A stretch of 64,000 nt of DNA from contig NZ_JABXWR010000001.1 in assembly GCF_013377755.1 (NCBI RefSeq), forward strand, positions 1,003,104-1,067,103. The letters run 5' to 3'. The stretch comes from Methanofollis tationis (lineage in GTDB: Archaea > Halobacteriota > Methanomicrobia > Methanomicrobiales > Methanofollaceae). Below, one piece after another: positions 1 through 64,000 of the stretch. Within the stretch, counting starts at the first letter, position 1. The number at the start of each line of letters is the position of its first letter. The position numbers and the translations under genes are program-made. Below the pieces are notes generated by a model. The model was not told the origin of the DNA and ran no database searches. It worked only from the letters and a program-made list of their open reading frames with translations.

Positions 1-596
1 AACCCGGCGGCCATCATCATCTGCTTGTAGAGCTGCGGGCTCTGGTTGAGAAACGCCTCCTTCTCGAAGTAGGCGATCGGGAAGAGTTCGGTCCCGCCTT
101 CGGTGGCGGCGGCGACGATCTTCGGGGAGGTGATGTTATAGAAGCCGCGCTGCGTGAAAAACTCGTAGGCGGCGGTGGTGACCGTGCTCCTGACCTTGAA
201 GACCGCCGCCACGCGGGGCTTTCTCACGTCGAGGAACCGGGCGTCGAGACGGGTGTCGAGGTCGGCCGGCACCTTCTCGACCACGTCGAGGGGGAGCGGG
301 CTTGCACAGGGGGCGACGATCTCGAAAGTCTCGGGGTTGAGCTCGCGGCCGCCGGGCGCCTTGTCGATCGCCTTCACGGTCCCGGCGACCCGGACGACCG
401 ACTCTCTCGAAACCGCTTTTGCGGCTTCAAGAACCGCAGCCGGAGCCTTCTTCTTGACGATGGTGACCTGGATGATCCCGGTCCGGTCGCGGATCAAAAA
501 GAAGGTGAGACCGCCAAGGTCGCGGACCTCATGGACCCAGCCGGCGACTTCGGCACGCTCAATATCGGGGGTTACCTCACTGATCGGAATGCGCAT
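1..596 (-). CDS. aspS: aspartyl-tRNA synthetase, N-terminal part (runs off left edge)
   Basis: Reading the minus strand from the ATG at 596 gives MRIPISEVTPDIERAEVAGW followed by an OB-fold anticodon-binding domain containing GWVHEVRDLGG and FFLIRDRTGIIQV, then the start of the class II catalytic domain with FYNITSPKIVAAATEGGTE and QSPQLYKQMMMA. This is the archaeal-type AspRS, which charges tRNA-Asp (and in some archaea also tRNA-Asn). About 198 of roughly 430 residues lie in the window; the C-terminal part is outside it. An AT-rich stretch at about 608-618 could hold the promoter. Family assignment is secure; discriminating versus non-discriminating specificity cannot be read here. Confidence 0.93.
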   Translation of the reverse strand, partial: MRIPISEVTPDIERAEVAGWVHEVRDLGGLTFFLIRDRTGIIQVTIVKKKAPAAVLEAAKAVSRESVVRVAGTVKAIDKAPGGRELNPETFEIVAPCASPLPLDVVEKVPADLDTRLDARFLDVRKPRVAAVFKVRSTVTTAAYEFFTQRGFYNITSPKIVAAATEGGTELFPIAYFEKEAFLNQSPQLYKQMMMAAG

Positions 597-669
597 GTAC
601 TAATCCTGTATTTATTGGAGGGGAGGGGTTATGGGTTTTACTATGAAGATCAGGAGAGAACGCCCGGGA

Positions 670-1755
670 TCATCTGCCGAAATTCTCCCGGCGCCGCAGG
701 AACTGCCTGACGTTCTCCGAGTCCACCCAGCCGCGGTCGAGGCGGGCGATGATATCGTCGATCAGGTAGGACAACCGCAGGATCTGCCCGGCCGCGGGAT
801 CATCCATCATCGCCGCAAGCCCGACGATCCCCTGCAGCGGGTTTCTGATATGGTCGCCGAGGACGGCGAACTGCTCGATATTCCGCTCCAGCTGCTCGTA
901 GGCCCGGCGTTTCATCTCCTCCACGACCTTCTGGTCGCTGATGTCCCGGCAGATGAGCATCAGGCAGAGCAGACAGCCTTTTTCGTCCTTCACCCGGGAG
1001 CCCGAGATAGAGAGATCGAAGACCTGCCCGTCGAGCCTCTGCCCCTGGAACTCGGCGTGGAGCGACGGCCCATGGGTAAGCGGCCTCAGGACAGAAAGCG
1101 CCCCGTCGGGGTCTGTCAGAAACGCCTGGAATGCGCGGCCGTTCAGCGCCCCGGGCGATGCGCATCCGAAGATCTCGCCGGCGGCGCGGTTGGCGTAGAT
1201 GATCCGCCCCTCAAGATCCAGGATCAGAATGCCGTCGGTCGATGACTCGAGGGCGCTCTCCTTGATCCGCAGCTCGCGCTCGGCCTCCTGGCGCTCGGTG
1301 ATGTCCCGCGCCACGGCGACGGCATAGAGGTTCCCGCCGAACCTGACCAGTTTCAGGGTGATCTCCACCGGGATCGGGTCCCCGGTCGATCTGAGCAGTG
1401 AGGTGACCAGCGGCCCGGGCATCTTTTTCTCTCTCGCGCTGCTGTCCATGAAGGCGTAGATGCGGCCGCGATCGGCCGGGACGATCAGGTCGAGGAAATA
1501 TGCGCCGAAAACGGCCGACCTCGTAAAACCCGACTGCTCCCATGCAGACCTGCTGGCATCGACCACCACGCCGGAGACGGCGTCGATCAGGAAAATGGCA
1601 TCGTGACTCTGGTCGAGCAGCGCCCTGAACCGTTCGAGATCGCCCATCCGCTCCTGCAGCTCGGGATAATAACTCTTGTGAACCGACCGCTCGCCAAGCC
1701 CGATGATCCGTTCCCGGAGGGCCTCGCGGTCAGGGAGTTCAGAACGCCGCTTCAT
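670..1755 (-). CDS. PAS-domain sensor with a lone H-box and no kinase ATPase domain
   Basis: 361 aa, soluble. A PAS domain occupies about residues 45-155 (SHDAIFLIDAVSGVV to VAVARDITERQ) and a second about 160-280 (SSTDGILILDLEGRIIYANRAA to MLICRDISDQK). A coiled coil then leads to GDHIRNPLQGIVGLA, which looks like the histidine-phosphotransfer helix of HisKA kinases, but the protein ends about 45 residues later with no N, G1 or G2 boxes. Such shortened sensors are common in Methanomicrobiales. It starts inside the end of the upstream alcohol dehydrogenase gene (17-base overlap), so the two are co-transcribed. The ligand is unknown. It may donate an H-box to another kinase or act purely by protein contact. 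Confidence 0.8.
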   Translation of the reverse strand: MKRRSELPDREALRERIIGLGERSVHKSYYPELQERMGDLERFRALLDQSHDAIFLIDAVSGVVVDASRSAWEQSGFTRSAVFGAYFLDLIVPADRGRIYAFMDSSAREKKMPGPLVTSLLRSTGDPIPVEITLKLVRFGGNLYAVAVARDITERQEAERELRIKESALESSTDGILILDLEGRIIYANRAAGEIFGCASPGALNGRAFQAFLTDPDGALSVLRPLTHGPSLHAEFQGQRLDGQVFDLSISGSRVKDEKGCLLCLMLICRDISDQKVVEEMKRRAYEQLERNIEQFAVLGDHIRNPLQGIVGLAAMMDDPAAGQILRLSYLIDDIIARLDRGWVDSENVRQFLRRRENFGR

Positions 1756-2890
1756 AGATCCTGCCGATATCTTCGAGCGTTATGTCTTTCGGGTTCGTCG
1801 CCAGACAGGGGTCGGCGATCGCCCTGGCGGCAAGCGACGGTATGTCTGAGCGCTCGCAACCGGCGTCGGCGATCGTCCCGGCGATCCCGAGCGAGGACCG
1901 AAACGCCCTGATCCTGGAGACGAGCGCCTCTTTCCCGCCGTCCGCAGGCGCCTGCATGATCCGGCCGATCTCGTCGTAGCGATCCGGCGCCGCGGCGTAG
2001 TTGAACGCAACCACCGATTCCAGAAGAAGGGCGTTCGCCAGCCCATGGGAGAGATCGAGATACCCGCCGAGGGCGTGCGCCAGGGCGTGAACGGCGCCGA
2101 GACTGGCATTGGAGAACGCCAGGCCCGCATGGAGCGAGGCCATCATGGTGCCGAAGCGGGCGTCGATATCGTCCGGGCGTTCCACGGCGACGGGAAGGGA
2201 GCGGACGATGAGGTCGATCGCCTTCCTGGCATGGAGATCGGTCACCGGCGAACTGGCATTGGAGACATAGGCCTCGATCGCATGGCTGAACACGTCCATG
2301 CCGCAGTTCACCGTCACCTCAGGGGGGAGGGTGACCAGGGGCAGAGGGTCGAGGAGAGAGATGTCCGGGACCAGCGCCTTGCTGATGATGGCGATCTTGC
2401 GTTTCTGCATCTCGTCGTTGATGATCGCAAACTGTGAGACGTCTGCCGCGCTCCCGGCCGTCGTCGGGATGCAGATAAGGGGCGGCCCCGGCATCCTGAC
2501 CTCGTCGACGCCCTCGAACGAGAGGATGTTCTGGTTGTTGGAGGAGACGATCCCGATCCCCTTTGCACAGTCCATCGGGCTCCCGCCGCCGACGGCGACG
2601 ATGCCGCCGCACTCTTCGGCCTCGTAGATCTCCGCCCCCCGCATTACCTCTGCAGAGCGCGGGTTCTCGGATACGCCGGAGAAGGGGGCCCATGCGATCC
2701 CGGCGTCGTCCAGCGACCTGCAGATATCCTCGAACCAGGGAAAGGAGGCGACGCCCGGATCGCTGACGAGAAGGACGCGGTGCACCCCGAAGTTCCGGGC
2801 ATACCGTCCGGCAAGGCGCGACGCCCCTGTACCGAAGACGAACTCGGGCGCGACAAATTTCCTCAGCGAGTGATCCGATTCCCCCAACAT
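1739..2890 (-). CDS. iron-containing (group III) alcohol dehydrogenase
   Basis: 383 aa, the usual length for the Fe-ADH family. It has the N-terminal Rossmann-like half with the GGGSPMDCAKG nucleotide-binding signature and GSAADVSQF. The C-terminal helical half carries metal ligands in GMDVFSHAIEAY and HALAHALGGYLDLSHGLANA. The enzyme would interconvert an alcohol and aldehyde with NAD(P)(H); the substrate cannot be deduced. It is first in a two-gene operon with the PAS sensor downstream. A TATA-like stretch at about 2938-2948 on the minus strand precedes it. Some Methanomicrobiales oxidise alcohols for methanogenesis, but those enzymes are usually F420- or NADP-dependent members of other families, so that role is speculative here. 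Confidence 0.88.
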   Translation of the reverse strand: MLGESDHSLRKFVAPEFVFGTGASRLAGRYARNFGVHRVLLVSDPGVASFPWFEDICRSLDDAGIAWAPFSGVSENPRSAEVMRGAEIYEAEECGGIVAVGGGSPMDCAKGIGIVSSNNQNILSFEGVDEVRMPGPPLICIPTTAGSAADVSQFAIINDEMQKRKIAIISKALVPDISLLDPLPLVTLPPEVTVNCGMDVFSHAIEAYVSNASSPVTDLHARKAIDLIVRSLPVAVERPDDIDARFGTMMASLHAGLAFSNASLGAVHALAHALGGYLDLSHGLANALLLESVVAFNYAAAPDRYDEIGRIMQAPADGGKEALVSRIRAFRSSLGIAGTIADAGCERSDIPSLAARAIADPCLATNPKDITLEDIGRIYEAAF

Positions 2891-3037
2891 CCTGGCACCT
2901 GGAGATAAAAGTCAGAAGAATAATCGACGCCAGAAATGATATAGTTAGTCTTATCCTTCTCAGGGGGCCGGAGAGGGGGAGGGGGCGCCCGCCGGCACCG
3001 CTCTGGAATGCCTTAATACCCGCGGTCGATAAACCAG

Positions 3038-3718
3038 ATGGATATGCATAAGAAGAGCCTCGTCGCCTGTCTCCTGATCCTGGCCGCAGCCATCCTCGTC
3101 TGCGGATGCACGGACGAGAGCGCTTCTGCCGGCGAAACTCCGGCGCCCACGCTTCCCGAACCGACAGAGGCCGCCGTCGGGCAGCCGGTGCCGACGCCGC
3201 CGGGGAGCTGGGACGGGAGCGAGCCGAAGGAGATCAGGTTCGTCGACCCGGCCACCTATCACCTGCCCACCCCCACTCCCACGGTCACCTTCACGCGGCC
3301 CCCCGACGATCTCAACGTGATCTACGCCGGGTTCGGGACGGCCAGCAAACCAGGGGTGACCCCGGATTGGCGTTCCTACTTTGAGATTGCGTCTGAAAAC
3401 AGCGGATCGGTGATGGCCTCGGAGGTCTTCCACATCCCCTTCCGTTACTGGGCGATCAACTATACGGCCACCGCCTACAACGCCGATTACTCGGGGTTCT
3501 CGGTGAAGATCAGGGATGCGAACGACCCGAACCGGGATGTCGGCAGCGTGACCCTCTATCCGGCAGATTTTTCAAAGGTCGGGGATAAGACGGATTTCAC
3601 CTTTACGGGTTCCATCCTCTTCAGGGAGGGGTTCAAGGATTATTACCTGGTCATCGACCCCACCTCGCTCAGGTCCTTCTCGGTCACGGTCTACGGACCG
3701 GCAAAATATATGATCTGA
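3038..3718 (+). CDS. secreted lipoprotein of unknown function
   Basis: 226 aa. A short basic N-terminus (MHKKS) is followed by a hydrophobic segment and the lipobox VCGC, so Cys25 should be lipidated and the rest displayed outside. A Pro/Thr/Glu-rich linker (about 30-85) precedes a compact domain of about 125 residues, largely predicted beta (for example NPNRDVGSVTLYPADFSKVG). Similar linker-plus-beta lipoproteins are common in Methanomicrobiales. A TATA-like TTAATA at about 3012 lies 26 nt before the ATG, which suggests a leaderless message starting at 3038 rather than at the second ATG (3044). Function unknown. Confidence 0.75.
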   Translation: MDMHKKSLVACLLILAAAILVCGCTDESASAGETPAPTLPEPTEAAVGQPVPTPPGSWDGSEPKEIRFVDPATYHLPTPTPTVTFTRPPDDLNVIYAGFGTASKPGVTPDWRSYFEIASENSGSVMASEVFHIPFRYWAINYTATAYNADYSGFSVKIRDANDPNRDVGSVTLYPADFSKVGDKTDFTFTGSILFREGFKDYYLVIDPTSLRSFSVTVYGPAKYMI

Positions 3719-3719
3719 T

Positions 3720-3731
3720 ATCTCTTTTTTA
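3720..3731 (+). terminator. T-run terminator after the lipoprotein gene
   Basis: TCTCTTTTTT directly follows the lipoprotein stop codon. Oligo-T runs on the coding strand are the usual intrinsic termination signal in archaea. It also separates this gene from the convergent gene ending at 3729. Confidence 0.55.
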
Positions 3732-4271
3732 GCCGCCGGCAGCGATGCGCCGGTAGTCTCCAATCGACTGCAGGTAGGCCTGCCATTCACCGTCGGCCCG
3801 GTCAATGGAGGCCTGCGCCCCGTCGTAGTCGTCCCTGAAATAGGCGTCGGCGGCGGCGCCCCACAACGCAAACGCCCGGTTCAGGTGTTCGAGAGCGTCG
3901 AGGTAGGCGCCCTGTGCAGCGGCGACAGAGAGGGGAGCGTCCACCCCGGCGACCTCTGTGCGGTGCACCGCCGTCAGCACCGTCCCCTGATCGGCGAGCG
4001 CCCTGAGCCTGAGCATATAGGCATCGCAGGCGGTCGGGGAGGGGCGATCTGAGAGAGAGGTGAGGAGGGCGGAGATGTCGGTGTTCAGCGGGAGGAGAAC
4101 CTCCTGGGACCCGGCGATCGCCTCGTTTAACGAGGTGGTCCGCGCCGCCCGGTCCATCTCCTTGTACAGGCTCCATCCGGCGAATATGAGCAGGGCAACG
4201 AGGAGGAGGATCCCGATCCCGATCAGAACCTCGCGCGGGACTTTGACCTTCGCGGGCAGGGCGATCTTCAT
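3729..4271 (-). CDS. single-pass membrane protein, unknown function
   Basis: 180 aa. A short basic N-terminus (MKIALPAKVKVPRE) precedes one transmembrane helix (about 15-34, VLIGIGILLLVALLIFAGW), then a mostly helical outer domain of about 145 residues rich in Ala, Asp and Leu. The ATG overlaps the stop of the upstream transglutaminase-like gene by 4 bases (ATGA), so the two are translationally coupled and probably work together at the cell surface. I recognise no family. Confidence 0.7.
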   Translation of the reverse strand: MKIALPAKVKVPREVLIGIGILLLVALLIFAGWSLYKEMDRAARTTSLNEAIAGSQEVLLPLNTDISALLTSLSDRPSPTACDAYMLRLRALADQGTVLTAVHRTEVAGVDAPLSVAAAQGAYLDALEHLNRAFALWGAAADAYFRDDYDGAQASIDRADGEWQAYLQSIGDYRRIAAGG

Positions 4272-5236
4272 TCCCCTACCTCCAGGGAGAGGGTGGGCAC
4301 CGGGTAGATCGTATGGTACCGTGGCCTGACGACATAACGCAGGGGGATGATCTCGGGCTTCTCTTTCTGGACGCTGGTGAGACCGACGTCAGCCGTGTCG
4401 CCGATCGACCACGGCCGCCCCCACCGTTCTGGGATCACGGTGGCGTTGCCGGACCCGGAATCGATATGCCTGATGATCTCGATGTAGTTCGTCGTCTCGA
4501 CGTAGTAATACCGTTTCCCTTCATAGTCATAGTATTTCGGGGGGTAATCGGCGTAAAACGGCGAGAATTTCGCCATCTCGATCCCGAGGGCCATGTGGTC
4601 GGAGTAGCGGAGGAGGACGACGTCGTAGCCCATCAGGTCGAGCATCGCCGCGGCCAGGATCGAAGTGTCCTCGCAGTCGCCCTTCCCGTCGACCAGGGTC
4701 TCCACCGGGTACTTCGGATAATCGGCACCGCCGCGATAGGCAGGGGGAAACACCCCCTCGCGATAGCTCGCCGTGCTGCTGTCACAGGCGTACGGGAGCT
4801 GCTGGACGAAGAAGATGACGTCCATCACCCGGTAATAGTCGGTGTCGGGCGTGTTGAAACGGTCCGGTGCGACGGCCTCGACGAGGGCCTCCAGGTACGG
4901 CCGGTCGGCGTCGGAGAGGGCGTAGCGCCCCCACGCCGAGGCGTACGGGATCCTGGGCATATCGCGATAGAAGACGAAGAGGTCTTTCTGGACCGCAAAG
5001 GTCCAGGTGCGCACGCCGCCGTCGATGCCGGTCCAGCGGTAGGCCCGCTCGATCATCTCCGCCTTCTCCGAGAGGGGCGGCGGGGGCGGCGCCGTTCTCG
5101 TCTGCCAGGGGGAGAGGGCCGGCAGCGTGCCGGCCCCGTCGTCCGGACCTCCGGTAAGGGCCGGTTTTACGACAATGGCAAGAAAAAAAACAATTGCAAT
5201 CGCCGCACCAATCGAGATGAGGTCCTGCCGCTCCAT
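4268..5236 (-). CDS. membrane-anchored transglutaminase-like (cysteine protease fold) protein
   Basis: 322 aa. One N-terminal transmembrane segment (about 8-27) is followed by a Pro-rich linker and a globular extracytoplasmic domain. The core KGDCEDTSILAAAMLDLMGY followed by SDHMALGIEM matches the Cys and His of the transglutaminase-like catalytic triad; an Asp/Glu after KRYYYVETTNY is a plausible third residue. Archaeal members are thought to be peptidases or peptide-modifying enzymes, but the substrate is unknown. The small membrane protein downstream overlaps it by 4 bases and is its likely partner. Confidence 0.75.
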   Translation of the reverse strand: MERQDLISIGAAIAIVFFLAIVVKPALTGGPDDGAGTLPALSPWQTRTAPPPPPLSEKAEMIERAYRWTGIDGGVRTWTFAVQKDLFVFYRDMPRIPYASAWGRYALSDADRPYLEALVEAVAPDRFNTPDTDYYRVMDVIFFVQQLPYACDSSTASYREGVFPPAYRGGADYPKYPVETLVDGKGDCEDTSILAAAMLDLMGYDVVLLRYSDHMALGIEMAKFSPFYADYPPKYYDYEGKRYYYVETTNYIEIIRHIDSGSGNATVIPERWGRPWSIGDTADVGLTSVQKEKPEIIPLRYVVRPRYHTIYPVPTLSLEVGE

Positions 5237-5363
5237 GAGGTCTCCGGGCCGGAAGATCCGGTCGTTGTACAGTACTGCTCAGGAGTGCCAGATAACCATG
5301 CCGATGGGTGCCGGCGCAGAAGCGGGAAAACGACCATAATCTTTCAGGTCCGACCATGAGTGC

Positions 5364-5840
5364 ATGAAGAGAGCACCAGGCGACAGCCTGACCGAGGAGA
5401 CAGGCTGCACCTGCGGGTGCGGCGGCGAGGGAAAGAAGCGGATCATCTTCCCGTGCGCAGGCGCCTCGAACGTCGGGCAGCTCACGAATATCGTCGCCCT
5501 CGAACTCGAAGACGAAGGCTACGGGACGTTCGCCTGCACTCTAAACCTTGCCACAGGCTCTGCGGAGATGAAAGAGCAGTGCAGAGAGGCGGACGAGATC
5601 GTCGTTCTCGACGGCTGCCCGAACCGGTGCGCCGCAACGGTCGCGGCGGCGCAGGGGATCGAGCCCGACCAGGGGGTCGTCGTCAGCGAACTCGGGATCG
5701 AAATCTCCCACGATTTCGAGATCTCGGACGAAGAGATCGAGATCGTCCTCGGCGCCGTCTGGGAGGGGCAGGGCAGAGGAAAGAAGAGAACTCCTCACGA
5801 TCATGCCGGGGACTGCACCTGCGGGTGCGGCAGAAAATAA
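5364..5840 (+). CDS. DGC-family putative zinc-binding protein with Cys clusters at both ends
   Basis: 158 aa. The core has the DGC-domain hallmarks: CAGASNVGQL at 31-40, Cys58 and Cys73, and LDGCPNRCA at 82-90 containing the eponymous Asp-Gly-Cys. An identical CTCGCG hexapeptide occurs near each end (residues 15-20 and 151-156), giving two extra CxCxC triplets not part of the core. Metal binding is inferred from the family name and cysteine density. A CDF metal transporter gene lies convergently downstream. The ATG at 5364 is 27-30 nt after an AT-rich ATAATCT box, so the message may be leaderless. Confidence 0.75.
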   Translation: MKRAPGDSLTEETGCTCGCGGEGKKRIIFPCAGASNVGQLTNIVALELEDEGYGTFACTLNLATGSAEMKEQCREADEIVVLDGCPNRCAATVAAAQGIEPDQGVVVSELGIEISHDFEISDEEIEIVLGAVWEGQGRGKKRTPHDHAGDCTCGCGRK

Positions 5841-5867
5841 GCCCGGGATCTGAGAGAGAGGCGCCTC

Positions 5868-6764
5868 TCAATCAACCTCAATTCTGCAGATCTCCCCGCA
5901 TCCCGGGCAGGGTTCAGCCTCGAACTCGAGCGTGCTGTACCTCACGTCGAAGGCGAGGAGCCGGCGCCTGATCTCCCGTTTGATCGCTTCGGTCGCCGCG
6001 CAGTCGGACGCACAGGTCACCACGTGGGCGTCAAGGATGTTGATATGGGAGCAGAGGCTCCAGAGATGGACGTTGTGGACGTTTTTCACGCCGTCCACCC
6101 CTTCGATCGCACCGACCACCTCTTCGAAGTCCAGGCCGGAGGGTGTGTACTGGAGGAGGACCGAGACCGTCTCGCGCAGGAGGGGGTAGGACGAGGCGAG
6201 GATGACGACGGCGATCGCACCCGAGAGGAGGGGATCGACGAAGGTCTGGCCGGTGAGGGCGATCCAGAGTGCGGCGACGATCACCGCCGCCGAGGAGAGG
6301 GTGTCGCCGACGACATGGAGAAAGGCGCTGCGCACGTTGAGGTCGTCTCTTCCGTGGAGGATAGAGGCAACGGCGATGTTGGCGGCGAGACCGACCACCC
6401 CGACCGCCCCCATCAGTGGACCGCCCACGACGACCGGGGCGGAGAGGCGCTGCGCCGCCTCGTACAGGATCGCCCCGGCGAGGACGATCAGGAGGAGGCC
6501 GTTGACGAAGGCGACGAGCACCTCGACGCGGTGGTAGCCGAAGGTCCGAGTCTTCGTGGGCAGGCGCTCGGCGATGATCACCGCACCGAGTGAGAGGAGA
6601 AGGGCGAGAACGTCCCTGAACATGTGCCCGGCATCGGAGAGGAGAGCAAGGGAACCGGAAACGTATCCACCGGCCACCTCGAGGAGCATCACTACAGCCG
6701 TCAGCAGCACCGCCGCCGTCAGGGCGGCCCGGTCGCCGGTCCCGTGACCTGCCATGAACGGCAT
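5868..6764 (-). CDS. cation diffusion facilitator (CDF) metal transporter
   Basis: About 298 aa from the ATG at 6764 (MPFMAGHG; a second ATG three codons on is equally possible). The open frame extends upstream but only through sequence without family similarity, so the shorter start is chosen. Six transmembrane helices are visible. Zn-site residues appear in LLSDAGHMFRDVLAL (TM2) and AFLHVVGDTLSS (TM5). A cytoplasmic C-terminal domain follows, ending with extra Cys pairs (CASDCAA, CPGCGEIC). CDF proteins export Zn2+, Co2+ or related ions against protons. It is divergent from the MBL hydrolase and convergent with the DGC protein. Confidence 0.88.
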   Translation of the reverse strand: MPFMAGHGTGDRAALTAAVLLTAVVMLLEVAGGYVSGSLALLSDAGHMFRDVLALLLSLGAVIIAERLPTKTRTFGYHRVEVLVAFVNGLLLIVLAGAILYEAAQRLSAPVVVGGPLMGAVGVVGLAANIAVASILHGRDDLNVRSAFLHVVGDTLSSAAVIVAALWIALTGQTFVDPLLSGAIAVVILASSYPLLRETVSVLLQYTPSGLDFEEVVGAIEGVDGVKNVHNVHLWSLCSHINILDAHVVTCASDCAATEAIKREIRRRLLAFDVRYSTLEFEAEPCPGCGEICRIEVD

Positions 6765-6833
6765 TTTGCCCCCTGAGCGTATGAACCTGACCCCATCGGC
6801 AGGGTTAAGAGGCGGCGCGGCCCACGGTTTTCC

Positions 6834-7670
6834 ATGGACCTCACCGTTCTCTGCGACAATACGACCCTCATCGACCGGTATTTTCTGGGAGAGCCCGGGC
6901 TCTCCTTCCATATCAGGGACGGGGAGACGACGGTCCTCTTCGATCTCGGCTACTCAGACGTCTTCCTGCGGAACGCCGCAGCCATGGGGATCGACCTCCT
7001 CAGGACCGACGTCGTCGCCTTCTCCCACGCCCACCTCGACCACACCTGGGGCCTTCTGCCCCTGCTCGCCCACCGGGCCCGCGCCGTCATCGAGGGGCAG
7101 GAGCAGAACCCCCCGACCTTCCTCGCCCACCCGGCGATCTTCAGGAGCGTCACCGCGGGTGGCGTCCCGGAGATCGGGATGCCGGTGGACGAGACGACCC
7201 TTGCACGACAGGGGGAGGTCCGCCTTTCCAGCGAGCCCGTCTGGATCACCGACGACCTGGTCTTCCTGGGCGAGATCCCGCGGCGCTTCCCCTTTGAGGG
7301 CCAGAACGTCGTCGGAGAGTGCGATGGCGCCCCTGATACCGTCCCTGACGATACCGCCCTCGCCTACTGCTCAGAGGACGGTCTGGTGGTGATCACCGGG
7401 TGCGCCCACGCCGGCATCTGCTCGACGATCGCCCGTGCAAAAGAGGTCTGCGGCGAGAGCAGGATCGCCTGCGTCATCGGCGGCTTCCACCTCCTCGACG
7501 CCCCGGAAGAGCAGATCGCGGCGACAGCCCGGTATTTTGCCGGCCTCGACGCCGGCGCCGTCCACCCCTGCCACTGCACCGGGCTTGCCGCCACGATCGC
7601 CCTTGCAGGAGTGGCGAGGGTCCGAGAGACCGGCGTCGGGCTCAGGCTCTCTTTTGCCGGGCGCTCCTGA
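6834..7670 (+). CDS. metallo-beta-lactamase fold hydrolase (COG1237 type)
   Basis: 278 aa. It carries the MBL metal motif [11 protein letters not shown] (HxHxDH) near residue 64, a central GCAHAGICS and a C-terminal CHCTGLAA. This pattern is typical of the COG1237 group annotated as 7,8-dihydropterin-6-methyl-4-(beta-D-ribofuranosyl)aminobenzene-5'-phosphate synthase-like. Some such enzymes act near methanopterin synthesis, but for this subgroup the reaction is unproven. Its end overlaps the convergent cofD by 29 bases. Confidence 0.8.
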
Positions 7671-8559
7671 CGATCGCCATCAGTTCCCATCCGAGGGCCT
7701 CGGCCCTCTTCTCGTTCGACATCAGGGTGTCGAGGCGGAGGCTGCCCGGCACCTCGCAGGTGTCCCGCACGTCCTGGACAAAGACGTCGACGAAATCTTT
7801 GTAGAGCGCATGGGTCCCGGCGGACGAGGGCTCCATCCCCCACGCCTCCATCAGGGCGGCGGCCGGGCCCGAGACGGGCTTGTCGCCGATGAACGGCGAG
7901 ATCGCAATGACGAATTTCTCCTGTAACGCCTCCCTCACGCCCCTGCACTCCAGGATCGGGGAGATGCTCGTCACCGGGTTGGACGGGCCAAGTATAACGG
8001 CGTCCGCCTCCCTGATCGCCGCGAGCACCCCGGGGGTCGCCTGCGGGTTCGCCTCGCCCATCCTGACGACGCCGTCGATATCCACCTCGCCCCGGTGGCC
8101 GACCCAGTACTCCTGGAAATGCATCGGCCCGCTGTCGGTCTCCACGTAGGTCGTCACCTCGGCATCGGTCATCGGGAGCACCTGCGCCTCCACGCCCAGG
8201 GTTCTGGCGATCGCCGCCGTCGCCGCCGTGAGGGTGGCGCCGTTCCAGAGCAGGTGCGCCCGCGCGATGTGCACGGCCCGGTCCTTGTCCCCGACGGCGA
8301 TGAACTCGCCCTCGTCGAACTGTTCGAGGAAACGGTGGGTCGCAAAGGTGTCGCCCCTGATCCCCCACCAGGTCTCGGTGTTGAGCAGGCCCGCGAAGAG
8401 ATAGAGCACCGTGTCGATGTCAGGGGACATGTGGTTGCCCGAGATCCACATGTCCTCGGCCGTATTGACGACGACGGCGATCTCGTTGTCGTTTATGAGG
8501 TTGCGCATCCCCCGCAGGAGCTTGGGTGTGCCGGTCCCGCCGGAAAGGAAAGTAAGCAT
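7642..8559 (-). CDS. cofD: 2-phospho-L-lactate transferase (coenzyme F420 biosynthesis)
   Basis: About 305 aa from the ATG at 8559. The N-terminus [17 protein letters not shown] is the nucleotide-binding loop of CofD, followed by [20 protein letters not shown] and [17 protein letters not shown], both highly characteristic. The enzyme transfers the activated lactyl (or enolpyruvyl) phosphate moiety to Fo to make F420-0, the hydride carrier of hydrogenotrophic methanogenesis. The frame extends nine codons upstream, but LTFLSGGTG is the usual N-terminus. It is divergent from the HD gene. Confidence 0.95.
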
Positions 8560-8609
8560 AAGAGAATAGTTTAATTGCGCATACATGAAGAATTTTAACT
8601 GACAGCCCG

Positions 8610-9812
8610 ATGAAAATCATCAAGGACCCGGTGCACGGCGACGTTGAGGTGGGAGAGGCGGCGCTCGTCCTCCTGGACTCCCCGCCCCTCCAGCGCCTCC
8701 GCCATGTCAGGCAGCTCGGGTTCGCCCACCTGGTCTACCCGGGCGCAAACCATACCCGTTTCGAACACTGCCTCGGGACGATGCACCTCGCTTCCCTCCT
8801 CTGCCGCCACCTCGGCCTCGACCGCCGCGATGCCGACCTGGTCACCGTGGCCGCCCTCCTCCACGATATCGGCCACGGCCCCTTCTCCCATGTCTCAGAG
8901 GCCTTCATGGTCGAGATGATGGGAAAAGGGCACCAGGAGGTCGAGGGGCTCCTCCACGAGGAGCGGACGGCCGAGCGGATCGCACGCTGCGGCCTCGACC
9001 CCGCGGAGGTCGCCGCGGTCATCAACGGCCGCCACCGCTACGCCGGGATCATCCATGGCGATCTGGACGTGGACCGGATGGACTACCTCCTGCGGGACGC
9101 CCATTACACCGGCGTGCCGTACGGGATCGTCGACGCGGCGCGCCTGATCAGATCCACCGTCCTGACCGAGACCGGGATCGCCCTGGACCAGGGCGGGATC
9201 AACGCCGCCGAGTCGCTCCTGATCGCCCGGACCCTGATGCGCCCGGTGGTCTATTACCACCATGTCTCCAGGATCGCCACCTCGATGTTCCACCTCGCCC
9301 TCCTCTCCCATATCGAAGGGGGCGAGGACACCGTCGATGACCTGATGGGCATGGACGACGCCGCCCTCTTCACCCGCCTCCTCGCTTCTCCGGACAGAAC
9401 CGCCCGCACCCTCGCACGGCGGCTCTACGGCCGGGACCTCTACAAACGGGCCGTGTACGTCGGGCGGGGCCAGGTGAACGCCGCCTCGGTTCAGAACCGG
9501 ACCACCGTCGCCGAAAGCCGGCGGATAGCGGCGGCGATCGCCGCTGAGGCCGGCGTCGAGGAGGAGACGGTGCTCGTCGACATCCCGCCCTTCCCGAGCG
9601 AGATGTCGATGGAGGTGCGGGTGCGCGACCGGGACGCCCTCGTCGGGCTCGAACAGGTCTCGCCCCTGCTTGCGACCCTGAACGAGACGCGGCGGGAGCA
9701 GTGGCGCCTGGGGATATACACCCTCCCGGGCCAGCGGGACGGGGTCGAGAGGGCGGCGATCGAGATATTGCATATCAAAAAACCGACGCAGCAGTACAGG
9801 CTGCCAATCTGA
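8610..9812 (+). CDS. HD-domain phosphohydrolase (SAMHD1/dGTPase-like)
   Basis: 400 aa. The N-terminus [14 protein letters not shown] and [11 protein letters not shown], with [10 protein letters not shown] near residue 88 and [15 protein letters not shown] near residue 150, define the archaeal/bacterial HD family related to dNTP triphosphohydrolases. The metal ligands H..HD..D are present. Family members hydrolyse dNTPs or other phosphoesters; the substrate here is unknown. It is only 9 bases before ubiX and may be the first gene of that operon, although a link to isoprenoid synthesis is not obvious. Confidence 0.85.
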
Positions 9813-9820
9813 GGGAGAAC

Positions 9821-10390
9821 ATGGGGAAAGAATATGTCATCGGGGTGACGGGCGCAAGCGGGATCGTCTACGCCCGCCGCCTCGTCGAGGTGCTCAGCGC
9901 AGAGGCGCGGGTGCACCTGGTCGTCTCTGATATTGCACGTGAGATCGCCGCCTTCGAAGGGGTGGACCTCTCCGGGTTTCCGGTGATCGAGGAGGACAAC
10001 CGCAACCTCGCCGCCGAGATCGCCAGCGGGTCGTTCAGGTACGACGGGATGGCCATCGTCCCGTGCTCGATGAAGAGCCTCGCCTCGATCTCGACCGGGG
10101 TCTCGGACACCCTCATCGCCCGGGCGGCCGACGTCTGCCTCAAGGAACGGCGGCGGTGCATCCTGGTGCTGCGGGAGATGCCCCTTTCCCGGGTGCACCT
10201 GAAAAACATGCTCGCCGCCGACGAGGCCGGAGCCACGGTGATGGTGGCGAGCCCGCCCTTCTACGGGCGGCCGCAGACGGTCGACGACCTGGTGGACATG
10301 GTCGTCGCCCGGATCCTCGACCACCTCGGGGTCGAACACGATATAGGAAAACGATGGAGCGGGTATCATGACGATGAGAAGGTTCATTGA
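9821..10390 (+). CDS. ubiX: UbiX-type flavin prenyltransferase
   Basis: 189 aa from the ATG at 9821. Upstream in-frame codons overlap the HD gene and lack similarity. YVIGVTGASGIVYARRLVEVL is the flavin-binding N-terminus; PCSMKSLASISTGVSDTLI and LREMPLSRVHLKNML are UbiX signatures. It makes prenylated FMN, the cofactor required by UbiD decarboxylases, from FMN and dimethylallyl phosphate. The gene overlaps the following ubiD-like gene by 23 bases, so maker and user of the cofactor are coupled. Confidence 0.93.
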   Translation: MGKEYVIGVTGASGIVYARRLVEVLSAEARVHLVVSDIAREIAAFEGVDLSGFPVIEEDNRNLAAEIASGSFRYDGMAIVPCSMKSLASISTGVSDTLIARAADVCLKERRRCILVLREMPLSRVHLKNMLAADEAGATVMVASPPFYGRPQTVDDLVDMVVARILDHLGVEHDIGKRWSGYHDDEKVH

Positions 10391-11615
10391 AGAGATGCGG
10401 GAGCGCGGGCTGGTCGACGAGATCGTCGACCCGGTCTCCACCCGCTTTGAAGCGGCACAGATGGCGGCAAAGACCGACCGGATCCTCCTCTTCTGCGACT
10501 GCGGGGGAAAACCGGTCGTGATGAACCTCACCGCCGGCAGGGCGGCCCTTGCGGCGGCGCTCGGGGCCGAGGAGAAAGACCTGGTGAAACGCCTCGCCGA
10601 CGCCTCGTACAGCGGGCGGCTGAAACCGATGGGCGGGCTTGAGATGCGCCCGGTCGACCTCTCGGAGATCCCGATCATGACCTTCTTCCCGAAGGACGGC
10701 GGGCCGTATATCACGGCGGGAATCGTCTTCTCCCGCTCCGGCGAGGTGGAGAACGCCTCCATCCACCGGATGATGATGATCGGACCCGACCGGGTCGCCG
10801 CCCGCCTTGTCGAGGGCCGGCACACCGACGTGATGCACCGCGAGGCCCTCGCCCGCGGCGAGCGCCTGCCCATCGCCGTCGTCATCGGGACGCACCCGGC
10901 CGTCACCTTCGCCTCGTGCACCCGCGTCCCCGAGGGGAAGGAACTCGCCTTCGCCGCCGAACTGATGGGCGGCGAACTCCCGGTCTGGGAGTGCGCAAAC
11001 GGCGTCCAGGTCCCTGACGCCGAGATCGTCCTCGAAGGCTACATCGGCACCGAGCGGGCCGAGGAAGGGCCGTTCGTGGACATCACCGGCACCTACGACT
11101 TCGAGCGGATCCAGCCGGTGATCGAGTTCACCGGGATGTACACAAAGCCCGACCCGATCTACCACTCGATCCTGCCGGGCGGCAACGAGCACAAACTCCT
11201 GATGGGCGTGCCCTACGAGCCGCGGATCTACAAGGCGGTCGCCGGGGTGACGAGTGTGAGAAACGTGGTTTTGACGACCGGGGGCTGCGGATACCTCCAC
11301 GCCGTCGTCCAGATCAGGAAGAACACGCAGGGAGACGGCAAAAACGCCATCATGGCGGCGTTCGCGGCCCACACCTCCCTCAAGCACGTCGTCGTCGTCG
11401 ACGAGGACATCAATCCCTTCGACATGGCCGACGTTGAGTATGCGATCGCCACGCGGGTGCGGGGCGACCGCGACCTGATGGTGATCACCGGGGTGCGCGG
11501 CTCGTCCCTGGACCCCTGTCGCGAGGGCGACGGGACGAACGTGAAGATCGGCCTCGACGCCACGATGGTCATGGGCGCTGAGGAGAAGTTTGTCCGGGCC
11601 AGGTGGGATGCCTGA
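10368..11615 (+). CDS. UbiD-family decarboxylase, probable trans-anhydromevalonate 5-phosphate decarboxylase
   Basis: 415 aa with UbiD features throughout: MTFFPKDGGPYITAGIV, ENASIHRMM, the SGRLKPMGG region, and the catalytic acid stretch GTERAEEGPFVDITGTYD followed by PIYHSILPGGNEHKLLMG. UbiD enzymes use prenyl-FMN to decarboxylate alpha,beta-unsaturated acids. Established work on the archaeal modified mevalonate pathway assigns the archaeal UbiD homologue to conversion of trans-anhydromevalonate 5-phosphate to isopentenyl phosphate. UbiX upstream and AcnX downstream (TGATG overlap) make that the most likely role. Confidence 0.88.
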   Translation: MTMRRFIEEMRERGLVDEIVDPVSTRFEAAQMAAKTDRILLFCDCGGKPVVMNLTAGRAALAAALGAEEKDLVKRLADASYSGRLKPMGGLEMRPVDLSEIPIMTFFPKDGGPYITAGIVFSRSGEVENASIHRMMMIGPDRVAARLVEGRHTDVMHREALARGERLPIAVVIGTHPAVTFASCTRVPEGKELAFAAELMGGELPVWECANGVQVPDAEIVLEGYIGTERAEEGPFVDITGTYDFERIQPVIEFTGMYTKPDPIYHSILPGGNEHKLLMGVPYEPRIYKAVAGVTSVRNVVLTTGGCGYLHAVVQIRKNTQGDGKNAIMAAFAAHTSLKHVVVVDEDINPFDMADVEYAIATRVRGDRDLMVITGVRGSSLDPCREGDGTNVKIGLDATMVMGAEEKFVRARWDA

Positions 11616-12778
11616 TGTTTCTTGAGTCTGAAGAACAGCAGATCCTGGACGGAGAGTTCGGGGAGACCCGCCAGCAGATGATGGAGCTGCTCGTCGGCCT
11701 GGGTACGGTCTTCGGGGCGGAAAAACTCGTCGGAATCGCGAGCGCCCAGGTGAGCGGCGCCTCGTACAAGACGATCGGGCGCTGGGGGCTGGAATGGCTG
11801 CAGGGGCTCGACGCCCGCGTGGCCGTGCCGACGGTCTTGAACCCGATCGGCATGGACCGCGACCGCTGGCGCGAGATGGGCGTGCCCGAGGAGTTCGCCG
11901 CGAAGCAGGAGGCGGTGATCGACGCCTACGAGCGCCTCGGGATCAGGCTCGAATGCACCTGCACCCCCTATTACCTCTCGAACACGCACTACGGCGAGCA
12001 CCTCGCCTGGGCCGAGTCCTCGGCGGTCGCCTATGCGAACTCGGTCATCGGGGCGAGGACGAACCGGGAAGGGGGGCCGGGCGCCCTTGCAGCGGCGATC
12101 GTCGGCCGGACGCCGTATTACGGGCTGCACATCTTCAAAAACCGCCAGCCCTCGATCGGGATCACGGTGGATGATCCCGCCGCCATAAAGGACGCCGCCG
12201 ACTACGGGGCGCTCGGCTACGTGGCAGGGAAGATCGTCGGGAACCGGATCCCCCTCTTCTCCGCGATCAGGCCGAACCGCGACCACCTCAAGGCCCTCGG
12301 GGCGGCGATGGCGGCGACCGGGGCCGTGGCCCTCTATCATGTGGACGGGATCACCCCTGAAGCCCGCCTCCCGACTTTCAAGGGCGACGTTGCGGAGACG
12401 GTCGAGATCAGGATGGCCGAGGTCAGGGAGGTCTTCACCTCCATCGAGGTCGACGCCATAGCGGTCGGCTGCCCCCACCTCTCGCCGGCGGAGATGGAAA
12501 CGCTCGCAGGCCTTCTCGAGGGGAAAAAGGTGAAAAAACCTTTCTTCGTCTTTGCCGCCCGCGGCGTGATCGCCGAGAACCGCACCGCCGTCGAGCGGAT
12601 CGAGCGGAGCGGGGCGCGGGTCTACGCCGACACCTGCGTCGTCGTCTCGCCGGCCCTCGACCGCTTCGATGCGATCATGGTGAACTCGGGCAAGGCCCTC
12701 GCCTACGTCCCCACGATGTGCGGGGCCGTCGCCCGGATCGGGACGATGGAGGAGTGCGTGGCCGTCGCCACGGCGTGA
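11615..12778 (+). CDS. aconitase X large subunit, probable phosphomevalonate dehydratase
   Basis: 387 aa from the ATG at 11615, which overlaps the UbiD stop (TGATG). The N-terminus with DGEFGETRQQMMELLVGLG, the substrate/cluster region SAQVSGASYKTIG, and LECTCTPYYLSNTHYGEHLA followed by GARTNREGG are typical of AcnX (DUF521). In archaea AcnX large plus small subunits form phosphomevalonate dehydratase, an Fe-S enzyme producing trans-anhydromevalonate 5-phosphate. The next gene does not resemble the usual small subunit (DUF126), so the partner must be encoded elsewhere or differ. Confidence 0.9.
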   Translation: MFLESEEQQILDGEFGETRQQMMELLVGLGTVFGAEKLVGIASAQVSGASYKTIGRWGLEWLQGLDARVAVPTVLNPIGMDRDRWREMGVPEEFAAKQEAVIDAYERLGIRLECTCTPYYLSNTHYGEHLAWAESSAVAYANSVIGARTNREGGPGALAAAIVGRTPYYGLHIFKNRQPSIGITVDDPAAIKDAADYGALGYVAGKIVGNRIPLFSAIRPNRDHLKALGAAMAATGAVALYHVDGITPEARLPTFKGDVAETVEIRMAEVREVFTSIEVDAIAVGCPHLSPAEMETLAGLLEGKKVKKPFFVFAARGVIAENRTAVERIERSGARVYADTCVVVSPALDRFDAIMVNSGKALAYVPTMCGAVARIGTMEECVAVATA

Positions 12779-12787
12779 GGCGAGAAC

Positions 12788-13186
12788 ATGGAGACATTCA
12801 CCCCCTTCCAGCAGGTGCCCGGCGAGAACACAGAAGAACGCTTCGCCGCCCTCGGGATCAGGGCCGGAGAGACGGCCGACCTGCTCGCCCTCAAAGAGAT
12901 CGGCGAGCGCGGCGACGTCGAGGTCTGGATCTACTTCGACGAGGAGGTGGCCCGTGCCTCCACCATCGAGCGCGACCTCGCAAATTTCGAGTTCGTCCCC
13001 GAACCCGACCGCCCCTTCATCGAGCTCCGCCGCTTCTTCGCCTTCATGGAGAGCATCGAGCCCGGGTTCGAGCGCAGCCTCAGGGAGAAGCCCGTGCCGG
13101 CGCAGATCGTCGCCGTCGGCGAACGGGAGGCCTTCTGCGGCTGCGTGCTCTCGCCGCGGCCGTACGTGAAGGCGGCCCTCGAGTAG
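12788..13186 (+). CDS. unrecognised 132-aa protein at the end of the isoprenoid cluster
   Basis: Soluble, acidic, 132 aa. Sequence blocks such as DVEVWIYFDEEVARASTIE, FRFF-like aromatic runs (RRFFAFME) and a C-terminal EAFCGCVLSPRPYVKAAL are visible. It begins 9 bases after the AcnX stop, with a purine-rich GAGGCGAG ahead of the ATG, so it is almost certainly co-transcribed with ubiX-ubiD-acnX. It does not look like DUF126, the usual AcnX small subunit. No family recognised; a role as accessory subunit or regulator of the anhydromevalonate-phosphate steps is only an inference from position. Confidence 0.7.
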   Translation: METFTPFQQVPGENTEERFAALGIRAGETADLLALKEIGERGDVEVWIYFDEEVARASTIERDLANFEFVPEPDRPFIELRRFFAFMESIEPGFERSLREKPVPAQIVAVGEREAFCGCVLSPRPYVKAALE

Positions 13187-13234
13187 GGAAGAACTCAATA
13201 CCCACCCCGCCCCATTCTCAAAGAGAGAGGAACC

Positions 13235-14347
13235 GTGCAGCCAGAGAGTTCATGGGAGAGTGCCCGCGCACAGAGCGACCTGATCAGGCTCTATTGCCAC
13301 CCCACGATCCTGCGCCTCCTTGTTGCGCTCGGCGAAGGACGGCAGAGCGCAGGCAGACTCTCCCTGATCCCCGGATGCGGCGGGTGCAGCGCAGAGGAAG
13401 CGCTCAGGCAGATGCGCTACCGCTGGATCGTCGATCAGGACGAGAACGGCTATACGCTCACCAACAACGGCGCCCTGCTCGCCCTGCGGCTCCGGAACCT
13501 CTGCGAGACCCTGCACCGAATACGCTGCGGCAGGGGAGCGCACGGCCTCCAGCCCATGCCCGCACTCTTCGAGGAGGTGCAGGACGACCTGATCAGGATC
13601 ACGCGCCCGGCCTCGATCCATGCGCTCAGGGATCCGGGATCGGCCAGAGACGAGACGAAGGCATGGCTCGCCGAACAGGGCTTTTTTACCGGGGCCGACA
13701 GGACGGTCGCCCTGAGCGCAGAGGGCGCAGAGATACTCGAATCCATCGAACGGTGCATCAGGACCTTCGAGGTGATCGAGCGGTTCAACTCCTTCTTCCA
13801 GATCCACTCCCTCGACGGCATGCCAGAATCCGCCCTCGCCACCATCGACGCCCTGATCTGCGCCGACCTGATCTGCGACGTCCCGGTGAACTTCGAGCAG
13901 GGACTCGCCTATTTCTATGACGTGATCAGGGAGGCCGAACAGCTCCACGGGGTCTCGACCTGGTTCCTGCCGCAGATCGCCGAGACGATCTGGGAGCGCG
14001 TGACCGCCGGGGCAGAGATCGAACTGGTTATCACACCCGAACTTGCGGAAAAACTATGGAACGAGGAGATAGTCAGGAAAGGAAGAAACCCGGCCGACTT
14101 CCCGAACCTCAGGTTCTACGTCTGCACCATACCGGTAAAGGTCGGGCTCACCGTCACCGACAAAGCCCTCTCCCTCGGACTCTTCCTCAGGGACGGCAGG
14201 ACCTACGACCGGATCCACGACCTCCTCTGTTTCACCCCCGAGGCGGTCGCATGGGGCGAGCGGCTCTTCAGGCATTACCGCGAGCGATCGGTGCCGATCG
14301 AGGAGTTCTTTTCGGACGGGGTGCGGGCAACAGGTTCATGCCGGTGA
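13235..14347 (+). CDS. FilR1-type (DUF1724) transcriptional regulator, copy 1
   Basis: 370 aa from a GTG at 13235 preceded by AGAGAGG. An N-terminal winged helix-turn-helix lies at about 20-90 (HPTILRLLVALGEGRQSAGRLS to YTLTNNGALLALRL), followed by a long helical linker and a C-terminal FilR1/DUF1724 domain (about 255-365) with TAGAEIELVITPELAEKLW and PVKVGLTVTDKALSLGLF. This domain is typical of methanogen regulators such as FilR1 of Methanothrix and COG4742. It is presumed to bind DNA and sense a signal through the C-terminal domain. A close paralogue lies 0.9 kb downstream with an alpha/beta hydrolase between. Confidence 0.87.
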   Translation: MQPESSWESARAQSDLIRLYCHPTILRLLVALGEGRQSAGRLSLIPGCGGCSAEEALRQMRYRWIVDQDENGYTLTNNGALLALRLRNLCETLHRIRCGRGAHGLQPMPALFEEVQDDLIRITRPASIHALRDPGSARDETKAWLAEQGFFTGADRTVALSAEGAEILESIERCIRTFEVIERFNSFFQIHSLDGMPESALATIDALICADLICDVPVNFEQGLAYFYDVIREAEQLHGVSTWFLPQIAETIWERVTAGAEIELVITPELAEKLWNEEIVRKGRNPADFPNLRFYVCTIPVKVGLTVTDKALSLGLFLRDGRTYDRIHDLLCFTPEAVAWGERLFRHYRERSVPIEEFFSDGVRATGSCR

Positions 14348-14364
14348 ACGTCAAGAAGGAAGGT

Positions 14365-15261
14365 ATGAATATCCCTTCAGAGGGTTTTGCACCGGTGCCT
14401 GGCGGACGGGTGAGGTACCGCATCGCCGACGCCGACCAGAACGGCATCCCCCTCCTCGTTCTCCACGGCGGCCCCGGGTGCACGTGGGATTACCTCGAAC
14501 CCCTGGCCGCCCTCGATGACGGGCGGCCGGTGATCTTCTACGACCAGCTCGGCTGCGGAGACTCCGACCGGCCCGACGACCCCTCGCTCTGGACGCTGGA
14601 GCGCTCCGTCGACGAACTCGTCGCCGTCAGGGAGGCGCTCGGCCTCGACCGCCTCCACCTCCTCGGCCAGTCCTGGGGAACGATGCTTGCCGTCGAATAC
14701 ATGCTCACGCACCGCCCGGCCGGCGTGATCAGTCTCGTCCTCTCCGCCCCCTGCCTCTCGGCCTCCCGCTGGGCCGCAGATGGGCGGCGATACCTCCAGA
14801 GCCTCCCCGAGGATCACCGGAAGGCGATCCTCCGCGCCGAGGAGACCGGCGCCTACGACGACCCCTCCTACGGGGAGGCGATGAACGCCTATTACCGCCG
14901 CCACGTCTGTCGCCTCGATCCCTGGCCCAAATGCCTGACACGGACCTTCGAGCGCCTGAACACCGAAATATACCTGCAGATGTGGGGGCCGAGCGAGTTC
15001 ACCATCACCGGCAGCCTCAGGGACTTCGAGCGCGCCGAACGCCTCCGCGAGTGCGCCGTCCCCACCCTCTTCACCTGCGGGGAGTTCGACGAGGCGGCCC
15101 CGGCGACGACGGCGTACTACCACCGCATGATGCCGGGATCAGAGATCGCCGTCTTCGAAGGGGCGTCGCACGAGCACCACCTGGAGGACACCGCCGACTA
15201 CCTCCGTCTCGTCAGGGAATTCCTCGCCGGGGCAGAGATGGCGGAAAGATTGAGGGTCTGA
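14365..15261 (+). CDS. alpha/beta hydrolase, proline iminopeptidase-like
   Basis: 298 aa from the ATG at 14365, chosen because AAGAAGGAAGG lies just upstream; an in-frame ATG at 14338 is less well supported. LVLHGGPGCTWDY is the oxyanion-hole HGGPG of proline iminopeptidases, GQSWGTMLA is the nucleophile elbow (Ser), and SHEHHLED near the C-terminus gives the catalytic His. The enzyme probably cleaves N-terminal residues from small peptides or hydrolyses esters; the substrate is not inferable. It begins 17 bases after the first FilR1-type gene and is followed 25 bases later by the second. Confidence 0.87.
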   Translation: MNIPSEGFAPVPGGRVRYRIADADQNGIPLLVLHGGPGCTWDYLEPLAALDDGRPVIFYDQLGCGDSDRPDDPSLWTLERSVDELVAVREALGLDRLHLLGQSWGTMLAVEYMLTHRPAGVISLVLSAPCLSASRWAADGRRYLQSLPEDHRKAILRAEETGAYDDPSYGEAMNAYYRRHVCRLDPWPKCLTRTFERLNTEIYLQMWGPSEFTITGSLRDFERAERLRECAVPTLFTCGEFDEAAPATTAYYHRMMPGSEIAVFEGASHEHHLEDTADYLRLVREFLAGAEMAERLRV

Positions 15262-15285
15262 GCCGATCCATACACGGGAGTACTG

Positions 15286-16371
15286 ATGTACGCACATGAA
15301 AGGTCAGAGAGCCGCATCGATCCCGGCCGGATCGGATTGTACACCACGCCGGCGGTGGTCCGCATCCTTGTGGCGCTCTCGCGTGGCGCGCAGCCCCCGG
15401 CCCATCTCGCCGTCATCACCGGGTGCAGGCAGGGCGAGACCGAACCGATCCTCCGCGACCTCAGGCACCGCGGGATCGTCGTCCAGGAATGGGGGGGCTA
15501 CCGCCTCACCAGGAGCGGGGAGCTCCTGGCCGGCCGGCTCCTCGCCTGCGCCACACGGCTCTTCCAGACACTCTACGGCAGGCCGGACCCGTCCCTCCCG
15601 CCCATGCCCCTCGTCGCCGAGGGAGTGCTCGACGATATCGGCCGCCTGGCCCTGCCCGCCTATATCGAGGCGTTCAAATGCCCGGAACGTGCAGACCCCG
15701 AGATCCTGGCGTGGATGCGCTCCAACGGCCATATCTCGGAGACAGACGGCTTCTTCTCCCTGACCGGCAAAGGCCGGGCCTACCTCACTTTCCTCGACCG
15801 CTGCAGCAGGACGATCGCCACCATCGACCGGTTCAACGAATTTTTCGAGAGCCACGCCACAATCGGCGTCCCGGAAATCGCCATAAAAGAGATAGGAGAC
15901 CTCATCAATGCCGGGCTGGTCGTGGACCAGCCGGTGAACGCGGAGCAGGGGTTCGCGTATTACCTGGAGATCATCAGGGAGGCGGGATGGCTCCACGGCG
16001 TTTCGACCTATTCCCTGCCGCAGATCGCCGCGGCGATCTGGGAGCGGGCGGTCGCCGGGGCAGAGATCGAACTGGTGATCACGCCAGAACTTGCCGGCGT
16101 CCTCTGGGAGGAGGAAATCGTCAAAAAGGGCAGAGACCCCACGGCTTTCCCCACCTTCAGGCTCTATGTCTCGACCGTCCCGGTCACGGTCGGGCTCACC
16201 GTCACCGACAAAGCCCTCTCCTTTGGACTCTGTAACCCTGACGGCACCTACGACACCGTGCACGACCTGGTCGGCAGGACCCAAGGGGCGGTGCGGTGGG
16301 GCGAGCGGCTCTTCAGGCATTACAAAGAACAGGCAGTGCCGATAGAGGAATACGTTGCGACACTGCGCTGA
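15286..16371 (+). CDS. FilR1-type (DUF1724) transcriptional regulator, copy 2
   Basis: 361 aa. It has the same architecture as the gene at 13235: N-terminal winged HTH (TPAVVRILVALSRGAQPPAHLA to YRLTRSGELLAGRL) and C-terminal FilR1 domain (AGAEIELVITPELAGVLWEEE, VGLTVTDKALSFGL, VRWGERLFRHYKEQAVPIEE). The C-terminal halves of the two copies are strikingly similar while the HTH parts have diverged, as expected for a tandem duplication in which the copies now read different DNA sites but similar signals. Confidence 0.87.
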   Translation: MYAHERSESRIDPGRIGLYTTPAVVRILVALSRGAQPPAHLAVITGCRQGETEPILRDLRHRGIVVQEWGGYRLTRSGELLAGRLLACATRLFQTLYGRPDPSLPPMPLVAEGVLDDIGRLALPAYIEAFKCPERADPEILAWMRSNGHISETDGFFSLTGKGRAYLTFLDRCSRTIATIDRFNEFFESHATIGVPEIAIKEIGDLINAGLVVDQPVNAEQGFAYYLEIIREAGWLHGVSTYSLPQIAAAIWERAVAGAEIELVITPELAGVLWEEEIVKKGRDPTAFPTFRLYVSTVPVTVGLTVTDKALSFGLCNPDGTYDTVHDLVGRTQGAVRWGERLFRHYKEQAVPIEEYVATLR

Positions 16372-16743
16372 TCAGCACGTCACATGGACGACGGCGGCGA
16401 AACGCCGCCGTTCCACGTTCATGCGCGCCTCGACCTCGGGGGTCGGGGCGATCACCGTCTCGTAACCCTCCAGCATCGCCCTCGCCCCGGGCGTGATGGG
16501 CAGGGCACCTTCATAGCCCGTGCCGATGTACACGACCTCCGGGCGCTCTTCTTCCAGAAACCCGAGTTCTGCCTCACTCAGAGGCGTGTGGCCGTACTCT
16601 CCCCTCAGGTGCTTCGAGCGTTTTTTCTTCCGCTTCTCCACCCGACCGCCCGGACGCACGACGACGTCATCGTCATAGACCTCACCGCCGATCCTGACCG
16701 AACCCCATGGCATCAATGGGGAGGACTCGCAGTGAATGGACAT
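16372..16743 (-). CDS. Mth938-like domain protein (DUF498/NDUFAF3 family)
   Basis: 123 aa. PWGSVRIGGEVYDDDVVV, RPEVVYIGTGYEGALPITPGA and the C-terminal RRRFAAVVHVTC match the small single-domain Mth938-like family, structurally known from Methanothermobacter but without a defined biochemical role in archaea. The start is uncertain: ATG 16743 or the ATG ten codons inside (MPWGSV), the latter being closer to the usual N-terminus. It ends one base after the FilR1-type gene on the opposite strand. Confidence 0.8.
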   Translation of the reverse strand: MSIHCESSPLMPWGSVRIGGEVYDDDVVVRPGGRVEKRKKKRSKHLRGEYGHTPLSEAELGFLEEERPEVVYIGTGYEGALPITPGARAMLEGYETVIAPTPEVEARMNVERRRFAAVVHVTC

Positions 16744-16806
16744 AAAAGCAGCGATGGCCGCGCCGCAGAGATCGCTCCCTGAAGGTCTCGATACCGCCCG
16801 CTCCGT

Positions 16807-16838
16807 AAAGAAATAGACAAAAAATGCGCCAAAAATAA
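16807..16838 (-). terminator. double T-run terminator after the EF-2 gene
   Basis: On the minus strand two T-runs (TTATTTTT and ATTTTTTG) lie 40-70 bases beyond the EF-2 stop codon, in an otherwise GC-rich context. This is the typical archaeal termination signal and closes the S12-S7-EF-2 operon. Confidence 0.5.
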
Positions 16839-16878
16839 TTGCGGGGAGGGTATCCCCGGGAATGGGTACGCCCGGCGC

Positions 16879-19071
16879 TCACGCCAGATAGTCGTCAGGC
16901 CGCGGGATCTGTTCCTTGAGCCCCTTCCTCTTCCGGATCGCCTTGACGACCTCGGGGAGGAGGCCCTGGGGAACGACCTCGAAACCGGCGAACTCGGTGG
17001 ACCACATCGCACGACCCTCGGTCGCCGAGCGCAGGTCGCCCGCAAAACCGAAGAGTTCTGCGACCGGGGCCTTGCCCGAGACGGTGATCGAGTCGCCCAT
17101 GCTCTGCATGTCGAAGACCTGACCGCGGCGGCCCTGGATCTGCCCGGTTGCAGCGCCCATCTGGTCCATCGGGACCGTGATCTGGATCTTCTGCATCGGT
17201 TCGAGGAGGGAGTCGCCGGCCATCAGGAGGCCGGCCTTCACGGCCGAACGGACGGCCGGGATCACCTGCGCCGGACCGCGGTGGATCGCGTCCTCGTGGA
17301 GCTTCACATCGACGAGCCGGATCTTCAGGTTCTGCACCTGCTCTTCGGCGAGCGGACCGCCCGCAAGGGCCTCGCGCCAGCCTTCGAGGACGAGTTCCAT
17401 CGTCTCGTTGAGGTACTGGATACCCTTGGTCATGTCGAAGAACATGTTCGTCGCCTCGATCGCCTTGAGGTTCTTTGCCTCGTCCTTGTCGAGACCGGCC
17501 TTGAGCAGGGCGTCACGCCGTTCGAGCTCGGGCATGTTCATCGTGATCTCGCCATCCTTGATCATCTGGACGAGCCCCTCGGGCATCGGCTCAAGCTCGA
17601 TGTAGAACCTGTTGTGCCGGTTCGGGGACTTGCCCTCGACCGGGCCGGCCTTCTGGGTGGGGGTCTCGCGGTAGACGACGATCGGCGGGGAGGTGATGAT
17701 CTCGACGCCCTTGTCGCGCTTGATGCGGCCGGTGATGATCTCCAGGTGGAGCTCGCCCATGCCCGAGATCAGGTGCTCGCCGGTCTCCTCGTTGATCGTG
17801 ACGCGCACGGTCGGGTCTTCCTTTGCGACCTGCCGTAGCACGGTGACAAGCTTGGGGAGGTCCTTCATGTTCTTCGCCTCGACGGCGACGGTCATGACCG
17901 GCTCGGAGTAGTGCTGGAGGGACTCGAACGGGGTCATCTCCATCAGGGAGGTGACGGTGGAGCCGACGATGGCGTCTCTCAGACCGGTGACGGCGGCGAT
18001 GTTGCCGGCGCAGAGGCTCTCGACCTCGATACGCTCAGGACCCATGAAGATGCCGACCTGCTGGAGACGGTTGGACTTGCCTGCGGTGCCGGAGATATAG
18101 ACCTCGCCGCCGCGGCGGAGCGTGCCCGAGAAGAGACGGCCGGTGGCGACCTCGCCCGCGTGCGGGTCGAAGGAGATGTCGGTGACCATCATGGCGATCG
18201 GGCCGTTCGGGTCGCAGGTGATCATCGCCTTGCCGACCTCGGACTCATAGTCGCCGTGCCAGATGATGTGGACACGCCGGTCCTGGGCCTCGATCGGGTC
18301 GGGGAGGTGCTTGACCACCATATCGAGGAGCACCTCGGCAAGGGGGCTCTTCTTCGCGAGCGTCTTCATCTCGCCGGCGCGGCAACGGTCGTAGACTTCC
18401 TGGAAGTTCACGCCGCTCTTCTTCATGTACGGCACCGAGACCGCCCAGTTGTACAGCGCCGAGCCGAATGCGACAGTGCCCTTTGCAGCGTCGAGCTTCC
18501 AGCCGTCGTTGTACATCTTCTCGTTCATGCCCTTGATCAGCTTGTTCACCTTGTCGATGACGCGGCCCAGGCGGATCTGCATCTCGGTCGAGTCGACCTT
18601 GATCTCGTTGATCAGGCGGTCCACCTTGTTGATGAAGAGCACGGGCTTGACGCCCTCCTTGAGGGCCTGGCGGAGCACCGTCTCGGTCTGGGGCATGGTG
18701 CCCTCGACGGCATCCACGACGACGACCGCACCGTCCACGGCGCGCATCGCACGGGTGACGTCGCCGCCGAAGTCCACGTGGCCAGGCGTATCGATCATGT
18801 TGATCAGGTACTCATCGCCGCCATACTCGTGAACCATCGAGACGTTGGAAGCGTCGATGGTGATCCCGCGGGCCTGCTCCTCGGCGTCGGAGTCCATGAA
18901 GAGCTGGTGGCCGGCGAGTTCCTCGGAGATCATCCCGGCGCCTGCAAGCAGGTTGTCGGAGAGGGTGGTCTTGCCGTGGTCGATGTGTGCTACGATACCA
19001 ATGTTGCGGATCCGCTGGGGCTTATCCATCAGCTCGGTGACCCGCTCTACCATCTTTTTCCTTCGTGTCAT
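16879..19071 (-). CDS. fusA: translation elongation factor 2
   Basis: 730 aa, standard archaeal length. GTPase motifs AHIDHGKTT (G1), DTPGH (G3) and NKVDR (G4) are intact. The diphthamide-acceptor region [16 protein letters not shown] near residue 600 is conserved, so the histidine should be modified to diphthamide. It catalyses GTP-driven ribosomal translocation. It is last in the operon S12-S7-EF-2. Unlike many Euryarchaeota, no EF-1alpha or S10 follows; a terminator and unrelated genes do. Confidence 0.97.
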
Positions 19072-19096
19072 TGGGGTGCCTCAGAAAAAAAGGGGT

Positions 19097-19717
19097 TTAG
19101 CGTGCAGCCTTCGCAACACGCTCGCGTTCTTCTTTCTTGGAAACGGAGAAGCACTTCGCGTCTCCCTTTGCCGCGGCGATCAGCTCGTCGGCAAGGACGT
19201 CGGATGCGGCGCGCTTGCTCTTGTGGGAGCCGTTGTAGGTGGCGGTGGCAAGGAAGCCGATGGCGGCGTCGACCCGGCGCTGCGGGGCGGTGTCGACCGA
19301 CTTGGGGACGTTGATGCCGCCGTACTTCAGGCGGACGGTCTCCTCGCGGGGGCCGGCGTTGGAGATGGCGTCGACCAGGACCTGCACCGGGTTCTTCTTC
19401 GTCTTCTTGTTGACTCTGTCGAACGCTTCCTCGACGATCCTGATGGCGAGCTGTTTCTTGCCGGTGTTGTTCTCGGTCTGCATCAGCTTGTTGATCAGGC
19501 GCTCGACAACGAGCATCTCGCTCTTCGCAAACTGCTGCTGCGAGAGCTTCCCGCAGGAATGCGGGACGATCATGGAGGTGAGGTTCACATATCTGACAAG
19601 GCCGGGGTCCGTAATCTGGACCTCGGAAATGTCCCACTTATTGAAAAGGAGCTGCTTTACGCCAGTCTCCTGCTCTTCTGCCTGGACAGGCATCTCTGCT
19701 TCGGTCATCATCATCAC
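19097..19717 (-). CDS. rps7: 30S ribosomal protein S7
   Basis: 206 aa, archaeal-type S7 with an extra N-terminal arm. [42 protein letters not shown] and [18 protein letters not shown] are diagnostic. It nucleates assembly of the 30S head by binding 16S rRNA and lies at the mRNA exit site. Its start overlaps the S12 stop by 4 bases, and 25 bases separate its stop from EF-2. Confidence 0.97.
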
Positions 19718-20142
19718 CTGCGCGGCTTTTCCTTACGGCCAAGCACCATTTCCTGGAGGCAGACATCGTTCACCTTGGTCACGCAGAAGCGGACCCCGGG
19801 GATATCACCCTTCGAACGGCCGAGACGACCGCCGATACCTTCGATGGTGACTTCGTCGTGCTCGTCGATGAAGTTGATCGCGCCGTCGCCGACCGCGAAG
19901 GCGGTGACCTGGCGGCCGTTCTTGATCAGCTGCACGCGCACGCACTTACGGATAGCGGAGTTCGGCTGTTTTGCCTCGACACCGACCTTCTCGAGCACGA
20001 TACCGCGGGCCTGCGGGGCGCCCTCGAGGGGGTCGGACTTAACATCGAGCATCAATTCACGGCGTGCGTAGTCGACATCATTCCAACGAGTCTTGTTGGC
20101 ATCACGCTTCATTTTTCTGGCTGCAAATTTTCCCATTCCCAT
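19714..20142 (-). CDS. rps12: 30S ribosomal protein S12
   Basis: 142 aa, archaeal/eukaryal (S23e) type. [23 protein letters not shown] and [22 protein letters not shown] are unmistakable; the PNSAIRK loop sits in the decoding centre. The start is ATG 20142 or the ATG two codons on. First gene of the S12-S7-EF-2 operon, with a leader of roughly 55 nt if transcription starts 25 nt after the TATA box at about 20218-20227. Confidence 0.97.
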
Positions 20143-20191
20143 TGAATACCCTCTTTAGAGTCGGATTTCTGGATGTGGATACCCTTCACTG

Positions 20192-20241
20192 TGGTATAAT
20201 ACCAAGGCGCGGAACGAATTTATATATTGTCCATCGTTCCG
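20192..20241 (-). promoter_or_regulatory. S12 operon promoter flanked by an inverted repeat, plus a second palindrome near the start site
   Basis: An AT-rich TATA box (ATTTATATA, about 20218-20226) is bracketed exactly by CGGAACGA (20210-20217) and its perfect complement TCGTTCCG (20234-20241). A separate palindrome, TGGTAT-A-ATACCA (20192-20204), falls about where minus-strand transcription should start. Both arrangements would let a repressor block TBP/RNA polymerase. No binding protein is known from the sequence. Confidence 0.5.
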
Positions 20242-20279
20242 AAATCTGGTATTATTCATGGGGTGTTCTCTATAATAAT

Positions 20280-20287
20280 CTTATATG
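20280..20287 (+). promoter_or_regulatory. TATA box for the queD-queE-queC operon
   Basis: CTTATATG lies 24-31 nt before the queD start codon, so transcription should begin at or within a few bases of it. There is no Shine-Dalgarno sequence, in keeping with a leaderless message. Confidence 0.5.
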
Positions 20288-20310
20288 CCCGCCGGACGAA
20301 TAATTGAGTG

Positions 20311-20724
20311 ATGGTCACCTGCATCTACAAAGAAACCACCTTCGACGCAAGCCACCGCCTCCTCCACTACGTGGGCAAGTGCAACCGCCTGCACGGGCAC
20401 CGATGGCGGGTGGAAGTATGGATCGCGGGCACGCCCAATGAGCGGACCGGGATCCTCATCGACTTCAACTGCATCAGGGCGGTGACCGACCGGTTCGACC
20501 ACCAGGTGATCCTCAACGAGGACGATCCCATGGTCCCCTGCATCCGCCAGTTCCATGAGGTGGTGACGACCGCCGGCGACCCGACGAGCGAGACGCTTGC
20601 GGAGATCATCGCCGACCTCATCAACGAGGCGTGCATCAGGGAAGGGACCGACGCGCGGGTGACGAAGGTCCGGGTCTGGGAAGCGCAGACCTGCTATGCG
20701 GAGATCGATTATGCAGGTCTGTGA
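20311..20724 (+). CDS. queD: 6-carboxytetrahydropterin synthase (QueD/PTPS family)
   Basis: 137 aa from ATG 20311 (a GTG one codon earlier is possible). FDASHRLLHYVGKCNRLHGHRW carries the zinc-binding His residues and catalytic Cys of the QueD/6-PTPS family; DFNCIRAVTDRFDHQVIL and PTSETLAEIIADLI follow. It converts dihydroneopterin triphosphate to 6-carboxytetrahydropterin, the first dedicated step to preQ0, which archaea insert into tRNA and convert to archaeosine. It overlaps queE by 14 bases. Confidence 0.93.
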   Translation: MVTCIYKETTFDASHRLLHYVGKCNRLHGHRWRVEVWIAGTPNERTGILIDFNCIRAVTDRFDHQVILNEDDPMVPCIRQFHEVVTTAGDPTSETLAEIIADLINEACIREGTDARVTKVRVWEAQTCYAEIDYAGL

Positions 20725-21325
20725 GATATTCGGATCCCTGCAGGGCGAGGGGCAGCACCAGGGGCGCCCGACCACCTTTATCAGGCTGGCGGGCTGCAAC
20801 CTGCGGTGCGCCTGGTGCGACACGCCTGAGTCGCAGGAGGAAGGTGCCGGGAAGGCGATGACGGTGGACGCCGTCCTCGACCGGATCTGGCGGATGAAGT
20901 GCCGCAATGTCTGCATCACCGGCGGCGAGCCCCTCCTCCAGATGGGCGAGGTCGTCGAGGCGTGCCGCCGCCTCCACCGGATGGGATATTCGGTGGAGAT
21001 CGAGACGAACGGGACGATCGATTTCAGACCGGTCCAGCCCTTCGCCGCGATCTGCATGGACGTGAAGTGCCCGTCCTCCGGCCAGAAGAGCGATCTCTCC
21101 CTGCTCCAGTACACCCGCGACGCCGACAGCGTGAAGTTCGTCGTCGCGGACGAGGACGACCTCGCCTTCGCGGAAAAAGTGCTCACCCACTGCCCGGCCC
21201 GCGGCGAGATCTTCATCTCGCCGGTCTACGGCGCGGACGAGCGGGGGATCGCCGCCTGGGTGCTCGATACCGGGCTGCCGGTGCGCTTCCAGATCCAGCT
21301 CCACAAGTACCTGGAGATGAAATAA
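20711..21325 (+). CDS. queE: 7-carboxy-7-deazaguanine synthase (radical SAM)
   Basis: 204 aa from ATG 20711 inside the end of queD. The radical-SAM cluster CNLRCAWC is at residues 29-36, preceded by the QueE signature FGSLQGEGQHQGRPTTFIRL; VCITGGEPLLQ and FVVADEDDLAFA follow. It rearranges 6-carboxytetrahydropterin to 7-carboxy-7-deazaguanine using SAM and Mg2+. Middle gene of the preQ0 operon; queC begins immediately after its stop. Confidence 0.93.
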   Translation: MQVCEIFGSLQGEGQHQGRPTTFIRLAGCNLRCAWCDTPESQEEGAGKAMTVDAVLDRIWRMKCRNVCITGGEPLLQMGEVVEACRRLHRMGYSVEIETNGTIDFRPVQPFAAICMDVKCPSSGQKSDLSLLQYTRDADSVKFVVADEDDLAFAEKVLTHCPARGEIFISPVYGADERGIAAWVLDTGLPVRFQIQLHKYLEMK

Positions 21326-21997
21326 GTGAAAGCGGTCTGCCTTCTTTCGGGCGGGATGGACTCGACCACCCTCGCCTACGTGGCAAAAGAGATGGGCTAC
21401 GATATCCTCGCCCTCCACCTCAACTACGGCCAGCTGACAGAGGCGAAGGAGCGGGCGTGCGCGCGGACGGTCGCGGGGCTCCTCGGGGCCGAGGAGTTCC
21501 TCGAGATCGACGTCGGGTATTTCTCGCAGTTCGGCAGGAGCGCCCTCACCGATCCTGGAATTGCGGTGGAAGAGTATAAGGAGGGCGGGAAGGGGATCCC
21601 GAAGACCTATGTGCCCTTCAGGAACGCCAACCTCCTTGCAATGGCCGTCAGCTTTGCCGAGTCCCGCGACGCCGACGCGGTGTTTATCGGGGTGCAGTCC
21701 TCTGACTACTCGGGCTACCCCGACTGCCGGGAGGAGTTCATCCAGGCCTTCCAGCGGGCGGTGGACCTCGGCACAGCCGCCGGCGGGACGATCAAGCTGA
21801 TGACGCCTTTCGTGCACATGAACAAGACCGAGATCGTGCAGAAGGGGCTCGACCTGGGCGTGCCGTACGACCAGACCTGGTCCTGCTACACCGAGAACGA
21901 GGTCGCCTGCGGGACCTGCGACTCGTGTCATTTCAGGCTCGAAGCCTTCAGGGCCGCCGGGATCGAGGACCCGATCCCGTACCGGGTGAGGCCGTGA
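21326..21997 (+). CDS. queC: 7-cyano-7-deazaguanine (preQ0) synthase
   Basis: 223 aa from a GTG directly after the queE stop. [15 protein letters not shown] is the PP-loop ATP-binding motif. The C-terminal zinc site [11 protein letters not shown] is complete. It turns the carboxylate into a nitrile with ATP and ammonia to give preQ0. No ArcTGT gene is in the window. It ends in a GTGA overlap with the nudix gene. Confidence 0.94.
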
Positions 21998-22491
21998 CCG
22001 AGATCTACCGGGGACGGCGTCTGTCGGTGGAGTTGAACCGCTACACCCTTCCGGACGGGACCGAGCGGGAGCGGGTCGTGGTGAGACCGGGAAACGCCGC
22101 GGTGATGCTCCCGATAGAGGGCGATCACTGCTATCTCCTCCGGCAGTACCGCTTCGCGATCGGGGCGTGGATCTATGAGGCCCCGGCAGGAACCCTCGAG
22201 GAGGGCGAGGAGCCGATCGAGACTGCACGCCGGGAGATCATCGAGGAATGCGGCCTCGCCGCCGGGGAGCTGATCCCGCGGGGGTTCATCTACACCACGC
22301 CGGGCTTCTCTGACGAGCGGGTGTACCTCTTCGAAGCCCGGGGCCTCTCGCCCTCGTCGGCCTACTCGCCCGACGACGACGAGCAGATAGAAGTCGTCAG
22401 GGTGCCGATCGCCGACCTCCCTGCCATGTGCCGGGACGGCCGGATCTCGGACGCGAAGACGATCGCCATCGTCTTCAGGTGCCTCGGCTGA
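21994..22491 (+). CDS. NUDIX hydrolase, ADP-ribose pyrophosphatase-like
   Basis: 165 aa from a GTG overlapping the queC stop (GTGA). The Nudix box is perfect: G-x5-E-x7-REIIEECGL beginning at [11 protein letters not shown]. The N-terminal [18 protein letters not shown] and the upstream [16 protein letters not shown] resemble ADP-ribose pyrophosphatases. Translational coupling to queC suggests a housekeeping role for a nucleotide by-product, but this is inference. Confidence 0.87.
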
Positions 22492-22571
22492 GAGAGACGA
22501 TCGCCTGATGCGTGTGATTTATAGGAATCTGCATCGAATACGTACTAGCTTTGAACACTGGTGAATAAGAG

Positions 22572-23843
22572 ATGACCGAGATTCAGGAGATGGACCCGGC
22601 GCGGCTGCGCTACGAGTTCAAAAAGATGCTCGAGCGGCTGGAGGCTAAACAGGGGAGCGGGACGGAGCTGATCTCCCTCTACATCCCCCCGGACAAACAG
22701 ATATTCGACGTGACCGCCCAGCTGCGCGACGAGTTCGGCCAGTGCTCGAACATCAAGAGCAAACAGACAAAAACCAATGTCCAGAGCGCCATCTCCTCCA
22801 TCCTCTCCAGGCTGAAGTACTTCAAGAAGCCGCCCGAGAACGGGATGGCCATCTTCTGCGGGAGCATCAATACGGTCGGCGACCGCACCGACCTCCAGTG
22901 TGAGATCGTCTATCCGCCCGAGCCCCTCGGCCTCTATATGTACCGCTGCTCCTCGAACTTCGAGCTCGAGCCCCTCAAGGCGATGCTCGAGGAGAAGTAT
23001 GTCTACGGCCTCCTGGTCATCGACCGGCGCGAGGCGTACTGGGGTTTCCTGCGGGGCAACCGGGTCGAACCTATCGGCGGCTCCACCTCCACGGTGCCGG
23101 GCAAGCAGCGCAAGGGCGGGCAGTCGGCGGCCCGGTTCCAGCGCCTGCGGCTGATCGCGATCAACGAGTTCTACAAGAAGGTCGGCGAACATTCGAGCGA
23201 GATCTTCATGGCCGAGAAGGACTTCTTCGAGCGGTTCAAGGGGCTGCTGATCGGCGGGCCCTCGCCGACGAAGGAGGAGTTCGCCGAGGGCGGATACCTC
23301 CACCACGAGGTCCAGAAACGAGTCCTCGGCCTCTTCGACGTTGCCTATACGAACGAGAGCGGGCTTCCCGAACTCGTCGACGCCGCCTCCGACGTCCTGA
23401 AGGGGATGGCGGTCGTCAAGGAGAAAGACCTGATGAACCGGTTCCTGAAAGAACTGGTCAAGGACGACGGGCTTGCCGCCTATGGCGAGGAGAGCGTCCG
23501 GGCTAACCTGGAGACCGGGTCGGTCGATATCCTCCTCCTCTCTGACCGCCTGCGCGAGTCCCGCCTGAAGATCAGGTGCGGGGCCTGCGGCTATGCGGAG
23601 GAGCGCACGATCAAGAGCGAGTCTGGACAGACGGTCAGGGACCTCGACCTCGGGAACTGCCCGAAGTGCAGCGCCCCCCTCCAGATCGAGGAGGAGAGCG
23701 ACATCATCGACGAACTCACGGCCCTCGCCGACGCGAGCGGGACGAAGGTCGAGATCATATCAGACGAATTTGAAGAAGGGGCGGTACTCTACTCTGCTTT
23801 TGGCGGGATAGCGGCGATCCTCAGGTACAGGACGGGATACTGA
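22572..23843 (+). CDS. prf1: peptide chain release factor aRF1
   Basis: 423 aa. The stop-codon recognition motif NIKS is at residues 60-63 and the catalytic GGQ at 182-184; a zinc-ribbon-like Cys pattern (CGACGYAEE..CPKC) lies near residue 340. It recognises all three stop codons and triggers peptidyl-tRNA hydrolysis with aIF/EF-type GTPase help. A TATA box (ATTTATAGG, about 22514) and a GGTGA 7 nt before the ATG support the start. It is followed one base later by argS. Confidence 0.97.
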   Translation: MTEIQEMDPARLRYEFKKMLERLEAKQGSGTELISLYIPPDKQIFDVTAQLRDEFGQCSNIKSKQTKTNVQSAISSILSRLKYFKKPPENGMAIFCGSINTVGDRTDLQCEIVYPPEPLGLYMYRCSSNFELEPLKAMLEEKYVYGLLVIDRREAYWGFLRGNRVEPIGGSTSTVPGKQRKGGQSAARFQRLRLIAINEFYKKVGEHSSEIFMAEKDFFERFKGLLIGGPSPTKEEFAEGGYLHHEVQKRVLGLFDVAYTNESGLPELVDAASDVLKGMAVVKEKDLMNRFLKELVKDDGLAAYGEESVRANLETGSVDILLLSDRLRESRLKIRCGACGYAEERTIKSESGQTVRDLDLGNCPKCSAPLQIEEESDIIDELTALADASGTKVEIISDEFEEGAVLYSAFGGIAAILRYRTGY

Positions 23844-23844
23844 A

Positions 23845-25509
23845 ATGTATTTCAACACATATCGGCAGATTGAAGCGGCCCTTAAGGCGTGCACCGGCGA
23901 GGAGACCGTGGACCTCGGCGAGGGCGGCGAGCATGCAGATTTCGCCACTCCCATCGCGTTCTCCCTTGCGAAGAAACAGCGGAAGGCCCCGGCGGCGATT
24001 GCGGCCGGACTGGTGGAAGACCTCAGGGAGCGCCTGGCCGGGACCGGGATCACGGTCGAGGCGGCCGGGCCGTACGTCAACTTCCAGGTGAGCGGCGAGT
24101 ACGTCAGGGAAGCCGTCGCGGCGGCGCTCGAACCCGGCTTCGGCCGTCTCCCCGAGAGGGGCGAGCGGGTGATCCTGGAGCACACGAGCGCCAACCCCAA
24201 CGGCCCCCTGCATGTCGGGCATATCAGGAACTCGATCATCGGCGACACCCTTGCACGCGCCTTCAGGAAGGCGGGCTACCCCCTCGAAGTCCATTATTAC
24301 GTGAACGATATGGGGCGGCAGATCGCCATCGTCTCCTGGGGATTCAGTAACAACCCCCTGCCCGCTGAGGAGGGCGAGAAGCCCGACCACCATATCGCAC
24401 GCGTCTATGTGGCGGCGAACCGGGCGATCGAGGCCGACGAAACGATCACGGAGCAGGTCGACCGCCTGATGCAGCAGATCGAGGCCGGCGATCCCGAGAC
24501 CGGGCGGCGGTTCCGCAGCGTCGTCTCCCATTGCCTGGACGGCTTCAAGGTGACGATGAAGAACCTCAACGTCGCCCACGACCGCTTTGTCTGGGAATCC
24601 GATTTTGTGCGGAACGGCGACATGGAGCGGGTGATCGCGAAGATCGAGCGCCTGCCGCAGGCAAAGCACGACGGCACCCTCTCCATCGACCTCACCGAGT
24701 GCGGCTTCGAGAAGGACTACGTCATCCGCAGGAGCGACGGGACCTCGGTCTACGCCGCCCGCGACCTGGCCTACCACACCTGGAAGAGCCGGAACTTCGA
24801 CCGTGCGATCGACGTCCTGGGCGCCGACCACAAGCTGATCGGCTCGCAGCTCCAGTGCACCCTCCGCCTCCTCGGGGAGAGGGCGCCCGAGATCGTGATC
24901 TTCGAGTTCGTCTCCCTGCCCGAGGGTTCGATGTCGACGAGGGCCGGGAAGTTTGTCTCTGCCGACGAGTTGATCGCCGAGGTGACGAACAAGGCCTTCG
25001 CCGAGGTCTCAGAGCGCCGGCCCGAACTCCCCGAGGAGGAACGCGAGGGGATCGCCCGTGCGGTCGCCCTGGCCGCGGTGAGATACGATATCGTGAAGAT
25101 ATCGCCGGAGAAATCGACGGTCTTCGACTGGAAGGAGGCGCTGGACTTCGAGCGGCAGAGCGGGCCGTACGTCCAGTACTCCCATGCACGGGCCTGCTCG
25201 ATCCTGGAGAAGGCCGGGGCGTTCGAGCGCGCCTTTACCTTCACCGACCCGCACGAGATCGCTCTCGCCAAGCAGATCGCCCGGTTCCCGGCAGTGATCG
25301 ACCGCGTCATCAGGGAACTGCGCCCGCACCTGCTCGCTGCCTATGCCCGCGAGCTCGCCGACCAGTTCAACACCTTCTACCGCTATGTGCCGGTGCTCAA
25401 GAGCGAGGGCGAGACCCTGCAGAGCAGGCTGACCCTCGTGGCCGCGGCGCAGAACACCCTGAAAGAAGCTCTCGAAACCCTGGGGATCGATGCCATCAGA
25501 ACCATGTGA
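23845..25509 (+). CDS. argS: arginyl-tRNA synthetase
   Basis: 554 aa, class I. HTSANPNGPLHVGHIRNSII contains the HIGH-type motif HVGH. The usual KMSKS position reads GSMSTRAGKFV, a variant common among ArgRS that lack the canonical lysine. The C-terminal DALR anticodon-binding domain has QSGPYVQYSHARACSIL and ends in [13 protein letters not shown]. It attaches Arg to tRNA-Arg. It overlaps the next gene, taw1, by 20 bases. Confidence 0.96.
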   Translation: MYFNTYRQIEAALKACTGEETVDLGEGGEHADFATPIAFSLAKKQRKAPAAIAAGLVEDLRERLAGTGITVEAAGPYVNFQVSGEYVREAVAAALEPGFGRLPERGERVILEHTSANPNGPLHVGHIRNSIIGDTLARAFRKAGYPLEVHYYVNDMGRQIAIVSWGFSNNPLPAEEGEKPDHHIARVYVAANRAIEADETITEQVDRLMQQIEAGDPETGRRFRSVVSHCLDGFKVTMKNLNVAHDRFVWESDFVRNGDMERVIAKIERLPQAKHDGTLSIDLTECGFEKDYVIRRSDGTSVYAARDLAYHTWKSRNFDRAIDVLGADHKLIGSQLQCTLRLLGERAPEIVIFEFVSLPEGSMSTRAGKFVSADELIAEVTNKAFAEVSERRPELPEEEREGIARAVALAAVRYDIVKISPEKSTVFDWKEALDFERQSGPYVQYSHARACSILEKAGAFERAFTFTDPHEIALAKQIARFPAVIDRVIRELRPHLLAAYARELADQFNTFYRYVPVLKSEGETLQSRLTLVAAAQNTLKEALETLGIDAIRTM

Positions 25510-26395
25510 GGAGGGGCGGATCGCCCTGCGCAAGCAGGGCTACCAGTTCGTCGCTCCGGACGCCACCGCCGCGGTGAAGCCGTGCCTGTGGAACAAGCGG
25601 ACGCTCCGCGGCGGCGATATGTGCTACAAACACCAGTTTTACGGGATCGAAAGCCACCGCTGCGTCCAGATGACGCCGACCCTGCGGTGCAACCAGCGCT
25701 GCCTCTTCTGCTGGCGCTCCTTCGAGCACGAGACGACCGAGGAGCGCTTCTGCACCCCCGAGGAGATTGCGGACGCCCTGCCCGTCCTCCAGAAAAAAGC
25801 GCTCTCGGGCTACAAGGTCTCGCAGTACGTCACTTCTGAGCGATTTGCCGAGGCGCTCGACCCGAACATGGTGGCGATCTCCCTCTCGGGCGAGCCGACG
25901 CTCTACCCGTACCTCCCGGAATACATCGACCTCTTGAACGAGCGCGGCTACACGACCTTTCTCGTCTCGAACGGGACGATGCCCGATATGATCAGGCGGT
26001 GCCGCCCGTACCAGACCTACATCTCCCTGGACGCACCCGACAGAGAGACCTACCTCGCCCTCTGCAACCCGCAGGAGGACTACTGGGACCGGATCCACGA
26101 GAGCCTCTCGATCCTTGCCGCCCGGCGGTCGGCGGTCAGGACGACGCTCGTGAAGGGGAAGAACGATTTCGACCCGGCGGGCTACGCAGCGATGTATGAG
26201 GCCTCGGGCGCCACCTTCATCGAGGTGAAGGGATACATGTATCTGGGAAACAGTCGGAAACGCCTCTCACGGAGTGCGATGCCGGAGCACGAGGAGGTCC
26301 GCCGCTTCGCCGAGGCGATCGCCGGGCACTGCAGCTACCGGATCACCGACGAGAGCCCGATATCCAGGGTGGTCCTGATGGAGAGAGAAGTATGA
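25490..26395 (+). CDS. taw1: 4-demethylwyosine synthase Taw1/TYW1 (radical SAM)
   Basis: 301 aa. The SAM cluster CNQRCLFC is at Cys67/71/74. Cys32, Cys45 and Cys58, spaced 13 residues apart, match the second 4Fe-4S cluster of archaeal Taw1. [30 protein letters not shown] and LVSNGTMP are family signatures. It condenses pyruvate with N1-methylguanosine-37 of tRNA-Phe to build the tricyclic wyosine base. The m1G37 substrate would come from a Trm5 enzyme, for which a candidate is encoded at 33.9-34.8 kb. It overlaps sepS by 4 bases (ATGA). Confidence 0.95.
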
Positions 26396-27993
26396 GGTTT
26401 GATCCAGAAGAGCGGAAGGAACTGTCGAGGAGCGATTTCGAGACGGCATGGCACCGGGGCCCCGAGGTGCTGACGCCCCCGTCGCTTGCGGAGACCTATC
26501 CACGGAAGGCCTATACGCGGGCGGCGCCGCACCCGATCGCCGAGACGATCCAGCGCCTCCGCGAGGTGTACCTCTCGATGGGCTTCGACGAGGCCCGCGT
26601 CCCGGTGATGATCGAGGAATCGGACGTCTACCGGCAGTTCGGCCCCGAGGCGAGCGCCGTCCTGGACCGGGTCTTCTACCTGGGCGGTCTGCCGCGGCCG
26701 AACGTGGGGATCTCGGACAAGCAGCTCGATGAGATCATGGCGATCATCGCGTCGCACGAGGAGGACTTCGCCGTCGCCCCGGAGACGGTGAAAGAGAAAC
26801 TCCAGCGGACCTTCCACGCCTACAAGAAGGCGACGATCGACGGCGACGAACTGACCCACGAGATCGCCGCCGACCTCGCCATCGACGACGGCCTCGTGGT
26901 GCATATCCTGGACGCGGTCTTCCCCGAGTTTCGAAACCTCGCCCCGGAGTCGTCCAGGACGACCCTGCGCTCGCACATGACGAGCGGGTGGTTCCTCTCT
27001 CTGGGGGCGATGTGGGAGCACTACGCCCACCCGATCCGCCTCTTCTCGATCGACCGGTGCTTCCGCCGGGAGCAGGAGGAGGGGCCGACCCGCCTGATGA
27101 CCTACCACTCGGCCTCGTGCATCGTGGCCGGCGAGGACGTCACGATCGAGGACGGGAAGGCGGTCTCTGAGGCCCTGCTCTCGGCCTTCGGCTTCGAGGA
27201 CTTCCAGTTCCGGCCCGACGAGAAGCGCTCGAAATACTATATCCCCGACACCCAGACCGAGGTGTATGCAAAGCACCCCGAGATCGGGTGGGTGGAGGTC
27301 GCCACCTTCGGGATGTACTCGCCCTCGGCCCTGGGCGAGTACGGCGTCGGCGTCCCGGTGATGAACCTGGGCCTGGGCGTCGAGCGCCTGGCGATGATCC
27401 TCTACAAGTCAAACGACGTCCGGCACCTCACCTACCCGCAGTTCTTCCCCCGCAGCCTCACCGACCGCGAGATCGCGGCGGCGATCGGGCTGCGCGAGGA
27501 GCCGCGGAGCGTCGAGGGGCGGCGGCTCGTCTCCGCAATCGCCGCCACGGCGACGGCAAACGCCGCCGCTTCCGGGCCGTGCTCGTTCCTCGCCTATGAA
27601 GGGGCGTTCGCGGGGAAGAACCTCCGGGTCTTTGTGGAGGAGCCCGAGGAGAACTCGCGCCTCTGCGGCCCGGCGACCTTCAACGAGGTCTTCGTGCAGG
27701 AGGGCAAAGTGCTCGGCGTCCCCGACACCGAGAAGTTCGCGGACGTGCGGGCGAACGGGGCACCGACCGGGATCTCGTACCTCTCGGCGGCGGCGAATCT
27801 CGCCGCGGCCAGGATCGAGGAGGCGGCCCGGTGCGGGGAGGGTGTCACCGTGCAGGTGAAGATGGCGAAGACGCCTTCTGATGTGAATTTGAGGATACCG
27901 GAATGGGCGATGCGGTATATTACGGATAATAAGCGGAAGGTGGATGTGCGGGGGCCGGTGTTTTTGACGGTGCGGGGGGAAATCCTCGAATAA
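26392..27993 (+). CDS. sepS: O-phosphoseryl-tRNA(Cys) synthetase (SepRS)
   Basis: 533 aa, class II. The N-terminus with [18 protein letters not shown] and the motif 2 region [21 protein letters not shown], then [18 protein letters not shown] (motif 3), are specific to SepRS. It charges tRNA-Cys with phosphoserine, which SepCysS then converts to Cys; this route is largely confined to methanogens and Archaeoglobus. SepCysS is not in the window. It ends a run of translation genes (aRF1-ArgRS-Taw1-SepRS) with overlapping reading frames. Confidence 0.96.
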
Positions 27994-28001
27994 TTTTTTT
28001 G
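27991..28001 (+). terminator. T-run terminator after sepS
   Basis: The sepS stop codon runs straight into seven T residues followed by a G-run, on the coding strand. It marks the boundary between the translation operon and the accessory island. Confidence 0.5.
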
Positions 28002-28270
28002 GGGGGGCTCAATCTTCAGAAAATAGGGTCAAAAAACCATATAACGAGCACTATTTTGGACACAAACCCTTTTACTGCAGAAAGTGGAGTTAATCCCCTT
28101 CAGCATTTTTCGACATTCAATGTAATATTCAGTGTCAACTACCCCGGCCTGAAGTCCGGGGACTCCTTGCGGAGTTCGTTGAATAGTATCCGGGAAATCG
28201 CCACGCGGCACGATGTCGCGGGAAGGGGGATGGGATTGTACCGACATCTCTCCTTCGCCGGAAAAGACCG
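28002..28270. other. non-coding stretch before the island
   Basis: About 270 bases without a credible gene. Locally it is much more AT-rich than its surroundings, unlike the adjacent sepS gene. The only structured feature seen is the pair of small hairpins at 28133-28175 annotated separately. Confidence 0.5.
28133..28175. mobile_element. relic of an IS200/IS605-type terminal hairpin
   Basis: TGTCAACTACCCCGG..CCGGGG resembles the conserved end of many IS200/IS605 elements, where (T)CAACTACCCC begins a short hairpin near the element end. Here the stem is CCCCGG (28142-28147) with CCGGGG (28156-28161) around a CTGAAGT-like loop. It is followed at once by a second hairpin ACTCC-TTGC-GGAGT (28162-28175). 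No tnpA or tnpB gene is nearby, so at most this is a remnant. Confidence 0.4.
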
Positions 28271-28606
28271 CTATTCCAGCGCCAACAGGTCTTTCAAAAG
28301 AACGCTTATTGCTTCCATATCCTCGACCGAGCACCGCCCGATCTTCCGGACGAAACGATCTTCCGAGAGGGCAACAATCTGGAAGACCAGCGCCGCACTA
28401 TTAGAAGTCAGCCCGTTCTGTGAACTCTTCTCGATACCGTGGGTGTGCGGGAACGAAAAAGCCACCGGGGTCGTCGTCAGCGGGACCGCGATGGTCAGAC
28501 CCCCGTAGGCGACGGCGAGCACCACGGCAGGACGCAGCCCGCTCTGCTCGTGCCCCCGTGCGTCGGTGAGATCGACGAACCAGATATCGCCTCTGCTCCG
28601 GCGCAT
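28271..28606 (-). CDS. MazF/PemK-family endoribonuclease toxin
   Basis: 111 aa. RRGDIWFVDL-type start (MRRSRGDIWFVDLTDARG), then SGLRPAVVLAV and VPLTTTP are the MazF hallmarks; the conserved Arg of GLRPAVV and the Thr of LTT are the usual active-site residues. Such toxins cut mRNA at short sequences. The ATG sits one base after the stop of the SocA/YwgA-like gene upstream, so the two are coupled. No MazE-like antitoxin is adjacent; the upstream genes are the likely control elements. Confidence 0.85.
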   Translation of the reverse strand: MRRSRGDIWFVDLTDARGHEQSGLRPAVVLAVAYGGLTIAVPLTTTPVAFSFPHTHGIEKSSQNGLTSNSAALVFQIVALSEDRFVRKIGRCSVEDMEAISVLLKDLLALE

Positions 28607-28607
28607 C

Positions 28608-29138
28608 CTAATGCCTCATCGACTGGATACCGGATCGTTGCCACTCCTGCAGCTCGGCGTCGAGCGCCGCCCTCTCTTCGGCGGTGGGGACGAAGAGGTA
28701 CTGCTTCGCCCGGTTGACGCCCTTGACGATCTGCTCATTGGAGTAGAAGGACTTCATCCTCCGGACTGCCCGGTATGCCTGCTGCGGCGGTTGGTGCATC
28801 TCGTAGGCCAGATACCCGTAAGTAGCTCCGATCTCAAGCAGGGACGGGCTTTTGTCGAAGAGGCCGGTGAGACTGGCAACAGAGTCCGCTTCGGCGGGAG
28901 AGAGGGTGCTCTCCGTCTCGCACCGGGAAAACTCGTCGGCATGCTGGTAGTACTCCCGTGCAAGGTCCGGCGAGTAGGGCCCCCGGACGTAGAGATGAAA
29001 CGGATACGCACATTCGACACCCTTCAGCTTCAGCAGGTAAACAAGCTTCTGGGCGATGAGCCGGTGCTCGAACTGGTCTTTATCCATCCGGAATCCAGCT
29101 TCCCTGAAACAGGCAATGACTTTGCTTCTATCGTTCAC
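28608..29138 (-). CDS. SocA/YwgA-like protein, candidate antitoxin of the adjacent MazF
   Basis: About 176 aa from the GTG at 29138, which has GGTGAT just upstream; longer in-frame readings run back into the wHTH gene and look spurious. The core RLIAQKLVYLLKLKGVECA followed by FHLYVRGPYSPDL resembles the small conserved family that includes YwgA and the SocA/Panacea group, some of which are antitoxins. The C-terminal half is helical. It sits between a winged-helix regulator and a MazF toxin in one operon with overlaps or single-base gaps. Family placement is from pattern only. Confidence 0.6.
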   Translation of the reverse strand: MNDRSKVIACFREAGFRMDKDQFEHRLIAQKLVYLLKLKGVECAYPFHLYVRGPYSPDLAREYYQHADEFSRCETESTLSPAEADSVASLTGLFDKSPSLLEIGATYGYLAYEMHQPPQQAYRAVRRMKSFYSNEQIVKGVNRAKQYLFVPTAEERAALDAELQEWQRSGIQSMRH

Positions 29139-29469
29139 AGATATCACCTTCGCAGCTGAGGAGTTTGCAGAGCCAGCCCCGGACACGCCGCCACTCGCCG
29201 AGCCCTTCCTGGGTGATGGCGTAGAGCTCCAGTTCCTTCCCTTCAAGCGTCACCTTCTCGGAGCGGAGGTATCCCATCTCGACAAGTTTCTTGAGGTTTG
29301 CGTAGAGCACGCCGTCGCTCAGGTTCAGCCCGGCTTTGAGCTGCCGTGCGGTGGCCCCGTCCTCGCCGAGCTCGGAGAGCGCCCAGAGTATCTCCAGGCG
29401 CACCCGGGAGATGAGGGTGCTGTTCACGTCCTCGGATTCTTCCACAATTGCTATCAGATCATTCGGCAT
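29128..29469 (-). CDS. winged-helix transcriptional regulator (PadR/ArsR-like)
   Basis: 113 aa. RVRLEILWALSELGEDGATARQLKAGL is followed by LSDGVLYANLKKLVEMGYL and a wing KVTLEGKELELYAITQEG, a standard DNA-binding winged helix of the PadR/ArsR type. It is first in an operon with the SocA/YwgA-like gene (about 11-base overlap) and MazF, so autoregulation of a toxin locus is likely. A CTTTATCC box at about 29512 on the minus strand may be its TATA element. Confidence 0.78.
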   Translation of the reverse strand: MPNDLIAIVEESEDVNSTLISRVRLEILWALSELGEDGATARQLKAGLNLSDGVLYANLKKLVEMGYLRSEKVTLEGKELELYAITQEGLGEWRRVRGWLCKLLSCEGDICER

Positions 29470-29572
29470 AGGCGACTTTCAACTTTGAGTAGATGTTGGA
29501 GCGTGAGGGGATAAAGGATTCGGGCGGTGTTTCTTATGTGTCAGCGGGTAGTGTACTCTTACAAGGGACGCG

Positions 29573-29785
29573 ATGAAACTTCTGCAGTACCGTATCCTCC
29601 TCTGGAAGGAGGCGGAAGACAGGTATACGGTTATAATACCAACCCTTCCCAACTGCGTCACCTTCGGCGGCACGATCGAGGAGGCGATCGAGGTGTACCT
29701 GGAAGACCTGACCGACAGGGGCGAGGAGATCCCGACCGAGGAGGACACCCTCGAATATACCCTGACGGTCGAGACGTACACCTGA
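29573..29785 (+). CDS. HicB-like antitoxin, shortened copy (orphan)
   Basis: 70 aa. YRILLWKEAEDRYTVIIPTL, NCVTFGGTIEEAIEVYLEDL is the HicB partial RNase H-like fold. Compared with the intact HicB at 31518 it lacks seven residues (AMAKEAI), lost between two GAGGCGATCG repeats. From about 29653 to 29772 the DNA is otherwise nearly identical to the other copy, while the first 27 codons are different. The partner hicA is a relic, so this HicB has no cognate toxin here. Confidence 0.7.
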   Translation: MKLLQYRILLWKEAEDRYTVIIPTLPNCVTFGGTIEEAIEVYLEDLTDRGEEIPTEEDTLEYTLTVETYT

Positions 29786-29855
29786 GATTCCCGTCCTATC
29801 TCCGCAAAAAGTCATCAAAATCCTTGAAAGAGAAGAACTCGAAGATCTGAAATGA
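29778..29855 (+). pseudogene. hicA relic
   Basis: Aligning with the intact hicA at 31744 shows the ATG replaced by ACA and 147 bases (49 codons, corresponding to 31794-31940) missing. What remains is ATTCCCGTCC..CTCCGCAAAAAGTC and the last dozen codons, GAAGAACTCGAAGATCTGAA. The catalytic His of HicA is in the lost part, so the gene is dead. Confidence 0.75.
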
Positions 29856-30041
29856 TCCGATTTCACGGGCATGAATAAGGATTCTGGCCTCGTCGTCGCT
29901 TAGATGAGCATCCTTGAAATGCGCCAGCCACTCAATATCCTGCTGGTCAGGGAAGTGATGCATCAGGAACGTTGCAATAAACTGGTCGGTGTCGCGATCG
30001 GATTCAAATATCGGCGGAGAGAGGTGGGCCCGCTCCATCAA
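29856..30041 (-). pseudogene. C-terminal fragment of an AlbA-type/ATP-binding regulator
   Basis: The reading LMERAHLSPPIFESDRDTDQ.. followed by AHLSDDEARILIHAREIGS resembles the tail of Schlafen/AlbA_2-domain ATP-binding proteins, where a (E)RAGL-PPxF strand is followed by an LTDEEARALVFAREIG helix. The start codon is at best TTG, there is no N-terminal domain, and beyond residue 62 the frame is just antisense of the hicA relic. A small piece of a once larger gene. Family call is tentative. Confidence 0.4.
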
Positions 30042-30112
30042 ACCGGTGATGCGGGAGAGGATCGCAGGCGAGACGGCCTATGTCTGAGCCGGACCCTCAC
30101 TCCCTCAGCAAA
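30033..30112 (+). pseudogene. relic of the mntA 3' end and hepT 5' end
   Basis: Bases 30033-30107 match 32265-32330 of the intact mntA-hepT pair almost perfectly (CATCAAACCGGTGATG, then GATCGCAGGCGAGACGG, then the junction CCTATGTCTGAGCCGGACCC). The similarity stops at both sides, where other genes begin. It shows that a mntA-hepT unit once stood here. Confidence 0.75.
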
Positions 30113-30521
30113 GAAGCCTCTCCACAACATCCAGAAACACCTCCGCGCGCGAAACGGCATTTTTCGCTTCCTCCTCCGAGACCGTCCCCGCCACATCGTA
30201 GACCGTGATATGCCGCTTCCTCCGCATCCGGTCGAAGGCGAGCACGATCTCTCCGTCCAGGAAGAGTTCGGCAAACTTCACCACCGAGATGTGCTGGTTC
30301 GTTCCCGCCGGCCTGTAGCCTTTCGAAAACATCAGCGCCCGCCCGGCCTGGAGCATGGCGTTGTATGCAATGGTATAGGCCCAATCGCTGTTGCCCGCAA
30401 GGACGCTCCCGGCCACCCCCACGTCCCGCCGGGCAAGGCTCATCGCATTTTCCACCGCCTGCGGATCAGGCTGGAGGCGCCGGATCAACCCCTGGCGTTC
30501 CAGGTCCTCAACCTTCGCCAA
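30105..30521 (-). CDS. HEPN-domain protein, candidate toxin or partner of the adjacent nucleotidyltransferase
   Basis: 138 aa, helical. DWAYTIAYNAMLQAGRALMFSKGYRP followed by GTNQHISVVKF gives the HEPN Rx6H motif (Arg70, His77), the usual RNase-type active site. It overlaps the upstream nucleotidyltransferase gene by 14 bases. HEPN/MNT pairs are widespread archaeal toxin-antitoxin modules; here the order is NT first, HEPN second. Confidence 0.8.
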   Translation of the reverse strand: MAKVEDLERQGLIRRLQPDPQAVENAMSLARRDVGVAGSVLAGNSDWAYTIAYNAMLQAGRALMFSKGYRPAGTNQHISVVKFAELFLDGEIVLAFDRMRRKRHITVYDVAGTVSEEEAKNAVSRAEVFLDVVERLLC

Positions 30522-31068
30522 TCAGCACCACCTTCGGCCCTGCAAGCACGTTCGCCACGAACGGATCTCCGGCGGCGATCCGCCGCTCCATCTCGTCTTT
30601 CGTGAAGAGGACATAGTTGATCTCCCTCCCGAGCACCTCCTCCGCCTCCCTGACCGCTACGATCAGGCGGGCTTCGTCCACCGTCCCGACGATGAAGAGG
30701 TCGATGTCGCTTCCTGCACCGGCCTCGCTGCGGGCGAAAGAGCCGAAGATGAACATCGAGTCGATCGCCCCGATCCCGTCGAGGTGCCCGGCGATGACCT
30801 TCGCCACCCCCTCGGTCTTGAGGATCATCGAGGTGAGTTCCTCGTACAGGGGAAATGAGCGGTTCACCGTATAATAATGCGCATTTCCCCGCCGTGTGCT
30901 GGAAAGCAGCCCGATCCCCTCAAGATTCGCAAGCTCACGCCTGACGGCGTTGAGGTTCTCCCCGGTCAGGCGCCCGACCTCACGCAGGTACATCTCCCGA
31001 CCGGGATTCAGGAGGAAAAGGGTGAGGAGTTTCACCCGCGTCTTCGAGGGGATGAGCTGCTCGAGCAT
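30508..31068 (-). CDS. winged-helix + minimal nucleotidyltransferase protein (candidate antitoxin)
   Basis: 186 aa. Residues 10-70 form a winged HTH (RVKLLTLFLLNPGREMYLRE to SSTRRGNAHYYTVNR). Residues 100-175 form a nucleotidyltransferase with GS..DID: Gly109-Ser110 and Asp121/Asp123. MNT enzymes add AMP to HEPN toxins; the HTH half suggests this one also represses its own promoter. The predicted message is leaderless from a TATA box inside the palindrome at 31081-31094. Confidence 0.82.
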   Translation of the reverse strand: MLEQLIPSKTRVKLLTLFLLNPGREMYLREVGRLTGENLNAVRRELANLEGIGLLSSTRRGNAHYYTVNRSFPLYEELTSMILKTEGVAKVIAGHLDGIGAIDSMFIFGSFARSEAGAGSDIDLFIVGTVDEARLIVAVREAEEVLGREINYVLFTKDEMERRIAAGDPFVANVLAGPKVVLIGEG

Positions 31069-31080
31069 GTATCAATAATG

Positions 31081-31094
31081 TATACGATCGTATA
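31081..31094. promoter_or_regulatory. 14-bp perfect palindrome overlapping the TATA box of the NT/HEPN operon
   Basis: TATACGATCGTATA is perfectly self-complementary. On the minus strand TTTATACG within it lies 24-27 nt before the ATG at 31068, so the palindrome covers the TATA element. The winged-helix domain of the NT protein itself is the obvious candidate to bind it. Confidence 0.55.
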
Positions 31095-31164
31095 AAAAAT
31101 GTATTCAATGCCGTGCCTGATCGCGATCGCACCGGCGATCCGAACCAACCGTAATCCCCCCACC

Positions 31165-31465
31165 GTCGTCCTCAAAACCCTCAAAGACAACCTTGCCGCC
31201 CGCGTCCACGTCGCGAAGATCGGCGTCTTCGGCCCGGTCTCCCGCGGCGAACAGACACCCGCAAGCGAAATCGATATTCTGGTCGAGTTCTCCCGGCCGG
31301 TCGGCTATCTTCACCTTCATGGAGCCGGCAGACTACCCTCCAAACGACCCGGCGCTCCCCGACGCCATCAAACCGAGGATGAGGGAGCGGATCGCAGGCG
31401 AGACGGCCCCTGCCCGAGCCCGAACCCGTCCTCTATCCCAACAATATCCACCCACCACAAAACCT
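31165..31465 (+). pseudogene. decayed mntA with the 5' end of hepT
   Basis: Closely similar to 32054-32345. The catalytic GS becomes GP (VFGPVSRG), a one-base insertion shifts the frame after RPVG, about 15 bases are missing near CCCGACGCC, and the hepT ATG has become CTG (LPEPEPVLYPNN compared with MSEPDPLLYCND). Four independent lesions leave no doubt that it is dead. Confidence 0.85.
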
Positions 31466-31517
31466 ATTTCACCCATAAACCCCCCACAAAAGATCGAACC
31501 AACAGGAGAAAAGAGAC

Positions 31518-31751
31518 ATGCACCAGATCACCTATCGCATTCTTCTGCGAAAAGAGCCGGAGGGAGGCTACACCGTCACGGTGCCGACGCTCCCGGGCTG
31601 CGTCACCTTCGGCGGCACGATCGAGGAGGCGATCGCAATGGCAAAGGAGGCGATCGAGGTGTACCTGGAAGACCTGACCGACAGGGGCGAGGAGATCCCG
31701 ACCGAGGAGGACACCCTCGAATATACCCTGACGGTCGAAGCATATGCCTAA
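31518..31751 (+). CDS. hicB: HicB antitoxin
   Basis: 77 aa. The partial RNase H fold YRILLRKEPEGGYTVTVPTLPGCVTFGGTIEEAI.. is typical of HicB (written here across several blocks: YRILLRKEPEGGYTV, PTLPGCVTFGG, AIAMAKEAIEVYLEDL). It would neutralise HicA. The gene overlaps hicA by 8 bases; antitoxin-first order is the reverse of the classic hicAB but common in archaea. Confidence 0.88.
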   Translation: MHQITYRILLRKEPEGGYTVTVPTLPGCVTFGGTIEEAIAMAKEAIEVYLEDLTDRGEEIPTEEDTLEYTLTVEAYA

Positions 31752-31968
31752 AATTCCCGTCCTCTCTCCGCAAAAAGTCATCAAAATCCTTGAGGCGAAA
31801 GGATTCGTCCGTGTACGAACACGGGGCAGTCACCACCTCTATCGTCACCCCGAAACAGGGAGACGCGTGACCGTCCCGGTTCATGCAAAGGATCTGCCCA
31901 CAGGGACTCTTCTTGAAATCCTCAGACAGGCAGGGATAGAAAGAGAAGAACTCGAAGATCTGAAATGA
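31744..31968 (+). CDS. hicA: HicA mRNA interferase toxin
   Basis: 74 aa. PQKVIKILEAKGFVRVRTRG then SHHLYRHPETGRRVTVPVH is the complete HicA dsRBD-like fold; the catalytic His is in GSHH (28-31). The C-terminus EILRQAGIEREELEDL is intact. It would cleave mRNA when HicB is limiting. Overlaps hicB by 8 bases. Confidence 0.9.
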   Translation: MPKIPVLSPQKVIKILEAKGFVRVRTRGSHHLYRHPETGRRVTVPVHAKDLPTGTLLEILRQAGIEREELEDLK

Positions 31969-32023
31969 TCCGTTCTCTCTCGCCATCCACAACCTTTATC
32001 CTCCCCCCAACAGATGATCCCCC

Positions 32024-32317
32024 ATGCACTCCCGGGAAAGCGTCCTCGCCATCCTCGCCACCCTCAAAGACGACCTCGCGGTCCGCTTCCACGTCGCAAG
32101 GATCGGCGTCTTCGGCTCGGTCTCCCGCGGCGAACAGACACCCGCAAGCGACATCGATATTCTGGTCGAGTTCTCCCGGCCGGTCGGTTTTTTCACCTTC
32201 ATGGAGCTGGAAGAATACCTCTCCGAACGACCCGGCGCTCCGGTCGACCTGGTGACGCCCGACGCCATCAAGCCGGTGATGAAGGAGCGGATCGCAGGCG
32301 AGACGGCCTATGTCTGA
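32024..32317 (+). CDS. mntA: MntA-type nucleotidyltransferase antitoxin
   Basis: 97 aa. FGSVSRGEQTPASDIDILVEF holds the active site: Gly31-Ser32 with Asp43 and Asp45 (GS-x10-DxD). It is known from related systems that MntA transfers AMP to a tyrosine of the HepT toxin. The gene overlaps hepT by 8 bases. Two decayed copies lie within 2.3 kb upstream. Confidence 0.9.
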   Translation: MHSRESVLAILATLKDDLAVRFHVARIGVFGSVSRGEQTPASDIDILVEFSRPVGFFTFMELEEYLSERPGAPVDLVTPDAIKPVMKERIAGETAYV

Positions 32318-32654
32318 GCCGGACCCTCTTCTCTATTGCAACGATATTCTCGAAGCCATCGACCGCATAGAACATTATACCGGGTCAACCGGTTTTGAGG
32401 AATTCCTGCACGATACAAAGACACAGGACGCCGTGATCAGAAACCTCGAAATCATCGGGGAAGCAGTGAAAAATCTCCCGGCCACATTCAGGGAGGCGCA
32501 TCCCGGCGTCGGGGGGGATGCCGTCGCGGGGATGCGGGACAAACTCATCCACCACTACTTCGGCGTCGACATGAGGATCATCTGGGAGACGGCCCACACC
32601 GACCTCCCTCTGTTCAGGAAGCAGATCCAGGAGATCATCAAAGAAATCTCCTGA
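32310..32654 (+). CDS. hepT: HepT-family HEPN RNase toxin
   Basis: 114 aa, four-helix HEPN fold. MRDKLIHHYFGVD gives the exact RX4HXY active site and AMP-acceptor motif (Arg76, His81, Tyr83). IRNLEIIGEAVKNLPATFRE is also typical. With the overlapping mntA it forms a complete, apparently functional toxin-antitoxin pair. Confidence 0.92.
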   Translation: MSEPDPLLYCNDILEAIDRIEHYTGSTGFEEFLHDTKTQDAVIRNLEIIGEAVKNLPATFREAHPGVGGDAVAGMRDKLIHHYFGVDMRIIWETAHTDLPLFRKQIQEIIKEIS

Positions 32655-33008
32655 GAGCGCCCCACCATCATCTGGATAACTGGAGGCCCCACCATCACCG
32701 GGATCGTGGACGCCGCCCGGGAGAGCGGGGGCGTCTCCCTGATCGGCGAGGACACCGACCAGTCGTACCTCGCCCCCGCCCTCGTCGCCGCATCGGTGGT
32801 GAAGCAGATCGACGCCATCGTCTATCATGCCGTGGAGAACGAGATGGACGGGCGGTTCACGCCGGGAAGGGAGGTCTGGACGCTCCAGAACGGCGGCACC
32901 GGGCTTTTTGTCTCCCCGCGCTTCGAGGAGTATGCAGGGCTTGCCGCCGGGTGGCAGGAGCGGGCGATCGCCGCCGAGAACGACTACCTGAAGACGGCGG
33001 CGCTGTAG
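32655..33008 (+). pseudogene. C-terminal fragment of a BMP-family (Med/PnrA-like) substrate-binding protein
   Basis: The frame opens directly after the hepT stop. GIVDAARESGGVSLIGEDTD.. then LVAASVVKQIDAIVYHAV and GGTGLFVSPRF match the last third of BMP-family ABC binding proteins for nucleosides. There is no signal peptide, no N-terminal lobe and no transporter genes nearby. A 12-base direct repeat (32659-32670 and 32686-32697) marks the junction with hepT. It overlaps the convergent hydrolase gene by 25 bases. Confidence 0.65.
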
Positions 33009-33889
33009 AGGAGCGTGGTGCCGTCCGGCAGAGCTTCATCGAAAAAGGCGACGACCCGTCCCTCGTACTCGTCAGGCAGAAGAGCGAACGCTTCGGTATG
33101 ACCGGCACCGGGGGCGATCCAGAGAGAAGCCCGCCCGTCCGCACTCAGGACGTACATGCGGCCGAATGCTTCTTCCATCGCTTTTTCGCCCCCCGCGATC
33201 AGCAAAAATTCGGTGGACTCCGCATCAACGATCGAGTCCCGTATCGGTTCGGGCGTGTGATCGCCGCTCAGCACCCCCACGGCGGCGTACATCACCAGCG
33301 CCGTGAAACTCCGGTAGAGGGGCCGCTCGGACTCCAGCGCCACAAGATCGTCAGGGGAGCGGTGCGTGGCGCCGTCGGCGACGATCGCCCGGATTTCCGG
33401 ATATTCAGACGCCGCACCCATGAGCACCTCGCCGCCGAGGGAGAGACCCATACCGCCGATGGCGGCGACCTCCTCCAGCCCCTCCAGAAAGGCGACGGCG
33501 GCGCCCACGTCGCGGCCGCTCTCCCAGCCAAACTGGTTGGTGGCGCCCCCGCTCATCCCGTGCCCCCGCATGTCGATGGCGAGGACACCGTAACCGTGCT
33601 TTTTGAGCATGGCGGCATAGGGGCGCAGATCTTCACGCGAACCCCCGGCCCCGTGGATCAGGATGATCGCTGCAGTGCCTGACGGCGGGGCGTACCAGGC
33701 GGCAAGCGGCACGCCGTCCTCGGCCACGAGCGCCACCTCCTCAAACCCGGAAGGCGGGGCGCCGACCTCAGCGCCGGCCGGGATGACGACAAAGACGCCG
33801 AACAACACCGGGAGCGCGATATAGACCAGCAGAAGGAGAGCCGCCAGTGCGATCAGGATGCGCCGCGTGAAGGAGCGGGAGAGGCGCAC
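32984..33889 (-). CDS. membrane-anchored alpha/beta hydrolase
   Basis: 301 aa from a GTG. A basic N-terminus and one transmembrane helix (about 10-35) are followed by a secreted or membrane-facing hydrolase domain: HGAGGSRED (oxyanion hole), DMRGHGMSGG, GLSLGGEV (nucleophile Ser) and PGAGHTEAF (catalytic His). It belongs to the broad esterase/acyl-peptidase group; substrate unknown. Nine bases after the Trm5-like gene, probably co-transcribed. Confidence 0.82.
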   Translation of the reverse strand: MRLSRSFTRRILIALAALLLLVYIALPVLFGVFVVIPAGAEVGAPPSGFEEVALVAEDGVPLAAWYAPPSGTAAIILIHGAGGSREDLRPYAAMLKKHGYGVLAIDMRGHGMSGGATNQFGWESGRDVGAAVAFLEGLEEVAAIGGMGLSLGGEVLMGAASEYPEIRAIVADGATHRSPDDLVALESERPLYRSFTALVMYAAVGVLSGDHTPEPIRDSIVDAESTEFLLIAGGEKAMEEAFGRMYVLSADGRASLWIAPGAGHTEAFALLPDEYEGRVVAFFDEALPDGTTLLYSAAVFR

Positions 33890-33898
33890 GGGAGCACC

Positions 33899-34822
33899 TC
33901 ACTCCCCGACCACGATATCGTACACCGCGTGCCACTCGCCCGGCGAATAGCTCCGCACCCGCCGCTCGGCGACCGACGCAACCGGAAAGGCACGGATGCG
34001 GTCGAGGTACGCCCCCTCCTCCTCCTGCAGGGCATAATAATGGATCGTCCCGCCCGGGCGGCAGAGTGCGAAGGCCGCCGGGAGGAACTGCGCCGACTCC
34101 ATCGGGAGGTTCATGATCACCCGGTCGAAGGTGCGGGGGAAGATCCCGGGCAGGTGGGCGGCGTCGGCGAGGACCGGCAGAACGTTCCTGCACCGGTTCA
34201 TCCTGACGTTCTCGCAGAGCAGGGAGACCGCCGCCGGGTTTAAGTCGGCGGCGACGACGAAGGAGGCCCGGTCAGAGAGGGCGATCGCAAACGGCCCGAC
34301 CCCGGCGAACATATCGCAGACCTCCTCGCCCTCCGCCATCAGGCCGTGCACCCGCTGCCGCTCGGTGGAGAGGCGGGCCGAGAAATAGGCGTGGGCGAGG
34401 TCGACGGCGAAGCGGCGGCCGTGCTCGGTGACGACCGTCCGGGTGGTCGGCTCCCCGGCCAGGACCTTGAGCGCACGCGTCCGGAACTCACCCGTGACCG
34501 GGCCGGTCGGGACGACGACCGTATGCAGGGACGGGCGAGATGAGAGGATCTTCTCGGCGGCGGCACGGTCCTCCTCCTGCAGGATCGCGATCCCGCCCAC
34601 GAGCTCGTGGCGCGCCAGGTCCTCCCTGGGCGGGAACGGGACGAATACCGCCCGCTCGGCGCCCGGCACTTCCCCGGTCAGCGGCAGGAGCAGACTCTCC
34701 CCCTCGGATCTCGGCCGATAGCCCCGCTCCAGCAGGCCGCGGCCGATCAGGTCCTGCCGCATCTCCTCGGCCCGCCTCTTATCCACCCTGAGGCCCCAGA
34801 GTTCGTCGCCTTCGGCATGCAT
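33899..34822 (-). CDS. Trm5-family tRNA (guanine37-N1)-methyltransferase
   Basis: 307 aa. A small N-terminal domain (LWGLRVDKRRAEEMRQDLI) precedes the Rossmann methyltransferase. EVCDMFAGVGPFAIALS is the SAM-binding loop, VVAADLNPAAVSLL motif II, and RVIMNLPMESAQFL the Trm5 NLP motif. The family makes m1G37 in tRNA or the aminocarboxypropyl derivative (Taw2). The NLP rather than DPP motif and PYFSxR-like HAYFSARLSTER favour Trm5. Its product would be the substrate of Taw1 encoded at 25.5 kb. Divergent from hmgA. Confidence 0.87.
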   Translation of the reverse strand: MHAEGDELWGLRVDKRRAEEMRQDLIGRGLLERGYRPRSEGESLLLPLTGEVPGAERAVFVPFPPREDLARHELVGGIAILQEEDRAAAEKILSSRPSLHTVVVPTGPVTGEFRTRALKVLAGEPTTRTVVTEHGRRFAVDLAHAYFSARLSTERQRVHGLMAEGEEVCDMFAGVGPFAIALSDRASFVVAADLNPAAVSLLCENVRMNRCRNVLPVLADAAHLPGIFPRTFDRVIMNLPMESAQFLPAAFALCRPGGTIHYYALQEEEGAYLDRIRAFPVASVAERRVRSYSPGEWHAVYDIVVGE

Positions 34823-34830
34823 CTTTATCC
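34823..34830 (+). promoter_or_regulatory. TATA box for hmgA
   Basis: CTTTATCC lies 23-30 nt before the hmgA ATG at 34853 and no Shine-Dalgarno sequence precedes that ATG, pointing to a leaderless message. The box sits right next to the divergent Trm5-like start codon. Confidence 0.45.
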
Positions 34831-34852
34831 CGGATCTCCCAACACTATTCTC

Positions 34853-36061
34853 ATGGATGATCCTCTCGCAAAACTAAAAAATGGAACCCTCAAACTCTAC
34901 GCCCTGGAGAAGGAACTGCCCCCAGAGGAGGCGGTCAGGGTCAGGCGTGCCTATATCGAAGAGGAGACCGGCGCCGACCTCGCGGCCCTCGGCACCTTCT
35001 CCATCGGGATCGACCGCGTGGTGAAGCGCAACATCGAGAACATGATCGGCGCCGTCCAGGTGCCGGTCGGCGTCGCCGGTCCATTGAAGGTGAAGGGCGA
35101 GTACGCGAACGGAACCTACTGGATACCGCTCGCCACCACCGAAGGGGCGCTCGTCGCCTCGGCGAACCGCGGCTGCTCGGCGATCACGAAGGCCGGCGGG
35201 GCCGACGTCAGGATCATCAAGGACGGCATGACCCGCGCCCCGGTCTTTGCCGCACGGGACATCGTCCACGCCAGGGAGATCGCCGACTGGGCCGCCGCCC
35301 ACACCGCCGACCTCGCCGCGGCGGCCGAGAAGACCACGGCCCGCGGAAAGCTCCTCTCCATCACCCCCTATATCGTCGGGACCAACGTCTTCCTCCGCTG
35401 CGCCTATGACACCAAGGACGCCATGGGCATGAACATGGTGACGATCGCCACCGCCGAGATCGCCGACCGTGTGGAGGCGGCCACGGGAGCGCGGCTCATC
35501 GCCCTCTCCGGCAACATGTGCACCGACAAAAAACCCTCTGCCATCAACATGATCGAGGGGCGGGGCAAAAGCGTCGTCGCCGGCGTGCACCTGAGCAACG
35601 ACCTGATCGAGACGGTCTTAAAGACCGACGCAAAGACCCTCGCCGAGGTCAACTACCGCAAAAACCTGATCGGATCGGTGCGGGCCGGCGCCCTCGGCTT
35701 CAATGCCCACGCCGCAAACATCATTGCCGCCCTCTACCTCGCCTGCGGCCAGGACGCCGCCCACGTCGTCGAGGGGAGCAGCTGCATCACCACCATCGAG
35801 GCGACCGACGACGGCGCATATGTCGCCGTCACCCTCCCGGCCGTACAGGTCGGCACCGTCGGCGGCGGGACCGGGATCGACACCCAGGCGGCCTGTCTCT
35901 CCCTCCTCGGGGTCGCCGGCGGCGGCGAGCCCGAAGGAGCGAACGCAAAGGCCTTCGCCGAGATCGTGGCGGCAGGGGTGCTCGCCGGCGAACTCTCCCT
36001 CCTGGGCGCCCTCGCCGCAAACCACCTCGCCCGGGCCCACAAGGAACTCGGCCGGGGCTAA
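34853..36061 (+). CDS. hmgA: 3-hydroxy-3-methylglutaryl-CoA reductase (class I)
   Basis: 402 aa from ATG 34853; the frame is open further upstream but that part overlaps the divergent gene antisense. PVGVAGPLKVKGEY, EGALVASANRGCSA, CTDKKPSAINMIEGRGKSVV (catalytic Lys and Asp), and NHLARAHKEL with the C-terminal catalytic His are all present. It reduces HMG-CoA to mevalonate with NAD(P)H, the committed step to archaeal lipids, and feeds the anhydromevalonate-phosphate genes at 9.8-12.8 kb. Confidence 0.96.
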   Translation: MDDPLAKLKNGTLKLYALEKELPPEEAVRVRRAYIEEETGADLAALGTFSIGIDRVVKRNIENMIGAVQVPVGVAGPLKVKGEYANGTYWIPLATTEGALVASANRGCSAITKAGGADVRIIKDGMTRAPVFAARDIVHAREIADWAAAHTADLAAAAEKTTARGKLLSITPYIVGTNVFLRCAYDTKDAMGMNMVTIATAEIADRVEAATGARLIALSGNMCTDKKPSAINMIEGRGKSVVAGVHLSNDLIETVLKTDAKTLAEVNYRKNLIGSVRAGALGFNAHAANIIAALYLACGQDAAHVVEGSSCITTIEATDDGAYVAVTLPAVQVGTVGGGTGIDTQAACLSLLGVAGGGEPEGANAKAFAEIVAAGVLAGELSLLGALAANHLARAHKELGRG

Positions 36062-36522
36062 AACCTGAACCACTTCATCATCACCAGGGCGTCCTCGCCA
36101 TTCGAGTAGTAGCCCCCGACGGTGAAGACCGGTTCATACCCCAGTTTCTGGTAGAACGCCTGCGCGGGGGTGTTGGAGACCCGCACCTCCAGCTGCACCC
36201 CTTCGGCGAGGCGGAGGGCGAACTGCTGCTCGGCCCGGCGGACGAGCATCCGCCCGATGCCGCACCCACGAAACCGTTCGGCGACCGCGAAGTTGCAGAT
36301 ATGCCCGTAGATCGCCTCGCCCGTATCTTCAAGCCCGCCGACGATGAAACCGGCGACGTGACCGCCGACAATCGCAACAAAGAACGAGTCGGCCCAGTAC
36401 TCCAGTGACTGCTGGAACGTCTCCTCGTTCCAGGGGTCGACGAAGGAATCCTTCTCGATGGCGACAATCGCCGGGATGTCCTCTGCTTTCGCCCTTCGAA
36501 GAAAAAATCCTGGCCCTTCCAT
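36058..36522 (-). CDS. rimI: RimI-type GNAT N-terminal acetyltransferase
   Basis: 154 aa. FFLRRAKAEDIPAIVAIEKDSF and the acetyl-CoA-binding loop VAERFRGCGIGRMLVRRAEQ, then LEVRVSNTPAQAFYQKLGYE, are typical of RimI/Ard1 enzymes that acetylate protein N-termini. Archaeal homologues act on many proteins. Convergent with hmgA (4-base overlap). Confidence 0.85.
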   Translation of the reverse strand: MEGPGFFLRRAKAEDIPAIVAIEKDSFVDPWNEETFQQSLEYWADSFFVAIVGGHVAGFIVGGLEDTGEAIYGHICNFAVAERFRGCGIGRMLVRRAEQQFALRLAEGVQLEVRVSNTPAQAFYQKLGYEPVFTVGGYYSNGEDALVMMKWFRF

Positions 36523-36601
36523 CTCTTCTCATCTATTCCCGCGGGAGATAATATATTGACGCCGACAAAACTACTACCAGCTTATCAGGTGCGTGATCCT
36601 C

Positions 36602-37873
36602 ATGGTGAAGGTATACCGGTTTACAGGGCTCAGGCCACAACGCGCATATGCCGCGCAGATCGCCTCGGTGCCGTACGACGTCGTGACGGCCGACGAGGCG
36701 GCAGAGATCATCAGGAAAAACCCTCTCTCTTTTCTCAGGGTGAGCCGTACCGACGCCCTTCTGCCTGATATCCCGGCGGACGACGAGCAGATCTACGTGC
36801 AGGCCAGGGAGAACTTCCAGGAGATGCAGGACCAGGGGCTCATGCAGCGCGACGACGCACCCTCGGTCTACCTCTACCGGGTGAAACAGGGCGGCAGCCT
36901 CTATCTCGGCCTGGTCGCCTGCCTGGATGTGGACGACTACATCGACGACGTGATCAAGAAGCACGAGCACACCCGCTACGACAAGGAGCGGGACCGGACC
37001 AGGCACATCGCCGCCACGAACGCCAACACCGGGCTGGTGGTCGTCCTGTACCCGGACGAGGGCGAGATCTTCGGCTACATGGAGTCGGTCCTCCCTGATG
37101 GCGAGCCCGACGCCGTGGTCAAGACCGAGCAGGGCAATGTCCACGAGCTCTTCAGGATCACCGACCGCGTCCGCCTCGCGCATATCGAGGACCTCTTTAC
37201 CAGAGTGCCGGCGGCATATATCGCCGACGGCCACCACCGTGCGAAGTCGGCGGTCACGATCGCACAGGAGCGCCGGAAGGCCGGGACCTACGAGCCCGAC
37301 GACGGGCGGTTCATGGCGATCCTCTTCGCCCACAAGCGGGTGAAGATCCACGGGTATTCCCGCCTGGTCACCGATCTCGGCAAATATACTCCAGAATCGT
37401 TCCTCGCGGCGCTGAAGGAGCGCTTCGACGTCAGGCCCTACGGCGAGATCGACGACACGGTCTTCCGCGTGCCCCCCCTGAAAGAGGCGGCGAACCTCCA
37501 CGTCGTCCACATGTACCTCGGCGGGATATGGTACGAACTCTCCACGCCGGTGAAGAACCCGGAGGACGTCATCGGCTCTCTCGACGTCTCGTATCTCCAG
37601 AAGACGGTGCTCGAAGGGATGCTCGGGATCACCGACCCCCGCGGCGACGCCCGCCTCCAGTACCTCGGCGGGGCGCGGCCCCTTGCCGATCTCGAGGAGC
37701 GGGTGGACTCAGGGGAGTTTGCCGTCGCCTTCTCGATGCAGCCCGTCGACGTGGAGACGGTGATGTCGATCGCCGACGACGGAAATGTCATGCCCCCGAA
37801 GTCGACCTGGTTCGAGCCAAAACTCCTCTCCGGGCTTGTGATCCACACCCTGGGCGAGGGGAAGAAAGAATAA
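36602..37873 (+). CDS. DUF1015 family protein
   Basis: 423 aa from the ATG at 36602, preceded by AGGTG about 10 bases upstream (GTG 36593 is an alternative). VKVYRFTGLRPQRAYAAQIA, SVPYDVV, HEHTRYDKERDRTRHI and YIADGHHRAKSAV are the recognisable DUF1015 blocks. The family is widespread in anaerobes and often lies near serine/glycerate metabolism genes, but no reaction is settled. A TATA-like ATAATATAT (about 36548) lies ahead. Closed by a T-run at 37875-37881. Confidence 0.83.
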   Translation: MVKVYRFTGLRPQRAYAAQIASVPYDVVTADEAAEIIRKNPLSFLRVSRTDALLPDIPADDEQIYVQARENFQEMQDQGLMQRDDAPSVYLYRVKQGGSLYLGLVACLDVDDYIDDVIKKHEHTRYDKERDRTRHIAATNANTGLVVVLYPDEGEIFGYMESVLPDGEPDAVVKTEQGNVHELFRITDRVRLAHIEDLFTRVPAAYIADGHHRAKSAVTIAQERRKAGTYEPDDGRFMAILFAHKRVKIHGYSRLVTDLGKYTPESFLAALKERFDVRPYGEIDDTVFRVPPLKEAANLHVVHMYLGGIWYELSTPVKNPEDVIGSLDVSYLQKTVLEGMLGITDPRGDARLQYLGGARPLADLEERVDSGEFAVAFSMQPVDVETVMSIADDGNVMPPKSTWFEPKLLSGLVIHTLGEGKKE

Positions 37874-37882
37874 CTTTTTTTA
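37874..37882 (+). terminator. T-run terminator after the DUF1015 gene
   Basis: Seven T residues immediately follow the stop codon on the coding strand and precede an A-rich segment that may serve the opposing gene. Confidence 0.5.
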
Positions 37883-37902
37883 GAAAAAGGGGGGCAGCCT
37901 GG

Positions 37903-38511
37903 TCACCAGCCCCGCGTATAGTCGCCGGCGCAGGGTATGCAGACCGTCTTGCCGTCCTTCATGCGCACCCTGGACTCGGCGACCGACTCGCCGCAGACGG
38001 CGCAGATGTACGACCTGAAAATCCGCGCCCGCTCCGGAACCTCGGGCTCGATCTCCTGGATCGTGAAGATCTCCTCGGCCGGCCGCGTCAGGATCGCATT
38101 GCAGATCGCCTTTAAGTGCTCTTCATAGGCCTGCTTGTCTTCGGGGGTCGCACCAGCGCCCCATGCCCGCGCCCGCAGGGGGAGGAATTCGGGATCGATC
38201 GCCTCGATCGAGAAGGAAGGGCGGGTCGCGATCCGCACGGCTTTGCCGGTGGTGCGGTTGATGAGGGTCCAGGCGTTCTTGCCGAGGTCGCGGAGGAGGA
38301 GGTTTCCCTTCCCGACGGTGCAGCCGGTGATGACCTGGAAGGCGTCCACGCCGCAGGCGTCGTTCTCGACGATGACGACAAGTTCTTCGTCGGGCGCCCG
38401 CACCGAACCGGTCCGCTCCATGGCGATCCCGGCAGCACGGTAGCCGAAGGTGACGCCAGGGCAGGTATGGCCGTGGAAGCGGATCACGTCCTCGTAGGTT
38501 GGGTGTTGCAT
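37903..38511 (-). CDS. FmdE-family protein with C-terminal zinc finger
   Basis: 202 aa from the ATG at 38511. RFHGHTCPGVTFGYRAA carries the metal ligands of FmdE (His13, His15, Cys17), and VENDACGVDAFQVITGCTVGKGNL is the second signature. The C-terminus has a Cys4 zinc ribbon (CAVCGES..CIPCAGDY). FmdE co-purifies with formylmethanofuran dehydrogenase, the CO2-fixing enzyme of methanogenesis, but its role is undefined and paralogues are common. No fwd/fmd genes are nearby. Confidence 0.86.
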   Translation of the reverse strand: MQHPTYEDVIRFHGHTCPGVTFGYRAAGIAMERTGSVRAPDEELVVIVENDACGVDAFQVITGCTVGKGNLLLRDLGKNAWTLINRTTGKAVRIATRPSFSIEAIDPEFLPLRARAWGAGATPEDKQAYEEHLKAICNAILTRPAEEIFTIQEIEPEVPERARIFRSYICAVCGESVAESRVRMKDGKTVCIPCAGDYTRGW

Positions 38512-38685
38512 ACGATAGGGTAATACCTGATATGAAAAAAGTATTACCATACGATCTCCGGCGCCTGCGCCCGGCACACCGCCGCAGATCGATCCGTGGA
38601 CCAGGAAGGAGTGCAGCCGGACAAAGAGAGATATAATGACGTAAAACAGAATTCTAACTATCTGAAACCGATAATAGAGATTCGA

Positions 38686-38700
38686 TCGGTATATATAGTA
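38686..38700 (+). promoter_or_regulatory. TATA region for the lipoprotein/pilin-like operon
   Basis: TCGGTATATATAGTA lies about 25-38 nt before the ATG at 38725, giving a very short or absent leader. It is the only strong promoter-like sequence ahead of the six-gene run. Confidence 0.45.
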
Positions 38701-38724
38701 ATCCCCCTAAAGAGGATCACAGAT

Positions 38725-39273
38725 ATGAAGCCTATCCCCCCGCTCATTCTGGCGATCTGCTGCATCCTCGCGTTCTCCGTCGTCTGCGGGTGCACCTCGG
38801 CGCCCCCCCGGCCATCAGGTGACGGTGCCGGGATCCAGGACGTCACCCATCCGGTCCTGGAGACGAAGACGGATCTCGAAACGGCGCTCGAAGAACTCGA
38901 TATGCTCGCAGGGGAAGGGCTGGAGAACGTCACCGGCATGGAAGTCGTCATGGTGAGCGGCACCGCCGTCACCGAAACCGCGAGCGCGGGCACCTGGGTG
39001 CTCGGCGTGCGCCAGGAGAACGCCACATCTCTCCTCGTCTATTCTCGCGGCGCCTGGTCGAGGTTTGCATGGAACGGGGCCCTGCCCGACGAACCCCTCA
39101 TCCTCGACGAGATCATGATGCCCGGCGACCTCTACCGCCTGCATGCGGCGACGATCGGCATTCCCGGAGAGCGGACCGACCTGCTGCTCGAGGGCGGCAC
39201 ATATACCATACGGTCGCACAGCGACCGCCCTGACGCCGTCACCTTCGATGCACGAACCGGCGAGGCGATCTGA
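38725..39273 (+). CDS. secreted lipoprotein, first gene of the pilin-like operon
   Basis: 182 aa from ATG 38725. A hydrophobic signal ends at the lipobox VCGC (Cys22), so the mature protein is lipid-anchored outside. The rest is a small domain with strands such as TWVLGVRQENATSLLVYSRG and a C-terminal RTDLLLEGGTYTIRSH. No family recognised. The next gene starts at the base after its stop, so it belongs with the five pilin-like genes that follow. Confidence 0.75.
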   Translation: MKPIPPLILAICCILAFSVVCGCTSAPPRPSGDGAGIQDVTHPVLETKTDLETALEELDMLAGEGLENVTGMEVVMVSGTAVTETASAGTWVLGVRQENATSLLVYSRGAWSRFAWNGALPDEPLILDEIMMPGDLYRLHAATIGIPGERTDLLLEGGTYTIRSHSDRPDAVTFDARTGEAI

Positions 39274-40317
39274 ATGGACCGGACAAACGACGACGCCCTC
39301 ATGTCCATAGATTTCCTCGCGGGGTTCACGATCTTCCTCCTCTCCCTCATCGTCGCGGCCGGGATGGTGCCCGGGATGCTCGCAGGGCTCCAGAGCGCCA
39401 CGATCGACTACGACGGCGTCGCCTACCGCACCTCGGTGATCCTCGCGGAGGACCCGGGGTGGTGGTTCGACGACGTCACGATGAGCGGGAGTTCGCACTG
39501 GGAGGGGGAGCGGACGGCGATGGACCGCGTGGAGCGGATGGGGCTTGCAGTCTCGAAAAGGCTGCCGAACGTCCTCTCGGCAGGGAAGATCGAGTCTTTC
39601 TTCTCCACGAACTACACCTACCCGGACGATTACCGGGACCGGGTCTTCTTCTCCGAGATCCCGTACTCCTTCAACATCTCGCTGAAGGCTGATGACTTTG
39701 CGTATCGCCTCGGCGACGGGACCCCGGACGGGGAGTACGGCTCTATCAGGAGGACGGTGCTGGTGAAGAACGCCAGTTCGGCGACGCTGAACTTCTCCGA
39801 TGCCGCAGTGCTGACCGCATATGCAGACCCGGCGACGGCGCCGGGGGCGACCTCGACCTTCACCGTCAGCCTGAACTTCACCGACCTGCTGGCGCCGTCG
39901 CCGGCATACCGGATCGATCCCTTCGGCGAGCGGATCACGATCAGAATCGAGAACCTGAATAAAACGTTTTACAACGGGGCACAAAATGCCACCCTCACGA
40001 CAGTGAAACTCTACCGCGGGGCGACCTGGGTGCCGCCGAACCTCCCTGATGCGAACTCGCGTCTGTACATCGACGGGGCACAGGTAAACACTACCAGCCC
40101 CCCTGTCGAGGTGGAAAATAACCTGAAGGTAGTACTGGAGCCGGGCTTCTTCACCGGCAAGGCCTCCGAGACGAGCACCATGGACCTGAAGTTCACCTTC
40201 GCCAACACACCAGGGACGAACACGACGGTTAGAGGCGTATTCAACTACACCAAAACAGACGACAACATCACGATGCCGCTCCTGAAGCCCGCCGTGCTGG
40301 AGGTGGCGGTATGGTAG
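39274..40317 (+). CDS. pilin-like/surface protein with N-terminal membrane anchor
   Basis: 347 aa. A short charged head (MDRTNDDALMSIDFLAGF) runs into a single hydrophobic helix (about 15-36), as in type IV pilin-like proteins. The long outer part has beta-rich segments including NASSATLNFSDAAVL and an N-glycosylation-rich region (NFS, NFT, NYT, NIT). Starts immediately after the lipoprotein stop and overlaps the next gene by 7 bases. Largest member of the cassette; function unknown. Confidence 0.72.
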   Translation: MDRTNDDALMSIDFLAGFTIFLLSLIVAAGMVPGMLAGLQSATIDYDGVAYRTSVILAEDPGWWFDDVTMSGSSHWEGERTAMDRVERMGLAVSKRLPNVLSAGKIESFFSTNYTYPDDYRDRVFFSEIPYSFNISLKADDFAYRLGDGTPDGEYGSIRRTVLVKNASSATLNFSDAAVLTAYADPATAPGATSTFTVSLNFTDLLAPSPAYRIDPFGERITIRIENLNKTFYNGAQNATLTTVKLYRGATWVPPNLPDANSRLYIDGAQVNTTSPPVEVENNLKVVLEPGFFTGKASETSTMDLKFTFANTPGTNTTVRGVFNYTKTDDNITMPLLKPAVLEVAVW

Positions 40318-40826
40318 ACGACGCGGCCCAGCTCTATACGATGGAGGGGATCGCCGCCGCCTTCGTGATCCTGGCCACCGTGTACCTCGTGGCAGGCACG
40401 ACGAGCATCTACACGCCCGGCGACTCCCACATCACCGACATGCAGCTGGAGGTGCTGGGAAACGACGTCCTCCTGGTGATGGACACGCCGGTTGACGAGT
40501 CTTCAAAGAGTGACCTCGTCACATATATCGAAAATTGGGACGACACAGGTTTTGAAAGCGAGTTTAAAACGCTGTTGAACAACAGAACCGCCGGGACCGA
40601 CGACACCCTCCAGTTCGCCGCCTCAGTTTCGTACAGGAAAGCCGATGGCACCGTGAAGAACGGGGATTTCGTCTCTTCGGAGCGGCCCACCGGCTACGAA
40701 CAGGCGGTTCGGGTGACGAGACTCGTATCGGTCGACTACTCTTCAGGAAAACCCGCGGGTGCGCCTGGAGAGATGCGGTCGGAGAAGCAGGTCGTGATGC
40801 TGGAGGTGCTCATATGGAGAGATTAG
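40311..40826 (+). CDS. pilin-like single-pass protein
   Basis: 171 aa. DDAAQLYTMEGIAAAFVILATVYLVAG is a short acidic head followed by one hydrophobic helix with a Glu near its start, reminiscent of the Glu5 of type IV pilins. The outer domain is about 135 residues. It overlaps both neighbours (7 and 13 bases), so the chain is translated as one unit. Proteins with this layout occur in haloarchaeal and methanogen pilin-like clusters. Confidence 0.7.
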   Translation: MVDDAAQLYTMEGIAAAFVILATVYLVAGTTSIYTPGDSHITDMQLEVLGNDVLLVMDTPVDESSKSDLVTYIENWDDTGFESEFKTLLNNRTAGTDDTLQFAASVSYRKADGTVKNGDFVSSERPTGYEQAVRVTRLVSVDYSSGKPAGAPGEMRSEKQVVMLEVLIWRD

Positions 40827-41182
40827 ACGACGAGGGGCAGTGGATCGTGATGATGGGCTTTATCGTGGCGGTCTCCATCTTTTTCCTGGCGCTGGTCATC
40901 AACCAGGCGACCCTCGTAGGGCAGACGACCGCCGAGGGCGTGCTCGAGTTCCCGAAGAGCGAGATCAGGGACCTCCAGAGCGAGGTCTACGGCATCGTAC
41001 TGAGCGGCGACGGAAATTCCACAACCCTCAAGAAGGACATCAGGGCGCTCGCACTCGCCAGGAACAACGCCCTCGTCAATTATTCAGTTGTCCAGGAAAT
41101 AAAATCGGGAACGCCGTACGACAAAACCACCATCCACTTCAACAACGGGGTGACAGCCTATGACGAGACGGTTTATCTCTGA
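40814..41182 (+). CDS. pilin-like single-pass protein
   Basis: 122 aa. MERLDDEGQWIVMMGFIVAV and the following hydrophobic stretch form the N-terminal anchor, again with an acidic head right before the helix. The outer part is about 85 residues (for example EVYGIVLSGDGNSTTLKKDI). Overlaps the genes on either side by 13 and 23 bases. Confidence 0.7.
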   Translation: MERLDDEGQWIVMMGFIVAVSIFFLALVINQATLVGQTTAEGVLEFPKSEIRDLQSEVYGIVLSGDGNSTTLKKDIRALALARNNALVNYSVVQEIKSGTPYDKTTIHFNNGVTAYDETVYL

Positions 41183-41600
41183 TGAGGAAGGGGCCTCAGG
41201 CCTCATTGAATACGTCACCATCACCGGCATCCTGGTGGTGCTCCTGGTGATCACGATCTTCGTCACAAACGCAGCCTTCATGGAGGGGCCGGCGAACAAA
41301 CTCGCCTACCACTCCTTCGTGGACATCGGCAACGGGCTTTCCACCAGAGTCGTGGACGTCTACGTGATCGCCCCGGACAACGGGACGATCGCGACCGAGT
41401 TCGATATCCCTGACGACGTGGCCGGCCAGGACTATGCCGTCGACCTGGACGGGAGCGGGGGCGACCAGGTGGTGATGATCTCCCGGGGCGATATCAGGAG
41501 CCGGATCGCCATCGCCGGGATCGGGGCGACGATGGGCGTGACCGGCAGCACGACCGGCGGCGGGATCAACCGGATCGTCTACAACTCGAGTGGGGTTTAA
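41160..41600 (+). CDS. pilin-like single-pass protein
   Basis: 146 aa. The head RRFISDEEGASGLIEYVTI is a plausible class III signal peptide (basic residues, acidic pair, then Gly-Ala before a helix with Glu), followed by TGILVVLLVITIFVTNAAF. The remainder is beta-rich and Gly-rich at the end (GIGATMGVTGSTTGGG). Overlaps the previous gene by 23 bases; the next gene's ATG follows the stop directly. Confidence 0.72.
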   Translation: MTRRFISDEEGASGLIEYVTITGILVVLLVITIFVTNAAFMEGPANKLAYHSFVDIGNGLSTRVVDVYVIAPDNGTIATEFDIPDDVAGQDYAVDLDGSGGDQVVMISRGDIRSRIAIAGIGATMGVTGSTTGGGINRIVYNSSGV

Positions 41601-41601
41601 G

Positions 41602-42351
41602 ATGAAAATTTCAGCAGGAAACAACGAAGAAGCGGTCTCCGAGGCGATCGGGTTCATCATCATCTTCGGGCTGGTGCTGACCGGGATCGCCCTGATCACC
41701 CTGTACGGCTACCCGATGCTCATGCAGCAGCAGAGCAACGCCGACGTGCGGAACATGGAGCAGACGATGGTCGTACTCCAGAACGACATCAAGAGCCTCT
41801 GCTACAAGAACGTCCCCTATAAGGAGACCTCGATGCAGGTGAGCGGGGGGTCGCTGGCGGTGGTGAACACCAGCGGAACGGCGCAGAGATTTACGATCAC
41901 CGAAGGCGGCGACACGGAAACCTTCCCTCCGGGCATGCTCCTCTATGACTCGGACAACCAGGACGCCACCATTGCCCTGGAGAACGGGGCGGTGATCCGG
42001 GCGCAGGCCGGCGGATCGTCGATGCTCGCCGAACCGCGGTGGTACTTCGACGACGCAAGCGATACCCTGGTGATCAACCTCATCGCCCTGAACAGCACCG
42101 GCACGATGGCCAGGAGCGGGATGGGCGGCGTCAGGCTGAAACTCAACGGCACGGAGACCCTTATGGATAAAAGCGGGACGTTAAACGTGCAGGTCGTCTA
42201 CACCCCGGATCCCGCCAGCAGCTTCTCAAAGGCCTGGGAGAACTACCTCACCGGGAGCCTCGGGATGTCCAAAACGGCCCCTGACACCTACACGATCAGT
42301 GCAGATCGTCTGATCGTCAAAAAATACGATATCCTGGTGCTCTCTGTCTGA
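41602..42351 (+). CDS. archaeal pilin-like protein (AVSEAIGF-type N-terminus)
   Basis: 249 aa from ATG 41602. NNEEAVSEAIGFIIIFGLVL closely follows the pattern of archaeal pilins, where a charged head is followed by (A/G)VSxxIG and a hydrophobic helix. The large C-terminal domain has strands such as MLAEPRWYFDDASDTLVINL. Last gene of the operon, ended by a T-run. No prepilin peptidase, ATPase or PilC-like gene is in the window, so assembly would depend on machinery elsewhere. Confidence 0.75.
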   Translation: MKISAGNNEEAVSEAIGFIIIFGLVLTGIALITLYGYPMLMQQQSNADVRNMEQTMVVLQNDIKSLCYKNVPYKETSMQVSGGSLAVVNTSGTAQRFTITEGGDTETFPPGMLLYDSDNQDATIALENGAVIRAQAGGSSMLAEPRWYFDDASDTLVINLIALNSTGTMARSGMGGVRLKLNGTETLMDKSGTLNVQVVYTPDPASSFSKAWENYLTGSLGMSKTAPDTYTISADRLIVKKYDILVLSV

Positions 42352-42356
42352 GCGCC

Positions 42357-42374
42357 GAAAAAAGTATTTTTTTA
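42357..42374. terminator. bidirectional terminator between the pilin-like operon and aIF1A
   Basis: GAAAAAAG followed by ATTTTTTTAG gives an oligo-T on each strand, at the end of both convergent genes (pilin-like stop 42351 and aIF1A stop 42372-42374). Confidence 0.5.
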
Positions 42375-42676
42375 GAGATAACCGTGGCCGCGGAGCCAGT
42401 CCACCTGCGGGCGGGTATAACGGTAGATAATATCGCACTTGTCGGCCTGGAAGTCCCATGGGACCACGATCAGGACGTCGCCCTCCCGGATCCAGACTCT
42501 CTTTTTAATCTTCCCCTTGATCCTGCCGACCCGGGTCTCTCCGTCAAAGCAGCGAACCCTGATATGGTTTGCACCGAGCATCAGATCGGCACTTGCAAAC
42601 ATCTCTCTGTTGCGCTTATTCGGCAGACGCACCCGTACAATCTCTTCTTCAGGCCCCTTATCGTTTTTTTTCCCAT
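42372..42676 (-). CDS. translation initiation factor aIF1A, with an apparent one-base frameshift near the start
   Basis: The frame ending at 42372 encodes GPEEEIVRVRLPNKRNREMF and RVCRFDG-type OB-fold strands ending CDIIYRYTRPQVDWLRGHGYL (read in blocks), a typical aIF1A, which promotes scanning and initiator tRNA binding. The natural start ATG-GG followed by an A-run sits at 42676, 25-28 nt after a TATAAT, but is one base out of frame. With nine As rather than eight the protein would begin MGKKNDKGPEEE and be 101 aa. In the frame as given the only upstream start codons (42764, 42755) add an implausible leader. Confidence 0.85.
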
Positions 42677-42819
42677 AACTTGTCAGGTAATCAACTCCAT
42701 TATATTGTACATTCTTCTGCACCCTTTTCTGCTGAGAGCATATAAGGGTATGCATCACGCGCATAGAGGAAGAAATGCGCCCAGAATAGAACTATTCAAT
42801 TTTTAAGGCATCTTTTATC

Positions 42820-43902
42820 TCAGTCATGCCGGTGGCGGTGGTGGATGTCAGGGACATGCGGGTGCTCGTGCCTGGTCCCCTCGTGGACATGCGGGTGGGA
42901 GTGCTCGCCGTTCCGGTCCGGCGGCACCGTACCGGGCAGATGGGGATGGTCGTGGTGGAGATCGTCGTGCCGGTGGCGGTGCTCGTGGACGGTCGGGAGG
43001 TGCTCGTGGGGGTGGGAGTGGCGCTCGGTGACCAGGAGGCACGCTCCCGCGGCCATCACCGGGAGGGCGAGATAGAAGGGGCCGTCTGGCGGGGCGGCGA
43101 AGAGGGCGAACGAGACGACGATCCCGAAAAACGGCGAGATCGCAAGGAGCGACCCGGTCCGCGCCGACCCGACCCTGCGGAGCGAGAGGAGGAAGAGGAC
43201 GCTGGTCAGGCCGCCATAGCTCAGGAGGCCGACGGCCATCGCGATCAGGGCCGGGCCCGGCGCCGGGAAAGGCTCGGCAAGGAGATGGGCGAGCAGAAGG
43301 GAGAGGATACCGGCGCCGATCCCCTTGATCATCACCGTCGCCAGCGGGTCCTTTGCCGAGACGTTCCTGCTGAAATTGTTGTCCAGCCCCCAGAAGGTGC
43401 AGGCCAGAAGAATCCCGAGGGCGGCGAGCGAAAAACCGCCGGGCCCTCCCTCGGCGAGGGAGAGGATCAGGCACGACGCCGTGATGAGGCCGAGCGCCGC
43501 CCAGGTGCGCCGTCCGACCGCCTCGGCAAAGAGGAGGGCGGCGATCCCGGCGGTCGCCACCGCCTCGAAGTTCAGGAGGAGGGCGGCCGTCGCCGCCGGG
43601 GTCGCCTGCAGGCTGAGCATCAGGGTGAGAGGGGCCAGAAAGCCCCCGAAGATCACAACTCCCGCAATCCAGGGGAGATCGCTGCGGCAGAGAGAGGCCT
43701 CGACAGCGCCACGGTCGTTTCCGCCGAGGCGCACGACCGCAAGATAGGCCGCCATCCCGAGACCGCTGCCCATATAGAGCAGACCGGCCAGGGTGGCAGG
43801 GCCGATCCCCCCGAGGAGCACCTTCGCAAACGGAGCCCCGCTCCCGAAGAGAGCGGCGGCGGCGATGGCATAGAAATAGGGCAGAGAGGTGCGGGCGGCC
43901 AT
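42820..43902 (-). CDS. EamA/DMT-family transporter with a histidine-rich C-terminal tail
   Basis: 360 aa. Ten transmembrane helices in two EamA repeats span residues 1-292 (for example LFGSGAPFAKVLLGGIGPAT, LLAISPFFGIVVSFALF). The last 66 residues hold 23 histidines in HSHPHEH-, HEHRHRH- and HHDHPH-type clusters. Plain EamA proteins carry metabolites, but a His-rich tail strongly suggests binding of Zn, Ni or Co and possibly metal efflux or buffering. Alone in its transcription unit. Confidence 0.85.
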   Translation of the reverse strand: MAARTSLPYFYAIAAAALFGSGAPFAKVLLGGIGPATLAGLLYMGSGLGMAAYLAVVRLGGNDRGAVEASLCRSDLPWIAGVVIFGGFLAPLTLMLSLQATPAATAALLLNFEAVATAGIAALLFAEAVGRRTWAALGLITASCLILSLAEGGPGGFSLAALGILLACTFWGLDNNFSRNVSAKDPLATVMIKGIGAGILSLLLAHLLAEPFPAPGPALIAMAVGLLSYGGLTSVLFLLSLRRVGSARTGSLLAISPFFGIVVSFALFAAPPDGPFYLALPVMAAGACLLVTERHSHPHEHLPTVHEHRHRHDDLHHDHPHLPGTVPPDRNGEHSHPHVHEGTRHEHPHVPDIHHRHRHD

Positions 43903-44103
43903 GGGGCAGGATTCCAGAAAGGTTGGCCTTCGGCAGAGATATAGGTTGGGAAGGGGAGGGACGGGCGGATCTCCAGGGGAAACAAAGTGGTTATGTATGA
44001 CTCCCGGAGATCACTATAGAGGCCCATCGCGATCGTCCGGGATATTGAGGGCTCTCGGGCCGGTGGGTATATGCACCCGTCAGGGCAGAGAATAGGATCG
44101 AGC

Positions 44104-44469
44104 ATGCTGATCAGGGACATCAGAAACGGATCATACGCCCGGGCAAAAGACCGCTCGGTCCTCTGCGAACTCCTCCACCCGGCACACGAGCCAGAGTGCA
44201 CAAACCGCTGCAGCCTCGCCCACGCCGTCGTCCCGGCCGGGGAGGCGACCCTGCCGCACCGGCTGAACACCTCCTCTGAGACCTATTATATCCTCGCGGG
44301 GGAGGGGCAGATGCACATCGGCGACGAGTCCGCACCGGTGCGGGAGGGGCAGGTCGTCTCTATCCCGGCAGGCGCCACCCAGTGGATCGAAAACACCGGC
44401 GAGGGCGACCTGGTCATCCTTGCGATCGTCGATCCGATGTGGAGCGAAGAGGACGAGGAGATCCTCTGA
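44104..44469 (+). CDS. small cupin-domain protein
   Basis: 121 aa from ATG 44104. ATLPHRLNTSSETYYILAGEG is followed by VREGQVVSIPAGATQWIENTG, the two cupin motifs; His and Glu metal ligands are present. Enzyme or metal-binding role unknown. It ends 12 bases before the potassium channel gene and is probably co-transcribed. Confidence 0.85.
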   Translation: MLIRDIRNGSYARAKDRSVLCELLHPAHEPECTNRCSLAHAVVPAGEATLPHRLNTSSETYYILAGEGQMHIGDESAPVREGQVVSIPAGATQWIENTGEGDLVILAIVDPMWSEEDEEIL

Positions 44470-44481
44470 ACTGAGGGTGCC

Positions 44482-45300
44482 ATGGCCGCGACCACCACCC
44501 GCCTGAGAGTGAACCTCGCCGTCCTGGCTGCGGTTGTCGTCATCGGCACCGCCGGTTTCGTCGTCACCGAGGGGCTCTCCCCCCTCGACGCCGTGTATTT
44601 CTGCATCGTCACCGTCGCCACCGTCGGCTACGGCGAGATCCACCCGGTGACCGCGGCCGGAAAGGTGCTTGCGATCCTGGTGATCGTCGCCGGGGTCGGC
44701 ACCTTCGTCGGGGTGATCGCAAACCTCTTCGAGACCTGGATGGAGCGGAGGGAACGGCTGGGCCGGCGCAAAAAGGTGTACATGCTCATCGGCGCCTTCT
44801 TCACCACGACCGGGACGCCGCTGTTGAGAGGGTTCGCCCGGGCCGACCCCCTGATCGGGACGATCAGGGAGGAACTGATGGTGACGGCGAACTGGAGCGC
44901 AAAAGACTTCGCACGAATGAAAAAAGTGGTGCGCACCCATGACTCAGGCCCGGCACTCTCGGGAATCGACCTCGAAGACCTCCTCGCCTTTCTTTCAGAA
45001 AAAAACGATTTCCTTCTGAGGCTGATGGAGAACCCGATCCTCCTGGAGGACGAGGCCTTCACCGAGGTGCTCCACGCCACCTTCCACCTTGCAGACGAAC
45101 TCTCGTACCGCGACGACCTTACCGCCCTCCCCGAAAGCGATCTCCATCACCTCACCGGAGATCTCAGGCGGGCATACCTTGCAACGATGTACCAGTGGCT
45201 CGACTATATGGAGCACCTGCAGGCGACCTACCCGTACCTCTTCTCCCTTGCGGCGCGGACGAACCCGTTCAACCCCGGAGCGTCGGCGATCGTGGAGTGA
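44482..45300 (+). CDS. two-helix potassium channel with cytoplasmic helical domain
   Basis: 272 aa. Two membrane helices flank a pore loop with the filter TVGYGE (residues 47-52), so it should be K+-selective. The C-terminal 190 residues are soluble and helical but do not contain an RCK/TrkA nucleotide-binding domain (no GxGxxG), unlike most prokaryotic 2-TM channels. Its gating domain is unassigned. Convergent with a TMEM175-type channel gene. Confidence 0.88.
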   Translation: MAATTTRLRVNLAVLAAVVVIGTAGFVVTEGLSPLDAVYFCIVTVATVGYGEIHPVTAAGKVLAILVIVAGVGTFVGVIANLFETWMERRERLGRRKKVYMLIGAFFTTTGTPLLRGFARADPLIGTIREELMVTANWSAKDFARMKKVVRTHDSGPALSGIDLEDLLAFLSEKNDFLLRLMENPILLEDEAFTEVLHATFHLADELSYRDDLTALPESDLHHLTGDLRRAYLATMYQWLDYMEHLQATYPYLFSLAARTNPFNPGASAIVE

Positions 45301-45326
45301 CGAGAGGCCGGTTCAGGCCTCCCCTG

Positions 45327-45953
45327 TCACCGCCGTACGGCCCTCATCGCCCAGAAGATCACCGGGATCAGGAGGTACACCGCCGTGCTCCAGGTAACTC
45401 CGAGGAGAGCGAGCGCGATGCCGAGGACCGAGACCGCCGGGGTGACGGCGGTCTTTTGCATCCCGACCCCGAGCCCGGCCGGCGTGAACTCAGGTGAGAG
45501 GAGGTGCGGGGTGCGGGCGACATACCGCCACTGGAGGAGGAGGATGCCGCCGACGACGAGGAGGTTTGCCTCCAGGACAACGGCGGCGAGAGCAATATCC
45601 TCGAAATCCCCTGAAAACGAGGTGGTGAAGGGAATGAGGCAGATGGCCATCAGCAGCCAGAGGTTGATCTCCAGAAACCGGCGGTCGATGGAGGCCATCC
45701 GCCTGGAGAGGACGTGATGGGAGACCCACATGCCGTGGAGGATGAAGAAGGCGATCACATAGTGAATAAAGTCCGGGAAAAGCCCCATAAGGGTCTCGAT
45801 GAGGCCCGTCGACGTCCTGATCGTCCCCCCGGCCGGAACCGCAAGCCCGAGGACGAGAAGGGTCATGGCGATCGCGAATATACCGTCGGTCAGCGCCTCA
45901 AACCTGGACTTCGAGAAACCGATGCTATCAGGGTGATCGTTTCCTTCCATCAT
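45327..45953 (-). CDS. TMEM175 (DUF1211) family potassium channel
   Basis: 208 aa with six hydrophobic segments. KSRFEALTDGIFAIAMTLLVL is the family's first-helix signature (RxxxFSD-like RFEALTDG). Prokaryotic TMEM175 proteins are K+-permeable, weakly selective channels without a P-loop. Tail-to-tail with the P-loop K+ channel (26 bases apart). Confidence 0.85.
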   Translation of the reverse strand: MMEGNDHPDSIGFSKSRFEALTDGIFAIAMTLLVLGLAVPAGGTIRTSTGLIETLMGLFPDFIHYVIAFFILHGMWVSHHVLSRRMASIDRRFLEINLWLLMAICLIPFTTSFSGDFEDIALAAVVLEANLLVVGGILLLQWRYVARTPHLLSPEFTPAGLGVGMQKTAVTPAVSVLGIALALLGVTWSTAVYLLIPVIFWAMRAVRR

Positions 45954-46017
45954 TTCTCGATCCTATCTGGCACCTGGGCGGTGATAACGGCTCTCAAGTG
46001 TTCCCGGCACCCTCTCC

Positions 46018-46791
46018 TCAGACGACAAGCCGCCGGCGCATCAGCCGCAGGGCCAGGAGAAAGACCGGCGGGGTGACGACGGCGATCCAGGCGAGGCCGA
46101 GGACAAGGAGTTCCCACCCCGCCATCAGGGTGAGGGCCCGGCAGACGTTGACGACGTGCGCCAGGGGCAGGACCGCAAGGGCGAGGGTTTGCAGCGGGGC
46201 GGGCAGGAGATCGAGCGGGAAGAAGGTCCCGGAGAAGAGGAACATCGGGGTGATGAAGAGGAAGGCCGGGTAGTTGATCGACTCGATATTCGGGATGATC
46301 GAGGTGAAGCACATCGCGATCGAGGCGAAGAGCAGGCCGGCCGCAAAGGCGAAGGGGATGAGGAGGAGGGACGATGGGAGGGCGACGACGCCAAAAGCGA
46401 CCAGGACCGGGAGCATCAGGGAGGCGGAGATGAGGCTCCGGGTCGCCCCCCAGAGGATCTCGCCGGCGATCACCTCCTCGATCGAGACCGGAGTGGCGAC
46501 GATGGCGTCGAAGGTCTTCTGGTAGTACATCCGCACGTAACTCCCGTAGGTGCACTCGAAGAAGGAGGCGTTCATCACCGAGATGGCGACGAGGGCCGGG
46601 GCGATGAAGCGGACGTACGGGACGCCGTCGATCTCGCTGATGTACGACCCGACCCCGAAGCCGAGGGCGATGAGGTAGAGGACGGGCTCGAACGCCGGGG
46701 TGAGGAGGTTCACCCGCCAGGATTTGAGATAGACGTCGAGGTTGCGGCGCCAGACGGTCCAGGCCCTGCGGCTCAGGTTTTCCCTGATCAT
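46018..46791 (-). CDS. ABC-2 type exporter permease
   Basis: 257 aa from ATG 46791, which overlaps the ATPase gene end by 4 bases. Six transmembrane helices with the ABC-2 signature region FIAPALVAISVMNASFFECT and PMFLFSGTFFPLDLLPAPLQ resemble NodJ/DrrB permeases that export drugs, lipids or polysaccharides. Substrate unknown. Confidence 0.88.
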   Translation of the reverse strand: MIRENLSRRAWTVWRRNLDVYLKSWRVNLLTPAFEPVLYLIALGFGVGSYISEIDGVPYVRFIAPALVAISVMNASFFECTYGSYVRMYYQKTFDAIVATPVSIEEVIAGEILWGATRSLISASLMLPVLVAFGVVALPSSLLLIPFAFAAGLLFASIAMCFTSIIPNIESINYPAFLFITPMFLFSGTFFPLDLLPAPLQTLALAVLPLAHVVNVCRALTLMAGWELLVLGLAWIAVVTPPVFLLALRLMRRRLVV

Positions 46792-47702
46792 TCCCGCAGC
46801 CTCCTGCCCGTGAGGGTGAGAAAGACGTCTTCCAGGGTTGCAGGCCGGGTCGAGAGGCGGATCGCCCCGCACTCCTCAAGGAGGAGTTTTGAGACCGCCG
46901 CCGGGTCCTCGACCGGGACCTGGAGGCTCCCTCCCCCCTCCTCATAGCCGATCCCGTGCCGCCCCAGGCAGGCGCGGACGGTTTCGGTCGGTTCGGCCTC
47001 GATCACGTGCCGCCCGATCCGCGATCTGATCAGGTCGGCCGGGGCGCCTTCTGCCAGGATCCTGCCGCCGTCCAGGATCACCAGGCGGTCACAGAGGCGT
47101 TCGGCCTCCTCCATATAATGGCTGGTGAGGGCGATCGTCCGCCCTTCGCGCTGGAGCGCCCGTAATTTCTCCCAGATCTGGTGCCGGGCCTGCGGGTCGA
47201 GGCCGGTGGTGGGTTCGTCCAGGATCAGGATCGCAGGGTCGTTGACCAGGGCGCGGGCGAGGATCAGACGCCGCCGCATCCCGCCCGAGAGGCTCTCGAT
47301 GACGACGTCCGCCTTCTCCCGCACCTGCACGAACCCGAGAAGGTCTTCCACCCGCTCCTCAGCTCTGGCCCTCGGGATGCCAAAGTAGCGGGCATAGGAG
47401 ACGAGGTTCTCGCGGCCGGTGAGGTCAGCGTCAAGGTTGTTCTCCTGGGGCACGATCCCGAGGAGGGCCTTGATCTCCCGCGGGTTCCTATCCGGGTCCA
47501 TCCCCATGACGCGGAGATCGCCGCCGCTCCTGGGCGAGGCGCACTGGATCATCCGCATCGTCGTGGTCTTTCCGGCACCGTTCGGGCCGAGAAAACCAAA
47601 GGCCTCGCCTTCGAGGACGGCAAAATCGATCCCCCCGACCGCCTCGACGTCGCCGAACCGTTTGGTCAGGCCCCGTGCAGAGATGGCAGCGCGCTCCTCC
47701 AT
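46788..47702 (-). CDS. ABC transporter ATP-binding protein (NodI/DrrA type)
   Basis: 304 aa. Walker A GPNGAGKTT at 39-47, signature LSGGMRRRL near 136, Walker B ILILDEPTTGLD near 158, and the H-loop LTSHYMEEAERL. The extended C-terminus is typical of DrrA/NodI ATPases. It powers the adjacent permease. Confidence 0.93.
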   Translation of the reverse strand: MEERAAISARGLTKRFGDVEAVGGIDFAVLEGEAFGFLGPNGAGKTTTMRMIQCASPRSGGDLRVMGMDPDRNPREIKALLGIVPQENNLDADLTGRENLVSYARYFGIPRARAEERVEDLLGFVQVREKADVVIESLSGGMRRRLILARALVNDPAILILDEPTTGLDPQARHQIWEKLRALQREGRTIALTSHYMEEAERLCDRLVILDGGRILAEGAPADLIRSRIGRHVIEAEPTETVRACLGRHGIGYEEGGGSLQVPVEDPAAVSKLLLEECGAIRLSTRPATLEDVFLTLTGRRLRE

Positions 47703-47795
47703 GGGGGAGTGATCGTCCCTCGGGGTAATTCAGGGTTCCGATCGGGAGCATGCGGCGGAGGAATCTTTTTTGCGGACGGAAGCAGAGAGACAGAC

Positions 47796-48008
47796 ATGGC
47801 ATCACCACTTCTCGCCGTCGTCCTCTCGTTCTTCATCCCGGGCCTCGGCCAGTTCTACACCGGGCAACTGATCAAGGCCGTCGTGCTCTTCGTGCTTGCG
47901 GTCATATTCGGCTTCTTCTCTATGGAGCTGATAGGCCTCCCGTTCTACCTGCTGGTGTGGCTCTATTCGATGTACGACGCCTACACCGCGGCAAAAGGGA
48001 CTGCATAG
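47796..48008 (+). CDS. small TM2-like membrane protein
   Basis: 70 aa. SFFIPGLGQFYTGQLIKAVV and a second hydrophobic segment GFFSMELIGLPFYLLVWLYS followed by MYDAYTAAK fit the TM2/DUF5683 pattern of small two-helix membrane proteins. ATG 47796 is chosen; the frame upstream overlaps the ABC gene antisense. Function unknown. Confidence 0.7.
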   Translation: MASPLLAVVLSFFIPGLGQFYTGQLIKAVVLFVLAVIFGFFSMELIGLPFYLLVWLYSMYDAYTAAKGTA

Positions 48009-48105
48009 GCCCAGAAACTCTTTTCTTAAGCTCCCGTTTCCCGACGCCAACCTATATCTACCGGAAAGTCCTCAGTCTGGATCATCGGAAAAGGAGGGAT
48101 AAGAA

Positions 48106-49959
48106 ATGGCTGATGCACACGAAAAGGACAAAGTCATCTTTGCCGCCACGATGGCGGCGACCTTTGAGCCGGACTCGATGACCAACGACAAACTCGAGGC
48201 GGCGACGAAAGGGCACGGCTCCATGGTGATCCCGGTGTTTGCGGCGGCAAACTCCCTTGCCGGCGACATCTTCTGCCCGATCGGGGGGGATGAGATGAGC
48301 CTCATGGGACGGATGACCGTGGTGGACGCCGCCGCCCCGGACCTCCCGCTCGACATGGTGATCGAGAAGGCCGTACGGGCGGCGATGAACGCCGGGGCCG
48401 AACCGGCAAACGCCGCCCTGATCGTAGCGTCGCTCGCCTACTTCTCAGGCTCCTGCGCCAGATCGGGCGTGCCGCTCGGCAACCGCAAGCTCGGGGCGAT
48501 CGCCCGGATGCACGCCGGCGCTGCCCGGACGAGCGCCATCGCCCTGGTCACCGGGAAGTTCACCCACCGCATCCAGGCCTTCCCGGCCTATCTCGCTATC
48601 TACGAGGGGCTGATGGGGAAGAAGCTGACAAAGGTGGACGGCGCCATCCTCCCGCCCTTCATCGCAGGCGGGGCGATCTACGGCCATTCCGCACTCGGCG
48701 AGGACTACAACATCCCCGAGCTCGCCTACAACGCCGCGAAAGTAGGGACCGAGGCGATGATGCGGAGCATGGAGGGTGCGGGGATCACCCCGTACGCCCT
48801 CTGGCCGGCCCTGATCGGTGCGGCGGTGACGATGGAACTCGTGCACCCGGACGCCCTCCTCGGCGAGGAGTTCGGGAAGTTCGGGCGGGTGGACTCGGCC
48901 TATCTCGCCGGGAAAGGCGCCCGCGACGCCGCCGGCCTGCCGGAGAAGATCCATATCCGCGGCACGCACGAGGAGTACGACACCGCCAGGGTGATCGGCG
49001 ACTTCGGGCTGATCCTCAAGGACATCGGCGGCCCGTCGGTCATCGGCTCGATGGCCCTCTCCGAGATCTTCGCCGCCTTCGAGGAGGCGGCGATGATCGG
49101 GGCCGGGTTCTCCGGCGGCCCGGTGAACCCGCCCCTCGGCCACCTGGAGGGCGACTGCGTCCCGGCGATGCGGCTGCTCGTGAAGCATAACGGTGACGTC
49201 TTCGCCGTTGCCGAGGCGATCCGCGACTACAAGATGAACGCCTTCATCGACCCCGAGATGGCCCTCTGCGGCCTGAACACGATCGCCCGCAAGGCCGAGC
49301 AGGTGAGCCGCGGCAAGATCACGAAGGCCTGCATCCTCGCCTCCGAAGGGGTGCGCGACCGGGCGATCTACCGGCGGGCCGCCCACACCTACGACCTGAT
49401 GAAGGCCGGAAAGACGGTGGCCGAGGCGACGCAGACCCTTGACGCCGAGCGGCAGGCTTATGTGGAGCGCCGGGGCTCGGCGGTCCTCTCGGGCTTCACC
49501 GGAAAGCAGATCGCCTTCAAATACACCTCGATCAAGGCGCACGGCCGCCGGACCGACAAGTTCACCGCACGCTACTGGGGCTTTGACTCCAACGTCTCCT
49601 ATGACGTCTCCATCGACGGCAAGCCCTATCATGTGGAGAACCTGGGCGGGAAGGAGGTGCCGGCCTTCGCCCTGGAGGGGAAGAACCGGGACGATCCGAA
49701 CTGGGCGACGGCTCTCTTCTGCGGGGCGGTGCTGACGCAGGAGCTCCAGTACATCGGGCACACGATCATCAACATCACGGTCCCGGCGGCGGTGGCGGCC
49801 CTTGTGGGGAACGATGCAAAGGACGCCGCATTCAGTGCGGAGGACGGCGCCTTCCTGACCCGCGCCATCCCGGGCGCCGGCGAGAAGGCCTTTGAGGTGG
49901 CGAAACTGGCGCAACGGGTGTACGCGAAGATCAACGAGCCCTTCCCGCCTGCAGCATGA
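48106..49959 (+). CDS. unrecognised 617-aa protein coupled to LarC
   Basis: 617 aa, soluble, Ala/Gly-rich. Conserved-looking blocks include PIGGDEMSLMGRMTVVDAAA, SGSCARSGVPLGNRKLGAIA, THRIQAFPAYLAIYEGL, IGAGFSGGPVNPPLGHLEGD and FTARYWGFDSNVSYDVSIDG. His, Cys, Asp and Glu residues in these blocks could bind metal. The stop overlaps the LarC start by 4 bases (ATGA). I do not recognise a family; it looks like a methanogen enzyme. The coupling to a nickel-handling gene is the only functional hint. Confidence 0.75.
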   Translation: MADAHEKDKVIFAATMAATFEPDSMTNDKLEAATKGHGSMVIPVFAAANSLAGDIFCPIGGDEMSLMGRMTVVDAAAPDLPLDMVIEKAVRAAMNAGAEPANAALIVASLAYFSGSCARSGVPLGNRKLGAIARMHAGAARTSAIALVTGKFTHRIQAFPAYLAIYEGLMGKKLTKVDGAILPPFIAGGAIYGHSALGEDYNIPELAYNAAKVGTEAMMRSMEGAGITPYALWPALIGAAVTMELVHPDALLGEEFGKFGRVDSAYLAGKGARDAAGLPEKIHIRGTHEEYDTARVIGDFGLILKDIGGPSVIGSMALSEIFAAFEEAAMIGAGFSGGPVNPPLGHLEGDCVPAMRLLVKHNGDVFAVAEAIRDYKMNAFIDPEMALCGLNTIARKAEQVSRGKITKACILASEGVRDRAIYRRAAHTYDLMKAGKTVAEATQTLDAERQAYVERRGSAVLSGFTGKQIAFKYTSIKAHGRRTDKFTARYWGFDSNVSYDVSIDGKPYHVENLGGKEVPAFALEGKNRDDPNWATALFCGAVLTQELQYIGHTIINITVPAAVAALVGNDAKDAAFSAEDGAFLTRAIPGAGEKAFEVAKLAQRVYAKINEPFPPAA

Positions 49960-51176
49960 GGGCGCTGCTCATCGATCCCCGCACCGGCGGGATATCAGGC
50001 GACATGCTCGCTGCCGCCCTGGCCGACCTGACGGGATCGGCTGCGCCCCTCGAACGGCTGAGCGCAGCGATCGCCGCCCTTCCCGGGTGTGTGGAGTTCT
50101 CGGTGAGGCTGGAGGAGGCCGACGGTGGTGTCAGGGCCAGGCGGCTCTCCTTTAAGGTGCGCGAGAAGCCCGCGGGATCGGACGGGGACCTTGCCGCCGC
50201 CCTGGCTGAAGTAGCCGCTTCGGTCGGGCTTACGGCATGGGGGCGTGAGCGATCAGAGAGGATACTCAGCGACCTCCTCGCCGCCGAGCGGCGCTTCCAC
50301 CCCACGGGTTTTTCGCGGCACGCCATCGCCTCGGCCGACACGATCTTCGACATCCTCGCCCCTCTCCTCCTGATCGAGGAGGCCGGGCTTGCCGGGTGTC
50401 AGGTCCATGCCACCCCGCCGGCCCTTGGCGGCGGGCTGATCAGGACCGGCGGCGGGACGGTCGGCGGTCCGGCGCCTGCGGCCCTGGAGATCTGTGCGGC
50501 GCACCGGATCCCGGTGGCGGAAAGCCCGCTCTCGATGGAGCTGACCACGCCGACCGGCGCCGCCCTCCTCGCCAACCTCGCCGTCGTGGCCGACCGTTTC
50601 CCGGCGATGACACCGATCCGCACCGGCTACGGGGCCGGGACCCGTCCGAACGGCGCCGGCGCCAACATCCTCAGGGTCGTGGAGTGCGAGATGAGCGGGC
50701 TCGTCGAGGAGCGGATCGTCCTGCTGGAGACGAACCTCGACGACATCAGCGGCGAAGTGGTCGCCCACGCCCTCGGCCGCCTCCTCGAGGAGGGGGCGAT
50801 CGATGTCTTCGTCACCCCCGCGATCGGGAAGAAAAACCGCCCGGTCCAGGTGATCTCGGTGATCACCGACCGGGAGCGCTATGCACGCCTCCTGACCGTC
50901 CTGATGGAGGAGACCGGAACCCTCGGGGTGCGGGTGCGCGAGGAGCCCCGGCTGGTCGCCGACCGGCGGCGGGAGACCGTGGAGGTCGCCGTCGGCGGGC
51001 GCACCTTTCCGGTGCGGGTGAAGACTTCCGAGGCCTGCGGCCGGGTGATCGCCGTCAAGCCCGAGTACGAGGATATGCGGCAGATCGCCCGCGAACTCGG
51101 GGTCACCCTCCGCGAGGTTGCGCGGGAGGTGGAGCGGGGCCTCCCCTCTCCGGGAAGAGGGGGCCAGCAGGAATAA
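49956..51176 (+). CDS. larC: LarC, nickel insertion protein for pincer-type cofactors
   Basis: 406 aa in one continuous frame. The N-terminal DPRTGGISGDMLAAALADL is the LarC signature, followed by SADTIFDILAPLLLIEEAGL, MELTTPTGAALLANL, LLETNLDDISGEVVAHALG (start of the C-terminal domain) and a final VKPEYEDMRQIARELGV. LarC is a CTP-dependent enzyme that puts nickel into the pyridinium bis-thiocarboxylate cofactor. In Lactobacillus it is made as two parts by frameshift; here it is fused. No larB or larE is in the window. Confidence 0.93.
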   Translation: MRALLIDPRTGGISGDMLAAALADLTGSAAPLERLSAAIAALPGCVEFSVRLEEADGGVRARRLSFKVREKPAGSDGDLAAALAEVAASVGLTAWGRERSERILSDLLAAERRFHPTGFSRHAIASADTIFDILAPLLLIEEAGLAGCQVHATPPALGGGLIRTGGGTVGGPAPAALEICAAHRIPVAESPLSMELTTPTGAALLANLAVVADRFPAMTPIRTGYGAGTRPNGAGANILRVVECEMSGLVEERIVLLETNLDDISGEVVAHALGRLLEEGAIDVFVTPAIGKKNRPVQVISVITDRERYARLLTVLMEETGTLGVRVREEPRLVADRRRETVEVAVGGRTFPVRVKTSEACGRVIAVKPEYEDMRQIARELGVTLREVAREVERGLPSPGRGGQQE

Positions 51177-51229
51177 AACGCACCGGCCGGCCCCGCAGAT
51201 TTGTAAAAAACATTAAATATGCCGCATTT

Positions 51230-51288
51230 TATATCCTTGGATATATCGAAATGTAAATATAGCATGGCACCATTATGAGCCATAATGG
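51230..51288 (+). promoter_or_regulatory. promoter with two inverted repeats, one across the start codon
   Basis: TATATCC-TT-GGATATA (51230-51245) lies upstream; AAATATAGC at about 51254 is the likely TATA box, 25-30 nt before the ATG at 51285. CCATTATG-AGC-CATAATGG (51270-51277 and 51281-51288) covers the start codon itself. In DNA it could be an operator at the transcription start; in RNA it could hide the start codon. Confidence 0.45.
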
Positions 51289-52529
51289 ATTTCCCGGAGC
51301 CCTATTATCCCAATAAACAAAAAATATCTATTCTTTATATCGACGACGAGCCAGCACTTGTCGAAATAGGAAAATTGTTCCTCCAGAGAGGAGGAAATAT
51401 GGCCGTGACGACGGCCACCTCCGCAGAGGAGGCGCTCTCGACGCTGGCGACCGCTACCTTCGACGGCGTGGTTTCTGACCTGCAGATGCCGGGCATGGAC
51501 GGGATCGAACTTCTGCGGGAGGTCAGGAGACTGTACGGCCCTCTTCCCTTCATCATCTTCACCGGAAAAGAGCGCGAGGAGGTAGTGATCGAGGCGCTGA
51601 ACGCCGGGGTGGACTATTACCTCCAGAAGGGCGGGGCGCCGAAAACCCTGTTCGCCGATCTGGAGATCATAATCATCCAGGCCGTCGAGAAGAGACGGAT
51701 CGCCCGTGCCCTCGAAGAGAGCGAGGAGCGCTATCGCACCGTCGTCGAGGACCAGACCGAGATGATCTGCTGGTTCGACCCCGACAGCGTGATCCTGTTT
51801 GCAAACGAGGCATTCTGCAGGTATTTCGGGGTGCCGGCCGCCGGCGTGATCGGGCGGTCTGACTGCCACGCCCTCATCCATCCCAGCGATCCGCCCGGAC
51901 CGCTGCTCGCCGATATCGTCGTCGGCCGGGGGAAGAAGGGGGCTGCAGGTCTCCACGACGCTTCCCGGTGGGACTATGAGAGCCTCACGGGTGAGGACAC
52001 CGCCGTCACCGGCGACGGCGAGGAGCGGGTGCTCCAGGGACGGGCAACGCCCCTGCGCGGCCCGGACGGGGAGATCGTCGGCGCCATCGAGTCGCTGCGC
52101 GACGTCACCGAGATCCGCGCCGGCGAGCGGACGCTGCACGAGGCAAATGCCCTCCTCGAATGGACGTTCGACGCCCTCCCCGAGATCGTCGGGATCATGC
52201 GCCCTGACCGCCGGATCATCCGCTACAACCGGGCCGGCTACGAGGCGCTCGGGATGACGCCGGAGGAGGTGGTGGGAAAACCCTGCTACTCCCTCATCGG
52301 CAGGGCCCGCCCCTGCGAGGTCTGCGCCACCGAGATGGCCCTCAAAAGCAGAAAAACAGAGACGATCGAGAAATACGTCCCTGAACGGGACCTGCACCTG
52401 CGATGCACGAGCGTGCCCATCTTCGACAAAAACGGCGAGGTGTGCCTGATCGTCGAGCACCTCGCCCCGGTCCCGGCCGGGGAGGGCGAGGCGCCCGACG
52501 ACGCTCTCACCGGCGCTGGTACTTCCTGA
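51285..52529 (+). CDS. response regulator with two PAS domains and no output domain
   Basis: 414 aa. A receiver domain at about 14-130 has Asp20-Asp21, phosphoacceptor Asp65 (VVSDLQMPGMDG), and FTGKEREE with the conserved Lys. PAS 1 (about 150-265) starts YRTVVEDQTEMICWFDP; PAS 2 (about 285-395) has IRYNRAGYEALGMTPEEVVG followed by CEVCATEM. No kinase or DNA-binding domain follows. A cognate kinase is not in the window; it probably passes signals through protein contacts. Confidence 0.85.
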   Translation: MDFPEPYYPNKQKISILYIDDEPALVEIGKLFLQRGGNMAVTTATSAEEALSTLATATFDGVVSDLQMPGMDGIELLREVRRLYGPLPFIIFTGKEREEVVIEALNAGVDYYLQKGGAPKTLFADLEIIIIQAVEKRRIARALEESEERYRTVVEDQTEMICWFDPDSVILFANEAFCRYFGVPAAGVIGRSDCHALIHPSDPPGPLLADIVVGRGKKGAAGLHDASRWDYESLTGEDTAVTGDGEERVLQGRATPLRGPDGEIVGAIESLRDVTEIRAGERTLHEANALLEWTFDALPEIVGIMRPDRRIIRYNRAGYEALGMTPEEVVGKPCYSLIGRARPCEVCATEMALKSRKTETIEKYVPERDLHLRCTSVPIFDKNGEVCLIVEHLAPVPAGEGEAPDDALTGAGTS

Positions 52530-53229
52530 AGTAGTACCAGACCCCGCCGGCAATCGCCCCGAGCAGGAGAAGCCCCGCGATCGCTGCAAACGACTGCTCC
52601 TTCACGACGATCCTGAACTCGTCGCTCTGCTCGCCCTGATCTGAGACCGCCTTCACGGTGATCTTGTACTCGGAGGCGACGATGCTCGACGGCGGCACCA
52701 CCTGCACCTTCACCTTCTTCGACTCGCCGGGCTGGAGGCTCGTGACGTTTGTGGGCGTCACCGTCGCCTTCCAGCCCTGCGATGCGCTCACCTCGAACCT
52801 GATCCCGGTCAGGGCGCCGGCATTGCCGAGGTTCGCCACCTTCACGTCGAACTCGACGGTCTCGCCCATCGACGCCTCGTAGCGGTAGCGGTCCGCGGAG
52901 AGCCCCATCTCATAACTCCCGCTGATCTTCGCCGTCAGGTCTTCGGGATAGGCCCCTGACGAAGACTCGATTGTGGCCGTAAGGAAGTAGTCGCCGACCG
53001 TCACGCCGTACGGCGGGATCGCCTCGAGGTACAGGGCTTTCTCCTCTCCGGCGGGGACGAAGATCTCGGAGATGTCGCTCGTCTCGGCGGCGTTCTCCTT
53101 GTACCTGGCGTACCAGCCCTCAGGGAGCCCGTCGATCGAGAGCCGATAGGTATCGTCGGCCTTCCCGACATTGCGCAGCTTCATCTCGAAGATCGGGTTC
53201 TTCCGCGGAGGAGAGCGTTTCGCCGTCAA
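52507..53229 (-). CDS. C-terminal part of a surface protein with two NEW3 domains (5'-truncated)
   Basis: Two NEW3-type beta-sandwiches are visible: MKLRNVGKADDTYRLSIDGL to EDLTAKISGSY, then VEFDVKVANLGNAGALTGIR to YKITVKAVSDQGEQ. A C-terminal transmembrane helix (AAIAGLLLLGAIAGGVWYYF) with a basic tail anchors it. There is no signal peptide, and the only start is a TTG. Upstream, another minus-strand frame continues with plausible sequence (TVYTETLRLDGETLSSAEE), so a frameshift near 53200 or a rearrangement has removed the 5' part. Confidence 0.6.
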   Translation of the reverse strand: MTAKRSPPRKNPIFEMKLRNVGKADDTYRLSIDGLPEGWYARYKENAAETSDISEIFVPAGEEKALYLEAIPPYGVTVGDYFLTATIESSSGAYPEDLTAKISGSYEMGLSADRYRYEASMGETVEFDVKVANLGNAGALTGIRFEVSASQGWKATVTPTNVTSLQPGESKKVKVQVVPPSSIVASEYKITVKAVSDQGEQSDEFRIVVKEQSFAAIAGLLLLGAIAGGVWYYFRKYQRR

Positions 53230-53243
53230 GCCTCAGCGTTTCT

Positions 53244-53768
53244 GTGTACACGGTGAAGGCCGGCGAGGATGTCGTTGCGTTTGCCGTCTGTTACCCGGTT
53301 CCCGAAGAAAAAACCGGGGCAGGGCTGCAAAAATACGAAAACGCCACGAATAAGGGAGATGAGCAGGCGGATGACGCGAACGTCACCTCTTTACGGCAGC
53401 CGGACAGCGCCTCGTATGGAGGGGGCGGGGAGCGGGGGATCCCGATCCTCTCCTCGAACAGCCTCCCTATCCTGCCCGGGTTCGGCGGGAGGAGCCGCTA
53501 CTATATGCTGGACATCGCCTCGAACATGACCTGTTTCTGGGTCGATCTCGTCTGGATAGACCCTGATCGGCCGCTCGATCTCACCATCTATTATCCGGGC
53601 GGCGTGCTCGGCACCTACGACGACATGAGCGACGGCAACGAGGACGGCAGGATCTATCTCAGGATCTCGAACGAGGCCGGGATCGCAGAGGGGAACTGGT
53701 TCCTGAAGATCAGCGGGTCGAAATCGTTCACGTCGAAGAACTACACGTTCATGACATATATGGGGTGA
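53244..53768 (+). CDS. surface protein fragment with PPC-like beta domain (5'-truncated)
   Basis: About 174 aa from a GTG, but the frame is open and meaningful further back. RYYMLDIASNMTCFWVDLVW followed by PLDLTIYYPGGVLGTYDD and WFLKISGSKSFTSKNYTFMT resembles pre-peptidase C-terminal (PPC)-like domains found in secreted methanogen proteins. No signal peptide remains. It is head-to-head with the truncated NEW3 gene and directly upstream of a broken regulator gene. Confidence 0.55.
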   Translation: MYTVKAGEDVVAFAVCYPVPEEKTGAGLQKYENATNKGDEQADDANVTSLRQPDSASYGGGGERGIPILSSNSLPILPGFGGRSRYYMLDIASNMTCFWVDLVWIDPDRPLDLTIYYPGGVLGTYDDMSDGNEDGRIYLRISNEAGIAEGNWFLKISGSKSFTSKNYTFMTYMG

Positions 53769-53772
53769 CGGG

Positions 53773-54503
53773 ATGAGAGCATGGATGATCGCCGTATTTC
53801 TTGCAGTCGCACTCGCTCAGATCGCCTCCGCAGCCTACGTTGTCAGTCCGGGGGGCCTGTACCCCCCTTCAGATCATCCCTTCGTCCCGTCCGAAGTCGC
53901 CTTCTGGGAACTTCCGCTCTGGGTGATCCTTCTGGAGGTCTGTATCGTCCCGCTCGAACTTCTCTGGGCGGCGAAGACCTGCCTCTCTCTGGGGTGCCGC
54001 AGGGTGGGCCGCGAGAACGTCCTGGAGAGCGCGGCCAGAGCCGAGATCTACACGATGATCAGGGCGGCGCCGGGCATCCATCTGCGCTCTCTGAGAGCGC
54101 GGCGATCTCGATGAGCACCCTCAGGTATCATCTTGCCGTCCTGCAGGAGCACCACAAGATCACCTCGCTCGACGAGGACGGCCACCTCCGCTTCTACGAG
54201 AACAGCGGGACCTACACCGCTGCCCAGCAGAGAGTGCTCAAGCACCTGAGGAACACGACCACACGGGAGATCCTCATCGGGATCCTGGAGCACCCGGGAG
54301 CGTCGCGGCAGGAGGTTGCCGACACGGTCGGGATCTCGGGGCCGGCCGTCACCTGGCACATGAAGAAGCTGACCGGGGACCGGATCATCAGGCAGGAACG
54401 CGACGGGCGGGCGGTCAGGTACCGGATCAGCGAGGACGCCGCCGTGGACCTCGCCGCCGGGATAAGGGAGGCGGAAGACCGCCGGGTCCTGTCGCACACC
54501 TGA
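53773..54503 (+). pseudogene. membrane-anchored winged-helix regulator, frameshifted
   Basis: The first frame (from 53773) encodes a signal/TM segment, an outer loop, a second TM (LPLWVILLEVCIVPLELLW) and the first half of a winged HTH ending PGIHLRSL. The second half, SAAISMSTLRYHLAVLQEHH.. and a second wHTH (GASRQEVADTVGISGPAVTW) follows in another frame up to 54503. The break is in CGCTCTCTGAG near 54085; two more CT units would restore LRSLSESAAIS. These two-TM/two-wHTH regulators are common in Methanomicrobiales. Probably inactive. Confidence 0.75.
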
Positions 54504-54577
54504 TTCCCCCTCCCGGGAGGCCCGGGGCAGGGGTGAAAAAGAGCAAACGCCCGCTCCGGGCGCATGACCGGAAGCAC

Positions 54578-54730
54578 TCAGGAAAACAGGCCGGGGAAGG
54601 TCAGCGGCAGCATCATCCCGATGCCGAGCGACATCAGGGCGATCAGGGCGACGATCAGGATCAGGATCCGCTGCTCCGCGTCCACCCTCATCACATCAAG
54701 GAACAGGCGGTCCTGTACCGGTTTCTCCAT
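54578..54730 (-). CDS. small single-pass membrane protein
   Basis: 50 aa from the ATG at 54730 (MEKPVQDRLFLDVMRVDAEQ), followed by one hydrophobic helix (ILILIVALIALMSLGIGMML). On the minus strand CTATAAATAG at 54752-54761 lies 25-30 nt ahead, giving a leaderless message, which supports this being a real gene. Function unknown. Confidence 0.6.
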   Translation of the reverse strand: MEKPVQDRLFLDVMRVDAEQRILILIVALIALMSLGIGMMLPLTFPGLFS

Positions 54731-54910
54731 TGGATCAATACAGACCACAATACTATTTATAGATATCCCTGACCGGAAGATCAAAAAACGCAATTTACAA
54801 AAAAAATAATAGATTTATTCATAATCAGGCAGCCATATGGCGTTTAACGAGAGAGACGCCCCCTTCATCCCGCAAGTTAAATAACCATCTCTACCTATTC
54901 CTCGATCACG

Positions 54911-57091
54911 ATGACCGCCGACGCCATGGACCGGAGCCGTTTCGATCATGTCCCGGAGCGTATCGAGGGGCTCGTCGACCTCGCCTTCAACCTCTGGTGG
55001 AGCTGGCACCCGTCAGCCAGGATGCTCTTCAAGCAGGTGAACGCCCATGCCTGGAAGGAGAGCCGGCACAACCCGGTGCAGATGCTCCAGGAGATCCCTG
55101 AGGACTACCTCAGGCGGGCGGCGCAGAACAGGGAGTACCTCCGCCGCTACGACATCATCATGGAGCGCTACCAGGAGTACATGGCCAGAAAAAACTCCTG
55201 GTTTACCGAGGAATACGCCACCTCCCGTCCGTTCACCGTCGCGTATTTTTCGGCGGAATACGGCCTCCACCACTCCCTCCCGTTCTACGCCGGCGGGCTC
55301 GGGTTTCTGGCCGGCGACCACCTCAAGGAGTGCTCCGACCTCGGCGTCCCCCTCGTCGCCGTCGGGTTCATGTACGCCGCCGGCTACCTCCACCAGCACA
55401 TCGGCCCCGACGGTTCGCAGATGAATGTCGAGGAGAGGCTCAACCGCGACGCCGCCCCGATCACCCGCGTCCTCGACCCCTCGGGCAAACAGATCGTCCT
55501 GCCCGTGCCCCACATCAACCTGCCCATCAGCGTCGCCGTCTGGAAGGTGCAGGTCGGCCGCATCCCCCTCTACCTCCTCGACACCGACATCCCTGAGAAC
55601 GCCCCCGAACATCGCTCCATCTCCCACCGCCTCTATTCAGGGAATAAGGAGCAGCGCCTCCTCCAGGAGATCGTCCTCGGCATCGGGGGCAGAAAGGTGC
55701 TCTCGTACCTCGGCGTCCACTATGCGGGCGTGCACATCAACGAGGGCCATCCGGCCTTCGCCCTGGTCGAACGGGTCAGGGAACGGGTCGGGGAAGGGCA
55801 GTCCTTTGAGGACGCCCTCGCGCAGGTGCGGGGGACCACGGTCTTCACCACCCACACCCCGGTCCCGGCCGGCACCGACATCTTTCCGGCAGAGATGATC
55901 GACCGCTACTTCAGCACCTACTACCGCTGTCTCGGCATCGAGAGGGAGCGGTTCCTCGCCCTCGGGGCCGCGCCCGGCGATCCGGGCGGCAATTTCAACA
56001 TGACCGTCTTTGCGATGCGGATGTCGGCCCATCACAACGCCGTCTCACAGCGCCACGGCGAGGTGACAAGGGCGATGTGGCAGGGGATCTGGCCCGGGCT
56101 CCCCGAGGAGCGGGTGCCGATCGATGTGATCACCAACGGCGTCCACCTCCCGACCTGGCTCAACGACAGAATGGAACTCCTCCTCGATCGCTACATCGGG
56201 GCCGTCTGTCCCTGCTGGCAGATGGAGCATGACTGCCCGGTGATCTGGGACCTCGTCGACGAGATCCCGGACGAAGAACTCTGGGACCTCCACATCTGGC
56301 TGAAGGCAAAACTGATCAACAGGATCAGGGAGAGAAAACGGCGCACGTGGGCCGAACACAGGGATATGCCCGAGAACATCGTCGCAGAGGGGGTGCTCCT
56401 GAACCCGACTGTGCTCACCATCGGGTTCGCACGGCGCTTTTCGACCTACAAACGGGCAGACCTCATCTTTCACGATCTCGAACGGCTGAAGAGGATCGTC
56501 AACAACCGCTGGCGACCGGTGCAGATCGTCTTTGCAGGCAAGGCGCACCCGGCAGACGTCGAGGGGCAGCAGATCCTCCAGCGGATCTACTCGTTCGCCC
56601 GGTCGCCGGATTTCGGCGGGAAGATCGCCTTCGTCGAGGACTACGGCGAGCAGGTCGCCCAGTACCTCGTCCACGGCGTTGATCTCTGGCTCAACAACCC
56701 CCTGCCCCCGATGGAGGCGAGCGGCACCTCAGGGATGAAGGCGGCGATCAACGGCGTGCTCAACCTCTCCATCCTGGACGGCTGGTGGATCGAGGGCTAC
56801 AACGGCAGAAACGGCTGGGCGTTCGGCGGCGAGTACATCGTCGGCGACCGGACGGCGGCGGATGCGAATGCGATCTACGAACTCCTCGAAAAAGAGATCG
56901 TCCCGCTCTATTACGACACCGACATGCACGGGGTGCCGCACGGGTGGGTGCGGGCGATGAAGGAGTCGATCAAGAGCAATGCCCCGCAGTTCTGCGCACG
57001 AAGAATGGTCAAGGAGTACGTCACCCATTACTACCCGAAGATGCTCGCCGCCGCCGGCACGCCGTTTTCCGACCTCGGCAACGAGGAGTGA
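54911..57091 (+). CDS. glgP: alpha-glucan phosphorylase
   Basis: 726 aa. LVDLAFNLWWSWHPSARMLF at the N-terminus, FSAEYGLHHSLPFYAGGLGFLAGDHLK and FTTHTPVPAGTDIF are typical of the alpha-glucan phosphorylase subfamily; GTSGMKAAINGVLNLSILDG holds the PLP-binding Lys. It releases glucose 1-phosphate from glycogen or maltodextrin, so this methanogen probably stores glycogen. A TATA-like GTTAAATAAC at about 54876 supports a leaderless ATG at 54911. Confidence 0.95.
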   Translation: MTADAMDRSRFDHVPERIEGLVDLAFNLWWSWHPSARMLFKQVNAHAWKESRHNPVQMLQEIPEDYLRRAAQNREYLRRYDIIMERYQEYMARKNSWFTEEYATSRPFTVAYFSAEYGLHHSLPFYAGGLGFLAGDHLKECSDLGVPLVAVGFMYAAGYLHQHIGPDGSQMNVEERLNRDAAPITRVLDPSGKQIVLPVPHINLPISVAVWKVQVGRIPLYLLDTDIPENAPEHRSISHRLYSGNKEQRLLQEIVLGIGGRKVLSYLGVHYAGVHINEGHPAFALVERVRERVGEGQSFEDALAQVRGTTVFTTHTPVPAGTDIFPAEMIDRYFSTYYRCLGIERERFLALGAAPGDPGGNFNMTVFAMRMSAHHNAVSQRHGEVTRAMWQGIWPGLPEERVPIDVITNGVHLPTWLNDRMELLLDRYIGAVCPCWQMEHDCPVIWDLVDEIPDEELWDLHIWLKAKLINRIRERKRRTWAEHRDMPENIVAEGVLLNPTVLTIGFARRFSTYKRADLIFHDLERLKRIVNNRWRPVQIVFAGKAHPADVEGQQILQRIYSFARSPDFGGKIAFVEDYGEQVAQYLVHGVDLWLNNPLPPMEASGTSGMKAAINGVLNLSILDGWWIEGYNGRNGWAFGGEYIVGDRTAADANAIYELLEKEIVPLYYDTDMHGVPHGWVRAMKESIKSNAPQFCARRMVKEYVTHYYPKMLAAAGTPFSDLGNEE

Positions 57092-57098
57092 ACGGCCC

Positions 57099-57596
57099 TC
57101 ACTCTCCCATATACAGCGCCTGGATCGCCACGACCTCGGCGGAGTCCTTCGCCGCCGCGTACTCGGCGAGGGGGTCGGCGTTCAGTTCGAGGAAGTGCAT
57201 CCCCCAGTTGAACTTCGAGAGGACCTGGCGCGCCTGCTCGTCCTCGCCCAGGATCACGAGCGCCGCTGCAAACGCCTCCACCGAGGTGAGGCGGAGGGGG
57301 CGGCCGAAGTTCACCGGGTTGGCGGCGACGAGGTAGGGGAGGGCGCGGCGGGTCGGCCAGCGCCGCACCGTCACCGAGTCGAGCACCTCCCAGGAGCAGT
57401 CCAGGGCGGTGATCGAGGGCACGCCCCGGTCGGCCGGGGAGAGGGCGCGCTCGGCCGTCGGGTCGAGAATCAAGGATGAGCGCGGGATCCGGGTGAGGGT
57501 GTCGACAATTTTCACCTGCCCCCATTTTTCCATCCGCTTCACCGTGCACTTCCTGGGATCGCAGGAGTTGTCCCTGAAGGCGAAGAGGCGTATCAT
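57099..57596 (-). CDS. tsr3: Tsr3-like rRNA aminocarboxypropyltransferase (DUF367)
   Basis: 165 aa. DNSCDPRKCTVKRMEKWGQV, LDPTAERALSPADR, ITALDCSWEVLD and RALPYLVAANPVNFGRPLRL match Tsr3, a SPOUT-like fold enzyme that transfers the 3-amino-3-carboxypropyl group of SAM to a small-subunit rRNA pseudouridine (archaeal homologues act on 16S). Convergent with the phosphorylase (7 bases apart). Confidence 0.93.
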   Translation of the reverse strand: MIRLFAFRDNSCDPRKCTVKRMEKWGQVKIVDTLTRIPRSSLILDPTAERALSPADRGVPSITALDCSWEVLDSVTVRRWPTRRALPYLVAANPVNFGRPLRLTSVEAFAAALVILGEDEQARQVLSKFNWGMHFLELNADPLAEYAAAKDSAEVVAIQALYMGE

Positions 57597-57626
57597 CTAT
57601 GCCGGTTTGACGCAGACACCTATTGA

Positions 57627-58481
57627 ATGTATGTCCTGGTCTCACCCTGCATCCTCGACCCCTCTCTGAGGGCCGAGGGGATCACAAAACCGTCCGACCG
57701 TGCGGCGTTCGAGCGGGCCCTGGAGCGGTGCCGGCGCTTCTCGATCGAGGTCGTCCCCCTCCCCTGCCCGGAGACCGCCTATCTCGGCCGGCCGCGCCCG
57801 CCCGCGACCTTTGTCGAGCGCCTGGACACCCCGGCCTTCCGCGCCCTCCTCGACCTGATGGAAGAAGAGGTGAGGGCAACGATCCGCGCACGGGGACCGC
57901 CGCTCTGCATCATCGGCGTCGATTCCTCGCCGGCCTGCGGGGTGAACCGGACATGGCTGGACGAGCGGGTGCCGGGCCGGGGGGCATTCCTCGCCCGGTT
58001 CCCGGAGATCAGGGCGGTCGACGTCTGCACCTTCGCCCGGTACCGGGTGTACCTCGCCGCCCCGCTCTTCTCCGGGGCCGAACGCGCCTTCAACCTGGAG
58101 GTGCGCGACCTTCTTGAGGCGGCGCTCTACGACGTCCATCTCCCGCAGGAGGTCGGGGACAACGACGCCGCACGGAGCGCCGGGGACGGGCGGGCGATCT
58201 TCGAGCACAATCTCGAGGCCCTGAACAGGGTCGATATCGTCGTCGCCGTCATCGACGGGGCCGACGCCGATTCGGGGACGGCGTGGGAGATGGGATATGC
58301 GTACGCCCGCGGCATCCCGGTCGTCGCCCTGCGGACCGACTTCCGCCGGGTCGGGGAGGCCGAGGCGGTCAACCTGATGCTCGAAGCCTCGTCGACCGTT
58401 GTTGAGCGCTCCTCCGACCTGCCGGGGGCGATCGCCGCCGCCCTCTCCTCAAAACAGGGCGAAGATCCTGGCACGCTCTGA
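57627..58481 (+). CDS. TudS-like [4Fe-4S] domain fused to a nucleoside 2-deoxyribosyltransferase-like domain
   Basis: 284 aa. N-terminal half: VSPCILD (Cys8), PLPCPE (Cys47) and SPACGVN (Cys104) reproduce the three-cysteine pattern of TudS/DUF523 thiouracil desulfurases, whose 4Fe-4S cluster takes sulfur. C-terminal half (about 138-284): VYLAAPLFSGAE and the DxGTxxE motif DSGTAWEMGYA (Glu221) define the nucleoside 2-deoxyribosyltransferase family. The fusion suggests processing of a sulfur-containing base or nucleoside. Activity is inferred; it overlaps the TPR gene at its end. Confidence 0.75.
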   Translation: MYVLVSPCILDPSLRAEGITKPSDRAAFERALERCRRFSIEVVPLPCPETAYLGRPRPPATFVERLDTPAFRALLDLMEEEVRATIRARGPPLCIIGVDSSPACGVNRTWLDERVPGRGAFLARFPEIRAVDVCTFARYRVYLAAPLFSGAERAFNLEVRDLLEAALYDVHLPQEVGDNDAARSAGDGRAIFEHNLEALNRVDIVVAVIDGADADSGTAWEMGYAYARGIPVVALRTDFRRVGEAEAVNLMLEASSTVVERSSDLPGAIAAALSSKQGEDPGTL

Positions 58482-60728
58482 GAGCGCCACCGCATAGGAG
58501 CCCCCGGTAAGAGAGACCTCGTCCAGGCCTTTGACCCTCTGCAATGCCTCGGCATAGGCGGAGAGCGCACGCTTCGCACACGCCTCCCGCTCGATCATCC
58601 GCTCGCCGGCGGCGATGAGTTCGGCGGCGACCGGGTCGTCGACCGCCGGGGGCGCGGCCTCTTCTTCTGCCGTCCGCAGGTCGCGCTCGCGCTCGTATGC
58701 GGGCTCTGCCGGGGCGAGGCGCACCGCTTCCCGCGCCGCCGCCGCCGCACCGGCAGGATCCCCGAGTGCCGCCCGCACCCCGGCCAGGCGGTGCCAGAGC
58801 GTCGGGTCTCCGGGCGCATACCTGACGGCCTGGTCAAAGAGGGAGGCGGCACGTTCTGGATTGCCGGCGTCGGCGGCGATCACACCCATATTCCTGAGCA
58901 CCCGCGCCCGCACCGGGGACGGCGGGGTCGCCTTGAGGGCCCGGCGGTAACAGGTTTCTGCCTCCCCGGAAAAGCCGAGATCGGCGAGGATCGTCCCTGC
59001 CCCGAGATAGTAGAGCGCCCGGCCACCGCCCTGCGCCGGGAGATCGCCTGAGCGGTCGATCGCATCGAGGACCGCACCGTCGGCAACGGCATCCCGAACG
59101 ATGGGGTAGAGGACGAGGGCGAGGTCCATCCGCCCCTCAAGGGCGGCGGCGATGCCCTGCCCGATCAGCCGGCGCCCTTCCTCCCCGCCGGCGAGCAGGC
59201 CGAGGTGGATGAGGGAGAAGACGTCTCCGGGCCGCTCGGCACGCACCATGCCGAAGTACTCCCTGGCCGCATCGGCCGAGCCGTACAGCCGGTGGGCGAT
59301 GGCGATGTTCCTGAGGAGATCGAGGTCCCGGCTGATCGCGAGGGCGTCCCCGAAGCAGGCGATGGCGCGGTCGAACTGGAAGGCCTGGAGCAGGGCCGCA
59401 CCCTTGCCGAAGAAGTCCAGGTAGCGCCGCCGCTCCTCGACGGCGGCAAGCCCGGCCAGATCGAAGGAGCCGTCGGCCCTGGCGTACTGGTCCATCGAGA
59501 AGAGGCGCGCCATTGCGGCGTCCATCGCCTCCCCTTCACCCTCTCCTTCGAGGATGCGGGTGAGCAGAGCATATTCCTCCTCAAACCTCCCGGTCCTCCT
59601 GAAAGAGGAGGCGATCGCCCAGAAGAGCGACCTGGCCTTCTCAGGAGAGAGGCGGTCGGCCGCCGCCACCGCCGAGGCGATCAGGTCGGCTGCACGACCG
59701 GCATTGCCCTGCAAATAAAGTGCTTCCGAGAGGCTCTTCTCCCCGAGGGCGACGAGGTAGGGATCGGCGCCCGGCATGGCCTTCCTGATCGCGAGGGCGC
59801 GTTCGGCGCAGTCGCCGGCACGGGCGTAGTCACCCTCCTCCCTGAAGAGGACGGCGAGGTTCTCATAGCAGGCGTGGTGGAGGGCCGCCCCGTCCGCGTG
59901 CAGGATCGTATAGGCATAGACGGTCTTTGCCTCCTCGATAAAACCGCGTTTTACAAGCCCGGCCGCCTCCTCGAGGAGGGTCTCATAGTCGTCGAAGATC
60001 GCCACGAACCGGTCCAGCGTCTCCTCGTCGAGGCTGAACGGATAGACCGCATTCAGGATCGCCGTCTGTTCGTCGTAGGCTTTTCCGGCGAACCAGGAGA
60101 AGGCGATGATCATTCCTGCATCGTTGATGAAACGCTCGAAGGTTCCGGCGTCCCCGGGCGGGATCGCTCCGCCGAGGAGGTTTTTCAGGTTCTCGACGGC
60201 GAAGGAGGTGATCTCAAGGTCGGCCGGGCTTATCTGCGCACCCGAAAGGTCCCGCAGATAGGGCGCCTCAAAGTAGAGGTCAGGATACCGGATCTCCGCC
60301 ATCACCACCCTCTTCTCCATCCGTTCCCAGGCCGAGCGTGACGGCCCCTCGCCGGCGGCGATCGGCGGGGCAAGATAACCGTCTTCCGCCGGCGTGCACA
60401 GCATCGTCTCAACAAGCCGCGCTCCACGGAGATCGCCCGCATCCAGAAAGCCGAGATACCGCCGCCAGAGATATGCGTCCCTCCCGGCGCCGAAAAGATC
60501 AGGGCAGTCTTCGGCAAGGGCGCCGGCAAGCGCCGTCCTGACCGCATCCTTCGCCCGGTCGTCAGAAAAACCTGCAGCTGCAGAATAGGCCGCAAAACCC
60601 GGGTCTCTCGCCCTTCGTATCAGAAAGAGATGCAGGAGGGCGGCGTCCCGGGGAGCGGCGTCGCGACGCATCCACCGGTCGATCCAGAATGATTCCCAGA
60701 AAAAATTCAGTGCAACGGTTGTATCCAT
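58449..60728 (-). CDS. large TPR-repeat protein
   Basis: About 759 aa from ATG 60728 (MDTTVALNFFWES). Numerous tetratricopeptide-type helical pairs, for instance GDYARAGDCAERALAIRK, FDRAIACFGDALAISRDL and GNPERAASLFDQAVRYAPGD, fill residues 280-700. No signal peptide or membrane segment, so a cytoplasmic scaffold or regulator of unknown partner. Its 3' end overlaps the convergent TudS-like fusion gene by 33 bases. Confidence 0.8.
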   Translation of the reverse strand: MDTTVALNFFWESFWIDRWMRRDAAPRDAALLHLFLIRRARDPGFAAYSAAAGFSDDRAKDAVRTALAGALAEDCPDLFGAGRDAYLWRRYLGFLDAGDLRGARLVETMLCTPAEDGYLAPPIAAGEGPSRSAWERMEKRVVMAEIRYPDLYFEAPYLRDLSGAQISPADLEITSFAVENLKNLLGGAIPPGDAGTFERFINDAGMIIAFSWFAGKAYDEQTAILNAVYPFSLDEETLDRFVAIFDDYETLLEEAAGLVKRGFIEEAKTVYAYTILHADGAALHHACYENLAVLFREEGDYARAGDCAERALAIRKAMPGADPYLVALGEKSLSEALYLQGNAGRAADLIASAVAAADRLSPEKARSLFWAIASSFRRTGRFEEEYALLTRILEGEGEGEAMDAAMARLFSMDQYARADGSFDLAGLAAVEERRRYLDFFGKGAALLQAFQFDRAIACFGDALAISRDLDLLRNIAIAHRLYGSADAAREYFGMVRAERPGDVFSLIHLGLLAGGEEGRRLIGQGIAAALEGRMDLALVLYPIVRDAVADGAVLDAIDRSGDLPAQGGGRALYYLGAGTILADLGFSGEAETCYRRALKATPPSPVRARVLRNMGVIAADAGNPERAASLFDQAVRYAPGDPTLWHRLAGVRAALGDPAGAAAAAREAVRLAPAEPAYERERDLRTAEEEAAPPAVDDPVAAELIAAGERMIEREACAKRALSAYAEALQRVKGLDEVSLTGGSYAVALSERARIFALF

Positions 60729-61651
60729 CTCGTCGTACCTCTCCCGGCTAAGAAGATGATACCTGCGGCGTGATACTCCTGTTGATCCGGTCGCCATACA
60801 GGAAGGAAAAAAGGGCTCTTGAGTCCTGTGCGTGGGCGGCCGCGACGCCTTCGCCCGACCTCCCCGGACGACCGACCGCTATCAGGGGTGGACCTGCGGG
60901 ATGGGACCGGGCAGGGAGTTTCCCGCGTGAAAGAGCGAAGAACAAAAAAATGGCGCTGTTGAAACCCTCGTGCCGGGTTTGATAGCTCTCCTGTAATCGC
61001 AGGGAGGGGTGCGGATCCCCCGCCTTCCCCATACTGCCTGCCGGGGGTTTCACCCCATTGGAGCCGATGGGCCCCGGGAAGAGCGAACAGGACGTGCGGG
61101 GGCCATATCCCCACCTATCCTGCGCGGGGGTCCGGGGGCAGCAGTCCCCCGGTTCAAGCATGCCAGAATAGGATTTACCATGAAAAACATTTCATGGGGT
61201 ATGCTTGCGTCCCCTTCCCGGACTCATGCCCAATTCTACAAAGCAAAAAAAATGTACAAAGGGTGAAACCTTTCCAGGGACGCCAGGTTCGCGCCCCCAG
61301 AACCTCTTCTGAGTGAGGTGTACGTGAATGTGCACAGGATGGGAGGATGCCGGCCTCCCGCCGGAAGAATGAATGTTGACGCGTTTTGAGAGGTGAAATA
61401 TCCAGGCACCCACGCGTGCTGGTGTGTGCCGCTTGAGTTAGGTGATGTGCGGGTGCCTGCTGGTGTTCCTGTCGATTGCGCCCCGTCCGAGATTTCCCCA
61501 CTTCGGATGGGACGTCGGCGATCATATGTTGAATGTTCAGATATATAAATGTATCACGTATTGCATGGCATTGACGCTATCACCAATGCAGAGCATGATG
61601 CCGGTCATGTCCGAAACCGATAAGTACTGGCCAGTATCACTCTGATCAGAT
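60729..61651. other. 0.9-kb gene-free region
   Basis: No credible gene: small open frames lack start signals, domains or codon bias. From 60960 to 61150 it is a run of G- and C-tracts (GGGGTGCGG.., GGGGTCCGGGGG, AGTCCCCCGG) typical of decaying intergenic sequence in this order. From 61150 it contains a nested hairpin. The last 150 bases are AT-rich (ATGTTCAGATATATAAATG at about 61532) and should hold the promoter of the HTH-PAS gene. Confidence 0.5.
61155..61207. repeat. nested inverted repeat
   Basis: Outer arms CAAGCAT (61155-61161) and ATGCTTG (61201-61207) enclose inner arms CCATGAAA (61178-61185) and TTTCATGG (61190-61197) around AACA. The whole could fold as a 53-nt hairpin with one side bulge. 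Whether it is RNA structure, a terminator-like signal or a transposon end is not decidable here. Confidence 0.45.
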
Positions 61652-63787
61652 ATGAGGCCCTATCCTGAGGAGATCACTAAAATTATCGCCCGATTAAAGG
61701 CGAATCCCCGCGGGATGTCGGTCACCGATCTGTCCAGAGACCTCGCGATCAACAGGAATACGACCTCCCGATACCTCGACATGCTCCTCATCGCCGGCGA
61801 GGTGGAGATGCGGACCTACGGCAAGGCAAAGGTCTTCTACCCCTCGCAGCGGGTGCCCCTCTCGGCCATGATCAACTTCTCCTCAGACGGCGTGGCGATC
61901 CTGGACCGCACCCTCACCGTCGTCCAGGCAAACGACCGCATCCTCGAGATCGTCCGCGCCGGCCGGGACGACGTCATCGGAAAACCGATCGGGGAATCGC
62001 GCCTCTCGGCCTTTGATCACCCCCTGATCAGGGCGCGGATCGAAGACGCCCTCGGGGGCGACGACGTGGTCGAGGAGGTGAGGTTCCTCAGGACCGGGGG
62101 GGAACTCTACTTCAGAATGAAGATCCTGCCCACCGCCTTCAACGACGGCAGCCCCGGGATCACCATCATCCTCGAGGACATCACCAGCCAGAAACTCGCA
62201 GAGGAGGCGCTGCGCGCAGAGGAGGCAAAGTTCAGGGCGCTCGTCGAGGACATCAACGACATCATCTGGAATGTCGACGACGACTGGACCTTCTCCTATG
62301 TGAGCCCGAAGAGTTTCGATCTTCTGGGCTACGCCCCGGACGAGATGGTCGGGCGTTCTCTCCTCGATTTCGTCCCGGCCCCCGAACAGGAGCGGCTCTC
62401 AGAACGCCTCGCCGGACTCCTCGACCGGCCATTCTCCCTCCTCCCCATCCCCCTGCTTCACCGGAGCGGGAAGAGCCTCGTTTTTGAAGCGAGCGGGACC
62501 CCGGACTTCGACGAGATCGGGGATTTCGGTGGCTATCGCATGGTCGCAAGGGACGTCACCGAACGGCACCAGGCAGAGCGCCGGGTGCGGGGCTGGAAAT
62601 CGTTTCTCCACTGCATCGTCCAGAACATCCCGGACATGGTCTTTGTCAGGGAGATCGCAGGCGGAAAGTATGTCTTTTTCAACCGTGCGGCAGAGGCGTT
62701 CGTCGGTGGGGCACCCGGGCGTCTCGCCGGAAAAGAGGAGGGCGAGATCTTCGGGCCCGATCTCGTCCCCCTCATCACCTGCGGCGAGGCGGAGATGCTC
62801 CTGAAGCAGATCCCGGTTGAATGCCCTGCAATGCCGGTCGTCTTCCAGAACGGGGAGACGCACCACCTGCAGACGAAAAAGATCCCGATCGCCGGGGATA
62901 GGGGCGAGATGAAATATGTCCTCACCATCGTGCGCGACATCACCGACCATGTCCGCGCCGACGCCCTCCTCGCGGACCAGCGCGACCTTGCAGAGGCCCT
63001 CGGTTCGGCCTCAGACCTCAGAGCGGCCCTCTCCATCTGCCTTGATGCGGCGATGCAGGCCGCAGGCGTGGACGCCGCCGCCGTCTACGCCGTCAGGGAA
63101 GAGGGGCGCCTCGAGCGCGTGGCGGCGTTCGGGCTCTCCGCAGAAGCCGCCGCCCGGGCAGAGCAGATCGACGGGGATGAGGCCGGGGCGCTCATCGGGG
63201 GCAGAGCCGCCGCCTTCCCGGGAGACGAGGACCTGCGCGGCACCGTCACGTTCACCATCGTCCACGGGGGGATGCCGGTCGCCGTTCTCGTCGCCGGGTC
63301 CCGCCTCACCGGCCTGATACCCGCGGCCGGCGTCCAGGCCCTCGAGACGATCGCCGCCCAGGCGGCAAACGTGGCCGGGCGCATCCTCGCCCAGGAGAGC
63401 GTCAGGATCGAGCGTGACCGGGCCGAGCGCTACCTCGACGTCGCCGGGGTGATGATCGCAGGGATCAGGACGGACGGGACGATCGAACGGATGAACCTGA
63501 CCGGGTGCCTCGCCCTCGGCTACGCCGAGACCGATCTCGTCGGGAAAAACTGGTTCAAAACACTCGTCCCGGCCCGCCTCAGGCCGCGCCTTGAGGCAAA
63601 CTTCAGGCGGCTGATGGAAGGGGCGTCCCCCACGCCCGGAGAGGAGAAAGGCTCCCTCCTTGCACGGGACGGCTGCGAGATCGGCGTGCTCTGGCGCAAC
63701 ACCATCGTGCGTGACCATGACGGCCGGATCACCGGCCTCGTCACCTCGGGCCTCATCTCAGGGCCGCCGGCGGAAGATGTTTATTAA
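61652..63787 (+). CDS. HTH-PAS-PAS-PAS-GAF-PAS sensor/regulator without kinase domain
   Basis: 711 aa. An N-terminal winged HTH (about 1-66, LKANPRGMSVTDLSRDLAIN.. then TTSRYLDMLLIAGEVEMRTYG) is followed by PAS domains at about 70-180, 190-310 and 320-450, a GAF domain at about 455-595 (ALGSASDLRAALSICLDAAM) and a last PAS (about 600-700). There is no HisKA or ATPase domain, so it is a one-component DNA-binding sensor, a type frequent in Methanomicrobiales. Ligands unknown. Confidence 0.85.
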   Translation: MRPYPEEITKIIARLKANPRGMSVTDLSRDLAINRNTTSRYLDMLLIAGEVEMRTYGKAKVFYPSQRVPLSAMINFSSDGVAILDRTLTVVQANDRILEIVRAGRDDVIGKPIGESRLSAFDHPLIRARIEDALGGDDVVEEVRFLRTGGELYFRMKILPTAFNDGSPGITIILEDITSQKLAEEALRAEEAKFRALVEDINDIIWNVDDDWTFSYVSPKSFDLLGYAPDEMVGRSLLDFVPAPEQERLSERLAGLLDRPFSLLPIPLLHRSGKSLVFEASGTPDFDEIGDFGGYRMVARDVTERHQAERRVRGWKSFLHCIVQNIPDMVFVREIAGGKYVFFNRAAEAFVGGAPGRLAGKEEGEIFGPDLVPLITCGEAEMLLKQIPVECPAMPVVFQNGETHHLQTKKIPIAGDRGEMKYVLTIVRDITDHVRADALLADQRDLAEALGSASDLRAALSICLDAAMQAAGVDAAAVYAVREEGRLERVAAFGLSAEAAARAEQIDGDEAGALIGGRAAAFPGDEDLRGTVTFTIVHGGMPVAVLVAGSRLTGLIPAAGVQALETIAAQAANVAGRILAQESVRIERDRAERYLDVAGVMIAGIRTDGTIERMNLTGCLALGYAETDLVGKNWFKTLVPARLRPRLEANFRRLMEGASPTPGEEKGSLLARDGCEIGVLWRNTIVRDHDGRITGLVTSGLISGPPAEDVY

Positions 63788-63809
63788 GGGGCCGGTGACT
63801 CTTCTCACC

Positions 63810-64000
63810 ATGACGCGACCTGACGCCCCCCTCCATCTGTCGCCCGGCGAGGAAATGAAGCAGAACGAGTTTTTCGCCTCGCCCAGGGTCCCGCGGCGGC
63901 TCGAACGGCTGATCGAGGAGTATATCGAAAAGAAGACCGGGAAGACCTGGAACGACCCGGTCGTTCTCGAGCGGATCCGCTCGGCGGTCGTCGCCCAGAA
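63810..64000 (+). CDS. start of an unidentified gene (runs off right edge)
   Basis: 63 codons from ATG 63810: MTRPDAPLHLSPGEEMKQNE, then FFASPRVPRRLERLIEEYIE and KKTGKTWNDPVVLERIR. Soluble, charged, helical. TTTATTAA at about 63779 lies 25-30 nt ahead of the ATG, as for a leaderless message. Too short to assign. Confidence 0.6.
   Translation, partial: MTRPDAPLHLSPGEEMKQNEFFASPRVPRRLERLIEEYIEKKTGKTWNDPVVLERIRSAVVAQ

Follow-up and report, generated by a model that had tools for sequence, protein, structure and literature searches.

Next to a larC gene in the genome of Methanofollis tationis lies a gene for a 617-residue protein, and the overlap of the two genes raises the question of whether this protein uses the nickel-pincer cofactor (NPN) and what the adjoining LarC does for it. 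We use the label p617 for the 617-residue protein and its family, and "the window" for the whole stretch of 64,000 nucleotides that was analyzed. According to known chemistry, NPN is made from nicotinic acid adenine dinucleotide by LarB, LarE, and canonical LarC. LarB carboxylates and hydrolyzes nicotinic acid adenine dinucleotide, and LarE inserts sulfur (PMC7583248, PMC11796402). Nickel insertion by LarC is CTP-dependent, and Moorella LarC cytidinylylates the phosphate of the precursor and later hydrolyzes it (PMC7583248, PMC11796402).

The overlapping genes and the lar genes of the genome

The p617 gene was located at 48106..49959 of the forward strand as an ORF with an ATG start, and direct reading of the letters revealed a Shine-Dalgarno-like GGAGGG at 48093..48098 of the same strand, 7 bases ahead of the ATG. 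The second gene, an ORF at 49956..51176 of the forward strand, encodes a LarC paralogue of 406 residues (PF01969, 1.3e-87). It also matched the NCBIfam models of LarC2 (NF052512; 1.2e-36, 125 bits with a cut-off of 50) and LarC1 (TIGR00299; 2.5e-29, 102 bits with a cut-off of 90), both over the cut-off. Alignment with LarC placed a diverged LarC1 half at approximately residues 1–242 (49956..50681, forward strand), and the NF052512 match and a residue table placed the LarC2 domain at residues 254–375 (50715..51080, forward strand). The ORFs and the letters showed that larC starts within the stop region of p617 with an ATGA overlap, GCATGAGG. A previous reading made from the letters alone (the sequence-only reading) had described a 617-residue ORF and a LarC sharing 4 bases, and both ORFs proved to be real.

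The same reading had stated that no other lar genes were present, which holds at the locus but not for the genome. The M. tationis genome (99% complete) encodes LarB (C1:314949), LarE (C1:284811), and a second LarC, which is canonical (C1:995022, about 8 kb ahead of the window start) and shows 35% identity with the LarC of the window; only LarA was not found in a whole-genome search. The presence of LarB, LarC, and LarE without LarA in this genome supports p617 as an NPN client. LarB, LarC, and LarE were present together in all 66 genomes of a closer comparison, and some Methanomicrobiales with neither p617 nor LarA still encode all three. Thus, p617 cannot be the sole NPN user in that order, where at least one further NPN user probably exists.

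The p617 family and its comparison with LarA

p617 was found in 46 of the 393 genomes of the phylum, and a single-sequence search and a profile search gave the identical 46. The carriers were Methanomicrobiales, the families f9, f22, and f14, and Methanosarcinaceae (which we infer to be family f8). By tblastn, five Rhizobium and Ciceribacter plasmids also carried p617, with approximately 41% identity over 92–96% of its length. This distribution covers one archaeal phylum (393 genomes) and a plasmid collection of 72,556 records; the viral and phage collections searched gave no match. Because full-length orthologues, spanning 41–99% identity, occur in both archaea and bacteria, p617 is a real gene, and the family is real and old.

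An alignment of 21 archaeal and rhizobial p617 sequences had five invariant histidine residues (His37, His194, His247, His283, and His346) and five invariant lysine residues (Lys88, Lys128, Lys151, Lys305, and Lys396). Further invariant residues included Arg127, Glu199, Asp200, Arg285, Asp299, Asp306, Arg395, Arg481, Arg482, and Glu546; no cysteine was invariant. Such a pattern, with its many invariant residues, looks like that of an enzyme, and the five histidines and five lysines are candidates for catalytic histidines and for lysine-linked NPN. In the three members that were checked, hydropathy peaked at less than 2.0.

The sequence-only reading had failed to recognize the 617-residue protein, and so did we: searches of Pfam, NCBIfam, and PDB sequences and profile searches returned only chance matches, none of them significant. 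Full-length p617 was modeled by AlphaFold2, with close relatives only as input, at a pLDDT of 52, at which the Foldseek result was meaningless. The C-terminal domain (residues 389–617) was modeled at a pLDDT of 79, and comparison of this model with the PDB gave no convincing match. The best VIA match of the C-terminal model was a CLC channel with a Z of 6.9, which is within the noise for helical models.

Neither archaeal nor rhizobial p617 matched the HMMs of Lar_N and LarA_C (PF09861 and PF21113), and a profile-profile comparison with LarA by hhalign gave a probability of 0.5. p617 is also longer than LarA (about 600 versus about 420 residues). A GFSGGP...GH stretch of p617 (residues 334–346) resembles the GYSGGAK motif of LarA, but rhizobial p617 does not have it, and the resemblance was discarded. 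No sequence test therefore identifies p617 as a LarA, and our claim, made from its genomic setting, is that it probably works in a nickel-pincer system.

LarC-type partners of p617

A LarC or LarC2 protein adjoins p617 in 37 of 38 loci, either as the paralogue found in the window or as a protein consisting only of the LarC2 domain. The sole other neighbor common to several lineages was LarB (12 of the 38 loci); besides the lar genes, the 38 loci had no neighbor common across lineages that would hint at a substrate. The partner is the full-length LarC paralogue in Methanomicrobiales, f9, and f22, and the LarC2-only protein in Methanosarcinaceae and f14. At the majority of Methanosarcinaceae loci, the partner gene is followed by larB and a complete larC; in one genome (G384, locus L057) larB and larC lie about 70 kb from p617, and no larB lies close to p617 at two loci (L063 and L075). 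The 27 p617-linked LarCs formed one clade in a LarC2-domain tree, with a support of 97/96. A second clade (96/96) comprised the 18 LarC2-only partners, from archaea as well as rhizobia, and both clades stood apart from 35 other LarCs, although few columns and long branches leave the deep joins of this tree unsure. These two partner clades indicate that two different LarC-derived proteins serve p617, and the LarC2 domain is the element common to all p617 partners.

The conservation of residues differed between the two halves of the paralogue. In a comparison of 35 canonical with 27 linked LarCs, the LarC2 half of the window protein retained all residues that are invariant in canonical LarC2, as did the other linked paralogues, except for Pro276, which varies in some members. 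In the LarC1 half, the canonical Glu111, Gly113, His152, and Pro156, each present in at least 97% of the 35 canonical LarCs, were replaced by Ala, Ala, Gly, and Gly, respectively, and His103 and His110 were retained. The coupled gene product thus matches the HMMs of LarC, the CTP-dependent nickel insertase, and retains its LarC2 invariants, but differs in belonging to a separate paralogue clade with a diverged LarC1; in Methanosarcinaceae and rhizobia, the partner has only the LarC2 domain and a complete LarC is additionally present. Methanopyrus kandleri MK0293 (PDB ID: 3c19 and 6iwj), an uncharacterized protein of solved structure, resembles in sequence the LarC2 half of the window protein (3c19, E = 5e-13); it is LarC2-like and stands alone, as do the partners of p617 in Methanosarcinaceae and rhizobia. 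Some archaea make separate use of the LarC halves, in more than one way: besides a full LarC, two genomes have a LarC1-only gene beside larB (G306, L133:841-2358; G329, C1:801786-803183) and a third has one beside larE (G029, C5:17469-19013).

The occurrence of p617 follows that of an extra LarC2 domain. At least two LarC2 domains were present in 42 of the 46 genomes with p617 versus 11 of the 347 without it (Fisher, 1.6e-41, with relatives that are non-independent). Since relatives are not independent, the comparison was also made within the 13 genera having both states (genera transcribed by hand), where at least two LarC2 domains were present in 35 of 36 genomes with p617 versus 4 of 67 without it (CMH, p of about 1e-13). 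LarC itself was present in all 46 p617 genomes, whereas the sequence-only reading had named a family common in genomes lacking larC as the observation that would speak against its proposal; the proposal thus withstood this check. The identities of p617 and of the partner LarC2 correlated over 27 loci (Mantel r = 0.955). The two genes also decay together: in three genomes (G208, G329, and G267) p617 is fragmentary beside LarC, the linked LarC of G329 is likewise broken, and a single deletion in G267 extends from within p617 into LarC. As exceptions, G203 and G316 have an intact p617 with no adjacent and no second LarC, and G003 has a remnant of the LarC paralogue with p617 absent. Gene neighbors may persist among close relatives, and p617 might on that account be a co-inherited neighbor with an unrelated function. 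We consider this very improbable, because archaea and bacteria both show the linkage, with two distinct LarC-derived partner lineages, the association persists within genera, and the genes decay jointly.

Rhizobial operons and the proposed role of p617

In Rhizobium sp. CCGE532, a single run of genes encodes p617, the LarC2-only protein, LarC, LarE, LarB, and a NicO nickel transporter, in this order, and HMMs confirmed each lar member and the transporter. The gene order in CB3090 is the same, with LarE confirmed by HMM. The annotated operons of R. tropici CIAT 899 and Rhizobium sp. CCGE531 are as in CCGE532, except that larE is in two ORFs (L135:15613-16419 and L141:7302-8108); this gene is intact in CCGE532, and the split possibly reflects a disrupted pathway. 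In Ciceribacter, the ORFs of p617, LarC2, and LarC were resolved, and these three follow the CCGE532 order. Among the 72,556 plasmid records, the LarC2-only protein occurred on exactly the five p617 plasmids, and LarC occurred on 97 records. In a search that covered plasmids, no LarA match was obtained on the five p617 plasmids and no p617 match on the 15 plasmids with LarA. In R. leguminosarum and Phyllobacterium, larA was found near a larC-larE-larB block. Related plasmids thus combine the same block of cofactor-making genes with larA in some cases and with p617 in others. LarA and p617 are alike in sharing operons with larB, larC, and larE, and differ in that p617 is accompanied by an additional LarC2-type protein. 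We regard this rhizobial comparison of larA with p617 as the decisive case.

The sequence-only reading had suggested that p617 may be a nickel-pincer enzyme or, alternatively, that LarC serves another nickel site. Its premise of no other lar genes did not hold at the scale of the genome, but the co-occurrence, the extra LarC2, and the rhizobial operon all favor the first suggestion, which stands as a prediction; the second is the less likely one, given that LarB and LarE accompany p617 in bacteria. A further alternative is that p617 is a nickel- or nucleotide-dependent enzyme for which LarC2 acts as a CTP-dependent chaperone or subunit, with NPN not involved. The LarC2 domain alone as the minimal conserved partner and the loss of several LarC1 residues from the linked LarC would agree with this, but the partners in the rhizobial operon include LarB, LarE, and a nickel transporter, and LarB is found at most Methanosarcinaceae loci, so that we judge it improbable.

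The genomic evidence that links p617 to the NPN pathway is strong. It consists of the persistent linkage of p617 to LarC-type genes, its co-occurrence with an extra LarC2 domain, the joint decay of the genes, the difference between rhizobial operons in having LarA or p617, and the pattern of residues retained and lost in the dedicated LarC. From this evidence we predict, with a probability of about 70%, that p617 is an NPN client enzyme unrelated to LarA and served by a dedicated LarC2, cofactor binding and catalysis both being predictions. The LarC2-type protein beside p617 would finish, hold, or deliver NPN made by LarB, LarE, and canonical LarC, and p617 would be the apo-enzyme that receives the finished cofactor and carries out hydride-transfer chemistry. 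Judging from the cofactor, its reaction would plausibly be a racemization or epimerization of a 2-hydroxy acid or a related alcohol. A more specific version, in which p617 represents a second nickel-pincer class and LarC2 makes or retains a variant cofactor such as a cytidylylated nickel-pincer dinucleotide, is put forward only tentatively. Canonical LarC, by contrast, is reported to cytidinylylate the precursor only transiently (PMC11796402).

Alternatively, p617 and LarC2 might together modify or carry NPN, or its nickel-free precursor, for LarA or another protein. Nearly all p617 systems have a LarC2-type protein beyond canonical LarC, which could suggest a changed or extra step in cofactor synthesis, and LarA is also present in most p617-bearing Methanosarcinaceae. 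However, LarA was found neither on the rhizobial p617 plasmids nor in p617-bearing Methanomicrobiales, and p617 is the sole protein in the rhizobial lar operon to which no role has been assigned. A biosynthetic, modifying, or carrying role is therefore unlikely, although somewhat less so than an NPN-free one.

Some organisms have been inferred to possess nickel-pincer proteins other than LarA (PMC11796402), and the larBCE genes of Haloferax suggest an NPN-using enzyme there (PMC8305020). In the literature searched, with most subscription papers outside it, we found no named NPN protein other than LarA. What is new here is probably the lar operon with a client protein unrelated to LarA. p617 provides a concrete and testable candidate for a non-LarA NPN user in archaea and bacteria, including rhizobial plasmids. 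If the NPN client reading is true, p617 would be a second enzyme family for a cofactor known from one, and a specialized role of LarC2 would be predicted.

Two further observations were made. In LarA-less Methanomicrobiales, DUF362 ferredoxin-type proteins (L096:759-1895, forward strand; L097:396-1559, L098:580-1686, and L099:440-1600, reverse strand; and C1:1821781-1822899 in the M. tationis genome, G000) have a stretch GH..AGFGGAIKN..MG....QH, which aligns gap-free to HYYAGYSGGAK...NH of LarA with coinciding His, Lys, and His positions. These proteins reached up to 24.5 bits with the Lar_N HMM in a whole-genome search, their distribution does not track larC across the whole phylum, and hhalign detected no similarity between DUF362 and p617. 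The DUF362 protein is a possible further nickel-pincer binder, a weak suggestion. A 399-residue aldo/keto reductase with a ferredoxin-type C-terminus was found near p617-LarC2 in two genera of Methanosarcinaceae (L056:11141-12340, L058:8778-9977, and L070:8962-10161), a weak hint of chemistry on a hydroxy/keto substrate.
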